This document shows, piece by piece, positions 1 to 64,000 of a stretch of 64,000 bases of DNA. The DNA is taken from NCBI RefSeq assembly GCF_004114375.1, contig NZ_CP034692.1, positions 1,674,001 through 1,738,000 on the forward strand, in the 5' to 3' direction. This DNA is from Halorubrum sp. BOL3-1 (GTDB lineage: Archaea; Halobacteriota; Halobacteria; Halobacteriales; Haloferacaceae). Below the pieces are notes generated by a model. It was not told where the DNA came from. It ran no database searches and saw nothing but the letters and a program-made list of their open reading frames with translations. The position numbers and the translations under genes were made by a program. How positions within the stretch are numbered: position 1 is the stretch's first letter; every line of letters begins with the position of its first letter.

Positions 1-504
1 GCCGACCGTGGGGACGCCGATACAGTTGCCGTAGTGGGAGATACCCTCGACGACGCCCTCGAAGAGGTACCGCGAGCGCTCGCGGTCGAAGCCGCCGAAG
101 TACAGCGAGTCGAGGAGACCGATCGGGTACGCACCCATGCTCATCGTGTCGCGGACGATGCCACCGACACCCGTCGCGGCGCCGTCGAACGGGTCGACAA
201 AGGAGGGGTGGTTGTGGCTCTCGACGCCGAAGGTGACGTAGGTGTCGCCGTAGTCGTCGGGGTCGCGCTCGGCCGCGGGCGCGTCCGCGGCGTCGGGGTC
301 GGGGAGCGCGAGGACCGCCGCGTCGTCGCCAGGACCGACGACGACCTGGTCGCCCTCGCTGTCGAACGCCGACAGCAGGGGCCGCGAGGAGCGGTACGCG
401 CAGTGTTCGCTCCAGAGGTTCTCGAACAGCGCGGCCTCGGCCGGCGTCGGCTCCCGACCGAGCTCCGCGACGACGAGCTCGTGGTCCGGGTCGGACAGAC
501 TCAT
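1..504 (-). CDS. purL: Phosphoribosylformylglycinamidine synthase subunit PurL (N-terminal part, cut by window edge)
   Basis: Only the first 168 codons are in the window; the rest lies to the left. PurL converts FGAR to FGAM with ATP and glutamine-derived ammonia in purine synthesis. The ATG is at 502-504. Seen: the PurL block [10 protein letters not shown] at residues 31-40, the ATP-site segment [12 protein letters not shown], and [18 protein letters not shown] with the following glycine-rich GVGGIVRD, in the expected order for the small/large PurL type. The gene is transcribed away from repeat element A. The identification is firm; the full length cannot be checked here. Confidence 0.95.
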
Positions 505-600
505 TCACTTACGTGGTCACCGAGCCGGTCCTAATGCTTTTCTATACGCATGTTCGTGGTGATCAAGCCGACCACGACGCCGCACAGATTGCGGCGCTAT

Positions 601-906
601 GCGGTGGCGCGCGCCTGCGAGCGCCCATCGGGTGCGAAGAGCGCGTGCGAGGGACGCGGTGAGCGCTCGGAGAGCGCGAACCGCGAGGCTGGGGAGGCGT
701 GAGGCTGTGCGGTGCGGCTGCGGTGCGGGGCGGGACTCGAAGGGGCAGCCGCGAGGCGGGCAGAGGCGACGCGAGCACCGCAGGGAGTGAACGAAGTGAA
801 CGACCGAGGAGCGCGGCGAGCGTCTGCCCGCCTCGCGGCTGGGGCTTCGGTGGTCGTGTCCTCGGCAGCAACTACGTCGTAGCGAGCGGCTGGGGCTTCG
901 GTGGTC
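601..906 (+). repeat. Dispersed structured element, copy A (candidate ncRNA/MITE-like repeat)
   Basis: Fills the 428-nt gap between purL and the next gene. Parts in order: head GCGGTGGCGC at 601; hairpin 1 GCGCCC/GGGTGC (621-635); GCGAGGGA; hairpin 2 CGCGGT/ACCGCG (655-685); conserved block AGGCTGGGGAGGCGTGAGG (686-704); a GGGACTCGAAGGGGCAG-like block; an 18-bp perfect long stem with arms at 747-764 and 823-840; then the tail GGCTGGGGCTTCGGTGGTC, present twice (837-855 and 888-906). Related copies lie at 13344, 22437, 41434 and 60254. The reading frames inside are incidental. There is no clear TATA close to the head in this copy; the nearest AT-rich patch is about 535-545. Confidence 0.8.
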
Positions 907-932
907 TTCACCGCGAACTCGCTGACAGCTAT

Positions 933-1310
933 TTATACCACGACGAGCGACGCGCCGTAGATCGCCGCCGCGCCGACCACGCCGATGCCCACGGCCTTGG
1001 CGTTGAGCTTGACCGCCTTCTTGCGGTCGGCGGCGAGCGCTTCCGCGTTCTGGATCTCGCTCGTGCCCTCACCGACATCGAAGACGCCCATGCCGGCGAA
1101 GCCGATACAGAAGCGCTCGCGGTACTGTAACCCGCCCATCGCGGCCCCGTACAGGGGGAACACCGAGAGGACGAGCGACCACCGCGGCCACGCGAGCGCG
1201 ACGACCGCCGCGACGGAGACCGCGGCGAGCGCGAGCGACCCGACGCCGAGGAGGAGCCGCCGCCGCTGTTGGGTCGGTCCGATGTTACAGACGCCCGGTT
1301 GGTACTCCAT
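933..1310 (-). CDS. Hypothetical small membrane protein (125 aa)
   Basis: Function unknown. The chosen ATG (1308-1310) gives MEYQPGVCNIGP; an ATG 12 codons upstream is possible, but that extension is low-complexity. Two adjacent hydrophobic stretches (about residues 18-40 and 44-65) and a C-terminal one (about 105-124) indicate an integral membrane protein with 2-3 helices. Two cysteines flank the membrane part (GVCNIGP near the N-terminus and ERFCIGFAGMG in the middle). It faces copy A at its 3' end and is divergent from the histidine kinase gene, so the two may share an upstream region of about 110 nt. Confidence 0.7.
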   Translation of the reverse strand: MEYQPGVCNIGPTQQRRRLLLGVGSLALAAVSVAAVVALAWPRWSLVLSVFPLYGAAMGGLQYRERFCIGFAGMGVFDVGEGTSEIQNAEALAADRKKAVKLNAKAVGIGVVGAAAIYGASLVVV

Positions 1311-1422
1311 GTCATCGACACGGGCGCCAGCGGCAAAAGTACGCACGGATCGCGGCGGACGATCGGGGGCCCGTGACGACCCTTTTATTACGATATGCGA
1401 ATACGTTGACGCGAGGCGACAG

Positions 1423-2484
1423 ATGACAGGGACCGACCGCCGAGACGAGGAACTGCGGCGGTACGAGGCGATCCTCGACTCGATCGACGACGCCGTCTAC
1501 GCCGTCCGTCCGGACGGCACCATCGCGTACGTCAACGACCGGTACGCCGAGATGAAGGGGGCGAGCCGTGAGGAGCTGCTCGGAACGCGGCTGTACGACT
1601 GGGTGACCGACGAGGCCGCAGAGAAGACCCGCCAGGTCAGACAGGAGATGGCGGCCGGAGAGCGGGACGACGGAGTCGTCGAGTACGAGTTCCTCACCGC
1701 GGACGGCGAGCGGTTCCCCGTGGAGATGCGGTTCAGTCTCGTCGGGAAGGCCGGCGACGAGACCGAGCCCGACGGGGAGCCGTTCGAGGAGTTCGACCGC
1801 GTGGGCGTCATCCGCGACGTCAGCGAGCGGAAGCGGCGCGAGGAGGCGCTCAGAGAGAAGAACGAGCGGTTAGCGGAGTTCGCGAGCATCGTTTCGCACG
1901 ACCTCCGAAACCCACTCAACGTCGCGGAAGGGCGGCTCGGTCTCGCCCGCGAGGAGTGCGACTCCGAACACCTCGATCACGTCGAACGGGCCCACGAGCG
2001 TATGAACTCCCTCATCGAGGACCTCCTGACCGTCGCCCACGACGGCGAGGCCGTCGACGAGACGGAGCGCGTCCCGCTCCGCAAGTTCGTCGAGGAGTGC
2101 TGGGAGGGCGTCGAGACCGCCGACGCGACGCTACGCATCGAGACCGACCGCGAGATTCGGGCCGACCGGAGCCGACTCAGGCAGGTGTTCGAGAACCTCG
2201 CGCGGAATGCGGTCGAGCACGCCGGGGCGAACGTGACGGTGACGGTCGGCGGCCTCGACGGCGGCTTCTACGTCGCAGACGACGGCCCGGGGATCCCGGC
2301 GGCGGACCGCGAGCGGGTGTTCGAACCGGGGTACACGACGAGCGACGACGGGACCGCTTTCGGCCTAGACATCGTCGCGTCCGTCGCGGAAGCCCACGGC
2401 TGGGACGTGCGCGTTACCGACGCCGACGACGGCGTTGACGGCGGCAGCCGGTTCGAGTTCACCGGCGTCGACGTGCTCGACTGA
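1423..2484 (+). CDS. Soluble PAS-domain sensor histidine kinase
   Basis: A 353-aa cytoplasmic kinase that autophosphorylates on histidine; haloarchaeal members often lack a fixed partner gene. Seen: PAS domain (about residues 15-75, with DAVYAVRPDGTIAYVNDRYAE) and PAC region to about 135; HisKA with FASIVSHDLRNPLN, phospho-acceptor His159; HATPase with N-box FENLARNAVEHAG, G1 DDGPGIP, and a GTAFGLDIV G2-like segment. No transmembrane segment. The ATG at 1423 follows a TATA-like CTTTTATTA at about 1382-1390, as expected for a leaderless mRNA; longer upstream readings extend into the neighbouring gene. No response regulator is adjacent. Confidence 0.9.
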   Translation: MTGTDRRDEELRRYEAILDSIDDAVYAVRPDGTIAYVNDRYAEMKGASREELLGTRLYDWVTDEAAEKTRQVRQEMAAGERDDGVVEYEFLTADGERFPVEMRFSLVGKAGDETEPDGEPFEEFDRVGVIRDVSERKRREEALREKNERLAEFASIVSHDLRNPLNVAEGRLGLAREECDSEHLDHVERAHERMNSLIEDLLTVAHDGEAVDETERVPLRKFVEECWEGVETADATLRIETDREIRADRSRLRQVFENLARNAVEHAGANVTVTVGGLDGGFYVADDGPGIPAADRERVFEPGYTTSDDGTAFGLDIVASVAEAHGWDVRVTDADDGVDGGSRFEFTGVDVLD

Positions 2485-2550
2485 TCGGTCCCCGCCTCTC
2501 TCGCCTTCCGCTGAGGCAACCCTCAAATGGGCGGCCGACGACGGGACGGT

Positions 2551-3600
2551 GTGAAACGGATCCAGCTCGGGAACACCGTCTTCGAGGGGGAAAACGACGC
2601 CTACCTGCTCGACGGCGAGACGACCGCGCTCGTCGACACCGGCGTTGCGCTCCCCGAGGTACGCGCGGAGTTAGTCGACGGTCTCGACGGGTACGGACTC
2701 GCCTTCGCGGACGTCGACGCGGTCGTTCTCACGCATTGGCACCCGGACCACGCCGGCCTCGCGGGCGAGATCCAGGCCGCGGGCGGCGCCGACGTGTACG
2801 TCCACGAGTCGGACGCCGAGCTGGTCGACGGGAGCGAGACGCCGTTTTTTGCCGACCGCGACCTCCAGCGCGAGACGTTCGAGCGGTGGGGGATGCCCGA
2901 CGCCGACCGCGAGCGCCTGACGGCGTTCTTCGACGCGGTCAGCGCGGACCTCTCGGGCCGCCCCGCCGACGTGACGACGTTCGTCGACGGCGAGCGGATC
3001 GAGACCGGCGGCGTCGACCTCGAAGCCCTCCACCTGCCCGGCCACACGGCGGGACTCTCCGGGTTCGCGTTCGACCCGCGAACGGTCCCCGACCACGACC
3101 CGGTCGCCGGTGCGGACGCGACCGAGGAGGCGTTCACGGGCGACGCGCTGCTCCCGAAGTACACCCCTAACGTCGGGGGCGCGGACGTGCGCGTCGAGGG
3201 GGCGCTCGCGGCCTACGCCGAGAGCCTCGCGCGGATCGTCGCGCGCGACTTCGACGCCGCCCACCCCGGCCACCGCCAGCGGATCGACGACCCGGCCCGG
3301 CGCGCCGCGACGATCCTCGACCACCACCGCCACCGGACCCGCCGAGTGGTCGGCGTCCTCGACGAGTCGGGACCGGCGACCGCGTGGGAGGTCTCGGCCG
3401 AACTGTTCGGCTCGCTGGAGGGGATCCACGTCCTCCACGGGCCGGGCGAGGCGTTCTCGCACCTCGATCACCTCGCGGCGGCCGGCGTCGTTGAGCGCGA
3501 CGGGGCCGCGTACCGCCTCGTCGACCCCGACCCCGACGTCGACGCGCTGTTCCCGACCACGCCGCTCGACGGCCTCGTCGACGGGAGCGGGGACGCGTAG
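2551..3600 (+). CDS. Metallo-beta-lactamase-fold hydrolase (glyoxalase II-like) with C-terminal winged-helix-like region
   Basis: About 349 aa. The zinc-binding signature LTHWHPDHAGL gives HxHxDH; further ligands are the histidine of LHLPGHTAGLSGF, the aspartate of FTGDALL, and the histidine of AHPGHRQ. This is the full MBL ligand set, so it is probably a Zn hydrolase; the substrate is unknown. The C-terminal 90 residues (DESGPATAWEVSAELFG...) look like the winged-helix tail seen in LACTB2-like proteins. I chose GTG at 2551 (MKRIQLGN) because family members begin there; an in-frame ATG at 2527 adds eight residues. It lies 66 nt downstream of the kinase and may be co-transcribed. Confidence 0.88.
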   Translation: MKRIQLGNTVFEGENDAYLLDGETTALVDTGVALPEVRAELVDGLDGYGLAFADVDAVVLTHWHPDHAGLAGEIQAAGGADVYVHESDAELVDGSETPFFADRDLQRETFERWGMPDADRERLTAFFDAVSADLSGRPADVTTFVDGERIETGGVDLEALHLPGHTAGLSGFAFDPRTVPDHDPVAGADATEEAFTGDALLPKYTPNVGGADVRVEGALAAYAESLARIVARDFDAAHPGHRQRIDDPARRAATILDHHRHRTRRVVGVLDESGPATAWEVSAELFGSLEGIHVLHGPGEAFSHLDHLAAAGVVERDGAAYRLVDPDPDVDALFPTTPLDGLVDGSGDA

Positions 3601-3715
3601 TCGGAGAGCGTGGTCGGGGGGGAGGAAGAGGGAGAGTTCGCCGCGGATCGCCCGCGGGACCGGTCCGCTCGCGGTTGGCGAAAGGTATTCCTGCCGGCCG
3701 TCGTATTCGGGGGAC

Positions 3716-4666
3716 GTGAAGCGGGACGCCCTCGCCGCGGTCGTCGTCGCCCTCCTCGCCGTCGTCGCGCTCGGTGTCGCGGCCGCGACGCTGGACACCG
3801 CCGTCGACACCGGTAGCGGCGGGTTCGGCGGGAGCGGCGGAGAGGCGCCGAGCACCGGATCTGGAGGCGAGGACCCGAGCGTCCTCACCTCGTCTGGCGG
3901 GCCGAGCGGGTCCGGCGCCACCGGGGTCTGTCTCCCGTCGCTCAGGGAGCCGCCGGCCGCGGCCGCGCTCCTCGTCGGTTTGACGCTGATCGCCTGGCTG
4001 ACCTACCGGGACACCGCGTCGACGTTCGCAAGCGCCGCCGTCGCCGGCGTGATCGGCGCCCCGATCGCGGTCCTCCTCTGGCTCCTGTCGGCGTGCGGAT
4101 CGGTCGGACAGAACGTCTCGGTGTCGCTCGGCTCCGGCGGTAACGGGACCGGGTTGTTCCCCGAGGGCGCCGTCGGCGGCAGCGGGCTCGGCGGCAGCGG
4201 CGAGGGGGCGGCGTCGACGCCTGAGGTCCTGTTCGCGCTGGTCGTCGCCGCCGCGGTCATCGCAAGCGTCGCCGTCCTCCTCCTCGCCGGCGGCGACGAC
4301 GAGGGGGCAGACGGGGGGACCCCGGACCCCGATCGGCCGGACGAGAATCCGCCGGATCTCGACGCGATCGGCCGAGCGGCCGGCGAGGCCGCAGACCGGA
4401 TCGAGTCGTCGGGCGCGGACAACGAGGTGTACCGGGCGTGGCGCGATATGACCGACGTCCTCGACATCGACCGCCCGGCCTCCTCGACGCCCGCCGAGTT
4501 CGCGACCGCGGCGGTCGACGCCGGCGTCGACGAGGATCCGGTGACCGAACTCACCGAGACCTTCGAGCGCGTGCGGTACGGCGGCGAGGACGCGACGGAC
4601 GGCCGCGAGCGTCGCGCCGTCGAGGCGCTGCGGCGGATCGAAGAGCGACACGGAGGCGACCCGTGA
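3716..4666 (+). CDS. DUF4129-type membrane protein, first gene of DUF58 cluster
   Basis: A 316-aa protein: N-terminal hydrophobic signal/anchor (residues 3-23), a Gly/Ser-rich linker, two membrane helices (about 80-125), another Gly-rich loop, a further helix near residue 175-195, and a cytoplasmic C-terminal domain (EVYRAWRDMTDVLD ... RPASSTPAEFA) characteristic of DUF4129. The start is GTG at 3716, about 30 nt after AAAGGTATTC; upstream codons are poor. DUF4129 proteins elsewhere occur beside transglutaminase/DUF58/MoxR genes with an envelope or protein-assembly role. It begins a cluster of four same-strand genes ending at 7236. Confidence 0.8.
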   Translation: MKRDALAAVVVALLAVVALGVAAATLDTAVDTGSGGFGGSGGEAPSTGSGGEDPSVLTSSGGPSGSGATGVCLPSLREPPAAAALLVGLTLIAWLTYRDTASTFASAAVAGVIGAPIAVLLWLLSACGSVGQNVSVSLGSGGNGTGLFPEGAVGGSGLGGSGEGAASTPEVLFALVVAAAVIASVAVLLLAGGDDEGADGGTPDPDRPDENPPDLDAIGRAAGEAADRIESSGADNEVYRAWRDMTDVLDIDRPASSTPAEFATAAVDAGVDEDPVTELTETFERVRYGGEDATDGRERRAVEALRRIEERHGGDP

Positions 4667-4694
4667 ACGGCGACTTCTTCGGGGGTTGCCGGTA

Positions 4695-5249
4695 GTGCGC
4701 CCCCTGATCGTCGCGGGGGTGGCCGCAGTCGCCGTCGGCCTCCTGGCGGCGCTCGACCGCGGCGTGGCGGCGGCCATCTCCCCCGCGTCGACCGTCGTCA
4801 CGCTGATCGGCGTCCTCGGCGTGGTTCAGGGGGTTCGGTACGCGAACGCGCGTCGAGATCGACGCCGACTGCCGACGGATCCCGGGGAGCCGGAGCGCCG
4901 CGCGCCGGCGGCGGTGCCCGGCGCGGACCTCGACGAGCAGATCGCTCGGGCCGCCACCCCGGCACCGGGCGGCTACCGGGACCGTCGTGACCTCCGCGAC
5001 CGGGTCCGAGGGGTGGCGATCGACGCCGTCGCCCGCGACCGCAACTGCTCGCGAGAGGCGGCCGAGACCGCTGTCGACGACGGGACGTGGACGGACGACG
5101 ACGTCGCCGCCGCGTTCCTCGACACGCGGACCGCGTACCCGCTCCGCGTCCGGCTGTCAGCCACGGTTCGGGGACGGTCGCGCTACTGGTACGGGCTGCG
5201 GGCGGCGATCGACGAGATCGACCGGATCGAGTCCGGAGGTGGAGCGTGA
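4695..5249 (+). CDS. Haloarchaeal membrane protein of DUF58 cluster (DUF7269-like)
   Basis: 184 aa. Two N-terminal membrane helices (about residues 2-20 and 30-48), then a charged cytoplasmic domain with an HTH-like stretch (NCSREAAETAVDDGTWTDDD). I chose GTG at 4695; a TTG at 4686 is possible. The last codon overlaps the DUF58 start by 4 nt (GTGA at 5246-5249), so translation is probably coupled. Specific function unknown. Its conserved place between DUF4129 and DUF58 genes in haloarchaea (recalled, not searched) suggests a subunit or helper of the same membrane complex. Confidence 0.75.
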   Translation: MRPLIVAGVAAVAVGLLAALDRGVAAAISPASTVVTLIGVLGVVQGVRYANARRDRRRLPTDPGEPERRAPAAVPGADLDEQIARAATPAPGGYRDRRDLRDRVRGVAIDAVARDRNCSREAAETAVDDGTWTDDDVAAAFLDTRTAYPLRVRLSATVRGRSRYWYGLRAAIDEIDRIESGGGA

Positions 5250-6652
5250 GCGACCCGCGAGCCGGCGTCGCGTCCGATCCGACCGACTCGACCAGGTCGA
5301 CTGATTCGTCCGACTCGACCGATGCGGCCGGGTCGACTGACTCGACCGATTCGACCGATCCAGCTACTTCGACCGACCGGGAGCGCCGACGGGTGATCGA
5401 GACGGATCGGTGGCTGGGGGTCGCGGGGGCCGCGCTGGCGCTCGTCGGGCTCGGTGTGCTCGTTCGGCAGTCGTCGCTGGTGCTTGCGGGCGCCGTCGGC
5501 GTCGGATACGCCGTGTACGCCCGAGCCGGCGACGCACCGACGCCGACGCTGGCGGTGGCGCGGTCGGTGAGCGACGGGACGCCGGCGCCCGGCGACGAGG
5601 TGCGCGTGACCGTTCGCGCGGAGAACGTCGGAGAATCGATCCTCCCGGACCTCCGGCTCGTCGACGGCGTCCCCCAGGGGCTGGCGGTCGTCGACGGGCC
5701 GGCCCGGATCGCGACCGGGCTGCAGCCGGGGGCGGCGGTCGAGTTCGCGTACACCGTCCGGGCGGCGCGCGGCGACCACGATTGGGAGCCGCTGACCGCG
5801 GTCACGCGCGACGCGGCGGGTGCCCGAGAGCGCACGACGGCCCTCGACGCGACGACCGCGATCGCCTGTACGCCGGAGCTGTCCGCCGGCGGGGACCTCC
5901 CCCTGCGGGGGCTGACGACCGTCCACCACGGGCGGGTGCCGACCGACGTGGGCGGGGCCGGCGTCGAGTTCCACGCGACTCGGGAGTACCGTCGGGGTGA
6001 CCCGCTCAAGCGGGTCGACTGGAACCGGCGGGCGCGGACGGGAGAGCTGTCGACCGTCGAGCTGCGCGAGGAGCGCTCCGCGACGGTCGTCCTGTTGGTC
6101 GACACCCGCGATCCGGCGTACGTCGCCTCCGATCCCGACGGCGAGACGGCGGTCGAGGCGAGCGTCGGGGCCGCCGGCCAGGCGTTCTCCGCGCTCCTCG
6201 ACGGCGGCGACCGAGTGGGGGTCGCGGCGCTGTCGCCGCTGGACTGCTGGCTTCCACCCGGCAGCGGGACCGCCCACGCGGCTCGCGGACGGGAGACGCT
6301 GGCCACCGACCCGGCGCTGGCGCCGACGCCGAGCGGGGAGCGGTTCTACCGGTCGCTGTGGCTCCGGCGGTTCCGGCGGCGGCTCCCGGCCGACGCGCAG
6401 GTGCTGTTTTTCACGCCGCTCGCGGACGACACCGCGGCGTCGCTCGCGCGTCGGATCGACGCGCACGGCCACCTCGTGACGGTCCTCTCGCCGGACCCCA
6501 CGGCGGCCGGGACGGCGGGCGAGCGACTGACTACCTTCGAGCGCCGGCAGCGGCTGCGGACGCTCCGGTCGGCGGGGATCCGAGCGCTGGAGTGGCGAGA
6601 CGACTCCTTCCCGGTCGCGGTCGCGGCCGCGACGAGGCGGTGGTCGCGATGA
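5246..6652 (+). CDS. DUF58 domain protein (vWA-like, MoxR-associated family)
   Basis: 468 aa. A Ser/Thr/Asp repeat tract at residues 12-46, two membrane helices (about 55-90), a beta-rich conserved-repeat domain (GDEVRVTVRAENVGES...), then the DUF58 signature REYRRGDPLKRVDWNRRAR (about 249-267) and a vWA-like fold with VVLLVDTRDPAY. DUF58 proteins are usually partnered with a MoxR AAA+ ATPase; none lies in the window next to this cluster. The start is GTG at 5246, overlapping the previous stop. The last 4 nt overlap the next ATG (ATGA at 6649-6652). Family assignment is firm; the process served is inferred to be envelope-related. Confidence 0.88.
   Translation: MSDPRAGVASDPTDSTRSTDSSDSTDAAGSTDSTDSTDPATSTDRERRRVIETDRWLGVAGAALALVGLGVLVRQSSLVLAGAVGVGYAVYARAGDAPTPTLAVARSVSDGTPAPGDEVRVTVRAENVGESILPDLRLVDGVPQGLAVVDGPARIATGLQPGAAVEFAYTVRAARGDHDWEPLTAVTRDAAGARERTTALDATTAIACTPELSAGGDLPLRGLTTVHHGRVPTDVGGAGVEFHATREYRRGDPLKRVDWNRRARTGELSTVELREERSATVVLLVDTRDPAYVASDPDGETAVEASVGAAGQAFSALLDGGDRVGVAALSPLDCWLPPGSGTAHAARGRETLATDPALAPTPSGERFYRSLWLRRFRRRLPADAQVLFFTPLADDTAASLARRIDAHGHLVTVLSPDPTAAGTAGERLTTFERRQRLRTLRSAGIRALEWRDDSFPVAVAAATRRWSR
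5281..5382 (+). repeat. Ser/Thr/Asp codon repeat inside DUF58 gene
   Basis: A degenerate run of about 9-nt units of the type TCGACYGAY/TCGTCCGAC encoding SDSTD-like residues just before the first membrane helix. It produces a flexible acidic linker that can vary in length in multiples of three codons. It is coding sequence, not an independent element. Confidence 0.6.
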
Positions 6653-7236
6653 GCGGCGAGAGTTCGACGGACGCGACGAGTGGCGACGGGTCGACGGGTG
6701 CGACGAGCGGCGACGGGTCGACGGGCGACCCGGCCGACGACTTCCACGAGACGGACGCGCGGCCGCCCACGGTCGCGGTAGTCGCGAGCCTCGCGGCCGC
6801 GGGGGTCGCGGCGACCGCCGGGGCGGTCGCGAGTCCGGTCGGCGGCGCGCTGTTCGGTGCCGCCGCGCTCGCGTTTCTCGGCGGCTCGCTCCGGGGATCG
6901 GCGCGGGTCCTAACGTGGGGCGTCGCCGTCGGAGTGGCCGGGGTCGCGGTCGCGGGGTACCGCGGCGCCCCCGCCGAGTCGCTGCTCGTCGCAGTCGTCG
7001 GACTGGCGGTCGCGTGGGACGTCGCGGACCACGGCGTCGGTCTCGGCGGGCAGGTCGGCCGCGGCGCGCGGGTCCGGCGGAACGTCGCGGTCCACGCGGG
7101 AACGAGCCTGCTCGTCGGATCGCTCGCGGCCGGTCTCGTCTACGGGGTTACCCTCGCGGTCGGCGGCGGGCAGCCGGTGGCCGCGCTCGCGCTGCTGCTC
7201 GCGGGCGGCATCGCGCTGACCTCGGCGCTACGGTGA
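6649..7236 (+). CDS. Multi-pass membrane protein, last gene of DUF58 cluster (DUF7519-like)
   Basis: 195 aa. It begins with a Ser/Thr/Gly/Asp-rich stretch containing a near-perfect duplication (GDGSTGATSGDGSTG), then about five or six hydrophobic helices rich in Ala/Gly/Val up to the C-terminus. The ATG at 6649 overlaps the DUF58 stop by 4 nt, giving four consecutive same-strand genes with two 4-nt overlaps and one 28-nt gap. No catalytic motif is visible. Function unknown; context points to a structural membrane partner of the DUF58 and DUF4129 proteins. Confidence 0.75.
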   Translation: MSGESSTDATSGDGSTGATSGDGSTGDPADDFHETDARPPTVAVVASLAAAGVAATAGAVASPVGGALFGAAALAFLGGSLRGSARVLTWGVAVGVAGVAVAGYRGAPAESLLVAVVGLAVAWDVADHGVGLGGQVGRGARVRRNVAVHAGTSLLVGSLAAGLVYGVTLAVGGGQPVAALALLLAGGIALTSALR

Positions 7237-7340
7237 CGACGCGGGTCGTGAGTCGAGCGGCGTCGGGCCGAGGGCGCGGCGTCAGACGGGCGATGTGGCG
7301 TCGGGCGGAGGATGCGGCGGCCGCGCGCCGGCGGAGCTAA

Positions 7341-7352
7341 ACCCTTATGAAC
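7341..7352 (+). promoter_or_regulatory. TATA-like promoter of the phosphoribosyltransferase gene
   Basis: AACCCTTATGAA lies 24-35 nt before the ATG at 7376, the spacing expected for a leaderless haloarchaeal transcript. No Shine-Dalgarno is present between it and the ATG. Confidence 0.5.
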
Positions 7353-7375
7353 GCGCGGCCGGCAGGTAGGCTCGT

Positions 7376-8071
7376 ATGAGTGACCTCCCGGACGACTTCG
7401 ACTGTACGCTCACCAACTGGGAGTACATTTACGGGCTCTGTCGCAACGTCTCCGACGCGGTGAAGCAGGCGGACTTCGAGCCGGACGTGGTCGTCGCCCT
7501 GGCGCGCGGCGGCTGGTTCGCGGGCCGATGCGTCTGCGACTTCCTCGGTCTCAACGACCTCACGAGCCTCAAGATGGAACACTACGTGGGGACCGCCGAG
7601 AAGAGCGGCGAGCCGCAGATCCGCTACCCGATGCCCGAGGGGAGCGTGGAGGACAAGAACGTCCTGATCATCGACGACATCGCAGACACCGGTGGCTCGA
7701 TCCGCCGCGCCGAGGAGTACGTCGAGGACCGCGACGCCGGCGAGGTCCGCACCGCGACGCTCCAACTGCTCGGCACCTCCGAGTTCCAGCCGGACTTCGT
7801 GGGTGAGCGGCTCGAACAGTGGACGTGGGTCGTCTACCCGTGGAACTTCCTCGAAGACATGGTCGACCTCACGGAGGGCGCGATGGAGCGCGCCGACGAG
7901 TCGGCGTTCTCGCGGGAGGAACTGCGTCACTACCTAGAGGAGTTCCACGGCATCGGCCGGATCGAGATGGAGGTCGCTCAGCCCGGCCGCCTCGACGAGG
8001 TCATCGAGGAGATGGTCCGGCGGGACGTGGCCGAACCCGTCGGCGGGGAGACCTGGGCGCTCGCGGAGTAG
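7376..8071 (+). CDS. Purine-type phosphoribosyltransferase (Gpt/XPRT-like)
   Basis: 231 aa. The PRPP-binding loop VLIIDDIADTGGSI (about residues 96-109) is a perfect type I phosphoribosyltransferase signature; upstream VVVALARGGWFAGR is the PPi loop. The family transfers ribose-5-phosphate from PRPP to xanthine, guanine or hypoxanthine for purine salvage. The C-terminal 80 residues (WTWVVYPWNFLEDMVDL...) match the longer archaeal version. It is followed 12 nt later by the HD hydrolase gene and near a nucleoside phosphorylase, so a nucleotide-salvage neighbourhood. The exact base preference cannot be read from the sequence. Confidence 0.88.
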   Translation: MSDLPDDFDCTLTNWEYIYGLCRNVSDAVKQADFEPDVVVALARGGWFAGRCVCDFLGLNDLTSLKMEHYVGTAEKSGEPQIRYPMPEGSVEDKNVLIIDDIADTGGSIRRAEEYVEDRDAGEVRTATLQLLGTSEFQPDFVGERLEQWTWVVYPWNFLEDMVDLTEGAMERADESAFSREELRHYLEEFHGIGRIEMEVAQPGRLDEVIEEMVRRDVAEPVGGETWALAE

Positions 8072-8083
8072 CCGGTCCGATCG

Positions 8084-25542: not shown

Positions 25543-25962
25543 CTACGCGCGCTCCGGGACGTTGTTCCGGATGAACTCGACCGTCTCCTCCATCGGCGTC
25601 CCGGGTCCGAACACCTCGGCGACGCCGAGGTGCTTGAGCTCGTCCTCGTCTTCGTCCGGGATGATCCCGCCGACGAGGACGAGGGTGTCGTCGAACGCGT
25701 CGTACTCTTTCAGCCCCTCGATAACCTTCGGGATGAGCGTGTTGTGCGCGCCGGAGAGTATCGAGATGCCGAGCACGTCGACGTCCTCCTGGACCGCCGC
25801 CTGGACGATGTCCTCCGGCGCGCGGTGAAGCCCGGAGTAGACGACCTCGAAGCCGGCGTCGCGGAACGCCCGCGCGATCACGTGTGCGCCCCGGTCGTGG
25901 CCGTCGAGTCCGACCTTCGCGACCAGACACCGGACGGCCCGCTCCTGCTGTTCGGCGCTCAT
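25543..25962 (-). CDS. mcmB: Methylmalonyl-CoA mutase small subunit (cobalamin-binding)
   Basis: 139 aa. The B12-binding Rossmann-like domain: VAKVGLDGHDRGAHVIARAF carries the DxHxxG motif whose histidine is the lower cobalt ligand; VLGISILSGAHNTLIPKV and LVLVGGIIPDEDEDEL complete the SxL...GG pattern. In haloarchaea the mutase is split, the catalytic large subunit being encoded elsewhere. It isomerises methylmalonyl-CoA and succinyl-CoA. Directly followed by meaB on the same strand. Confidence 0.93.
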   Translation of the reverse strand: MSAEQQERAVRCLVAKVGLDGHDRGAHVIARAFRDAGFEVVYSGLHRAPEDIVQAAVQEDVDVLGISILSGAHNTLIPKVIEGLKEYDAFDDTLVLVGGIIPDEDEDELKHLGVAEVFGPGTPMEETVEFIRNNVPERA

Positions 25963-26040
25963 ACCTCTCTCTGGGACGCGTGCCCGCTTGATTCTAACGG
26001 AAGATAGGGAAGGTTCGGCTCGCTCGACGCCCGCGACCGG

Positions 26041-27093
26041 TCACGTCACGATCGTCCGGAGCGTCTCCTCGGTCAGCAGCGCGGTGACGCCGAGCGCCTC
26101 GGTCGTCATCCAAGCGAGGAACGCGAGGTACATCGCGAGGAGGACGTACCCCTCCTCGGTGGTGAGCTCGAACTCCGTCGCGGCCAACACCACGACGACG
26201 AGGGTGGTGTAAAACAGGAACAAGAGGAGGGGGACGGACGTGAGAAAGCCGATCGAGACGCCGCCGGCGAGGATGACGCCGATCGGGAGCGCCGCGACGA
26301 GGTTGAACGTGTTCGTCCCGAAGACGTTCGCGACCGCCGCCCGCTGGTCGCCGGCCTCGCCCATCTTCACGCCGACGAGCAGGTCGGGGAACGAACTCAT
26401 CGCCGACAGCACCGTCACGGAGATCAGAAACGGCGGGGCGCCGAGCGCGTCGGAGATCTGTAGCGTCATGCCGACCATCGACTCGACGCCGACGAGCACG
26501 ATCGCCAGCCCGCCCGCGAACAGCGCCGCCTGCTTCGGGACGTTCGTCGACTCCGTCCGCTTCTCCCCCGACGCGCCGCTCTTGCCGCCGACGAGCAGGA
26601 TGACGTACACGCCGTACAACACCAGTAGGCCGACGCCCATCTGCGGGGTGATCCGCGCGACCTCCCGCCCGTCGGTCCCGAGGACGCCGAGCGCGATCAC
26701 GCCGAAGAGGGCGAGGACGGCGACCATGTAGAAGATGGCGTCGCGGTAGACGATCCCCTGCGTCGTCGTCGTGTCGCCGCTCGTGATCGCGACGGCGCTC
26801 GGGATGACCAGGATGTTGAACACAGCCGTCCCGATGAGCGCCCCGGCGCCGACGCCGAACTCACCGAGCACGAGCACCGAGATCACGATGATCGCGAGCT
26901 CGGGGAACGACGTCGCGGCCGCGACGATGAGTCCGCCCTGGATCGCCTGCGAGACGCCGAAGTGGTCGCTCACCTTCGAGGTCGTCGACTCGACGACGTT
27001 CGCGCCCTTCCAGGTCAGGAGGAACCCGATCACGCCGAGCGCGATCCAGACGGCGAGCGACTGGTCCCCGATGAACTCCTGCAGGATGGTCAC
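26041..27093 (-). CDS. Sodium/calcium exchanger family membrane protein (CaCA)
   Basis: 350 aa with about ten membrane helices. Two inverted alpha repeats are clear: GGLIVAAATSFPELAIIVIS near residue 52 and LISVTVLSAMSSFPDLLVG near residue 222, with acidic E/D where the ion-binding residues sit. The family exchanges Na+ (or H+) for Ca2+. ATG at 27093 (MTILQEFIGDQSL). It is separated from the LMW phosphatase gene by 66 nt on the same strand and may be read through from it. Confidence 0.88.
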   Translation of the reverse strand: MTILQEFIGDQSLAVWIALGVIGFLLTWKGANVVESTTSKVSDHFGVSQAIQGGLIVAAATSFPELAIIVISVLVLGEFGVGAGALIGTAVFNILVIPSAVAITSGDTTTTQGIVYRDAIFYMVAVLALFGVIALGVLGTDGREVARITPQMGVGLLVLYGVYVILLVGGKSGASGEKRTESTNVPKQAALFAGGLAIVLVGVESMVGMTLQISDALGAPPFLISVTVLSAMSSFPDLLVGVKMGEAGDQRAAVANVFGTNTFNLVAALPIGVILAGGVSIGFLTSVPLLLFLFYTTLVVVVLAATEFELTTEEGYVLLAMYLAFLAWMTTEALGVTALLTEETLRTIVT

Positions 27094-27159
27094 GTCGCGT
27101 CGATGCGTCCGGAATCGGGTATCGCTTCCGGAATCGGTCCCGGCCGCGTCGCGAGCGCC

Positions 27160-27621
27160 CTACTCACCGTCGTCCCCGCCGAACCGCTCGTCGAAGACAG
27201 CGATCACGCGGCGCTCGACCTCGTCGCGGATCTCTCGGACCGCCTCGATCGGCCGCTCGCCCGGGTCGTCGAGGTCCCAGTCGTCGGTCTCGACGGTCTC
27301 CAGCTCCAGCGTCGAACAGCCCATCGTGGCGACGAAGTCCGACTCGGAGAGCGCCTCGTCGGAGATCGCTCGCGGCTCGCGGCCGTTCACGTCGAGACCG
27401 ACCTCCGCGAGCGCCTCGACGACCACCTCGTGAACGGTGTCGGCGGGCGCGGTGCCGCCGGTCCGGATCTCGACGCGGTCGTCGAGCCCCCGCCGGTCGC
27501 GCTCGCGCTCCGCGAACGCCGTCGCCATCTGGCTGCGTCCGGCGTTGCGGACGCACATGAACGTGAGGATGGTCGTCTCGTCTGTCACCGTCTCGTCGTC
27601 CGCTGTATCAGTAGTCGTCAT
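27160..27621 (-). CDS. Low-molecular-weight phosphatase / arsenate reductase-like protein
   Basis: 153 aa. After an acidic leader (MTTTDTADDETVTDE) the P-loop FMCVRNAGRSQMATAF gives C-x5-R-S, the LMW-PTP/ArsC thioredoxin-type active site, and DDWDLDDPGERPIEAVREIRDEV contains the DP acid loop seen in both. It could reduce arsenate or dephosphorylate protein. It follows phoU by 50 nt on the same strand, so it probably shares the phosphate-limitation transcript; that would suit arsenate entering through Pst. The start at 27621 fits the conserved core; upstream reading overlaps phoU. Confidence 0.82.
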   Translation of the reverse strand: MTTTDTADDETVTDETTILTFMCVRNAGRSQMATAFAERERDRRGLDDRVEIRTGGTAPADTVHEVVVEALAEVGLDVNGREPRAISDEALSESDFVATMGCSTLELETVETDDWDLDDPGERPIEAVREIRDEVERRVIAVFDERFGGDDGE

Positions 27622-27671
27622 GGTGTGGGTGCCACGTCGCGTTCGTCGCTCGGTGCCGCTCCGTCGCCGTC

Positions 27672-28379
27672 TCAATAGATCAGCTCGTCGTCGTTCTCGA
27701 CCATGTACAGGGTTCTGGCCGCGACGTTGACCGCGTGGTCGGCCACCCGTTCGAGGTCGCGCACCGCGAGCAGAGCGCGAGACACCTCGTCGAGCGAGGC
27801 TTCCAGCGCCTCCGCGTCGGCGTCGTCCCCGGTCCCGCCGAGCGCCGCCTCGTTGCGAGCGCGGTCGGCCTCCAGCAGCTCGCGGACGACCGCCTCGCTC
27901 GCCCGTCGGCACCGCCCGTCGAAGTCGTCGTCGCGGGCCGCGATCTCGCGGCAGGCCTCGGCGTCGCCCGCGCCGTAGGCCGCGACCGCGTCGGCGACCA
28001 TATCGCCGGCGTCCTCGCCCAGCTCGCGGAACTCCACGGCCGGGTGAACGCCCCCGTCGGGACCGCCGTAGCCCGCGAGGTTGGTCGCCAGGTCGGCGAC
28101 GCGTTCGAGGTCGGTGATCACCTTGAACGAGGCGGTGATCAGTCGGAGATCGCCCGCGACGGGCTGCTGGAGCGCGAGCAGTTCCGTACAGTCCTCCTCC
28201 AAGCCGAGGTACGTCTCGTTCACCTCGTAGTCGCGGCCGATCACGTCCTGCGCGAGCTCGTCGTCGCCGGCGGCGGCCGCCTCGATGGCCGTCCCGTACC
28301 GCTCGTCGACGAGTTCGCCCATCGCGACCACGTCGGCCCGGAGCTCCTCGAGCTTCTCTTGGTAGTTCTCGCGGGGCAT
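27672..28379 (-). CDS. phoU: Phosphate signalling/transport regulator PhoU
   Basis: 235 aa, all-helical with two PhoU repeats: YQEKLEELRADVVAMGELV and a second half LEADRARNEAALGG...DEVSRALLAVRDLERVADHAVNVAARTLYMVE. The E/D-R-V-x-D-x-A-x-N metal-cluster motif appears twice (DLERVADLATNLA and DLERVADHAVNVA). The family restrains Pst activity and phosphate signalling. The ATG overlaps the pstB stop by 1 nt. Confidence 0.94.
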   Translation of the reverse strand: MPRENYQEKLEELRADVVAMGELVDERYGTAIEAAAAGDDELAQDVIGRDYEVNETYLGLEEDCTELLALQQPVAGDLRLITASFKVITDLERVADLATNLAGYGGPDGGVHPAVEFRELGEDAGDMVADAVAAYGAGDAEACREIAARDDDFDGRCRRASEAVVRELLEADRARNEAALGGTGDDADAEALEASLDEVSRALLAVRDLERVADHAVNVAARTLYMVENDDELIY

Positions 28380-29215
28380 TATCCGAACTTCCCCGTGATG
28401 TAGTCCTCGACCCGCTGTTCCTCCGGGTCCTCGAAGATCTTCGTCGTGTCGTCGTACTCGACGAGCCGGCCGCCGGTGAGGAAGACGGCGGTCCGGTCGG
28501 AGATGCGGGCCGCCTGCTGCATGTTGTGGGTGACGATGATGACGGTGTACTCCTCCGCCAGGTCGTCGATGAGGTCCTCGATCTTCGAGGCCGCGACGGG
28601 GTCTAACGCCGAGGTCGGCTCGTCCATCAGGATGACCTCCGGGTCGGGGGCGATGGCGCGGGCGATACAGAGCCGCTGTTGCTGGCCGCCCGACAGCTCC
28701 AGCCCCGAAGACCCGAGCTGATCTTTCACCTCGTCGTAGAGCGCGGCGCGCTTGAGCGACTCCTCGACGCGCTCGTCGACGTCACCCTCGTACCCCTGAA
28801 TCTTGAGGCCGTAGGCGACGTTCTCGCGGATCGACTTCGGGAACGGGTTCGGCTTCTGGAACACGATCCCGATCGTCCGGCGTAAGGCGACGGGGTCGAC
28901 GTCGTCGTCGTACACGTTCTTCCCGTCGAACTCCACGTCGCCCTCGACGCGGCAGACGTCGATCATGTCGTTCATCCGGTTGATACACCGGAGGAACGTC
29001 GACTTGCCGCAGCCCGAGGGACCGATCAGCGCGGTCACGTCGTGTTCGTTTATTTTCATCGAGACGCCGTCTAACGCCTGTTCGTCGCCGTAGTAGACGT
29101 CGAGGTTTCGCGCCTCGATGACGGTGTCTCGGGCGTCGAGGGGGGCGTCTCCGCGACCCTCGTCGCCGGTCTCGATCGTCGTCTGTATCTTCGGGACAGC
29201 ATCTGATTCGCTCAT
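28379..29215 (-). CDS. pstB: Phosphate ABC transporter ATP-binding protein PstB
   Basis: 278 aa. Walker [20 protein letters not shown], a Q-loop in [12 protein letters not shown], signature [33 protein letters not shown], and H-loop [18 protein letters not shown]. The INRMND and KPNPFP segments are PstB-specific. The first 25 residues are an extra acidic leader. It overlaps phoU by 1 nt and follows pstA by 3 nt. Confidence 0.97.
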
Positions 29216-29218
29216 TCG

Positions 29219-30841
29219 TTAGTGTTCACGTCCGTACTTGTTCCGGATAACGATTGCCGTCGCGTTCATCAGCAACATCAGTATCAGCAACACCACCGCC
29301 GCCGCCGGGACGATCCCGTGTCGGAACTCGGGCTTCGCGTTCGCGGACGCGGCGAATATCTGCAACGAGAGCGCTGTCGCGCTTGAGAACAGTCCGCTCG
29401 GCGGGGTGTACGTCGTCGTCGCGACCGCGATGATGACGAGCGGCGCGGTCTCGCCGATCGCCCGCGCCAGCGCGAGGATCGTCCCGGTGAGGGTGCCGGG
29501 GATCGCCTCGGGCAGGACGACCTCGCGGAGCGTCTGCCACCGGCTCGCGCCCATGCCGTACGACCCCTGTCGGAGGGAGTCGGGGACGGAGCGGAGCGCC
29601 TCCTGCGTCGAGACGATGACGATGGGGAGGATGAGCAGTCCGAGCGTACCAGACGCGGAGACAACGATACCGGTTCCGAACCCGAGCGTGTTCCGGAACA
29701 GGGCGAGTCCGAGCAGTCCGTACACCACAGAGGGAACGCCGGCCAAGTTCGAGATATTCACCTCTAGCAGCGTCGCGAGCCGCCCGCGAATCCCGGATTC
29801 CGGCGCGTACTCCTCTAAGTACACGGCCGCGCCGACCCCGACCGGGAACGCGAGGACGGTCATGAAGCCGACGATGATTATCGACCCGACGATCTGCGGG
29901 TAAACGCCCGCGTTGCTCGCGTTCAGGCCGTCCCACGACTGTAAGAGTAGGTTCGGCGTGAGGAACGTGTCCGGGTTCCGGATCCCGAGCTGTTCGACGA
30001 GCGCGGCGCCCAGCAGGGTCCCGCCGAGGAGGACAAACGGCCCCGCGACGCCGACGCGTCCCGCGGGGTCCGTCCGGAGGGAGCGCCAGAGGACGTACCC
30101 CGTGGGGACGACGAACGCCGAGAAGAGGACGACGAGAAGCGACGCGTTGGTCCCGGTGACGGTCGACGCCACGGCGACGGCGAGACCGCCGGCGGCGACG
30201 GCGCCACCGGCGACGACGCCGGCGCGTCGATCGCGGCGGGCGGCCGTCAGCCGCGCGACGAGGAGCGCCGCCGGGACAGTGACGAGACCGAAGTAGACGA
30301 TCCACTCCGCGGCGACCCCGATCGGCCCCCGAACCGAGTCGTACAGCAGCGCCGCGACGCCGACGCCGACGATGATCGACGCGGGGACCGCCGGCCCGGT
30401 GTACGCCCGGTCACCCCTCGTTCGGTCGTAGGCTAAGACGAGCGCCGGCGGAAGCGACGCGAAGACGGCGTAGACGAACACGTCGTAGGGACTGAGGGCG
30501 TCGACGACGGCGTACGTCACGAGACTCAAGAGGAGTCCGCCGAAAACCGCCGCGAACGCCTTCGCGTTCGTCTCCCGCACCGCCGGTCTCCGGCGGGCGT
30601 ACAGCGTGAACGCGGCCGTCGGCGCCACGAGGGTACCGAAGTAGACGAGGAACCACGAGGCCGACGCGGTCGCCGGCCGGAACGCATCGTTCGAGATCTG
30701 CGCGAACAGCACGAGCAGGGAGACGATCCCGACGAGCGTCGCCGCGACGAGCGCGACCTCGAAGAGCTGTCCTTTCAGCTGCTGGAGCCGCAGATCACTG
30801 CTTCGGCCGAGTTGATCGCTGACTGTGTTGTCAGTCGCCAT
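29219..30841 (-). CDS. pstA: Phosphate ABC transporter permease PstA with long N-terminal membrane extension
   Basis: 540 aa, against about 280-300 aa for bacterial PstA. The last 270 residues are the PstA permease: YPQIVGSIIIVGFMTVLAFPVG, YLEEYAPESGIRGRL, and the EAA-type loop GMGASRWQTLREVVLPEAIPG. The first 270 residues hold about seven extra helices with no family motif, an arrangement I recall from other haloarchaea. TGA/TAA spacing to pstB is 3 nt and to pstC 1 nt, so the operon order is pstS-pstC-pstA-pstB-phoU. Confidence 0.95.
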   Translation of the reverse strand: MATDNTVSDQLGRSSDLRLQQLKGQLFEVALVAATLVGIVSLLVLFAQISNDAFRPATASASWFLVYFGTLVAPTAAFTLYARRRPAVRETNAKAFAAVFGGLLLSLVTYAVVDALSPYDVFVYAVFASLPPALVLAYDRTRGDRAYTGPAVPASIIVGVGVAALLYDSVRGPIGVAAEWIVYFGLVTVPAALLVARLTAARRDRRAGVVAGGAVAAGGLAVAVASTVTGTNASLLVVLFSAFVVPTGYVLWRSLRTDPAGRVGVAGPFVLLGGTLLGAALVEQLGIRNPDTFLTPNLLLQSWDGLNASNAGVYPQIVGSIIIVGFMTVLAFPVGVGAAVYLEEYAPESGIRGRLATLLEVNISNLAGVPSVVYGLLGLALFRNTLGFGTGIVVSASGTLGLLILPIVIVSTQEALRSVPDSLRQGSYGMGASRWQTLREVVLPEAIPGTLTGTILALARAIGETAPLVIIAVATTTYTPPSGLFSSATALSLQIFAASANAKPEFRHGIVPAAAVVLLILMLLMNATAIVIRNKYGREH

Positions 30842-30842
30842 A

Positions 30843-31838
30843 TCAGTACTCCTCCCGGAACCGCCGTCTGACCAGTTCGGCGAGGACGTTCATCGTCAGC
30901 GTGATCGCGAACAGCGTCATCCCGAGCGCGAACATCGCCTCGTAGGTGACGCCGCCGAGCGAGTCCGCGCCCGCGATCTGCACCATCGCGGCCGTTATCG
31001 TCTGGCTCGACTCGGCGAGGTTCCGGAGGACGTTCGGGAAGAACGGCATCTGCGGGCTCATCCCCATTGCCATCGTGACGGCCATCGTCTCGCCGATCGC
31101 CCGCGAGATCGCGAGCACGTACGACGCGACGATACCGGAGGTCGCCGACGGGACGACGATTCGCGTCGAGACGTCGAACTTCGTCGATCCGAGCCCGTAG
31201 CCGCCCTGTCTGAGGCTGTCCGGGACCGCGCTCAGCGCGTCCTCGCTGATCGACGACACCATCGGAATGATCATGATCCCGACGACGACGCTCGCCGACA
31301 GCGCGTTGAACGTCCGGAGCGACGGCATCACGAGCGTGAACTCCGGGAGAAGTGGAACGCCGGACGGTATCAGTCGCACCGAGAGCGGGAGGAAGCCGTC
31401 GATCAGCGGTGTCACGTACACGAGCGCCATGTAGCCGTAGATGACGGTCGGCACGCCGGCGAGTATCTCCAAGGCCGGCTTCAGTATCGACCGGACCTGG
31501 TCGCTCGCGTACTCGCTGAGGTATATCGCCGCCGCCAGTCCGACCGGCAACGCGATGAGCGCCGACAGGGCCGTGACGATGAGCGTCCCGCTCACCAGCG
31601 GTAACACGCCGTACGTCCGGTCGATTATCGGACTCCACTGGGTCCCGGTGAAGAACGCGACCGGGGAGACCTCCGACCAGAACGTCAGCGCCCGGCCCGA
31701 CAGTGCCAGGATGATGCCGACCGTGACGACGATCGTCAGGACCGCACACGCGGCGATCAGGCGGCCGTAGAGGCGCTCTTTGCGGACGACGAATCCGCTG
31801 CGCTGGAGCGACCCGGCCGCGTCCGATCCCTTACTCAT
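30843..31838 (-). CDS. pstC: Phosphate ABC transporter permease PstC
   Basis: 331 aa, six or more helices. PstC markers: FTGTQWSPIIDRTYGVLPLVSGTLIVTA, AIYLSEYASDQVRSILKPALEILAGVPTVIYG, and the EAA loop SVPDSLRQGGYGLGSTKFDVSTRIVVPSATSG. Pairs with PstA to form the phosphate channel. The ATG at 31838 is 47 nt after pstS. Confidence 0.96.
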   Translation of the reverse strand: MSKGSDAAGSLQRSGFVVRKERLYGRLIAACAVLTIVVTVGIILALSGRALTFWSEVSPVAFFTGTQWSPIIDRTYGVLPLVSGTLIVTALSALIALPVGLAAAIYLSEYASDQVRSILKPALEILAGVPTVIYGYMALVYVTPLIDGFLPLSVRLIPSGVPLLPEFTLVMPSLRTFNALSASVVVGIMIIPMVSSISEDALSAVPDSLRQGGYGLGSTKFDVSTRIVVPSATSGIVASYVLAISRAIGETMAVTMAMGMSPQMPFFPNVLRNLAESSQTITAAMVQIAGADSLGGVTYEAMFALGMTLFAITLTMNVLAELVRRRFREEY

Positions 31839-31885
31839 GATGACCCATGAATCCCACGTGGATGACGCCCGTATTGATTATTGCG

Positions 31886-32905
31886 TTAGTAGAGCGGGAT
31901 CTGCTCGTACTCGTACTCACCGGCGATCGCAGCCTCGAGGTTCTCGGTGTTGGCGTCGACCATGTCCTGGCTGCCGGGGACGTAGCCGATCGACTCGGCG
32001 ATGTAGTCCTCGTCGCTCTGGTCGATGTAGAACTCGAGGAACTCTTGGAGGTGGTTCTTTTCTTGGATCTTGTTCATGTTCCCGTAGAAGAACAGCGGGC
32101 GGGCGAGCGGGTAGCTTCCGCTCTTGGCGCCTTCGAGGCTCGGTTCCACGGGGTCGTTGTCGCCGTCGATGATACCGAGGGCCTTGACGCTGTCCGGGTT
32201 GTTTACGTAGTACGCGAACGGTAGGTAGCCCAGCGCGTACTCGTTGCCGGAGACGCCCTGCGCGATGAGGTCGTCCTCCTCGGTGCCCTCGAAGTCGCTT
32301 CGGATCTTGTCCTCCTCGCCCACGACGGCCTCGGTGAAGTAGTCGAAGGTCCCGGAGGTGGTCGCCGCGCCGTACAGGTCGAACGGCTCGTCGGGCCAGT
32401 CCGAGTTGACGTCGGACCACTGCTCGGGGGCCGTATCCGGCGACCAGATCGTCTGGAGGTCGTCGAGCGTGATGTCGTCGATGAAGTCGGCCTCGTTGTT
32501 CACGACCACCGTCAGGGCGTCCTGCGCGATGAAGAACTCGACCGGCTCGAACCCGTTGTCGCGACAGCGCTTGACTTCCTCTTGGGAGATGGGCCGGCTG
32601 GAGTTGTTGAGGTCGCTGTCGCCGGGGATAAACACGTTCTCGAACCCGCCCGAACTCCCGTCTCGGGTGAGGTTGAAGCTCACGTCCGAGTTCTGCTCCT
32701 CGAAGCGCCGGGTGACCTCCTGGGCGACCGGGTAGACCGTACTGCTCCCGGAGACGCGGATGTCACCGGACAGCGAGTCGGAGCCGCCGTCGGAACCGTC
32801 TCCGGAGGTACACCCCGCGATCGCCAGCGTCCCCGCGCCGGCGAGCGCCGCGAGCGACTTCCGCCGTGTGATCCCTGCCGCGTCCGCGTCGTGGCTTGAA
32901 CCCAT
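31886..32905 (-). CDS. pstS: Phosphate-binding lipoprotein PstS
   Basis: 339 aa from ATG 32905 (a GTG directly before it is possible). Tat signal ITRRKSLAALAGAGTLAIAG with lipobox AGC, so exported folded and lipid-anchored. Phosphate-site residues: RVSGSSTVYPVAQEV, RDGSSGGFENVF, and GAATTSGTFDYF. It binds phosphate outside the cell and delivers it to PstCA. First gene of the pst operon; a TATA-like TAGTATACTACTTA on the minus strand lies about 28-41 nt before the ATG. Confidence 0.96.
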   Translation of the reverse strand: MGSSHDADAAGITRRKSLAALAGAGTLAIAGCTSGDGSDGGSDSLSGDIRVSGSSTVYPVAQEVTRRFEEQNSDVSFNLTRDGSSGGFENVFIPGDSDLNNSSRPISQEEVKRCRDNGFEPVEFFIAQDALTVVVNNEADFIDDITLDDLQTIWSPDTAPEQWSDVNSDWPDEPFDLYGAATTSGTFDYFTEAVVGEEDKIRSDFEGTEEDDLIAQGVSGNEYALGYLPFAYYVNNPDSVKALGIIDGDNDPVEPSLEGAKSGSYPLARPLFFYGNMNKIQEKNHLQEFLEFYIDQSDEDYIAESIGYVPGSQDMVDANTENLEAAIAGEYEYEQIPLY

Positions 32906-33236
32906 CACCTGATCGACGGCGTTTTTGCCATAAGTAGTATACTATGAGGGGTACGGGGAAGCGTATATACCCCGGTATGACTACGTTCGAGTACTGACTC
33001 TATATAGTAGTACATAGTCGCTTGAGAGGACCGTCTGAGACGCGAGTCGCGACCGACCGAGTGAGACTAGATACCACGAAACAATCACGATCTTTCGAAT
33101 TTCATTCGGTATTACTACGCGATATCGAATGAAATATTATCAAAATAGAAAATCGGGAGGCGTAGTTTAGCAATCGGAGTCGGCACCGGCCGAGCACGTA
33201 TCGCACCACGCGACGCGACGGACGCTCGCGGGGGCC
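32906..33236. promoter_or_regulatory. AT-rich intergenic region between pstS and the truncated transducer
   Basis: 331 nt, clearly AT-richer than the surroundings. Holds the pstS promoter (TATA-like 32933-32946 on the minus strand), a second TATA-like GCGTATATACC at about 32971-32981, CTATATAGTAGTACATAG near 33000-33017 (imperfect inverted pattern), and the inverted repeat at 33099-33135. The direct regulators are unknown. The segment 33171-33236 also carries transducer-like codons in frame with the next feature after a stop at 33168-33170. Confidence 0.5.
33099..33135. repeat. 10-bp inverted repeat ATTTCATTCG/CGAATGAAAT
   Basis: Arms 33099-33108 and 33126-33135 with a 17-nt spacer, in AT-rich DNA upstream of the transducer remnant. 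Could be an operator, or a scar end from the event that removed the 5' part of the transducer gene. Confidence 0.5.
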
Positions 33237-34019
33237 GTGCTCGGCGGGGTCGCCGGCGCGGTCGAGGCGATCCACGACCTCGGGTCGGAGGTCGCGGAGG
33301 TCGACGACCCGATCGACCGGATCGCGGAGATCGCCGACCAGACGAACATGCTCGCGTTGAACGCCAACATCGAGGCGGCGCGGACGGACGTGAACGGCGA
33401 CGGGTTCGCGGTGGTCGCCGACGAGATCAAGGACCTGTCCGACGAGGTGATGGACGCCGCCGAATCCGCCGAGCGCCGGATCGACGCGATCCGCAATCGG
33501 ACCGACGCCTCCGCTGACGAGGTGGAATCGACAGGCCGGAGGGTTGAGACCGCGGCCGCACAGGTCGACGAGGCCGTTGACGCGCTGGAGCCGATCGCGG
33601 AGTACGCCGATGAGACCAACGACGGCATCCAGGATATCTCCGACGCGACCGAGGAGCAGGCGGCCTCGACGGAGGAGGTCGTCGCGACGATCGACGAGGT
33701 GGCGTCCGTGAGCGAGGAGACGGCCGCCGAGGCCGACACGGTCGCGGCCGCCGCCGAGGAGCAGTCCGCGTCGCTCGCGGAGGTGTCCGACTCCGTCACG
33801 TCGCTGTCCGAGCGGGCCGCGGAGCTGTCGGCTGCGTTGAACCGCTTCGAGGTCGACGCGACGATCGACGGCGACACCGTCGATGGGACCGAGGGCAGTG
33901 AGGTCGGCGGCACCGCCGTCGCGACTGACGGGGCGGGGACGGCGGACGACGTGAACGCGGTCGATGACGCGGACGCGGGCGGCGAGACCGACGTCGACGG
34001 ATCGAGTCCCTCGAACTGA
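33237..34019 (+). pseudogene. N-terminally truncated haloarchaeal chemotaxis transducer (Htr) signalling domain
   Basis: 260 aa if read from GTG 33237. Only the methyl-accepting signalling domain is present: [21 protein letters not shown] is the hairpin tip that contacts CheW/CheA, followed by [15 protein letters not shown] and coiled coil with [20 protein letters not shown] (methylation-type region), then an acidic tail. There are no membrane helices, ligand domain or HAMP. In frame upstream coding-like sequence reaches to a TAG at 33168, without an ATG. It is most likely a remnant of a full Htr gene, though a small soluble transducer is not excluded. No chemotaxis genes are near. Confidence 0.75.
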
Positions 34020-34071
34020 CTGAACGGCCCGCCGACGCGACGATCCCGTCTCGCCGCGCGCGAACCGAGAC

Positions 34072-34083
34072 GTACTTTTAAGT
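34072..34083 (+). promoter_or_regulatory. TATA-like promoter of the 97-aa protein gene
   Basis: GTACTTTTAAGT lies 26-37 nt before the ATG at 34109, typical leaderless spacing. Confidence 0.5.
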
Positions 34084-34108
34084 CCCCGTACCGGGAGAAT
34101 TCGGACGA

Positions 34109-34402
34109 ATGACCACTCCAGCAACCGACGGGCCGCCGGCGCCGACGAGCTCCCGGGAGGAGGCGTGGGTGGCACACGCCGCGCTGCTGGAGGCCGCGCG
34201 GAACGCGACCGAGGACGCCGAGCCGTACCGCGGGCCGCTCGAATCGATCGAGCGCGGCGAACCCCTCGACGGCGACGGCGTCGCCCTCCTGCGGGACGCG
34301 CTCGTCGACTACCTCGGGGACGCGCCGGTCCGCGACCGCGCCCCCGGACGAGCGCTGCTTCGCCGCACCGATGACGCGGTCGAGTCGCCGTCGACCTCTT
34401 GA
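34109..34402 (+). CDS. Conserved-type haloarchaeal hypothetical protein (97 aa)
   Basis: Soluble acidic protein, no cysteine. Sequence begins MTTPATDGPPAPTSSREEAW, with a helix-rich core (VAHAALLEAARNATEDAE, DGVALLRDALVDYLGD) and a Ser/Thr end. The regular amphipathic pattern, acidic composition and well-placed TATA support a real gene. I do not recognise a function. Confidence 0.65.
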   Translation: MTTPATDGPPAPTSSREEAWVAHAALLEAARNATEDAEPYRGPLESIERGEPLDGDGVALLRDALVDYLGDAPVRDRAPGRALLRRTDDAVESPSTS

Positions 34403-34507
34403 GGCGCGGACGACAGTGTTTGACGGCTGCGGCTCCCGTCCGTAACACGGACCGGACGCTGTGTCAAGTCTGAAGGTTAGTTTGAGTGAAGCCGCTACCT
34501 CGGTAAC

Positions 34508-35026
34508 GTGTCCCCGAATCGGCATCAGAAGCGGTTCGCCCGACGCCGTCTCCTCCAAGCGCTCGGTAGTGCCGGAACGATCGGATTGGCAGGCTGCGGG
34601 GCGGTTCCCTCCGGGAATGCGGCCGACGGCCGATCCGGTAAGGAAGGAGACACAGCCGACGCCCTGCCGAGGTTCTGTGAGATTCAGGTACTCACGCCCG
34701 GCGACGCGGATCCGTATCGATTCGACGTGACGGTAACGGTCGGGCGGGAGGGCGAGACGGTGTACGACGACACGCGCGAAGTCGGGAAGGGGTTCATTCT
34801 CGCGGACGATGAGGGAGTCGACTGGCTCGGGGACCGGGCCCGTTACCGGGTCACAATCTCTTCCGCGGCGGCGTCGGAGACTGCGACGTACGACACGGCG
34901 GACGCGACTGAGAATCCGGACTTCGACGGTTGTCACGCGTACATCGCGTTCGTCGACGAGGACGGGGTATCCGGCGGGTTGTGGAGCGGCACCTCCGATG
35001 CTGCCCGGAACGCCTCAGACGATTGA
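34508..35026 (+). CDS. Secreted Tat lipoprotein, function unknown
   Basis: 172 aa from GTG 34508. Twin-arginine signal FARRRLLQALGSAGTIG and lipobox LAGC near residue 33, so a Tat-exported lipid-anchored protein. The mature part is small and beta-rich (FCEIQVLTPGDADPYRFDVT, WLGDRARYRVTISS) with a Cys pair (FCEI and DGCHAYIAF) that could form a disulphide. No family recognised. Convergent with the Fe-S oxidoreductase gene, 30 nt apart. Confidence 0.75.
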   Translation: MSPNRHQKRFARRRLLQALGSAGTIGLAGCGAVPSGNAADGRSGKEGDTADALPRFCEIQVLTPGDADPYRFDVTVTVGREGETVYDDTREVGKGFILADDEGVDWLGDRARYRVTISSAAASETATYDTADATENPDFDGCHAYIAFVDEDGVSGGLWSGTSDAARNASDD

Positions 35027-35056
35027 CTGCCGCGGAACACACCGCTGCTAACGGGA

Positions 35057-37210
35057 TTACCCCGTAGAATCGACTGCCTCGATCAGCAGCTCCGCGACGT
35101 CGACAATCTCCACGTCGTCCCCGAAGTTCCCCGTCTTCCGGCCGTCCTCGAACATCGTCGTACACATCGGACAGGCGACGACGAACTTCTCTATCGCGCC
35201 GCCCGCGTCGGTGTCCTCGACCGCCTCACGGAGCCGCTCCTCGCTCGGCTTGACTTCCTCGTCGTGTTCGGTCCAGAGACCGCCGCCGCCCCCGCCACAG
35301 CAGAACGAGTCGTCGCGCGAGCGCGGCATCTCGTGGAGGTCCGCCCCGGTCGCTTCGATCAGCTCGCGGGGCGCCTCGTACTCGTCGTTGTATCGGCCGA
35401 GGTGGCAGGGGTCGTGGTAGGTGACGGTGTAGTCGAGCTCGTCGCCCGAGAGGCCGAGCCGGCCCTCGTCGACCAGCTCCTCGACGACCTGCGTCCAGTG
35501 GAACACGTCGACCGCGCCGTCGGGGTTCCACGGGTCCTCGCGGTCGAACGGCATCATCGGGTCGTCCGCGAACTCCGCGAAGTCGACCTCGGGGTACTCG
35601 TTTTTGATGGTGTTGTACGAGTGGGGGTCGGTACAGACGATGTTCTCGAACTCGCAGTCAGCGAAGGTCTCGACGTGGTGGCCGGCGAGTTCGAGATAGA
35701 GGAACTCCTCGCCGATCCGACGGACGTCGTTGCCGTCGTACTTCTCGTCGTCGAACAGGATGCCGAAGGACACGTCGGCCTCGTCGAACAGGCGGGCGAG
35801 CGCTCGCGCGACCTTCCTGTTCCGGTCGTCGAAACTCGGGTAGTCCCCGACGTACCAGAGGTACTCTACCTCCGTCTCGCGGGCGTCGGGCACGTCCACG
35901 TCGTCTAAGTCGTCCGCCCAGTCGCCCCGAGCCGACTGCGACTCGCCGAAGGTGTTCCCCTTACTCATCACGTCTTGGAACACGTCCTGGAGGTTCGAGT
36001 CGACCGCTCCCTCGTCGACGAGCTGGCGGTTCATCTTCGTGAACGAGGTGAGGTGTTCGATGTCGACCGGACAGGCGTCCATACACGCCATACAGGACAT
36101 ACACGACTCCATCGACTCGGCGTCGATCACGCCGCCCTCGTCGGCGACGATGGGGACGGCCCCACCGTCAGTCGCCATCCGGTCTCCGCTTCCCGCCACC
36201 GGGTCGTCGCTGACGGACTCCCGGTACGCCTTCAGATCGAGGATCACGTTCCGCGGGTCGAGGTTGCGGCCGACGGTGTCGGCGGGGCAAGCGTCGGTAC
36301 ACCGCCCGCACTTCGTACACGCGTCGCCGTCGAGCAGCTCCTTCCAGGTGAAATCTGAAAGCGACTCCGCGTTGGTGTGATCGAGGTCCGCGGGGACGTT
36401 GGGGAGCCGCGCGCCGGCCTTCTCGTCGCGGACGACGACGTTGGCGAACGAGGATATCATGTGGAACGGCTTCGCGTACGGGATCCACGCGACGAACGCG
36501 AACGCCAGCAGCGAGTGGCTCCACCAGACGACGCCGTAGGCGGCCTCCGCGCCCGCAGCCGTGAGTCCCGCCGCCTCCAGTCCGGTCGCGATCGCCATCC
36601 CGACGAAGCTCACCGTCTCGGTCGCGCGCGCCGGCTGGCCGACCATGCTCACGCCCTCGACGAGGAAGCCGCCGACGCCGAGCGCGAACAGCGTCCAGAG
36701 GAACGCGTCGTCCTCCAGCGAGGTGTGTTTCCCCCAGAGCCGTCCCTCGCGGTTCCGGTAGCGGCGGTAGCCGGCCATGCCGACGCCGACGACGAACAGC
36801 AGCCCGAACGCGTCGACGGCGAACTGGTAGGCGAGATAGAAGTCGCCAACCCAGAACGACTCGCCCGTCACCGGGCGGTACAGGTCGATGTCGATCCCGA
36901 GGATCGTCGTCGCGACGAGCAAGACGAGGAATCCCCAGAGGATGAACGTGTGCATCACGCCCGTGTACAGGTCGCCGTCGAACTGGTTCTCGTTCGAGAG
37001 GACCGTCTTCGTCGCGGTGACGACTCGACCGGGGAGGTTCGACAGCCGGTCGCGGGGGTCAGCGATCCCGCGCGCGTACGCCGCGAACCGCGCGTAGACG
37101 CCGTACAGGAACACCAGAACGGCGACCGCGGCGAGCCAGTAGAACGCAGCCTTCCCCACCGGACCGATGGTCCAGAATGTCTCTCGGGTGGCCGCCTGTA
37201 GGGGAGTCAT
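35057..37210 (-). CDS. Membrane-bound Fe-S oxidoreductase (HdrD/GlpC-like, CCG domains)
   Basis: 717 aa. N-terminal nitrate-reductase-gamma-like membrane domain (about residues 15-250, five or more helices with histidines), then two 4Fe-4S motifs CTKCGRCTDACPAD and CMSCMACMDACPVD, and a C-terminal cysteine-rich CCG region with DPCHLGRYND and SFCCGGGGGGLW plus a final CPMC. This layout matches fused HdrDE-like proteins that pass electrons from a soluble donor to membrane quinone. ETF genes lie at 54757-56492, and such proteins often serve ETF or acyl-CoA dehydrogenases, but no adjacency shows it here. Confidence 0.88.
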   Translation of the reverse strand: MTPLQAATRETFWTIGPVGKAAFYWLAAVAVLVFLYGVYARFAAYARGIADPRDRLSNLPGRVVTATKTVLSNENQFDGDLYTGVMHTFILWGFLVLLVATTILGIDIDLYRPVTGESFWVGDFYLAYQFAVDAFGLLFVVGVGMAGYRRYRNREGRLWGKHTSLEDDAFLWTLFALGVGGFLVEGVSMVGQPARATETVSFVGMAIATGLEAAGLTAAGAEAAYGVVWWSHSLLAFAFVAWIPYAKPFHMISSFANVVVRDEKAGARLPNVPADLDHTNAESLSDFTWKELLDGDACTKCGRCTDACPADTVGRNLDPRNVILDLKAYRESVSDDPVAGSGDRMATDGGAVPIVADEGGVIDAESMESCMSCMACMDACPVDIEHLTSFTKMNRQLVDEGAVDSNLQDVFQDVMSKGNTFGESQSARGDWADDLDDVDVPDARETEVEYLWYVGDYPSFDDRNRKVARALARLFDEADVSFGILFDDEKYDGNDVRRIGEEFLYLELAGHHVETFADCEFENIVCTDPHSYNTIKNEYPEVDFAEFADDPMMPFDREDPWNPDGAVDVFHWTQVVEELVDEGRLGLSGDELDYTVTYHDPCHLGRYNDEYEAPRELIEATGADLHEMPRSRDDSFCCGGGGGGLWTEHDEEVKPSEERLREAVEDTDAGGAIEKFVVACPMCTTMFEDGRKTGNFGDDVEIVDVAELLIEAVDSTG

Positions 37211-37273
37211 GATCGATCACCGGGATACGGCGGGGTTAAATCTTGCCACAACCGCGAGACCGTAGTCTCTCGT

Positions 37274-38002
37274 TCACGCGATCCGCGGGAAGACGATCCG
37301 GGCCAGCGTCGCCGCGAACAGGACGGCAGCGAGCGCGAGCGCCGGAAGGTCCGTCCGCGAGAGCGCCAGCCGCGGCAGCGTCGGGTTCCAGGCGAAACAC
37401 CGGGCGACGAGGGCGGTCCCGAGCCGGTCGGCACGCCCGAACGCCCGATTTATTCCCGCGACCGCGACGATCCGCATCCGCTCGTGGACCGGGCGCTCGC
37501 CGCCCGCGCGGGCCCGCATCGCCTCGCGCGCGGACAGCAGGTCGCGTTTCAACAGGGGGAGGAACCGGAACACCAAGGCGACGCCGACGCCAAGGAACTG
37601 GCCGGGCTTCCCCGGTATCGTCCGCTGGACCGCCGCGCGGGACCGCCGGACCGGCGTCGATCGGACGTACGCGGCCGCGACGACGAGGATTAACAGCACG
37701 CGGTAGCTCGCCAGCCCGGTCGCGACCGCGTCGCCGACCCTGAACCGGGGGTCACCGAGGGTCGCACCCGCGACGAGCGGCGCGACGAGCAGGAACGGGA
37801 GCGCGAAGCGATACGCCCACAGGTCCCGCGGGCCGCCGCCCGCGAGCGCGAGACAGCCCGCCGCGACGACCGTGAGGGCGGCGAGCCCTCGCGGGGTCGT
37901 GTACGCGTACGCGACGGCCGCAAAGGTGATTTGAACGAGGAGCTTCGACCGGGGGTCGAGCCGGTGCGCGAACGCGTCGTCGGGGACGTACGAGAGGGTC
38001 AC
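37274..38002 (-). CDS. bioN: ECF transporter transmembrane protein EcfT (BioN-type)
   Basis: 242 aa from GTG 38002, which overlaps the ATPase stop by 4 nt. CbiQ/EcfT family: N-terminal PDDAFAHRLDPRSKLLVQI, several helices, and the coupling motif ARxAG-like MRARAGGERPVHERMRIV plus GINRAFGRADRLGTALVARCF. It connects two ATPase domains to the substrate-binding BioY subunit. Third gene of the bioY-ATPase-ecfT operon. Confidence 0.88.
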   Translation of the reverse strand: MTLSYVPDDAFAHRLDPRSKLLVQITFAAVAYAYTTPRGLAALTVVAAGCLALAGGGPRDLWAYRFALPFLLVAPLVAGATLGDPRFRVGDAVATGLASYRVLLILVVAAAYVRSTPVRRSRAAVQRTIPGKPGQFLGVGVALVFRFLPLLKRDLLSAREAMRARAGGERPVHERMRIVAVAGINRAFGRADRLGTALVARCFAWNPTLPRLALSRTDLPALALAAVLFAATLARIVFPRIA

Positions 38003-38799
38003 GTCGGGTCCGTCTCCGTCGGCGACGGGCCAGTCCCCGTCGGCGGCGAGCCGCCTCTGCTCCCGAATGCGCTCGGGACCCGAACGTCGAGTCCGGGAAG
38101 GTCGTCGGCCGCACGCTCGGGGGACGCGTCGACGGCGACCCGTCCGTCCGCGAGGCCGACGACCCGGTCCGCAAGCGCGAGGACGTCGCGCAGGTCGTGC
38201 GTGACGACGACGACGCCGATCCCGTCGGCGTGAAGCTCTCGAAGCCGATCCAGCACGGACCGGCGCGCCGGCTCGTCGAGACCGGTGAGCGGCTCGTCGA
38301 GGACGAGGTGGTCGGGCTCCATCGCCAGCGCGCCAGCGACGGCGACACGCTCGCGTTCGCCCCCCGACAGCGACTCGATCCGGTCGTCCTCGCGGTCCGC
38401 CATGTTCACGGCGTCGAGCGCGGCGTCGACGCGCCGGTCGATCTCGCCGTGCGACAGGCCGAGGTTCTCCGGGCCGAACGCGACATCGGCACCGACGGTG
38501 GCGGCCACCAGCTGGTCGCGGGGGTCCTGAAACACCATCCCGACGGCGGTCCGAGCGGCGAGGGGGTCGTCCGTGACGGGCGTTCCGTCGACCGCGACCG
38601 CGCCGGCGTCCGGGTCGACGAGCCCGTTGAACGTCCGGACGAGCGTCGTCTTACCAGAGCCGTTCGCGCCCGCGAGGACGACGAACTCCCCGTCTGGGAC
38701 CGACAGCGAGACGTCGTCGACGGCGACGACGCCCTCGCCGTCGCCGTCACCCCGGCTCTCCCCGCCGTATCGAACGGTGACGCCGTCGGCGTCGATCAC
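37999..38799 (-). CDS. bioM: ECF transporter ATPase (BioM/CbiO-type)
   Basis: 266 aa from GTG 38799, 4 nt after the bioY stop. Walker A LAGANGSGKTTLVRTFNG, Q-loop VFQDPRDQLVAATVGADVAFGPEN (typical of ECF ATPases), signature LSGGERERVAVAGALAMEPDHLVLDEPLTGLDE, H-loop VVTHDLRDVLA. Provides energy for biotin uptake with EcfT and BioY. A long upstream reading is spurious and overlaps bioY. The tail is low-complexity (GGSPPTGTGPSPTE). Confidence 0.9.
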   Translation of the reverse strand: MIDADGVTVRYGGESRGDGDGEGVVAVDDVSLSVPDGEFVVLAGANGSGKTTLVRTFNGLVDPDAGAVAVDGTPVTDDPLAARTAVGMVFQDPRDQLVAATVGADVAFGPENLGLSHGEIDRRVDAALDAVNMADREDDRIESLSGGERERVAVAGALAMEPDHLVLDEPLTGLDEPARRSVLDRLRELHADGIGVVVVTHDLRDVLALADRVVGLADGRVAVDASPERAADDLPGLDVRVPSAFGSRGGSPPTGTGPSPTETDPT

Positions 38800-38803
38800 G
38801 GCG

Positions 38804-39385
38804 TCAGGCGGCGGTGATCGCGTCGGACCGGACGATCCCGACCGCCGCGGCGACCTTCGCGGCCTCGGCCGGGAGGAAGACGGCCGCACCCTGGACGACC
38901 GCTTCGCCGAGCGCGAGGTCGAGCGAGAGGACCAGCCCGACGACGCCGAGCGCGTAGATGACGAGCGTCCCGACGACCGTCGCACCGACGAGCGTCGGAA
39001 GCCGGACGGCGTCGAGGTCGCGGAGCGTGGGTCCGCGGTGGACGATCCCGCCGACGAGCGCGGCCGCGATCGGGTACGACCAGAGGTAGCCGGCGGTGTC
39101 GCCGACGAGCGCCGCGAACCCGGCTGACCCGCCGGCGAACACCGGCGCGCCGAGCGCACCCGCGAGGAGGTATAAGACGAGCGCGAGACCGCCCCACAGG
39201 GGACCGAGGAAGATCCCGGCGAGGAAGACGCCCAGCACCTGTAGCGTCACCGGAGCGGGTGACAGCGGGAACGGGAACGATACGTACGCGAACGCGCCGA
39301 CGAGCGCCGCGAACAGCGCGGCGCGCGCGAGGTTCGTCGCCGCCTCGTCGCCGACGAGGTCGACGGACTCCGTGTTCGTTGCCAT
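38804..39385 (-). CDS. bioY: Biotin ECF transporter substrate-binding subunit BioY
   Basis: 193 aa, six helices. BioY markers: ALVGAFAYVSFPFPLSPAPVTLQVLGVFLAGIFLGPLWG (split by a break in the middle) and AGALGAPVFAGGSAGFAALVGDTAGYLWSYP. It captures biotin and docks on the EcfT/ATPase module encoded directly downstream. The ATG at 39385 follows an E. coli-like BirA operator (39396-39431), so the operon is probably repressed when biotin is plentiful. Confidence 0.93.
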   Translation of the reverse strand: MATNTESVDLVGDEAATNLARAALFAALVGAFAYVSFPFPLSPAPVTLQVLGVFLAGIFLGPLWGGLALVLYLLAGALGAPVFAGGSAGFAALVGDTAGYLWSYPIAAALVGGIVHRGPTLRDLDAVRLPTLVGATVVGTLVIYALGVVGLVLSLDLALGEAVVQGAAVFLPAEAAKVAAAVGIVRSDAITAA

Positions 39386-39395
39386 GCGTGAACGG

Positions 39396-39431
39396 ACTCG
39401 TAAACGTACTTGAACGTAATGGTTTACGAGT
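39396..39431 (-). promoter_or_regulatory. BirA-like biotin operator before bioY
   Basis: Perfect 10-bp inverted repeat ACTCGTAAAC (39396-39405) and GTTTACGAGT (39422-39431) with a 16-nt spacer, 11 nt upstream of the bioY ATG. The GTAAAC-N16-GTTTAC core and spacing resemble the bacterial and archaeal BirA site TTGTAAACC-N14/15-GGTTTACAA. A haloarchaeal BirA with an N-terminal HTH would be the expected binder; it is not encoded in this window. Confidence 0.7.
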
Positions 39432-39541
39432 TCGAGACCGGCGGGACGGACTCGAAACGCACCGGGTCCAAGTATCAGGGGAGTCTCTAGATAATCGCTG
39501 AATAATAACGTTCATATCTGCCCGCCGTCCACGACGCGAGT

Positions 39542-39778
39542 ATGCCCAAGATCAGCGTCGAGATTCCGGCGGAGCTGCTCGGTGACCTCGACGAACACGT
39601 CGGCGACGACGGGAAGTTCGTGAACCGCAGCGACGCGGTGCGCGCGTCGATCCGGAAGAACCTCGACCTGCTCGACGAGATCGACGCCCGCCACGACCGG
39701 CTGGCGGGCGACGGGACGACCGAGGGCGGCGACGAAGTGGCAGAGAGCCGACGGGCCGCGGAGGACGCCGATGAGTAG
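39542..39778 (+). CDS. Ribbon-helix-helix (CopG-type) transcriptional regulator
   Basis: 78 aa. MPKISVEIPAELLGDLDEHV and KFVNRSDAVRASIRKNLDLL give the strand, helix and helix of an RHH fold; acidic C-terminal tail. The stop overlaps the start of the archaeosine-precursor transporter gene by 8 nt, so they are co-translated. It may sense the pathway or simply autoregulate. The intergenic start region contains AATAATAACG at about 39501 as a possible TATA element. Confidence 0.88.
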   Translation: MPKISVEIPAELLGDLDEHVGDDGKFVNRSDAVRASIRKNLDLLDEIDARHDRLAGDGTTEGGDEVAESRRAAEDADE

Positions 39779-40499
39779 CCGAACGGGCGACGGCGAGAGC
39801 GGTCCCTTCCGAACCGACCCGTTCGACCGGTCGGCGGTCGCGGCGGTCGGGCTGATCACGCTGTTCACGGTGGCGCTCGGAACCTCGCAGCTCACCGCCG
39901 CGAAGGTGCTCGCCTTACCGCTCCCGTTCGCGCTCCCGGTCGTCGGAGCGGAGATCCTGTTGCCGGGCGCCGCGCTCGCGTACGCGCTCACGTTCCTCGC
40001 GTCGGACTGTTACGCGGAGCTGTACGGCCGGCGGGCAACGCAGGTCGTCGTCAACGTCGCGTTCCTCGCGAACTTCCTCGTGCTCGCGCTGGTGTGGTCG
40101 ACGCTCGCGGCGCCCGGCGTCGACCCCGAGGTGTCGGCCGCCTTCCGGACCGCGCTCGGGCCGGCGGCGAACATCGTCGCCGGCAGCCTGCTGGCGTACC
40201 TCGTCAGCCAGAACTGGGACGTGTTCGTCTTCCACGCGATCCGCGACCGGACCGGCGAGGGAATGCTGTGGCTCCGTAACCTCGCGTCGACGGCGACGAG
40301 TCAGGCGATCGACACCGTCATTTTCGTCGGGGTCGCCTTCTACGTCGCGCCGATCCTGCTCGGCGTCGGGAACCCGCTCCCCGGGAGCGTCCTCCTCGCG
40401 CTCGGACTGGGCCAGTACCTCCTCAAGCTCGCGATCGCCGTGCTCGACACGCCGGTCGTCTACCTCGTCGTCGGCGCGGTTCGGAAGCGGACGCCGTAG
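39771..40499 (+). CDS. Queuosine/archaeosine precursor transporter (YhhQ/QPTR, DUF165)
   Basis: 242 aa, six helices. QPTR family markers: SQLTAAKVLALPLPFALPVV, the acidic-aromatic FLASDCYAELYGRRATQVVV, VSQNWDVFVFHAIRDRTGEGMLWLRNLASTATSQAIDTVIF (segments). Imports 7-deazaguanine precursors; in archaea these feed archaeosine in tRNA. ATG at 39771 overlaps the RHH gene. A charged 25-residue cytosolic leader precedes the first helix. Confidence 0.9.
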   Translation: MSSRTGDGESGPFRTDPFDRSAVAAVGLITLFTVALGTSQLTAAKVLALPLPFALPVVGAEILLPGAALAYALTFLASDCYAELYGRRATQVVVNVAFLANFLVLALVWSTLAAPGVDPEVSAAFRTALGPAANIVAGSLLAYLVSQNWDVFVFHAIRDRTGEGMLWLRNLASTATSQAIDTVIFVGVAFYVAPILLGVGNPLPGSVLLALGLGQYLLKLAIAVLDTPVVYLVVGAVRKRTP

Positions 40500-40616
40500 C
40501 CGGTCGAATCGGGAAACCGACGCGCCGGCGCGTCAGCGCGTCGACGCTCCCCGGCTCGGCGGCGAACCGAAGTTCCACGAGCGCAAGAGACTTACCGAGC
40601 CGTGCGAACTATACGC

Positions 40617-41348
40617 ATGGATATTCGCGTACAGGGAGACGTTCCTCCCGACCCGTTTCTCGGCGCCGCGAGCCTCTTCGAGACCGAGCGGTCCGTTGAG
40701 GCGCCGGTCCGCGTCGTGGTCAGCGAGGACCCCGACGAGCGGACCTGGGCCGGCCACTACGACGACCACCACGTCCTGAACGTCTCCCGGCGAGCCGCCA
40801 CGAGCGCGATGGCGCGCGAGCTGGCGATCCACGAGCTCGCACACATGGCCCGCTACGAGGAGGGGCACCCCTCGCACCTCCAGTCGACCGAGGAGGCGCT
40901 GTACCTTGGTCTCTCCGGCGAAACGGTCGAGCGCCGCAAGCTCGCGCACTGTTACCAGATCGCGAACCACATGAAGGACATCTACGCCGACGACATCACG
41001 CTCTCCGTCGCGCCCGCGGACAAGCTGCTCGGGTTCCTCGAATCGACGCTGGCGGCCGCCGTCGCGGACCGCCCCGACGTGTCGCGCACCGGTTCGCCGC
41101 CGGTGACGGCCGGCGCCGACCCGGAGATCACGGCCGTCAACGCCGCGTTCGCGCTGGCCCTGATCGAGCGGCACGATATCACCGGTCCCGACCACCGGAT
41201 CTACGACCTCGCTCGCGCGGCCGGCAGCGACACCGACGCCGTCGACGTCGACGCGTTCAAAGGGCGGTTCCTCGATCTGGCGCACGACCCCTCTGAGAGC
41301 GACTACCGGAAGGCGCTCGTCGCGGCCGCCCGCGCCTACGCGGTTTAG
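40617..41348 (+). CDS. DUF5781-like predicted zinc metallopeptidase
   Basis: 243 aa from ATG 40617 (MDIRVQGDVPPDPF); an ATG 15 nt earlier gives a slightly longer form. ELAIHELAHMARYEEGHPSH holds HELAHM, an HExxH zinc motif with nearby His and Glu as potential third ligand, about residues 79-98. No signal peptide, so cytoplasmic. The family is annotated in haloarchaea only as DUF5781 (recalled). Peptidase activity is inferred from the motif alone. Confidence 0.78.
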   Translation: MDIRVQGDVPPDPFLGAASLFETERSVEAPVRVVVSEDPDERTWAGHYDDHHVLNVSRRAATSAMARELAIHELAHMARYEEGHPSHLQSTEEALYLGLSGETVERRKLAHCYQIANHMKDIYADDITLSVAPADKLLGFLESTLAAAVADRPDVSRTGSPPVTAGADPEITAVNAAFALALIERHDITGPDHRIYDLARAAGSDTDAVDVDAFKGRFLDLAHDPSESDYRKALVAAARAYAV

Positions 41349-41418
41349 AATAGCCGGGCGGACGGCCGGCTTTCGGCATTTCCCGTTGAGTAGGCAGACC
41401 GTCCGAGGCGCGTGATTA

Positions 41419-41427
41419 TTTATAAAT
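41419..41427 (+). promoter_or_regulatory. TATA-like box ahead of element copy D
   Basis: TTTATAAAT starts 15 nt before the conserved head GCGGTGGCG at 41434. Copies B (TATAAA 13326-13331) and E (TTTAAA 60407-60402, minus strand) have the same placement, 13-18 nt ahead. No coding sequence starts downstream on this strand. Confidence 0.55.
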
Positions 41428-41433
41428 CCGACT

Positions 41434-41660
41434 GCGGTGGCGCGCGCCTCCGAGCGCCCAGTAGGGCGCGAGGGTCACGCGCGAGGGAGTCGCTGGCTCC
41501 CGGAGCGTAGCGGAGGGTGCCAGCGACGCGGCTGGGGAGGTGTGAGGCTGCGGTGCGGTTGCGGGCGGGTGGGACCCGAAGGGGCGGTCGCCGGCGCTGC
41601 GCGCCGGCTGCCAGCGAATCTTCGATTCTCGCTGCCGCGAGGCGGCCGTCGCCGTCAGTT
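41434..41660 (+). repeat. Dispersed structured element, copy D
   Basis: Within the 436-nt convergent gap between the DUF5781 gene and the CNNM gene. Head GCGGTGGCGCGCGCC at 41434; hairpin 1 GCGCCC/GGGCGC (41454-41469); GCGAGGGA; hairpin 2 GTCGCTGGC/GCCAGCGAC (41489-41527); GCGGCTGGGGAGGTGTGAGG; GGGTGGGACCCGAAGGGGC; then hairpins GCCGGCG/CGCCGGC and CAGCGAATC/GATTCTCGCTG. It lacks the clear tail GGCTGGGGCTTCGG of the others. The rest of the gap to 41784 carries TTATAATCGAT and TATTTATAAATG patches but no gene. Confidence 0.78.
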
Positions 41661-41784
41661 CCTGCTCGCTCTTTTATAATCGATCCCGAGCATCGACGGG
41701 TTTCACCGCCGACCCGCGATCGACTATTTATAAATGAACGACCGAGCCGGAAAGAGCGTCTCCGACCGCGCAGCGAACCGCGTC

Positions 41785-43203
41785 CTACTCCGCGTCGTTC
41801 GGGGCGGTTCCGGAGCCGGACACCGCCGTTCCACCCTCCTCGGCTACCCTGGTCGATTCGGTCGACGCGCCCGAGTCGTCCGCCGCGTCGGCACCGTCGA
41901 GGACGGTCACGCGAGCGGACATGATCCGCGTGTTGTCGACGCGCTCGATGCGGATCCGGATGCCGTCGAACTCGATCTCCTCGCCCTCCTGGACGAGCCG
42001 CCCGGCGCGGTTGAAGACGAAGCCGGCGAGCGTCTCGAACTCCTCGCCCTCCGGGAGGTCGATCCCGAGGATCTCGTTGACCTCGTCGATGTTCACCTCG
42101 CCTTGGACGACCGCGACGTTCTCTTCGAGGAACTCTACCGGGGCCTCCTCGTCGCCCTCTAAGATCTCACCGACGATCTCCTCGACCATGTCCTCCAAGG
42201 TGATGATCCCCTCCGTGGTGCCGAACTCGTCGATGACCGTCACCATCTGGAGCCGGTTGTCCTGCACCTCCGCGAGCAGCTCGTCGGCGTTCTTCGACTC
42301 GGGGACGTGGAGCGTCGGCTTCACCACGCGCTCCAGCGAGGGGGTCCCCTCCGAGTAGCGCAGTTCGCGGACCAGATCGCGCACCGTGACCACGCCGATG
42401 ATGTTGTCCAGGTTCCCCTCGTAGACGGGGACGCGCTCGTGGTCCGCCTGTATACACGTCTCGATCGCCTCCTCGACGGAGTCCTCCTTGTCGACCGCCG
42501 TGACGTCGAGCCGCGGCGTCATCACCTCCTTCGCGATGGTGTTGTTGAACCGGAAGATGCGGTCGAGCATCTCCCGCTCCTCCTCCTCGATGACCCCTTC
42601 CCGTTCCCCGGTCTCGATGATGTCTTGGATCTCGTCGCGGGTGACGTAGGTGGACTCGATCGCCGCCGACCCCCCGACGATGCTGTTGACACCCTTGACG
42701 ATGTAGTCGAAGAGGACGACCAGCGGGTACAGCGCGTACTCGGAGAGCTTCAGCGGGCGGGCGATCCGGAGCGCCCACGATTCGGTGTTCTCGACGGCGT
42801 ACGACTTCGGCGCGCTCTCACCGAAGATCAACACGAGCGTCGTGATCCCGAACGTCGTCGCCAGCACCGCTTGCCCCCGCGAGAGGTAGATCCCGAACAG
42901 CGCGGTCGCGATGGAGGTCATCGCCACGTTGACGATGTTGTTGCCAACGAGGATCGTCACCAGGAGCCGGTGGGGGTTCTGTTTCATGTTGTGGATCGTC
43001 TTCGCCCCCGTCACCCCCTCGTCGACGAGGCTGTCGATGCGGTGCTGCGGCAGCGAGAACATCGCGATCTCGGACGAGGAGAAGAACGCCGACAGCCCGA
43101 CCAGAAGGAGGATGGCGACGACCCCGAGGGCAGTCACAACGCTATCGCCCGGCATCGGTATCTGAAGGAGGTCAACCGCCGGCGCGCTAGACGACAAGCC
43201 CAT
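41785..43203 (-). CDS. CNNM/CorC-family membrane protein with CBS domains (DUF21)
   Basis: 472 aa. N-terminal DUF21 with four helices (LSAFFSSSEIAMFSLPQHRI; the SSSE acidic site is typical), then two CBS domains starting near PRLDVTAVDKEDSVEEAI and RDLVRELRYSEGTPS, then a CorC_HlyC domain (FVFNRAGRLVQEGEEIEFDGI) and an acidic tail. CNNM-type proteins act in Mg2+ transport or homeostasis, regulated by nucleotide binding at the CBS pair. Start at ATG 43203; divergent from the glutaredoxin-like gene. Confidence 0.92.
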   Translation of the reverse strand: MGLSSSAPAVDLLQIPMPGDSVVTALGVVAILLLVGLSAFFSSSEIAMFSLPQHRIDSLVDEGVTGAKTIHNMKQNPHRLLVTILVGNNIVNVAMTSIATALFGIYLSRGQAVLATTFGITTLVLIFGESAPKSYAVENTESWALRIARPLKLSEYALYPLVVLFDYIVKGVNSIVGGSAAIESTYVTRDEIQDIIETGEREGVIEEEEREMLDRIFRFNNTIAKEVMTPRLDVTAVDKEDSVEEAIETCIQADHERVPVYEGNLDNIIGVVTVRDLVRELRYSEGTPSLERVVKPTLHVPESKNADELLAEVQDNRLQMVTVIDEFGTTEGIITLEDMVEEIVGEILEGDEEAPVEFLEENVAVVQGEVNIDEVNEILGIDLPEGEEFETLAGFVFNRAGRLVQEGEEIEFDGIRIRIERVDNTRIMSARVTVLDGADAADDSGASTESTRVAEEGGTAVSGSGTAPNDAE

Positions 43204-43367
43204 ATTCGTTTGCCATCCGTCTCCCCGCGATTAAAACGTTCCCTTCGGCCACCCTCGACGCGGCCCGATCGTCGGCGAGGCGCGCGCCACGGCTGCCGAT
43301 CGAACTCGCCGCGTCCGAGGGTGCCGCTGCCGACACGATTACCCGCCTCGCGGGCGGATACCGCAAC

Positions 43368-43673
43368 ATGAGCGAACCACAGATCACCCTGTACCGGCTC
43401 CAGGCGTGTCCGTTCTGCGAGCGCGTGGTCCGGACGCTGAACGAGCTGGACTTGGAGTACCGCTCCCGGTACGTCGAGCCGATGCACTCCGAGCGCAACG
43501 TCGTCAAGCGCGTCTCCGGCGCCCGGAGCGTCCCGGCGATCGTCGACCGCGAGACCGGCGTCACCATGTCCGAGAGCGCCAACATCGTCGAGTACCTCAA
43601 CGGGACGTACGGGAAGGCGGCGACCGACGGCGGCCGCGTCGACGGCGACGCCGCGACCGAGGGAGGTGCCTGA
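43368..43673 (+). CDS. Glutaredoxin / GST N-terminal-domain protein
   Basis: 101 aa. Thioredoxin fold with active site ACPFCERV at residues 13-20 (CPFC), SVPAIVD (cis-proline) and ESANIVEYL, the GST-type helix. Could reduce disulphides using a haloarchaeal thiol (gamma-glutamylcysteine). Followed after a 1-nt gap by the redoxin-fold gene, so the two form an operon. Confidence 0.88.
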   Translation: MSEPQITLYRLQACPFCERVVRTLNELDLEYRSRYVEPMHSERNVVKRVSGARSVPAIVDRETGVTMSESANIVEYLNGTYGKAATDGGRVDGDAATEGGA

Positions 43674-43674
43674 G

Positions 43675-44184
43675 ATGCCCGACTTCGACGTCGTCTCTCT
43701 GCCCGAGACGGACTACGTGGCGGCGGGCGAGATCGCGCCCGAGTTCACGCGCCCGCTCGTGAACGAAGAGTACTGGGAGGACCGCGCGCTCTCCGACGTC
43801 GTCGACGGGCCGACGCTCCTGTTGTTCCACCCCATGGACGGCGCGTTCCAGGGGACGTACCTCTACAACACGGTCGACGACCACGGCTGGAGCGACGACG
43901 TCGACGTCCTCGGCGTCTCCGTCTCGACGCCGTACTCCCACAAGCGGCTCCTCGCTGACCGCGGCGACGGCGTCCGGATCTTCTCGGACCCGAGCGCGAG
44001 CGTCATCGAGGAGTACGGTCTCGCGCACGACATCGACGGCATGACCGGGGTCACGGAGAGCCGCCCGGCCGTGTTCCTGCTGGACGCCGACCGCACCGTC
44101 GAGTACGCGTGGGTCGCGAACGAACACCCCGCGTTCCCCGACGCCGAGGCGATCGACGACGCGGTCACCGACCTCGTCGACTGA
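43675..44184 (+). CDS. Peroxiredoxin-fold protein lacking all cysteines
   Basis: 169 aa from ATG 43675 (MPDFDVVSLPETD). The fold is of the redoxin/AhpC type: IAPEFTRPLVNEEYW, TLLLFHPMDGAFQGTYLY, DVDVLGVSVSTPYSHKRLLAD, FSDPSASVIEEYGLA and SRPAVFLLDADRTVEYAW. The peroxidatic cysteine expected after FxPxxFT is absent, and no cysteine occurs anywhere. A thiol-peroxidase role is thus unlikely in the usual form. It is paired with a CPFC glutaredoxin-like protein, which may supply the redox residues. Family members in haloarchaea are annotated redoxin-domain proteins. Confidence 0.82.
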   Translation: MPDFDVVSLPETDYVAAGEIAPEFTRPLVNEEYWEDRALSDVVDGPTLLLFHPMDGAFQGTYLYNTVDDHGWSDDVDVLGVSVSTPYSHKRLLADRGDGVRIFSDPSASVIEEYGLAHDIDGMTGVTESRPAVFLLDADRTVEYAWVANEHPAFPDAEAIDDAVTDLVD

Positions 44185-44238
44185 TTCGAGAGCCGCACGC
44201 TCGTCACCCTTTTTCAACTCGGCGCCGAACGGACGCGC

Positions 44239-44868
44239 GTGACCGCCGACACGAGCGACGACCGACCGGACCGATCCGAGGAACTGCGCGCGGCGGCTGC
44301 CGCCGTCGACCGCGGCGACCTCGTCGTCTACCCGACCGAGACGGTGTACGGGCTGGGAGCGGACGCGCTCGACTCCGCCGCCGTCGAGCGCGTCTTCGAA
44401 CTGAAGGGACGCGACCGCGACAATCCGCTCTCTCTCGGCGTCGCGAGCGTCGACGACGCGCTCCGGTACACCCGACCGACGGAATTGGCCGTCACGTTCG
44501 CGCGGGCGTTCCTCCCCGGTCCCGTGACCGTCGTCGTCGAGCGCGACGACCGGGTACCGGACGCGCTCACCGCCGGGCGCGACCGGGTCGGGATCCGGGT
44601 GCCGGACCACGACCTCGCGCGGGCGCTCGTCAGCGAGACGGGACCGATCACCGCGACGAGCGCCAACGTCTCCGGAACGGGAAGCGTCACCCGCCTCGAC
44701 GACCTCGGTGACCGGATCCGCGAGGGGGTCGCCGCCGTGATCGACGACGGAGCCGCACCCGGCACGGAGAGCACGGTCGTCGACCCCGAGTCCGGGACGA
44801 TCCACCGCCGCGGCGCGATGGCCGGCGCCATCGAGGCGTGGCTGGCGGACCCGCCGGTAGACGAGTAG
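44239..44868 (+). CDS. L-threonylcarbamoyladenylate synthase (Sua5/YciO/YrdC)
   Basis: 209 aa from GTG 44239 (MTADTSDDRPDRSEEL). YrdC-domain motifs: VVYPTETVYGLGADAL, KGRDRDNPLSLGV (nucleotide-binding lysine-rich loop) and ITATSANVSGTGSV. Makes threonylcarbamoyl-AMP for the t6A37 tRNA modification with KEOPS. The length fits the TsaC/YrdC short form, without a full C-terminal Sua5 domain. Confidence 0.92.
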   Translation: MTADTSDDRPDRSEELRAAAAAVDRGDLVVYPTETVYGLGADALDSAAVERVFELKGRDRDNPLSLGVASVDDALRYTRPTELAVTFARAFLPGPVTVVVERDDRVPDALTAGRDRVGIRVPDHDLARALVSETGPITATSANVSGTGSVTRLDDLGDRIREGVAAVIDDGAAPGTESTVVDPESGTIHRRGAMAGAIEAWLADPPVDE

Positions 44869-44909
44869 AAAGAGCCGTTACGCGTCGAAAACGAGAGGTT
44901 CGCAGCCGG

Positions 44910-45176
44910 TCAGACCGACAGCTCGCCCTTCGCTTTGATCACGTCGAGCTCCTCGGCGTCGACGGTCTCGACGTCGAGCCAGTGGGGGACGTACTCGCGT
45001 TTGTCGTAGGTCTCGCGCTCGTCTTCGGTGCCGACGGTACACCAGAGCTGCGGCTCGTCCGGCCCGTGCCAGCCGCCCTGAACGTTGATTCCGAAACAGA
45101 CCAACTCCTCGCCGTCGTGCTCGATCACCGCGTCCTTCCGTATGTCGAGGTCGCCGCGAACGATGAGGTGTTGCAT
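44910..45176 (-). CDS. Small conserved haloarchaeal protein (HAH_0734-like, 88 aa)
   Basis: MQHLIVRGDLDIRKDAVIEH begins a compact soluble protein with two Cys (LVCFGINVQGGWHGPDEPQLWCTVG) and an acidic end. Family name HAH_0734 is recalled; function unknown. Convergent with the Sua5 gene and upstream of ABCE1 on the opposite side, all minus strand. Confidence 0.8.
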   Translation of the reverse strand: MQHLIVRGDLDIRKDAVIEHDGEELVCFGINVQGGWHGPDEPQLWCTVGTEDERETYDKREYVPHWLDVETVDAEELDVIKAKGELSV

Positions 45177-45269
45177 GCTCTGTGGTTCGCCTGTTCCGGG
45201 CTTAATCGCTTCGGTAGCGCGGATTGGTGGTCGAAAGCGGATGCGGGACGATACGGCGAGGGGACGGCA

Positions 45270-47090
45270 TTAGCTGGAGTAGTAGTACTCGCCGTCGCGC
45301 TTCTGCTGGCTGTCGAGCTGCGACCCCGGCTTGTTGATCCGGGGGCGCCCGGTGCGCTCGTCCCGCCGGAAGGTGATATCGAGGTCGGCGAGGAACTCGT
45401 TCATTCCGGCGCGCATCTCCTGGGGCGGGGCGGCGCGGCCGCGGTCGGCCGGCTCGCCGTCGAACACCATCAGGCGGTCCGCCAAGAGGTCGATCATGTA
45501 GATGTCGTGGTCGATCACCATCACCGTCGCGTCGTGGTTCTCGGCGTACCGCCGGATCGCGGTCGTCGCCCGCACGCGCTGTTCCACGTCGAGGTGCGCC
45601 GACGGCTCGTCGAGCAGGTACAGGTCGGCCTCGTCCGAGAGACACGCCGCGATCGCGACGCGCTGGCGCTCGCCGCCCGAGAGGTCCGAGAGGTTCTGTT
45701 CCATCACCCGCTCGAGCTGGAGGGGTTGGGCGACCTCGGTGTTCCAGTACGAGGAGCCGAACTCATCGGTGATCGAAGAGAGGAACGCGTCGACGCGCAT
45801 CGGCTGGTCGATGTCGATGTACTGCGGCTTGTAGGAGATGTCGAGCGCGAAGTCGAGTTCGCCCTCGTCGGGTTCCAGGTCGCCGGTGAACAGCTCCGCG
45901 AGCGTCGACTTCCCGATCCCGTTGGGGCCGACGACCCCAAGTACCTCGGAGCGGTTGATCGCGCCGCCCTCGACGTGGAGTTCGAACTCCCCGTCGCCGT
46001 ACGACTTCGTCAGGTCGGGGTACTCGACCAGCGTCTCGCTCCGCGAGGCGACTCGCGGGGCGTGTTCCTCGAAGGTGATCGCGGACGGCCGGATCCGCAT
46101 GTTCTCGTTGCCGAGATACCCCTTCAGGTACTCGTTGATCCCGTTGCGGACCGATTTCGGATCGGTGATGACCCCGTATGCGCCCGGCTCCCCGTACGCG
46201 ACGTGGAGGGTGTCCGCGAGGAGGTCCAGAATGGCGAGGTCGTGTTCGACGACGAGCATCGACCGGTCCGCCGAGTCGTCGTCCGCGAGTTCGCGGATGA
46301 GCCGGGCGACGACCATCCGCTGGCCGATGTCGAGGTACGGCGTGATCTCGTCGAGGAAGTAGAAGTCGGCGTCGCGCGCGAGACACGCCGCGATCGCGAC
46401 GCGCTGGAGCTCCCCACCGGAGATGGAGTCGATGTCCTGATCCATCACCGGGCGGATGTTGAGCCGGTCGACGAGGGAGTCGAGCGCGCCGCGCTCGTCG
46501 GTGCGCTCCAGCAGCTCCCGAGTGTTGCCGTCGAACCGGTTCGGGATCTGGTCGACGTACTGGGGCTTGCGCGCGACCGTCACGTCGCCCTCCTTCAGCG
46601 ATTCGAGGTAGTTCTGGAGTCCGGTACCGCGGAAGCGGTCAAGCACGCGTTCCCAGTCGCCGTCGGCCGCGTGGTCTCCGAGGTTGGGGACCATCTCGCC
46701 GGCGAGCGCGTGGACGGCGGTCGATTTCCCGATCCCGTTCGGACCGAGGATACCCGTGACGCTGCCCGGCTCCGGCGTCGGGAGCCCGTACAGCGAGAAC
46801 GCGTTGTCGCCGTAGCGGTGGACCGGGTCGTCGTCGAGTTCGGAGGGCAGGTTGATGATCTCGATCGCGTCGAACGGACAGGAGTTGACGCAGATGCCGC
46901 AGGTCTCGCCCAGGCAGATCTCCTCGGAGATGTGGATCTGCTCCGGGTCGCCCTCCTCCGCGTCCTCGCCCCGCTTCGTGATACACTCCTTGCCCGTCCG
47001 GTTAGGCGGGCAGTCCTTCATACACTCGTAGTTACAGCGGTCGGGTTGACACCGTTCGAGGTCGACGACCGCGATGCTGTCGTCGGCCAT
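45270..47090 (-). CDS. Ribosome recycling/biogenesis ATPase ABCE1 (Rli1)
   Basis: 606 aa. N-terminal Fe-S domain with CNYECMKDCPPNRTGKECI and CLGETCGICVNSCPFDA, two nucleotide-binding domains: Walker A GPNGIGKSTAVHALAG and GPNGIGKSTLAELFTG, signatures ISGGELQRVAIAACLA and LSGGERQRVAIAACLS, Walker B with LDEITPYLD and LDEPSAHLD. Splits ribosomes after termination. The ATG is preceded by the EMC6-like gene, 1 nt apart on the same strand. Confidence 0.97.
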   Translation of the reverse strand: MADDSIAVVDLERCQPDRCNYECMKDCPPNRTGKECITKRGEDAEEGDPEQIHISEEICLGETCGICVNSCPFDAIEIINLPSELDDDPVHRYGDNAFSLYGLPTPEPGSVTGILGPNGIGKSTAVHALAGEMVPNLGDHAADGDWERVLDRFRGTGLQNYLESLKEGDVTVARKPQYVDQIPNRFDGNTRELLERTDERGALDSLVDRLNIRPVMDQDIDSISGGELQRVAIAACLARDADFYFLDEITPYLDIGQRMVVARLIRELADDDSADRSMLVVEHDLAILDLLADTLHVAYGEPGAYGVITDPKSVRNGINEYLKGYLGNENMRIRPSAITFEEHAPRVASRSETLVEYPDLTKSYGDGEFELHVEGGAINRSEVLGVVGPNGIGKSTLAELFTGDLEPDEGELDFALDISYKPQYIDIDQPMRVDAFLSSITDEFGSSYWNTEVAQPLQLERVMEQNLSDLSGGERQRVAIAACLSDEADLYLLDEPSAHLDVEQRVRATTAIRRYAENHDATVMVIDHDIYMIDLLADRLMVFDGEPADRGRAAPPQEMRAGMNEFLADLDITFRRDERTGRPRINKPGSQLDSQQKRDGEYYYSS

Positions 47091-47091
47091 G

Positions 47092-47400
47092 TCAGACCCC
47101 CAGGTCGACGGCGGACGTCAGCAGCACGGTGTAGCTGATGAACCAGAGGGTGAACGTGAGAAACGCCACGTAGAGGTTGTCCTTGATGCCGAGGTCACCG
47201 ACGCCGACCGCCTTGAACACCGGGTACTGGGCGATGACGAACGCCCCCAACACGAAGACCGCGGTAGTGCTCGCGGCGGCGGCGGGGTCGGTCCCGACGT
47301 AGACGGCCGAGACGACGCCGGCGGCGATGCCGGCGAGACAGCAGATGGTCGTGACGACCACGCCACGGGCGTGGTCGGACAGGCCCGAATCGTCGCTCAT
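47092..47400 (-). CDS. EMC6-like archaeal membrane protein
   Basis: 102 aa, three helices (about residues 12-34, 40-62 and 76-98). GIAAGVVSAVYVG and NLYVAFLTFTLWFISYTVLLTS match the archaeal EMC6-like family. Possible role in membrane protein insertion, inferred from the name-giving eukaryotic EMC subunit. First gene before ABCE1 on the same transcript; ABCE1 begins 1 nt downstream of its stop. Confidence 0.85.
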   Translation of the reverse strand: MSDDSGLSDHARGVVVTTICCLAGIAAGVVSAVYVGTDPAAAASTTAVFVLGAFVIAQYPVFKAVGVGDLGIKDNLYVAFLTFTLWFISYTVLLTSAVDLGV

Positions 47401-47543
47401 GCCTTCGGATCCGCGAGCGCCCGTGAAAAACCGTTCGTTCCGGCCGTCACCCGGGGGTTACGACGGGCCGACTCCGGGGGAAACGCTACCTCGCCCGTCC
47501 GGCGCGCGCCGTCGCGGCCGGGGCGCGCGCGAGCCGAATCGCT

Positions 47544-47559
47544 GACTGACTGGTCAGTC
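47544..47559. promoter_or_regulatory. Palindrome GACTGACTGGTCAGTC, TetR-type operator candidate
   Basis: 7-bp perfect arms GACTGAC and GTCAGTC around TG, in the 284-nt divergent gap between the EMC6-like and winged-helix genes. The pattern resembles TetR-family operators. No TetR gene is in the window. Other content of the gap: poly-A/poly-T patches near 47565-47600 and a TATA-like CATTTATGAG at 47654-47663 before the winged-helix gene. Confidence 0.5.
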
Positions 47560-47684
47560 CGGCGGGCAAAAAGGAGAAAAAACAGCCGGTTTTGATCGCA
47601 AAATGCGGGAGATATATCCGATAAACGGCGTTTCGGCGGGGGTGCTGCATCAACATTTATGAGCGTGTGCGGTTTCGAATCGTA

Positions 47685-47969
47685 ATGATGGAAGGAACCC
47701 AAACGGAGGGCCTCGACGACCTCCCGCCGAGCGCCAAACTCGTTTTCAAGGTGCTCGAGTACAACGGACCGCTGACCCAGAAGGGGGTCGTCCAGGAGTC
47801 GATGCTGTCGGCCCGAACCGTCCGATACGCGCTCGAACGGTTGGAAGGGATCGACGTCGTCGACGAGGACGTCTACTTCGCGGACGCCAGACAGAACCTC
47901 TACAAACTCACGGAGCCGGCACAGGAGTTCACGACCGACGAGAGCGAAGCCTCCTGTACCGCCGACTGA
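47685..47969 (+). CDS. Small winged-helix regulator (MarR/TrmB-like)
   Basis: 94 aa from ATG 47685 (MMEGTQTEGLDD; the next codon is also ATG). LPPSAKLVFKVLEYNGPLTQKGVVQESMLSARTVRYALERL is a winged HTH (two segments), with VDEDVYFADARQNLYKL as the wing. DNA-binding, effector unknown; TATA-like box 22-31 nt upstream supports this start. Confidence 0.85.
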   Translation: MMEGTQTEGLDDLPPSAKLVFKVLEYNGPLTQKGVVQESMLSARTVRYALERLEGIDVVDEDVYFADARQNLYKLTEPAQEFTTDESEASCTAD

Positions 47970-48070
47970 CTCGCCGCCGTCGACCCGCTGGCGGGTTCGA
48001 TCTTCCGGTCCCCCGTACCGCCGGTCCGGAGCGGAACGCGTCGGTCACTCCGGACGCTCTGAACTATCAG

Positions 48071-48376
48071 TCACTCGGGGCGCTCTGAATCGCTCGCGCG
48101 CGCGCCGCGAACCGCCATCGCAATCGTGAGGGCGATTGCGACCGACAGCGCCGCCGTCACCGCCAACACGAACGCCAGCAGGAGGAACCAGACGTCCGGC
48201 CCGAACAGCGGGTACTCCCGCGCGTCTATCAGCGGCCCGAGCAGCTCCAGCGTCCGGACGAGGTACAACAGGACCGCGAGCAGCGCGCCGACCGCCGCCC
48301 CGACCCGAACGTTACGGTAGAAGGAAAGCGACTCCAACAGGACCAGCATCGGGGGTTTCGATGGCTCGTCGCTCAC
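48071..48376 (-). CDS. Hypothetical membrane protein (101 aa)
   Basis: Start GTG 48376 (MSDEPSKPPMLV), nine codons shorter than the longest reading, because the acidic start is typical. Two helices: about residues 26-45 (GAAVGALLAVLLYLVRTL) and 60-90 (VWFLLLAFVLAVTAALSV). Function unknown. Confidence 0.7.
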   Translation of the reverse strand: MSDEPSKPPMLVLLESLSFYRNVRVGAAVGALLAVLLYLVRTLELLGPLIDAREYPLFGPDVWFLLLAFVLAVTAALSVAIALTIAMAVRGARASDSERPE

Positions 48377-48514
48377 GGTAGAGCGTACGACCGGCGACCG
48401 CAAAGAGCCATCGGAACGTGCTGCGGAGCCGAACCGTCACGATCGAAACGGATGTACGAAGGCCTGACTGCGTTAGTGACAGCCGTCAAGTAGACCGGCG
48501 GAGAAACGTCGCGT

Positions 48515-49489
48515 ATGCCCGAAGTCGTGCTGTCGGCGTTCCCGATGATAGACCCGGAGACGTACCGCGAGGTCCTCGCCGGCGACGTCGACGAGCCGGT
48601 CGAGGTTGAGGTCGCGGAGCTGGGGTCGACCGAGCGGCTGATCGAGGCGACGGGCGGCGCCGACGCGGTCGTCACCGACATCAACACCCCCGTCACGGAG
48701 GCGGCGCTCGACGCCCTGGACCTCAGCGTGGTCGTCCGTTCAGCCGTCGGCGTAGACAACGTCGACGTCGCTGCGGCGGCGGAGCGGGGCGCCACCGTCA
48801 CCCGCGTCCCCGACTACTGTACCGAGGAGGTAGCGACCCACTCCGTCTCGCTGCTTTTCGCCTGCCTGCGCTCGCTGAAACCGTACGACGACGCGGTCGA
48901 CGGCGGCGGGTGGAGCTGGGAGACCGGCGCCCCGATCCGACGCGTGAGCGCGTCGACGATCGGACTGCTCTCGTTCGGTCCGATCGCTCGGCGGGCGGCC
49001 GAGCAGCTCGCCGGGTTCGGCGCCGACCTCGTCGCGTACGACCCGTTCGTCGACGCCGACGAGATGGCCGAGTACGACGTCGAAAAGGTCGATTTCGAGG
49101 GGCTGTTCGACTGCGCCGACCACGTCGGCGTCTACGCGCCCCTGACGGACGCGACGCGGGGAATCGTCGACGCGGACGCGCTGGCGCGGCTGCGCGAGGA
49201 CTCGGTCCTCGTCAACGTGAGCCGCGGTCCGGTGGTCGACGCCGACGCCCTGCTCGACGCGCTGGAGGCGGACGGAATAAAGGCGGCCGGTCTCGACGTG
49301 CTCGGCGAGGAACCCCCGGAGGACGACCCGCTCGTCGGTCGCGACGACACGGTCGTCACGCCGCACGCGGCGTGGTACAGCGAGGAGGCCAGAGACGACC
49401 TGAACCGGAGCGGCGCGGCCGACGTGGCGGCCGTCCTCAACGGCGAGACCCCGGACGGCCGGGTCGACCCCGACGCCGACTGGCTGTAG
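48515..49489 (+). CDS. D-2-hydroxyacid dehydrogenase (CtBP/SerA-like)
   Basis: 324 aa NAD-dependent dehydrogenase fold. NAD site appears as STIGLLSFGPIARRAAEQL (GxxxFGxIA, CtBP-like), catalytic Arg in VNVSRGPVVDADALLDAL, Glu in GLDVLGEEPPEDDP and His in VVTPHAAWYSEEA. Acts on a 2-oxoacid/2-hydroxyacid pair or similar; the substrate cannot be told. Located alone, with no serine-pathway genes beside it. Confidence 0.9.
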   Translation: MPEVVLSAFPMIDPETYREVLAGDVDEPVEVEVAELGSTERLIEATGGADAVVTDINTPVTEAALDALDLSVVVRSAVGVDNVDVAAAAERGATVTRVPDYCTEEVATHSVSLLFACLRSLKPYDDAVDGGGWSWETGAPIRRVSASTIGLLSFGPIARRAAEQLAGFGADLVAYDPFVDADEMAEYDVEKVDFEGLFDCADHVGVYAPLTDATRGIVDADALARLREDSVLVNVSRGPVVDADALLDALEADGIKAAGLDVLGEEPPEDDPLVGRDDTVVTPHAAWYSEEARDDLNRSGAADVAAVLNGETPDGRVDPDADWL

Positions 49490-49520
49490 CGCTGCGGGTC
49501 GCGGAGGGAGAGACAACCGC

Positions 49521-50447
49521 CTACAGGCGGTCGAACGCGTCGAAGTCGTCGCCGTCGTCGGAGTCGTCTGACTCGTCGGAGAGCGAAGAGTCACCCCCGT
49601 CACCGCCGGGGTAGCTCGCGTCGAGCCCGGCGGCGAGACCGGGACCGAGGTCGTACGTGTCCCGGACCGTCTGCGCGAGGACGCCGTCGCGGTCGAAGAC
49701 GACGTAGACGGCGACGAACTCGTGTGCCGCGGGGCGCAACACGAACACCTCTCGCGGGTCACCGTCGCTCCGCGAGTCGTTCACGCGCGCGACGAGCGGC
49801 TCGATCGGAAGCCGTCCCGACCGGACCTCCGCGAAGGTGTCGCTTCCGGGGGCGTCCGCGAAGAGGTACAGCGCGCCGTTGGGGTCGCCGTCGTTCGATC
49901 GGGTCGTGATCGACCCGACCGGCTCGCCCGCGGCGCGGACCTGTTGCCAGGTCTCGACGGCCGCCTCGAACATCCCTTCAATCCCGTCCGCGAAGCGGAA
50001 CCGGGTCTCGCGGACGACCTCGACCTCGCGGAAGCGGGCGGAGCCGTCGGTCCACGCCAGCGTCGCGTCGACGACGAAGCCGGGGCGGAGCGCGTCGACG
50101 GCCTCCGCGAGATCGCCCTCGTACCCGTCGGCGGTCGCGTAGAGGGGGTCGTACCGGTCCGCGGCGTCCGGATCGGTCGAGTCGACCGGCTCGTCTGCGA
50201 GTTCGACGAGGACGAACTCCTCGGCGTCGACGGAATCGGCGGTCACGGCGGAGTCGGCGGTCACGGCGGAGTCGGCGGTCGCGGCGGAGTCGGCGGTCGC
50301 GGCGGAGTCGGCGGTCGCGGCGGAATCGGCGGTCGCGGCGGAATCGGCGGTCGCGGCGGAATCGGCGGTCGCGTCCGCGTCGTCGTCGATGTCCGGTCGC
50401 CGGCGGCGGTCGTGGACGCGGAACCGGCCGCTCGTCGTCGGGTCCAT
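49521..50447 (-). CDS. Haloarchaeal protein with TADSA repeats (DUF6663-like)
   Basis: 308 aa. Residues about 25-71 are eight near-identical six-residue units (TADSAA/TADSAV), encoded by the 18-bp tandem repeat at 50233-50376. The remainder is a soluble acidic domain, with EFVLVELADEPVDST, FVVDATLAWTDGSARF and FVLRPAAHEFVAVYVVFDRDG, and an acidic Asp/Ser tail. The family name is recalled (DUF6663). No function known. Divergent from the methyltransferase gene. Confidence 0.75.
   Translation of the reverse strand: MDPTTSGRFRVHDRRRRPDIDDDADATADSAATADSAATADSAATADSAATADSAATADSAVTADSAVTADSVDAEEFVLVELADEPVDSTDPDAADRYDPLYATADGYEGDLAEAVDALRPGFVVDATLAWTDGSARFREVEVVRETRFRFADGIEGMFEAAVETWQQVRAAGEPVGSITTRSNDGDPNGALYLFADAPGSDTFAEVRSGRLPIEPLVARVNDSRSDGDPREVFVLRPAAHEFVAVYVVFDRDGVLAQTVRDTYDLGPGLAAGLDASYPGGDGGDSSLSDESDDSDDGDDFDAFDRL
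50233..50376. repeat. 18-bp tandem repeat inside the DUF6663-like gene (8 units)
   Basis: Unit GARTCGGCGGTCRCGGCG repeated eight times with one or two base changes between copies. Because 18 is a multiple of 3, changes in copy number keep the frame and only alter the length of the TADSA linker. On the plus strand the tract reads as glycine-rich, which is incidental. Confidence 0.85.
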
Positions 50448-50560
50448 GTCCGAAGTTGGGACGGCGGGCAGAAAAGCCGGTCGGAAGCGGGACGACGGAG
50501 GGACCCAAATCGATCACGGATCCGTGTCGTTATGGGGCGGGCAACCCAATCAACCGGTAA

Positions 50561-51214
50561 ATGGGGATCCTCGAGGACAAGTCGAATGCCCGGCTCTTCT
50601 ACAAGTACCTCTCGAAGGTGTACGACCGGGTCAACCGTTTTAATTGGACCGAGGAGATGCGCGCAGAGGCGCTCTCGTGGCTGGATTTCGGTGACGACCC
50701 GAGAGTGCTCGACGTCGGCTGCGGTACCGGGTTCGGCACCGAGGGGCTGCTCGAACACGCCGACGACGTCCACGGTCTCGACCAGAGCGTCCACCAGATG
50801 GAGAAGGCGTTCGAGAAGTTCGGGAAGCGCGACCGGGTGAACTTCTACCGCGGCGACGCCGAGCGGCTCCCGTTCCGCGACGACGCCTTCGACGTGGTCT
50901 GGTCGTCCGGGTCGATCGAGTACTGGCCCAACCCGGTCGAGGGGCTTCGGGAACTCCGGCGAGTGGCGAAGCCCGGCGGACAGGTGCTCGTCGTCGGTCC
51001 CGACTACCCCCACAACCCGGTCCTCCAGCGGGTGGCCGACGCGATCATGCTGTTTTACGACGCCGACGAGGCCGACCGGATGTTCGAGGCGGCCGGCTAC
51101 GAGGCGTTCGAACACCACATCCAGCAAGCGACCCCGCAGAGTCCGCGGGCGATCACGACCGTCGCTCAGGTCCCCGGCGGCGACGAGGCGGACGACGCGG
51201 TCGACGACGAGTAA
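50561..51214 (+). CDS. Class I SAM-dependent methyltransferase (UbiE/MPBQ-like)
   Basis: 217 aa. SAM motif I VLDVGCGTGFGTEGLL, motif II region GDAERLPFRDDAFDVVWSSGSIEYWPNP, motif III PGGQVLVVGPDY. The C-terminal QRVADAIMLFYDADEADRMFEAAGYEA resembles the membrane-associated tail of MPBQ/MSBQ and haloarchaeal menaquinone methyltransferases, so a role in quinone methylation is plausible. ATG at 50561 sits about 30 nt after a TATA-like CGTTATGGGG. Confidence 0.88.
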   Translation: MGILEDKSNARLFYKYLSKVYDRVNRFNWTEEMRAEALSWLDFGDDPRVLDVGCGTGFGTEGLLEHADDVHGLDQSVHQMEKAFEKFGKRDRVNFYRGDAERLPFRDDAFDVVWSSGSIEYWPNPVEGLRELRRVAKPGGQVLVVGPDYPHNPVLQRVADAIMLFYDADEADRMFEAAGYEAFEHHIQQATPQSPRAITTVAQVPGGDEADDAVDDE

Positions 51215-51240
51215 CAGTCGACGCCGCCGCGAGCGCGCTC

Positions 51241-51717
51241 TCACCCCGACTCGGCGACCGTCTCCAGCGACGCGACCGGACGCCCGTCGACCGTGACCTC
51301 GACTGCCACCGTCCGGCCCGGCCCGAGCGTCGGGTCGTTTGTCCCGGCGACGCGGAACGTCGCCGTGTCACCGGCGCGCCACGTGTCGTCGCTGGCGGCG
51401 TTGAAGGGGCCGGTCGGTCCCGGGTGGAAGCCGGCCGCCGAGAAGAACGGGACCGGCGGCTGCTCGTCGAGCGGTTCACCGCCGACGCGGACGCGGACCG
51501 TCGCGGCCGCGACGTCGACCGGATCGCCGCCGCGGTGATAGATCGAGACGCGGTCATCAGTTACCGACAGCGACAGCATCGCAGACGGTGCCGGGTCGCT
51601 CGGAGCGTCGAGCGCCGCGGTCGCGACGCCGCCGGCCAACACGACGGTGATCGCGAGCAGCAGGACGCCCGCGACCGGCGCTATCCCTCGGTCGACGCGA
51701 TGAGCGGCTGGTGGCAC
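51241..51717 (-). CDS. Type IV pilin-like protein (class III signal peptide)
   Basis: 158 aa. N-terminus HRVDRGIAPVAGVLLLAITVVLAGGVATA is a type IV pilin signal (broken here: charged residues, then RG before IAPVAGVLL, followed by the hydrophobic helix), to be cleaved by the prepilin peptidase PibD near G11. The remainder is a small beta-rich extracellular head with one Gly/Pro-rich loop. Haloarchaeal DUF1628-type pilins look like this. No pilus motor gene is near. Confidence 0.8.
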   Translation of the reverse strand: MPPAAHRVDRGIAPVAGVLLLAITVVLAGGVATAALDAPSDPAPSAMLSLSVTDDRVSIYHRGGDPVDVAAATVRVRVGGEPLDEQPPVPFFSAAGFHPGPTGPFNAASDDTWRAGDTATFRVAGTNDPTLGPGRTVAVEVTVDGRPVASLETVAESG

Positions 51718-51793
51718 GGCGGTGCTGCGGCGGTTTCGGTGAAAAGGCTACGCAGTCTCGGAACCGTGTCGAGGGGAACGCGTTGCCGGCCGC

Positions 51794-53104
51794 TCACGCC
51801 TCGACGACCGGCAGGGGCGTCGGGAGGGGTTCGAGATCCCCGACCACGATGACGCGGGGTTCGTCGACGACTGTGATGCGGTACGTCTCGGCCGGCGAGA
51901 GCGTCCGGACGACCCCGCCCGCGTCGGTCGTTCCGATGGCTTGACTGTCGCCGTCACCGACCGTCTTGGTGACGGTGACGTCGGAGACGGGGTCGCCGGT
52001 CTCCTCGTCGAGGACGGTGACGGTCACCGGCCCGCCCGCGTAGGTCCGTTGGACGGTGACGTTGAACCCGTCGCCGCTCTCCGCGACCGGTTCGCTGTCG
52101 GGGAACGCGGACAGGTCGGTCCGCTGGTGCTCGACGAACACCTGTTCGGTCCCGCCGCTGACGAACGTCCGAAGGGTGCCGAACTCGTGCGGTATCGTGA
52201 TCCGCTGGACGGCTCCCGCGCCGAACGCGTCCGGGTCCCGGAGCGCAGCCGTCTCGGGGTACGCCGTCTCGGTCACTTCGATCGCCAAGTCGTTCGAGAT
52301 TGGGCCACCGCCGCGGTCCCAGCGGTCGGTGCGGAACACCTCGCGGACGTACTGGCCGTCGTGGATCGTCGCGAGCACGACCGACCCCTGACTCGACTCG
52401 ACGTACATGTCGGTCGGGGGAGACTGTCCGCGAGCGGTCGCGAGCGCTCGGTCGCGGACCGGTCCCTCGTACACCTGTAACGCCACCTGAAGCTCGTCGA
52501 GCCGGCCGGGCGAGCTGAAGCCGTCGGTCGCCTCTGCGAGCGCGTCGATCTCGTCGAGGCGCTCGTCGTACTCGCGGGCGGTCGCGGCCACGCGGCCGAC
52601 CTCGTCGACCAGTTCGCGGTCGGACAGCTCCCCGGCCGCGTGCGCGGTGAAGGCGTCCGCCTGCCGGCTGTTGAGCGCCACCTCCGCGCGCTCAACCCGG
52701 TTGATCTCCGCGAGGATCCGCTGTTGGCGCTCGACGGGCGTTTCGGCGCGTTCGATCCGGCTAACGACCGCCGCGGTTTCTACGGCGGCGTCGGCGTCCG
52801 CCGTCGCGAACCCGAGCGACGAACCGAGGTCGGGACCCCGGGAGTACGCGCTGACGCGCGTCTCCGAGCCCGGCGGCGTCGACAGGGTCCGGAGCGTGAG
52901 GTTCGCTCGGTCGATCTGGGGCATCGACTGTGCGGCGACAGACGACGGTGACCCTGCGGAGACGGACGGAGCGCCAGAGGCGGTCGAACCGGTGGAGGCG
53001 GTCGAACCGGTAGACGCCGGAGCTACGCCCGGCGCGGCGACGGTGGCGACCGGTCCCGCGAGCAGCAGGACCGCGACGAGGGCGATCGGGAGGGCTCTCA
53101 TCAT
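51794..53104 (-). CDS. Exported envelope protein with signal peptide (DUF7096-like)
   Basis: 436 aa from ATG 53104 (MMRALPIALVAVLLLAGPVATVAAP), a Sec signal peptide. Low-complexity Ser/Thr/Gly linker (about 22-55), a helical region with FATADADAAVETAAVVSRIE and RILAEINRVERAEVAL, then beta-rich domains and a C-terminal Ig-like segment (YAGGPVTVTVLDEETGDPVSDVTV) and YRITVVDEPRVIVVGDLEPLPTP. Presumably extracellular, possibly anchored at the C-terminus region. Divergent from a membrane HTH protein; the pair shares a 195-nt promoter region containing ATATAAAAAA and AAAATATCGTATAG. Confidence 0.75.
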   Translation of the reverse strand: MMRALPIALVAVLLLAGPVATVAAPGVAPASTGSTASTGSTASGAPSVSAGSPSSVAAQSMPQIDRANLTLRTLSTPPGSETRVSAYSRGPDLGSSLGFATADADAAVETAAVVSRIERAETPVERQQRILAEINRVERAEVALNSRQADAFTAHAAGELSDRELVDEVGRVAATAREYDERLDEIDALAEATDGFSSPGRLDELQVALQVYEGPVRDRALATARGQSPPTDMYVESSQGSVVLATIHDGQYVREVFRTDRWDRGGGPISNDLAIEVTETAYPETAALRDPDAFGAGAVQRITIPHEFGTLRTFVSGGTEQVFVEHQRTDLSAFPDSEPVAESGDGFNVTVQRTYAGGPVTVTVLDEETGDPVSDVTVTKTVGDGDSQAIGTTDAGGVVRTLSPAETYRITVVDEPRVIVVGDLEPLPTPLPVVEA

Positions 53105-53299
53105 CCGTCGGTTCGCCCGGCGATATAAAAAAGCCACCTACTGCGAACGCCCGGCTGCGGAGCCGACGAGGGCAGGTCGAATCGGCGCGACGACCGGATC
53201 GGCCGCGTCGGTAGATGAACCGGGAAATTCGGCGCGAAGTCCTGTCAAAAAATATCGTATAGAAAGCGTTTTGCCGGGTGCGCGAGTGACCCGAGACGT

Positions 53300-54622
53300 A
53301 TGCGGAACCCCGCTCTTCGCGCGCTCCTGGTCGCGATCGTCGCGCTCGCGCTGATCGCGAGCGCCGGCGCCGCGGTCGGCGGCGCGGTCACGGCCCCCTC
53401 CCCCATCGACGCGGACGAGACTCGGCCCGGCGCGGCTATCGACGGCGACGTGCTGCGCCCCGCGGAGTCGCTCGAGCGTCGGGAGCCGGCGCTTCGACAA
53501 CAGACCGACGGTGCCATCACGTCGCCCTCGACGACCCGGATCCGCCTCGGGTTGAACCCCGACCGCAGCGCCGACTGGACCGTCGCCGTACGGTACTCGC
53601 TGGCGGACGAAAACGAGACGGCGGCGTTCGAGACCGCCGGCGAGCGGTTCCGGAACGGCGAGATCGGACCGAGCGCCGAGCTGTTCGAGGGGCTCCGTCG
53701 CGAGGCGAACCGCGACGTCGACCGATCGATGGCGATCGACGACGTCGACCGCGAGGTCGTCGTCCACGAGGACCCGGGCGAGTTCGACGTCGCCACGGAG
53801 GGGGCGGTCGCGGTCGGGGAACTGCGGCTGAGCTTCACCTGGACGGCGTTTCTCGCGCAGGACGGCGAGAGCCTCGTCCTCGGTGACGCGCTGACGACAC
53901 CCGGCAACGAGACATGGCTGCGCAGCCTCGAGGCGTCCCAGACGCTGGAGGTGGCGACGCCGGAGGGGTACACCGTCACCGGAACGCCGAGTACGGCCGT
54001 AACGCGGCTCTCGGACGGCGACGTGATCATCGAGGGTCCCCAGACGTTCGAGAGCGGCGACCCGGTGGTGATCGTTTACGGGCCGGCCGGACCGGATCCG
54101 GGCACGGGCGGCCCGTTGATGATGCTGGCGGCCGCGATCGCGTTCGCCGCGGTCCTCGTCGCCGGGAGCGTCGTCGGGTACCGCCGGGTAAGCGGCGAGG
54201 ACGCCGGAGCCGACGATCCGGCGTCGAACGGCGACGAGGAGGCGACAAGCGGCCGGAGTCCCGTCGCGGGCCCGGGCGCGAGTGAGGAGTCCAAAACCGG
54301 TGCCGGCGGAGTGGCCGACGAGAACGTGGAAGAGCCGGACCTCTCGCTGCTGTCGGACGAGGAGCGCGTCGAGCGGCTCCTCGACGAGAACAGCGGCCGG
54401 ATGCGTCAGGCCGACATCGTTTCCGAGACCGGGTGGTCGGACGCGAAGGTGTCGCAGTTGCTGTCGGCGATGGCCGACGAGGGCCGCGTCGAGAAGCTCC
54501 GACTGGGGCGCGAGAACCTCATCTCGCTTCCCGACGGCGAGGACAGTGAGGGCGGTGACGAGAGCGGCGACGGCGCGGGCGGCGACGGGGATGGTGACGG
54601 CGAGGGCGGCGACGGACGGTGA
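53300..54622 (+). CDS. Membrane-anchored winged-helix protein (DUF7345/DUF7343-like)
   Basis: 440 aa. Signal peptide MRNPALRALLVAIVALALIASAG, an extracellular domain (residues about 30-265, with IRLGLNPDRSADWTVAVRYSL), a membrane helix MMLAAAIAFAAVLVAGSVVGYR (about 274-295), and a cytoplasmic winged helix RVERLLDENSGRMRQADIVSETGWSDAKVSQLLSAM. It looks like a one-component sensor of an outside signal that acts on DNA inside. It is divergent from the exported protein gene, so the two may form a sensing module. Confidence 0.8.
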   Translation: MRNPALRALLVAIVALALIASAGAAVGGAVTAPSPIDADETRPGAAIDGDVLRPAESLERREPALRQQTDGAITSPSTTRIRLGLNPDRSADWTVAVRYSLADENETAAFETAGERFRNGEIGPSAELFEGLRREANRDVDRSMAIDDVDREVVVHEDPGEFDVATEGAVAVGELRLSFTWTAFLAQDGESLVLGDALTTPGNETWLRSLEASQTLEVATPEGYTVTGTPSTAVTRLSDGDVIIEGPQTFESGDPVVIVYGPAGPDPGTGGPLMMLAAAIAFAAVLVAGSVVGYRRVSGEDAGADDPASNGDEEATSGRSPVAGPGASEESKTGAGGVADENVEEPDLSLLSDEERVERLLDENSGRMRQADIVSETGWSDAKVSQLLSAMADEGRVEKLRLGRENLISLPDGEDSEGGDESGDGAGGDGDGDGEGGDGR

Positions 54623-54756
54623 CGGCGAGAGCGATGACCGCGGCGACAATTGAGGTACTCGACGCCGGGACCCGACCTCCCGGACGCGGCAGAAACCGCC
54701 GGTCCGCCGTCGACCGTTCCGAAAACCATTACATGACGAGCGACCGAATATCGATC

Positions 54757-55545
54757 ATGAAGGTTCTGGTGACCGTCAAGGAGGTCGCGGAGGCGGACGA
54801 CGACTTCGGGATCGAGGGGACCGACATCGCCGCGTCGGACCTCGAGTACGATCTTAACGAGTGGGACGACTACGCCGTCGAGGCCGCCGTCCAACTGGCC
54901 GAGGCCGGAATCGCAGACGAAGTCGTGACGGTCACCGTCGGCCCCGAGCGCACCGAGGAGACGATCCGGATGGCGCTCGCGAAGGGCGCCGATCGCGCGG
55001 TCCGCGTCTGGGACGACGCGCTGGAGGGTTCGTTCCCGGACGTCGACTCGAAGGTCGACCTGTTCGAGGCGGTCGTGGACGAGGAGGATCCGGACCTGAT
55101 CCTCGGCGGCGTTCAGGCCGCAGACACCGGGTTCGGCGCGACCGGCGTCGCGCTCGCGGAGCGGATCGGCTTCGAGCACGCCGCGGTCGTCAACCACCTC
55201 GACGTCGACGCGGACGGGGGCGTCGCGCACGTCCACCGCGAGCTGGAGGGCGGCGTCGAGGAGCTGACCGACGTCGACCTCCCGGCGGTGCTGACGGTAC
55301 AGACCGGTCTCAACGAGCCGCGGTACGCGAGCCTCCGGGGGATCCGACAGGCGCAGCGCAAGGAGATCGCCGCGAAGGACCTGACCGACCTCGGGCTGAG
55401 CGCCGCGGACGTCGAGAGCGCGCTGACGCTCACGTCGATGTACGAGCCGGAGAGCGAGTCGGACGCGGAGATCATCGAGGGCGACGCCGGGGAGTCCGCG
55501 GGCCGCCTTGCCGAAGTGCTGCGCGAGAAGGGGGTGAGCGCGTGA
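54757..55545 (+). CDS. etfB: Electron transfer flavoprotein beta subunit
   Basis: 262 aa from ATG 54757 (MKVLVTVKEVAEADDD). ETF-beta motifs: YDLNEWDDYAVEAAVQLAEAG, RTEETIRMALAKGADRAVRV, ILGGVQAADTGFGATGVALAERIG, and YASLRGIRQAQRKEI (the recognition region). Takes electrons from acyl-CoA dehydrogenases. The C-terminal 40 residues (LTSMYEPESES...) are typical of the archaeal type. The stop codon overlaps the etfA ATG by 1 nt. Confidence 0.95.
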   Translation: MKVLVTVKEVAEADDDFGIEGTDIAASDLEYDLNEWDDYAVEAAVQLAEAGIADEVVTVTVGPERTEETIRMALAKGADRAVRVWDDALEGSFPDVDSKVDLFEAVVDEEDPDLILGGVQAADTGFGATGVALAERIGFEHAAVVNHLDVDADGGVAHVHRELEGGVEELTDVDLPAVLTVQTGLNEPRYASLRGIRQAQRKEIAAKDLTDLGLSAADVESALTLTSMYEPESESDAEIIEGDAGESAGRLAEVLREKGVSA

Positions 55546-56492
55546 TGAGCGACGTCCTCGTCGCCGCCGAACACCGTCGCGGAGAGCTTCGGGACGTCTC
55601 TTACGAGGCGATCACGGCGGGCCGAGAGCTCGCCGACGAGCGCGGCGGCGACCTCCACGTGACTGCGATCGGCGGCGACGTCGACCGGTTCGCGGAGGAC
55701 CTGAACCGCGAGGGCGTCGACGCGGTCCACGCCGTCGACGACGGCGAGGAGTTCGACCACAACACCTACCGGGCGGCGGTCTCGGCGCTCGCAGAGCGGC
55801 TCGACGCCGGCGCGGTGGTGCTGCCGAACTCGGTCAACGGGCTGGACTACGCGCCCGCGCTCGCAGAGGCGCTCGGCGTGCCGATCGTGACCGACGCGGT
55901 CGGGATCGAGTACGAGGACGGACTCACCGTCACCCGCGAGATGTACGGCTCGAAGGTCGAGACGGTCGTCGACGTCGCGAGCGACCGCTTCGTCCTCACG
56001 GTCCGCGGCGGCGAGTGGCCGCCCGCGGAGGGGATCGGCGACGCGACCGTCGAGGCGGCCGACGTCGACCTCCCCGAGTCCGGCGCCCGCGTCACGGGCT
56101 TCGAGGAGGTCGCCGGCGGCGACGTCGACATCGCGGACGCCGACGTGCTCGTCTCGGTCGGCCGCGGCATCGAGGAGGAGGAGAACCTCGGACTGGTCGA
56201 GGACCTCGCGGACGCGCTCGGCGCGACGCTGTCGGCCTCCCGCCCGATCGTCGACAACGGCTGGCTCCCGAAGAACCGACAGGTCGGACAGAGCGGGAAG
56301 GTCGTCACGCCGGACGTGTACGTCGCGGTCGGCATCTCCGGCGCGGTCCAACACGTCGCCGGGATGAAAGGGTCGGACACGATAATCGCGATCAACACCG
56401 ACCCGAACGCGCCGATATTCGACATCGCCGACTACGGGATCGTCGACGACCTCTTCGACGTGGTGCCCGCGCTCATCGGGGAGTTCGAGTAG
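55545..56492 (+). CDS. etfA: Electron transfer flavoprotein alpha subunit
   Basis: 315 aa from ATG 55545. FAD-binding C-terminal domain with SRPIVDNGWLPKNRQVGQSGK, VYVAVGISGAVQHVAGMKGSDTIIAINTDPNAPIFDIADYGIV in two blocks and the EEEENLGLVEDLAD segment. With EtfB it forms a soluble FAD carrier between acyl-CoA dehydrogenases and the membrane quinone. The gene overlaps etfB by 1 nt. Confidence 0.95.
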   Translation: MSDVLVAAEHRRGELRDVSYEAITAGRELADERGGDLHVTAIGGDVDRFAEDLNREGVDAVHAVDDGEEFDHNTYRAAVSALAERLDAGAVVLPNSVNGLDYAPALAEALGVPIVTDAVGIEYEDGLTVTREMYGSKVETVVDVASDRFVLTVRGGEWPPAEGIGDATVEAADVDLPESGARVTGFEEVAGGDVDIADADVLVSVGRGIEEEENLGLVEDLADALGATLSASRPIVDNGWLPKNRQVGQSGKVVTPDVYVAVGISGAVQHVAGMKGSDTIIAINTDPNAPIFDIADYGIVDDLFDVVPALIGEFE

Positions 56493-56575
56493 CCGACGGC
56501 GGCCCCGGTCCGGCGGCAACACTTTCCGTGTCGCCGGAGTACCGGACGGACCGACGGCGCCCGCCGTCGCCCACG

Positions 56576-57499
56576 ATGATCCCGATCCGCGCCGCCGTCC
56601 CGACCGCCGAGGAAGCGAGCTCCCTGCTCGCCGGAGTCCGTCGGACCGCCGACGTGGACGCCCGCGCGATCGCCGCGGAGCTGGCCGACGACGAGCCGGA
56701 CGACGATCTGCTCGCGCTCGTCTCGACGCCGTTCGCGTCCGTCGCCGACGTCGACGAGCGGCTGGCGCGGACGGAGTCGTACCTCCGCGAGCGAGGCGAC
56801 CGGCGATCGGTGTTCCTCACGGTGTACAGCCGGATGACGGCGACCGTCCGGGCCGCGATTGCGGACGCCGCCTTCGTCGACCCCGAGTGGACCGCGTCGT
56901 ACCTCGTCGCGTTCGCGGAGCGGTATCGCCGGGCGCTGGTCGCGTTCGAGCGGCGAGAGTTCGAGTCGCTCCCGCGGGCGTGGCTGATCGCCTTCGCGGC
57001 CGCGGCCCGCGGCGAGACGCTCGTCGCACAGGACGCCCTGCTCGGCATCAACGCGCACATCACCTACGACCTCACGTACGCGCTCGAAGACGTAGGGATC
57101 GGTCCGGACCGCGGCGCCAAGCGCGAGGACCACGACCGCATCAACGCGATTCTGACCCGGCTCGTACAGACCGCCCAAGACGCTCTCGTCGAGGCGTACG
57201 GAGCGGTCGCGATCGCGGAGGTCGACAGGCTGCTCGATCCCCTCGACGATCGGCTGGCCCTGCTCGGGTTGAAAACGAGTCGGGAGTTCGCGTGGCGAAA
57301 CGCCGTGTTGCGCGCCGATCTGCCGGCGTGGATCGCCGAGCGATACGTCGACTGGCGGACCGAGACCCTCGCGACGGGGGCGGCGGCTGTCGTGCTCGCG
57401 CCGGACGTCGGCGCCGAGACGAACGCGCGCCTCCGGGAGTCGGAGGCCGAGGTCGACGCGGCCGGCGCCTTTCACGAGGCGATCCGGCGGCGGACGTAG
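56576..57499 (+). CDS. DUF5995 family protein
   Basis: 307 aa from ATG 56576. Soluble and alpha-helical. Recognisable: FLTVYSRMTATVRAAIADAAF, VDPEWTASYLVAFAERYRRALVAFE, LLGINAHITYDLTYALEDVGIG with the H/D that may bind a metal, and REFAWRNAVLRADLPAWIAERYVDWRTE. DUF5995 is found in haloarchaea and actinobacteria (recalled) without an assigned activity. It follows etfBA by 83 nt and could be a separate unit. Confidence 0.82.
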   Translation: MIPIRAAVPTAEEASSLLAGVRRTADVDARAIAAELADDEPDDDLLALVSTPFASVADVDERLARTESYLRERGDRRSVFLTVYSRMTATVRAAIADAAFVDPEWTASYLVAFAERYRRALVAFERREFESLPRAWLIAFAAAARGETLVAQDALLGINAHITYDLTYALEDVGIGPDRGAKREDHDRINAILTRLVQTAQDALVEAYGAVAIAEVDRLLDPLDDRLALLGLKTSREFAWRNAVLRADLPAWIAERYVDWRTETLATGAAAVVLAPDVGAETNARLRESEAEVDAAGAFHEAIRRRT

Positions 57500-57547
57500 G
57501 GCCGCGGCGGAGAAACACCTATCAGTGTCGTCGCGGATCTGATAGCC

Positions 57548-57802
57548 ATGCCACATATCCGGGGGACGATCCACGGCGTCGCGGCGATGGTGACGCTCGT
57601 GGTCGGGTCGATACTGTCGAACACCGTCCGCGAGGAGTACGAGCTGTTCGCGCAGGTCGCCGTGGCGACGAGGCACCTGCTCATCAACGTCGCGAACCTC
57701 CCGGTGTCGCGGGAGGTCGCGGAGGTGGTCGTGCCGGTCGGCGTGTTGATGGGCGTGTGGGTGTTCGCCTACGAGCTTCAGCGGCTCTCACGGGCGGAGT
57801 GA
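57548..57802 (+). CDS. Hypothetical two-helix membrane protein (84 aa)
   Basis: MPHIRGTIHGVAAMVTLVVG then a helix to about residue 25, an amphipathic middle region, and a second helix VVVPVGVLMGVWVFAYELQRL near the C-terminus. The start follows a TATA-like CACCTATCAG. Function unknown. Confidence 0.7.
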   Translation: MPHIRGTIHGVAAMVTLVVGSILSNTVREEYELFAQVAVATRHLLINVANLPVSREVAEVVVPVGVLMGVWVFAYELQRLSRAE

Positions 57803-57896
57803 CCGGCGATCGGAGCGGCGACCGCGGCGCCTCGGCCGCCGGCGTCGCGGCCCGTTCTCGGTTCGTTTATGACCCCGCCGACCATCGGATCCGGCA

Positions 57897-60191
57897 ATGA
57901 GCGAGGGCGACGAGCAGACGGCCGCGACCGCGACGGGCCGGGAGATCTGGATCGAGAAGTACCGGCCGCAGACGCTGGACGACATCCACGGCCAAGAGGA
58001 GATCGTCGAGCGGCTCCAGAGCTACATCGCACAGGACGACGTTCCCCACCTTTTATTTTCAGGCCCAGCAGGTATAGGAAAAACTACCGCAGCCACCGCT
58101 ATCGCCCGCGAAATCTACGGCGAGGACAACTGGCGGGGGAACTTCCTCGAACTCAACGCCTCCGACCAGCGCGGGATCGACGTGGTCCGCGACCGGATCA
58201 AGGGGTTCGCGCGCTCGTCGTTCGGCGGCGACTTCCGGATCGTGTTCCTTGATGAGGCGGACTCGTTGTGCGTCCCGCCGGGGACCGAAGTCGTGACCGG
58301 ATATCCGTCGAAGCCGGAGGTCAAGCCGATCGAAGAGGTGAGTACCGAGGGAGAACCGGTCCCGTCTGTCGACTTCGAGACCAACGAGATACAGTCCGAC
58401 AAGGGGAGACTCGTCGACTCCGGGACCGCGGACTTCCTCAAAATGGAACTGAGGGATGGACGAAGCACGGTCGCAAGCCCGACACATCCGTTCTTCGTCG
58501 TCGACGGAGACGGAAGACTCGTAGAGAAAGAACTCAGAGAGCTGTCCCCGGGTGACGAAGTCGCCGATTTCAAAGACGAGATCGGCGTGTCTCGATGTGA
58601 GATCTGCGACACGTGGACGGCAGGACGTTTCTGTTCCGTCGAGTGCAAAGACAAAGGACATAGTCGCGAGATGCGGGGCGACGAGAACCCGATGTACGGA
58701 ACCGAATGGTCCGACGAGCGGCGAAATAAGATCGTCGAGAAACTCTCCGACGGACGATTTGCCGGGAAAAACAACCCGAATTACGGCGGAGACTTCCACG
58801 GGATACACGTCATGGAGATGGATGAGGAAACGATCGAAGAGTTCCGCGAGACGATCAGCGCGATGCGGTCGGGGACATCTTGGGAGGAGTGGGTCGTCAA
58901 CGCTGACCCCGAAGAAGTCAAAGAGGATATTGGAACGGCGTCAGCCGAGTGGTGGGCGAGTCTCGACGATGACGAGAGAGAAGCCGTCATCGAAAAGAGC
59001 GTCGAAAACTGTGACTACCCTGTCCGTGACATCAGCGGTGATAACAATCCGATGCGCGATCCCGAAGTCGCACAAAAGGTATCAGAGGCACTGAAGGGTC
59101 ACGAGCCGACGGGAGGAGGAAACTTCAGACACAGCGACGAACTCGGGCATCTGGTTCGTTCCAACTGGGAGTACGACGTCGCGAAGGCGCTACAGGAGGC
59201 GGGGATCGAGTACGAGTACGAGCCGACGTCCGAGCTGTCCGATTCCGTGTATCACCCCGACTTCCTGTTCGGGGACACGATAATCGAGGTCAAGGGAGTT
59301 GCCGAGCTGTGGGGACAGACCGAGAAGGTCGAGGAATTCCTCGAAACCTACGGCGACGAGTACACCTACGTCGTCGTCGGTGACGGTGAGATGCCCCACC
59401 ACGAACACTACGAAAAAGAAGAATTCGAGCCGGGAATGGTCGCGGACGGGGGACTGCGGAATGTCCAGACGGTCGCTATCGAGAGCATCGAGTACAGTCA
59501 CCGCGGGAAAGCGTACAATATCAGCATGGATGACACTCCCAACTTCATGCTCGCGAACGGAGTGTTGACGCACAACACCGACGACGCACAGTCGGCGCTC
59601 CGGCGGACGATGGAGCAGTTCTCCGACAACACGCGCTTCATCCTCTCGTGTAACTACTCGTCGAAGATCATCGACCCGATCCAGTCGCGGTGTGCCGTCT
59701 TCCGGTTCTCGCCGCTCTCGGACGAGGCGGTCGGCGGGATGGTCCGCGAGATCGCGGCGGCCGAGGAGATCGAGGTGACCGACGCGGGCGTCGACGCCCT
59801 CGTGTACGCGGCCGACGGCGACATGCGCCGCGCGATCAACTCCCTTCAGGCCGCGGCGACGACCGGCGACGTCGTCGACGAGGAGGCGGTGTACGCGATC
59901 ACGGCGACGGCGCGCCCGGAGGAGATCGAGTCGATGGTGACCGACGCGCTGAACGGCGACTTCGCCCGGGCGCGGTCGACCCTCGACACGCTGCTGACGG
60001 AGACGGGGATGGCCGGCGGCGACGTCATCGACCAGCTTCACCGCTCCGTCTGGGAGTTCGAGCTGAGCGAGCGCGAGGCGGTGCGACTCATGGAGCGCAT
60101 CGGTGAGGCCGACTACCGGATCGCGGAGGGCGCGAACGAGCAGGTCCAGCTGGAGTCGCTGCTCGCGGCGCTGTCCCTGGACGGAGAGTAG
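57897..60191 (+). CDS. rfcS: Replication factor C small subunit, interrupted by an in-frame intein
   Basis: 764-aa precursor; 328 aa after removal of the 436-residue intein, the normal length. Host: Walker [19 protein letters not shown] (G56-T63), Walker B FLDEADSL (D119-D122), then after the intein [22 protein letters not shown], and sensor 1 [17 protein letters not shown]. Forms the clamp loader with RfcL to load PCNA. The Walker A codons (58050-58106: CTT TTA TTT TCA ... GGT ATA GGA AAA ACT) are AT-rich, unlike the rest of the gene. TATA GTTTATGA at about 57867. Confidence 0.95.
58269..59576 (+). mobile_element. RfcS intein with NUMOD3-like motifs and PD-(D/E)XK-like nuclease
   Basis: 436 residues, Cys125 to Asn560, between DEADSL and TDDAQ of the host. 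Splicing blocks: C125[18 protein letters not shown], [10 protein letters not shown] (block B, TxxH), and C-terminal [20 protein letters not shown], then [11 protein letters not shown] with the terminal His-Asn and Thr as +1 residue. The centre has a [17 protein letters not shown] zinc-finger-like cluster, NUMOD3-type repeats ([44 protein letters not shown]), and a nuclease-like part: E425 in [13 protein letters not shown]455F, and IIE464VK466G. No LAGLIDADG motifs are visible. Codon use is visibly less GC-biased than in the host. Confidence 0.85.
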
Positions 60192-60253
60192 GACGGCGCG
60201 GTCCGCGGAGGGTTCTTCGAGTCCCCCGTGTTCTGGCGGCGTCGAACACAGGC

Positions 60254-60390
60254 GAGACGACCGCCGAAGCCCCGGCCGCACCTCACGCCTCCCCGGCCTC
60301 GTCGGCGGCTCCCGTTGGTCGCCGCCGACTCCCTCGCGTGTGGTGGCTCGCGGTCGCCTGCGGCGACCACTCGCAGGCACGCGCCACCGC
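60254..60390 (-). repeat. Dispersed structured element, copy E (short form, minus orientation)
   Basis: Between rfcS and the phosphoesterase gene. Read on the minus strand: head GCGGTGGCGCG from 60390; hairpin 1 GGTCGCC/GGCGACC (60368-60352); hairpin 2 GTCGGCGGC/GCCGCCGAC (60329-60301); GAGGCCGGGGAGGCGTGAGG; then directly the tail CGGGGCTTCGGCGGTCGTC. The long middle stem and the conserved GAGTGARCG region of A-C are missing. A TTTAAA (60407-60402) is 12-17 nt ahead of the head and also serves as the TATA for the phosphoesterase on the other strand. Confidence 0.78.
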
Positions 60391-60430
60391 AGCCGGTAGT
60401 GTTTAAATCACGTCGGCGTCGACGGTGGGT

Positions 60431-60964
60431 ATGCTCGTCGTCGTCGCAGACACGCACGCACGCGAGGAGTCGAAGCTTCAGGGGCGGACCGCGGAGGCGG
60501 TCCGCGGGGCCGACCTCGTGATCCACGCGGGCGACTTCTACCGCGGACCCGTGTTCGACGCGTTTCTGTCGGCCGCCGCCGACCTCCGAGCCGTCTACGG
60601 CAACAACGACGACGCGGCGATCCGCGACCGAGTCCCCGAGGTGCGGACCGTCGAGTACGCCGGGGTTCGGTTCGCGGTCACGCACCGCCACCGCAGCGGC
60701 GACACGGGGCTGACCATGCTCGGTCGCGGCCGCGACGCGGACGCCGTAATCTGCGGCCACAGCCACCGCCCCCGATTCGACGACGCCGGCGAGTTACCGA
60801 TACTGAATCCCGGAAGCCACGCGCAGCCGCGCGGCAACCGCCCGGCACACGCGGAGCTGACCCCGTCGGATGGCGAGACGGGAAACGAATTGGACGGGCG
60901 ACTGGTGACGCCGGAGGGCGAGACCTTCGAGACGTTTCGGATTGCGGGTGGAGCCGGGCGGTAG
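60431..60964 (+). CDS. Calcineurin-like metallophosphoesterase (YfcE/MJ0936 family)
   Basis: 177 aa from ATG 60431 (MLVVVADTHAREES); a GTG two codons earlier is possible. Metal-site motifs: VVADTHA (D, H), VIHAGDFYRGP (GD), YGNNDDAAI (GNxD), and CGHSHRP with final LNPGSHAQPRG, the full YfcE set. Small cytosolic phosphodiesterase. Behind a TTTAAA box shared with copy E. Confidence 0.92.
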   Translation: MLVVVADTHAREESKLQGRTAEAVRGADLVIHAGDFYRGPVFDAFLSAAADLRAVYGNNDDAAIRDRVPEVRTVEYAGVRFAVTHRHRSGDTGLTMLGRGRDADAVICGHSHRPRFDDAGELPILNPGSHAQPRGNRPAHAELTPSDGETGNELDGRLVTPEGETFETFRIAGGAGR

Positions 60965-61386
60965 CGAGAGAGCGGCGAATCCGTGAGAATCGGAGCGAAG
61001 CGGAGTGCGTCGCCGTCGCGTCGGCGGGGACCGAACGCGACACCCCGCGGGCGGCCGGGCCGGCCGACGATCGTGTGCACGGTGAAGGGCGCGGATCGGC
61101 GCGGGTACAGACGCCGGCGGTCGGTCGCGTCGGGTGACCGGGGAGGGAGTTGGGCAGGGAGGGAGGACGCGAGTCCGACAGTACGGCGCGTCGGCCGGCG
61201 TTTCGAGCGGTTGAGGGCCGAAGCGGGGGTCGCACCAGTACGTAACGCCGGTGACAATATATACGTGGCCGAGACACAAACGGGCGTTTTAGTCACCGGT
61301 CCGACCGTCCGTACGCCCGAGGGTTCGGAGCGTCACGCGACCGTCCGGCTCGAAAGGTATAACCGCGTCCCGACGGACTCGGGCGT
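60965..61386. other. 422-nt region without a supported gene
   Basis: GC-rich, no frame with family similarity on either strand. Contains a G-rich run (61140-61163) able to form a quadruplex, CAATATATACG at about 61254-61264 (TATA-like in either direction), and GGTATAACC at 61355-61363, the probable TATA for the 42-aa peptide at 61387. Degraded gene or noncoding RNA cannot be excluded. Confidence 0.5.
61140..61163 (+). other. Five-run G-tract (quadruplex-forming motif)
   Basis: GGGGAGGGAGTTGGGCAGGG and a following AGGG give five runs of three or more G within 24 nt with loops of 1-4 nt, meeting the usual G-quadruplex pattern on the plus strand. Sits mid-gap, outside genes. Confidence 0.6.
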
Positions 61387-61515
61387 ATGCTTCCGGTTCA
61401 GCCGCTGTTCGTCCTGCTGTTGGTGGGTCTTCTCGGGTTCTTCTTCTTCGGGTTCCTCCTCGTCCGTCGCACGGTGACGGGGCTGAACGAGGGGTACAAC
61501 GACGGGCAAAGCTGA
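61387..61515 (+). CDS. Small single-helix membrane peptide (42 aa) coupled to PiT permease
   Basis: ATG 61387 to TGA 61513-61515: MLPVQPLFVLLLVGLLGFFFF, then GFLLVRRTVTGLNEGYNDGQS. One long helix and a short polar tail. The TGA overlaps the permease ATG at 61515 by 1 nt (TGATG), so translation is coupled. A TATA-like GTATAACC is 25-32 nt upstream. Family unknown; it may be a permease accessory subunit (inference). Confidence 0.7.
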   Translation: MLPVQPLFVLLLVGLLGFFFFGFLLVRRTVTGLNEGYNDGQS

Positions 61516-62690
61516 TGGTAGTTGTCACCGCCGCGACGCTCCTCGTCGCCGCCGCCGCGAGCCTCTTCATGGCGTGGTCGATCGGCGCCGGCTCCTCGGG
61601 GTCGACCCCGTTCGCGCCCGCGGTCGGCGCGAACGCCATCTCCGTGATGCGGGCCGGCCTCGTCGTCGGCGTCCTCGGGCTGCTCGGCGCGATACTTCAG
61701 GGCGCGAACGTGACGCAGGCGGTCGGAACCGAACTGATCGGCGGGGTGACGCTCACGGCCGTGGCGGCCATCGTCGCGCTCGTCACGGCCGCCGCGCTGG
61801 TCGCGGTCGGCGTCTTCGCCGGCTACCCGATCGCGACGGCGTTCACCGTCACCGGAGCGGTCGTCGGCGTCGGTCTCGCGATGGGCGGCGACCCGGCGTG
61901 GCCGAAGTACGCCGAGATCATGACGCTGTGGGTCCTCACCCCGTTCGTCGGCGGCGGCGTCGCCTACGGGGTCGCCCGGATGCTCATCGGCGAGTCGCTG
62001 CCCGAGCGAACGCTCACGGCCGTCCTCGCCGGACTCGTCGGGGCGATCCTCGCGAACGTCGGGTTCGCGCTGCTCGGACCCGAGGGCGAACAGGCGTCCG
62101 TGGCCGCGGCCCTCGGTCCCGGCCTCGGAGTCGGGGCGGCGGGGACCGCGGTCGTGAGCCTCGCGATCGCCGCGCTCGTCGGGATCGCCGTGTACGCGGA
62201 CCTCGGCCGCGATCACGAGGGCGCCCAGCGACGGTTCCTGCTCGCGATGGGCGGACTCGTCGCGTTCTCGGCGGGCGGGTCGCAGGTCGGCCTCGCGATC
62301 GGCCCGCTCGTCCCGATCTTCAGCGACGTCGGCGTCCCCCTGTGGGCGCTGCTCGTCGGCGGCGGGGTCGGACTGCTGGCCGGGTCGTGGACCGGCGCGC
62401 CGCGAATGATCAAGGCGATCTCGCAGGACTACGCCTCGATGGGACCGCGGCGGTCGATCGCCGCGCTCATCCCGTCGTTCGCGATCGCCCAGACCGCCGT
62501 CGCATTCGGGATCCCCGTCTCGTTCAACGAGATCATCGTCTCCGCGATCGTCGGTGCGGGGTACGCCGCGGGCGACGCGGGCGTGAGCCGGAAGAAGATG
62601 GGGTACACCGTCCTCGCGTGGATCGGATCGCTCGTCGGCGCGTTCACGCTCGGGTTCGGCGTCTACTCGGCGGTCGCGTTCGCGCTGTGA
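61515..62690 (+). CDS. Inorganic phosphate transporter, PiT family
   Basis: 391 aa, about ten helices. PiT-like halves: FMAWSIGAGSSGSTPFAPAVGANAISVMRAG near the N-terminus and FLLAMGGLVAFSAGGSQVG plus SFNEIIVSAIVGAGYAAG in the second half. The family symports phosphate with Na+ or H+; here the canonical GANDxxN is modified (GANAISV), so substrate is inferred. A low-affinity system complementing Pst at 27.6-32.9 kb. Coupled to the 42-aa peptide gene. Confidence 0.82.
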   Translation: MVVVTAATLLVAAAASLFMAWSIGAGSSGSTPFAPAVGANAISVMRAGLVVGVLGLLGAILQGANVTQAVGTELIGGVTLTAVAAIVALVTAAALVAVGVFAGYPIATAFTVTGAVVGVGLAMGGDPAWPKYAEIMTLWVLTPFVGGGVAYGVARMLIGESLPERTLTAVLAGLVGAILANVGFALLGPEGEQASVAAALGPGLGVGAAGTAVVSLAIAALVGIAVYADLGRDHEGAQRRFLLAMGGLVAFSAGGSQVGLAIGPLVPIFSDVGVPLWALLVGGGVGLLAGSWTGAPRMIKAISQDYASMGPRRSIAALIPSFAIAQTAVAFGIPVSFNEIIVSAIVGAGYAAGDAGVSRKKMGYTVLAWIGSLVGAFTLGFGVYSAVAFAL

Positions 62691-62720
62691 GGTGGGCCTT
62701 CGACGAGGTTCGCGGGGCGC

Positions 62721-63878
62721 TCAGACGCGCAGCTCCGGGTACGCCGGGAGCCGTGCGGACCGGGCGCTCCTGTCGGCGAACGGGAGTTCGGCGGCGCTCG
62801 CGGCGACCTCGTCGCCGTCGACCCGGACGGCGACCCCGTCGAGGTCGGCGTCGAACGCGACGAGCGCCAGCGCGATCGGGAGGTCCGTCGCCGGCCCGAC
62901 GGCGGCGCGGGTGACCTCCCCGACCGCCTCGTCGCCGTCGAAGACGGCCGCGCCGGACGCCGGAAGCGCGTCGTCTATTCCCCGCGGGTCGGCGTCCGCG
63001 TCGACATCCGCGACCGCTTGGGCGAGACCGCCGAGTTCGAGACCGACGAGGCGCCGGCTCGGTCGGCCCTGGTTCTCCACGCGCGAGACGACCTCTTGGC
63101 CGACGTAACACCCCTTGTCGAAGTCGAGCGCGTTCCGGAGGCCGAGAACGTTCGGGACCGTCCCCGCCAGTTCGTACTTGAAGAGGGGCGTTCCGGCCTC
63201 CGTCGCGAGCGCGTCCCACGTCCGGTAGCCGAAGGGGGTCGCGTTGAGCCCGCGGTTGATCAGCGTGTCGAACACGTCGGCCGCGTCGGCGGCGGCACAG
63301 ACGATCTCGTACCCCTCTTCGCCCAGCGGCGCGTCCGTCGCGATCACGGTGACGCCGGCGTCGACCATCGACCCGCGAACGAACGACAGTTGCTCTTCGG
63401 GCGCGCCGGGACCGCCGAGGACGGACGCAACCTTCTCGGTCGACTTGGGTCCGTGGACGCCGAACACCCCGAACTCCTCGGAGGCGTCGTCGACCTCGAC
63501 GTCCTGGATGAACACCTTCTCCGCCCAGTCGGCGGCGACCGCCTCCGTCCGCTCCGGCGGGAGGAACACGAGCAGCCGCTCGTCGGCGTTGTACACGTAC
63601 ATGTCCGTCTCGATCCCGCCCTGCGGGTCGAGCAAGAGGGCGTAGGTACCCCGTCCGTCCTCGGTCGGGACGCGGTTCGAGACGGCGTTGTCGACGAACT
63701 CGACGCGGTCGTCGCCCCTGACCGCGAGGACGCCGTACCCCATCTCGATCACGCCGGCGACTTTGCGGACCGCCTTCCCGGCGCGGACGGGCTTTCCGTA
63801 GTGGTCGACGACCTCGCGGCCGCCGCGGTCGCGGTACGCCGCGCCGTGCGCGTCGTGGGTGCCGGAGACGAGCGTCAT
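62721..63878 (-). CDS. Folate-binding Fe-S assembly protein YgfZ/GcvT-like
   Basis: 385 aa from ATG 63878 (MTLVSGTHDAHGAAYRDRGG). The YgfZ signature KGCYVGQEVVSR near residue 257 (KGCYxGQE) with a C-terminal beta-barrel, and an N-terminal GcvT-type tetrahydrofolate domain (GVLAVRGDDRVEFVDNAVSNRVP). YgfZ/IBA57 proteins aid assembly of some Fe-S clusters with folate; haloarchaeal copies are often annotated aminomethyltransferase. The glycine cleavage role is less likely without other gcv genes nearby. Convergent with the PiT gene. Confidence 0.88.
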   Translation of the reverse strand: MTLVSGTHDAHGAAYRDRGGREVVDHYGKPVRAGKAVRKVAGVIEMGYGVLAVRGDDRVEFVDNAVSNRVPTEDGRGTYALLLDPQGGIETDMYVYNADERLLVFLPPERTEAVAADWAEKVFIQDVEVDDASEEFGVFGVHGPKSTEKVASVLGGPGAPEEQLSFVRGSMVDAGVTVIATDAPLGEEGYEIVCAAADAADVFDTLINRGLNATPFGYRTWDALATEAGTPLFKYELAGTVPNVLGLRNALDFDKGCYVGQEVVSRVENQGRPSRRLVGLELGGLAQAVADVDADADPRGIDDALPASGAAVFDGDEAVGEVTRAAVGPATDLPIALALVAFDADLDGVAVRVDGDEVAASAAELPFADRSARSARLPAYPELRV

Positions 63879-63961
63879 GGTCGCTGGAACGCGAGCGAGC
63901 GGCAAAAGGCCGCCGTCTCCGGCGGCGCGGGACGAGACGGCGGCGTAGAGCGAGACGACGG

Positions 63962-64000
63962 CTACAGTCCGATCCGGTCGCGGATCGCGTCGACGAGGCT
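63962..64000 (-). CDS. 3' end of an unidentified gene (cut by window edge)
   Basis: Reading the minus strand from the right edge gives the last 12 residues SLVDAIRDRIGL and a TAG at 63962-63964. The rest lies beyond the window. The reading is compatible with coding sequence, but too short to name. Confidence 0.5.
   Translation of the reverse strand, partial: SLVDAIRDRIGL

Follow-up and report, generated by a model that had tools for sequence, protein, structure and literature searches.

Five copies of an intergenic element in the window

The window, a 64,000-nt stretch of the Halorubrum sp. BOL3-1 genome, contains five copies of a large intergenic element (Table 1). A sequence-only reading of the same DNA had placed a structured family at these five positions, and all five copies are present there. 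The core GGGGAGGYGTGAGG has five exact matches in the window, one in each copy, where 0.00 were expected from 100 dinucleotide-preserving shuffles. Genes were called with a simple scorer of codon usage that had been trained on the window, and by these calls all five copies are intergenic, as that reading had also stated. The neighbouring genes are both on the minus strand for copy 1 and both on the plus strand for copy 5; they converge on copies 2 and 4 and diverge from copy 3. The further proposal of shared, ordered blocks stands in part. Only GCGAGGGA and the GGGGAGG core are common to all five copies, the head, tail, GGACTCGAAGGGGCAG and P3 arm being diverged or absent in some of them. Likewise, the suggested density of about one copy per 13 kb is correct for the window and drops to about one per 25 kb across the 3.37-Mb main contig. 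Separately, a tandem run of 9-bp units of the CGGCGGTCG/CGGCGGAAT type occupies window positions 50177-50403, within a called gene.

Table 1 Copies of the element in the window and their parts. Positions are those of the window; R1 is the covariance model described in the text.
Feature	Position	Strand	Description	Evidence and neighbouring genes
Copy 1	601-901	+	Complete, two tail units	R1 match 603-751; genes end/start at 504 and 933
Copy 1, head hairpin P1	607-648	+	CGAG facing CGAA	Predicted + strand fold; P1 covariation
Copy 1, conserved joint	647-654	+	GCGAGGGA	Near-invariant across alignments
Copy 1, variable hairpin P2	655-685	+		Predicted fold; helix 3 in 100-copy covariation analysis
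Copy 1, conserved core	689-704	+	CTGGGGAGGCGTGAGG	Block location
Copy 1, long arm P3 and borders	732-850	+	GGGACTCGAAGGGGCAG, P3, closing tail CTGGGGCTTCGG	Predicted fold; P3 covariation, helices 5-10
Copy 1, second tail unit	888-901	+	GGCTGGGGCTTCGG, 51 nt past first unit	Match 892-901
Copy 2	13344-13683	+	Complete, degenerate tail CTGGGACTATGG	R1 match 13346-13478; gene ends 13330, 13760
Copy 2, double-hairpin module	~13581-13645		Inside P3 arm	
Copy 3	22460-22771	-	Complete, diverged head; tail 22460-22469	R1 match 22761-22616; gene starts 22306, 22855
Copy 3, double-hairpin module	22495-22555		Inside P3 arm	
Copy 4	41434-41650	+	5′ half, short P3 remnant, tail absent	R1 match 41436-41590; gene ends 41348, 41785
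Copy 5	60254-60392	-	P1, P2 and core fused straight to tail; GGACTCGAAGGGGCAG and P3 absent	R1 match 60388-60243

Architecture and variants

A complete element is about 250–300 nt long and comprises three arms (P1, P2 and P3) and a conserved, G-rich core that is mostly unpaired. Read 5′ to 3′ as RNA, the order is P1, GAGGGA, the variable P2, GGCUGGGGAGG, GGGACU..AAGGGGC, P3 and GGGGCUU(C/U). At the DNA level, the 5′ part consists of the head GCGGTGGCGCG, P1, GAGGGA, a P2 of varying sequence and length, GGCTGGGGAGGCGTGAGG and a GCGGT-rich spacer, and the 3′ part of GGGACTCGAAG-GGG-CAG, the long arm P3 and CTG-GGG-CTTCGG. Most copies have CGAG facing CGAG in P1 where copy 1 has CGAG facing CGAA, an interruption that would form tandem G.A pairs. 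Extra tail units often recur downstream, at 51, 63 or 69 nt. The core is kept across families, and the outer helix CGAAG/CUUCG is replaced by GAAAG/CUUUC in other genera, a compensatory change of two pairs. The sequence GGTGGGACTGAAA may resemble the 3′ end of type I-B CRISPR repeats, a lead towards a possible kinship.

Several variants were observed. The P3 arms of several genera contain a double-hairpin module, GTGGTTCGA-hairpin-TCGTCATCACGA-hairpin-TCGAACGACA, in either orientation and with quite different hairpins; it is also found in copies L077, L094, L095, L100 and L102, and may be a small repeat in its own right. About ten copies, L003 and L021 among them, form a sub-family with extra conserved flanks, TCAGTACAGRTGACG... 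upstream and a GAAACAGCCG/CGGCTGTTTC hairpin with a TTCAAC end downstream. In a sub-type from genus g46 (L085, L089, L098 and L103), the 5′ half is retained and the 3′ half is different, TGCGGTTCTCATTTG...

A covarying fold on one strand

The earlier description of the sequence between the blocks as foldable is strongly borne out by covariation. Across 100 distinct copies, in an alignment fitted to the model, 96.6% of cells are paired, both partners have changed in 22 of the 26 pairs, and the score for covariation reaches 0.403, compared with 0.132 for shuffles and at most 0.086 for slid controls. The first 28 copies (aligned with MAFFT), the full-length set and copies from other genera agree, and none of 500 shuffles matched the observed pairing.

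The fold also distinguishes the two strands. In A3, whose structure was written by hand from the visible stems, G.U cells outnumber A.C cells by 62 to 22 (p 1.5e-5), an excess that is weaker outside the window's genus (49:31, p 0.057). An even stronger count from A2 (58:7, constant U.G columns removed) was set aside as evidence because its structure came from RNAalifold, which is biased towards G.U on the strand it is given. For P2, the + strand folds better in 64 of 66 distinct sequences, and copy 1 as a whole has a predicted folding energy of -147.1 kcal/mol on the + strand (z -4.5) and -112.5 kcal/mol on the - strand (z -3.3). Taken together, the covariation, the excess of G.U over A.C and the advantage of the + strand in folding indicate that one strand is selected for its fold, probably as RNA. 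Of the two candidates offered by the sequence-only reading, a structured RNA family and a MITE-like element, the first is thus well supported, by covariation and strand asymmetry and also by the class-wide range and the purifying selection at a single-copy locus described below.

Distribution across haloarchaea

The family extends well beyond the window. A blastn search with copy 1 returned dozens of further copies in its own genome, and a covariance model (R1) that covers the 5′ half and was built from 28 copies and 151 positions has at least 134 matches there at E<=0.01 among the 150 candidates scored, all on the 3.37-Mb main contig. On the remaining three contigs, which total 294 kb, R1 has no matches, where 11.7 would be expected at the density of the main contig (P 8e-6). 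The main contig itself has a 0.37-Mb stretch, at ~2.93–3.30 Mb, with no copy of the element where about 15 would be expected; this may be an island or an integrated plasmid.

R1 matches are present in all 52 genomes of the window's genus, in 50 of 119 genomes of the family sample and in 101 of 292 genomes of the class sample. In a phylum sample of 197 genomes, the 12 with an R1 match all belong to the window's own family. A second covariance model built from other genera (R2, threshold E<=1e-4) matches 170 of the 292 genomes in the class sample, from 44 of 77 genera, leaving about 40% of the class genomes sampled without a match; E-values are rough, as the calibration was shortened. Hosts by name include Haladaptatus, Haloarchaeobius, Haloparvum, Halolamina, Natronorubrum, Natronococcus, Halobaculum, Halogranum, Halosimplex and Halorussus, and copy number across haloarchaeal genomes ranges from none to >130. 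One copy from a genome of another family (L075, genome G267) is a near-copy of the version in the window's genus, with an identical P2 stem, which suggests horizontal transfer. Among plasmid records there are two confident matches to the element, and among the phage records and viral contigs searched there are none; a viral or plasmid origin was rejected on these counts.

Placement relative to genes

Throughout the window's own genome, with genes called by the same scorer, 111 of 112 copies overlap no called gene, and a protein-coding origin was rejected on this count. The tail faces the 3′ end of a gene in 77 of the 112 (p 9e-5), and the head shows no such bias (54 to 58). Copies between tandem genes are antisense more often than sense (42 vs 19, p 0.004), and convergent pairs hold 35 copies vs 16 for divergent pairs (p 0.011). 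For the 58 of 112 copies whose head faces a gene start, there is no sense gene upstream whose 3′ UTR could carry the RNA. Enrichment between convergent genes is not in itself proof of function, since the BOX elements of Streptococcus pneumoniae show the same enrichment, which has been interpreted as tolerance of parasitic repeats (PMC3049150).

Single-copy loci, one of them under purifying selection

Genus g34 carries one or two copies per genome, mostly at two syntenic sites. The first is the interval between radB and phoU, in nine genomes (nine species), and the second lies between a tetrapyrrole methylase gene (read as cbiF-like) and cbiG, in seven genomes. Across the nine genomes, two of which have identical sequence, the core of the radB-phoU copy has a mean identity of 92.9%, compared with 75.7% at the third codon positions of radB; flank identity is 50% over the 26 nt before the copy and 66% after it. 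As the core is more conserved than both the third codon positions and the flanks, we conclude that the radB-phoU copy is kept by purifying selection. It lies in the sense orientation and starts 25 nt past the radB stop codon. The 3′ half that the element usually has is missing from it, and hairpins with T runs come next. In Haloferax volcanii, termination occurs at T stretches and some hairpins, and 3′ UTRs have a median length of 97 nt (PMC7237163); by analogy, the radB-phoU copy is probably within the radB 3′ UTR. In genus g6, four genomes have single copies 20–32 nt past the stop codon of a pyridine-nucleotide-disulphide oxidoreductase gene. In some genera the element is thus limited to between one and three fixed copies, of which at least one is under selection.

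The radB-phoU locus bears on the idea that the element is a family of trans-acting RNAs or a protein sponge, in which small RNAs from their own promoters would use the G-rich core to bind a protein or target RNAs. A core conserved across families would suit such a role, as would the TATA-like boxes found at fixed distances: in the window's own genome, 34 of 112 copies have one near -15 relative to the head, and many tails are followed by one at +24 or +32. With the usual archaeal spacing, however, the box left of the head would start the RNA inside P1, and it was rejected as a promoter for the entire RNA. The 26 nt that precede the radB-phoU copy are unconserved and show no conserved box either, and we consider a trans-acting role improbable.

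A role at the DNA level, for example as a gyrase, topoisomerase or SMC site acting as BIMEs do, seems more improbable still. Copies are dispersed on the chromosome, intergenic and enriched where convergent transcription meets, and their G-tracts are conserved on one strand, all of which would suit such a site; but a duplex binding site needs no selection on a single-strand fold, and genera with 1–3 copies are ill-suited to a chromosome-wide role.

Turnover of stems between copies

In the window's genus, element and stems change rapidly at fixed positions. Two orthologous sites were read in as many as 30 genomes from this genus: the element is present at the same position in most, absent from several, inverted in one and truncated in one. 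P2 identity among orthologous copies (0.647 and 0.631 at the two sites) is no different in scale from the 0.643 among the paralogs of one genome, and orthologous P2 stems diverge where the flanking gene is 90% identical. Seven P2 stems from these two sites in other species recur unchanged at different sites of the window's own genome, and in copy L022 the inner P3 arm is inverted. Homologous exchange among copies best accounts for the divergence of P2, the sharing of stems between sites and the inversion of an arm. Gene conversion between genome copies is very efficient in polyploid haloarchaea (PMC8223754), and we infer ectopic conversion among copies of the element. Two genomes (G039 and G050) each have the same P2 stem at the two query sites, but this was dropped as a case of within-genome conversion, because the query genes are adjacent there and one physical element had been counted for both. 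L109 (genome G008) is a whole-element inversion, at a site where other species have the element in the forward orientation.

Tests for mobile elements and known families

Rfam 15 has no match at the gathering score in the window, and none at E<=5 inside the elements at six loci; the earlier reading had likewise given no family name. The MITE-like candidate fared less well than the structured RNA, as the marks of a MITE (target-site duplication, inverted ends, presence on plasmids or in viruses) fail. In 92 copies, the longest word shared by a copy's own flanks is 5.8–6.8 nt long, compared with 5.6–6.6 nt for mismatched flanks, and no target-site duplication was found, one site being compatible with a short TTACA repeat. 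Terminal inverted repeats are absent, the head GCGGTGGCGCG and tail GGCTGGGGCTTCGG not being reverse complements. A MITE may nevertheless lie at the origin of the element.

A search of the window's own genome for Y1 transposase domains gave one, which lies more than 1.5 kb from any copy of the element, and a Y1/RAYT transposase was rejected as the mobiliser. With a length of 250–300 nt, three arms and no linked Y1, the element is indeed not a simple REP, as had been argued from the sequence, where an insertion sequence was set aside as well. It is very improbable that the element is the remnant of an RNA-guided or IS200/IS605-type element, in which a guide RNA or a transposon end would have outlived the loss of its protein. 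Such an origin could explain a large, repeated, folded RNA with a defined 3′ tail and no open reading frame, but in addition to the distant Y1 domain, the Rfam search gave no match to families of that kind and no copy examined has a gene inserted in it.

A selfish, non-autonomous repeat similar to BOX or bcr, tolerated between genes and with a fold that serves its own spread, is a close and serious rival, doubtful but a real possibility. It would account for a copy number that differs so widely between genomes, for the lack of a link to gene function, for the gain, loss and inversion seen at a single site, and for a bias towards convergent over divergent gene pairs that is like that of BOX. 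Less readily explained by selfish spread are the missing target-site duplication, the empty 294 kb of other contigs, the near-absence from plasmid records and absence from phage and viral collections, and a single copy that purifying selection maintains in a genus where the element has not proliferated.

Interpretation and comparison with known systems

The reading we tentatively favour, while giving it somewhat less than an even chance, is a structured cis element near transcript ends across haloarchaea that has been amplified and had its stems scrambled by recombination. The element would be transcribed and would act in cis in the transcripts around gene ends, either as a folded 3′-UTR module or as a boundary between transcription units, and a cellular protein would recognise it by its shape and core. 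In the window's genus it would have been amplified to >100 copies, among which ectopic recombination or gene conversion would swap, invert and delete stems. The analysis establishes the family, its covarying fold, its range, its position between genes, selection at one locus and the turnover of stems, whereas transcription, the cis role, a protein partner and recombination as the driving process are proposed. The cis role, suggested by position and orientation, is the most doubtful step, since antisense placement upstream of a gene is common among the copies. A bolder proposal, which we consider unlikely, is a new class of archaeal RNA built from G-tracts, possibly with a G-quadruplex core which molar K+ in the haloarchaeal cytoplasm would stabilise, that would be confined to 1–3 selected loci in some genera and would elsewhere have become SINE-like, with >100 scrambled copies generated by recombination and not by a transposase.

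Among known systems, BOX (PMC3049150) is similar in being modular, intergenic and present in many copies, with extensive secondary structure, variable internal modules and enrichment between convergent genes; about half of its insertions are old. We compare the two in kind and not by descent: BOX is confined to a few streptococci, whereas the haloarchaeal element is class-wide. BOX repeats its boxB units, whereas the haloarchaeal element has variable stems and repeats its tail units, and it differs further in having single-copy loci, one of them under measured purifying selection, a strongly covarying fold and a conserved unpaired core. The bcr1–bcr18 repeats of the Bacillus cereus group are also intergenic; bcr1–bcr3 are high-copy and MITE-like, whereas a function as RNA is predicted for bcr10 and bcr18, and roughly half of the copies overall are transcribed in UTRs or operon spacers (PMC3446304 and references in it). 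In contrast to bcr, one haloarchaeal family spans both states, single selected copies and high-copy repeats, with no target-site duplication. It is this class-wide range, together with a selected single copy alongside a scrambled high-copy state, that sets the element apart from both BOX and bcr. REP/REPIN sequences with RAYT (PMC3733652) are likewise high-copy intergenic palindromes, but REPs are 20–40 bp palindromes tagged GTAG or CGTC, compared with about 250–300 nt, a conserved core and no linked Y1 in the haloarchaeal element. Conserved intergenic haloarchaeal sRNAs of no assigned function (PMC7002113) are similar by description only, being haloarchaeal, multi-species and absent from Rfam. 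A search confined to open-access papers found no named haloarchaeal repeat family of this type, and an earlier description in subscription papers or preprints is possible.

The result is a large folded element across most haloarchaea, reaching >100 copies per genome in one genus, for which neither Rfam nor the open literature searched gives a name. Should it be transcribed, few structured RNA elements in archaea would outnumber it. It also has a bearing on how haloarchaeal intergenic regions, terminators and small RNAs are annotated. The selected radB-phoU copy and the scrambled family of many copies together form a natural test case for how an RNA with a function turns into an interspersed repeat when cells are polyploid and gene conversion is efficient.
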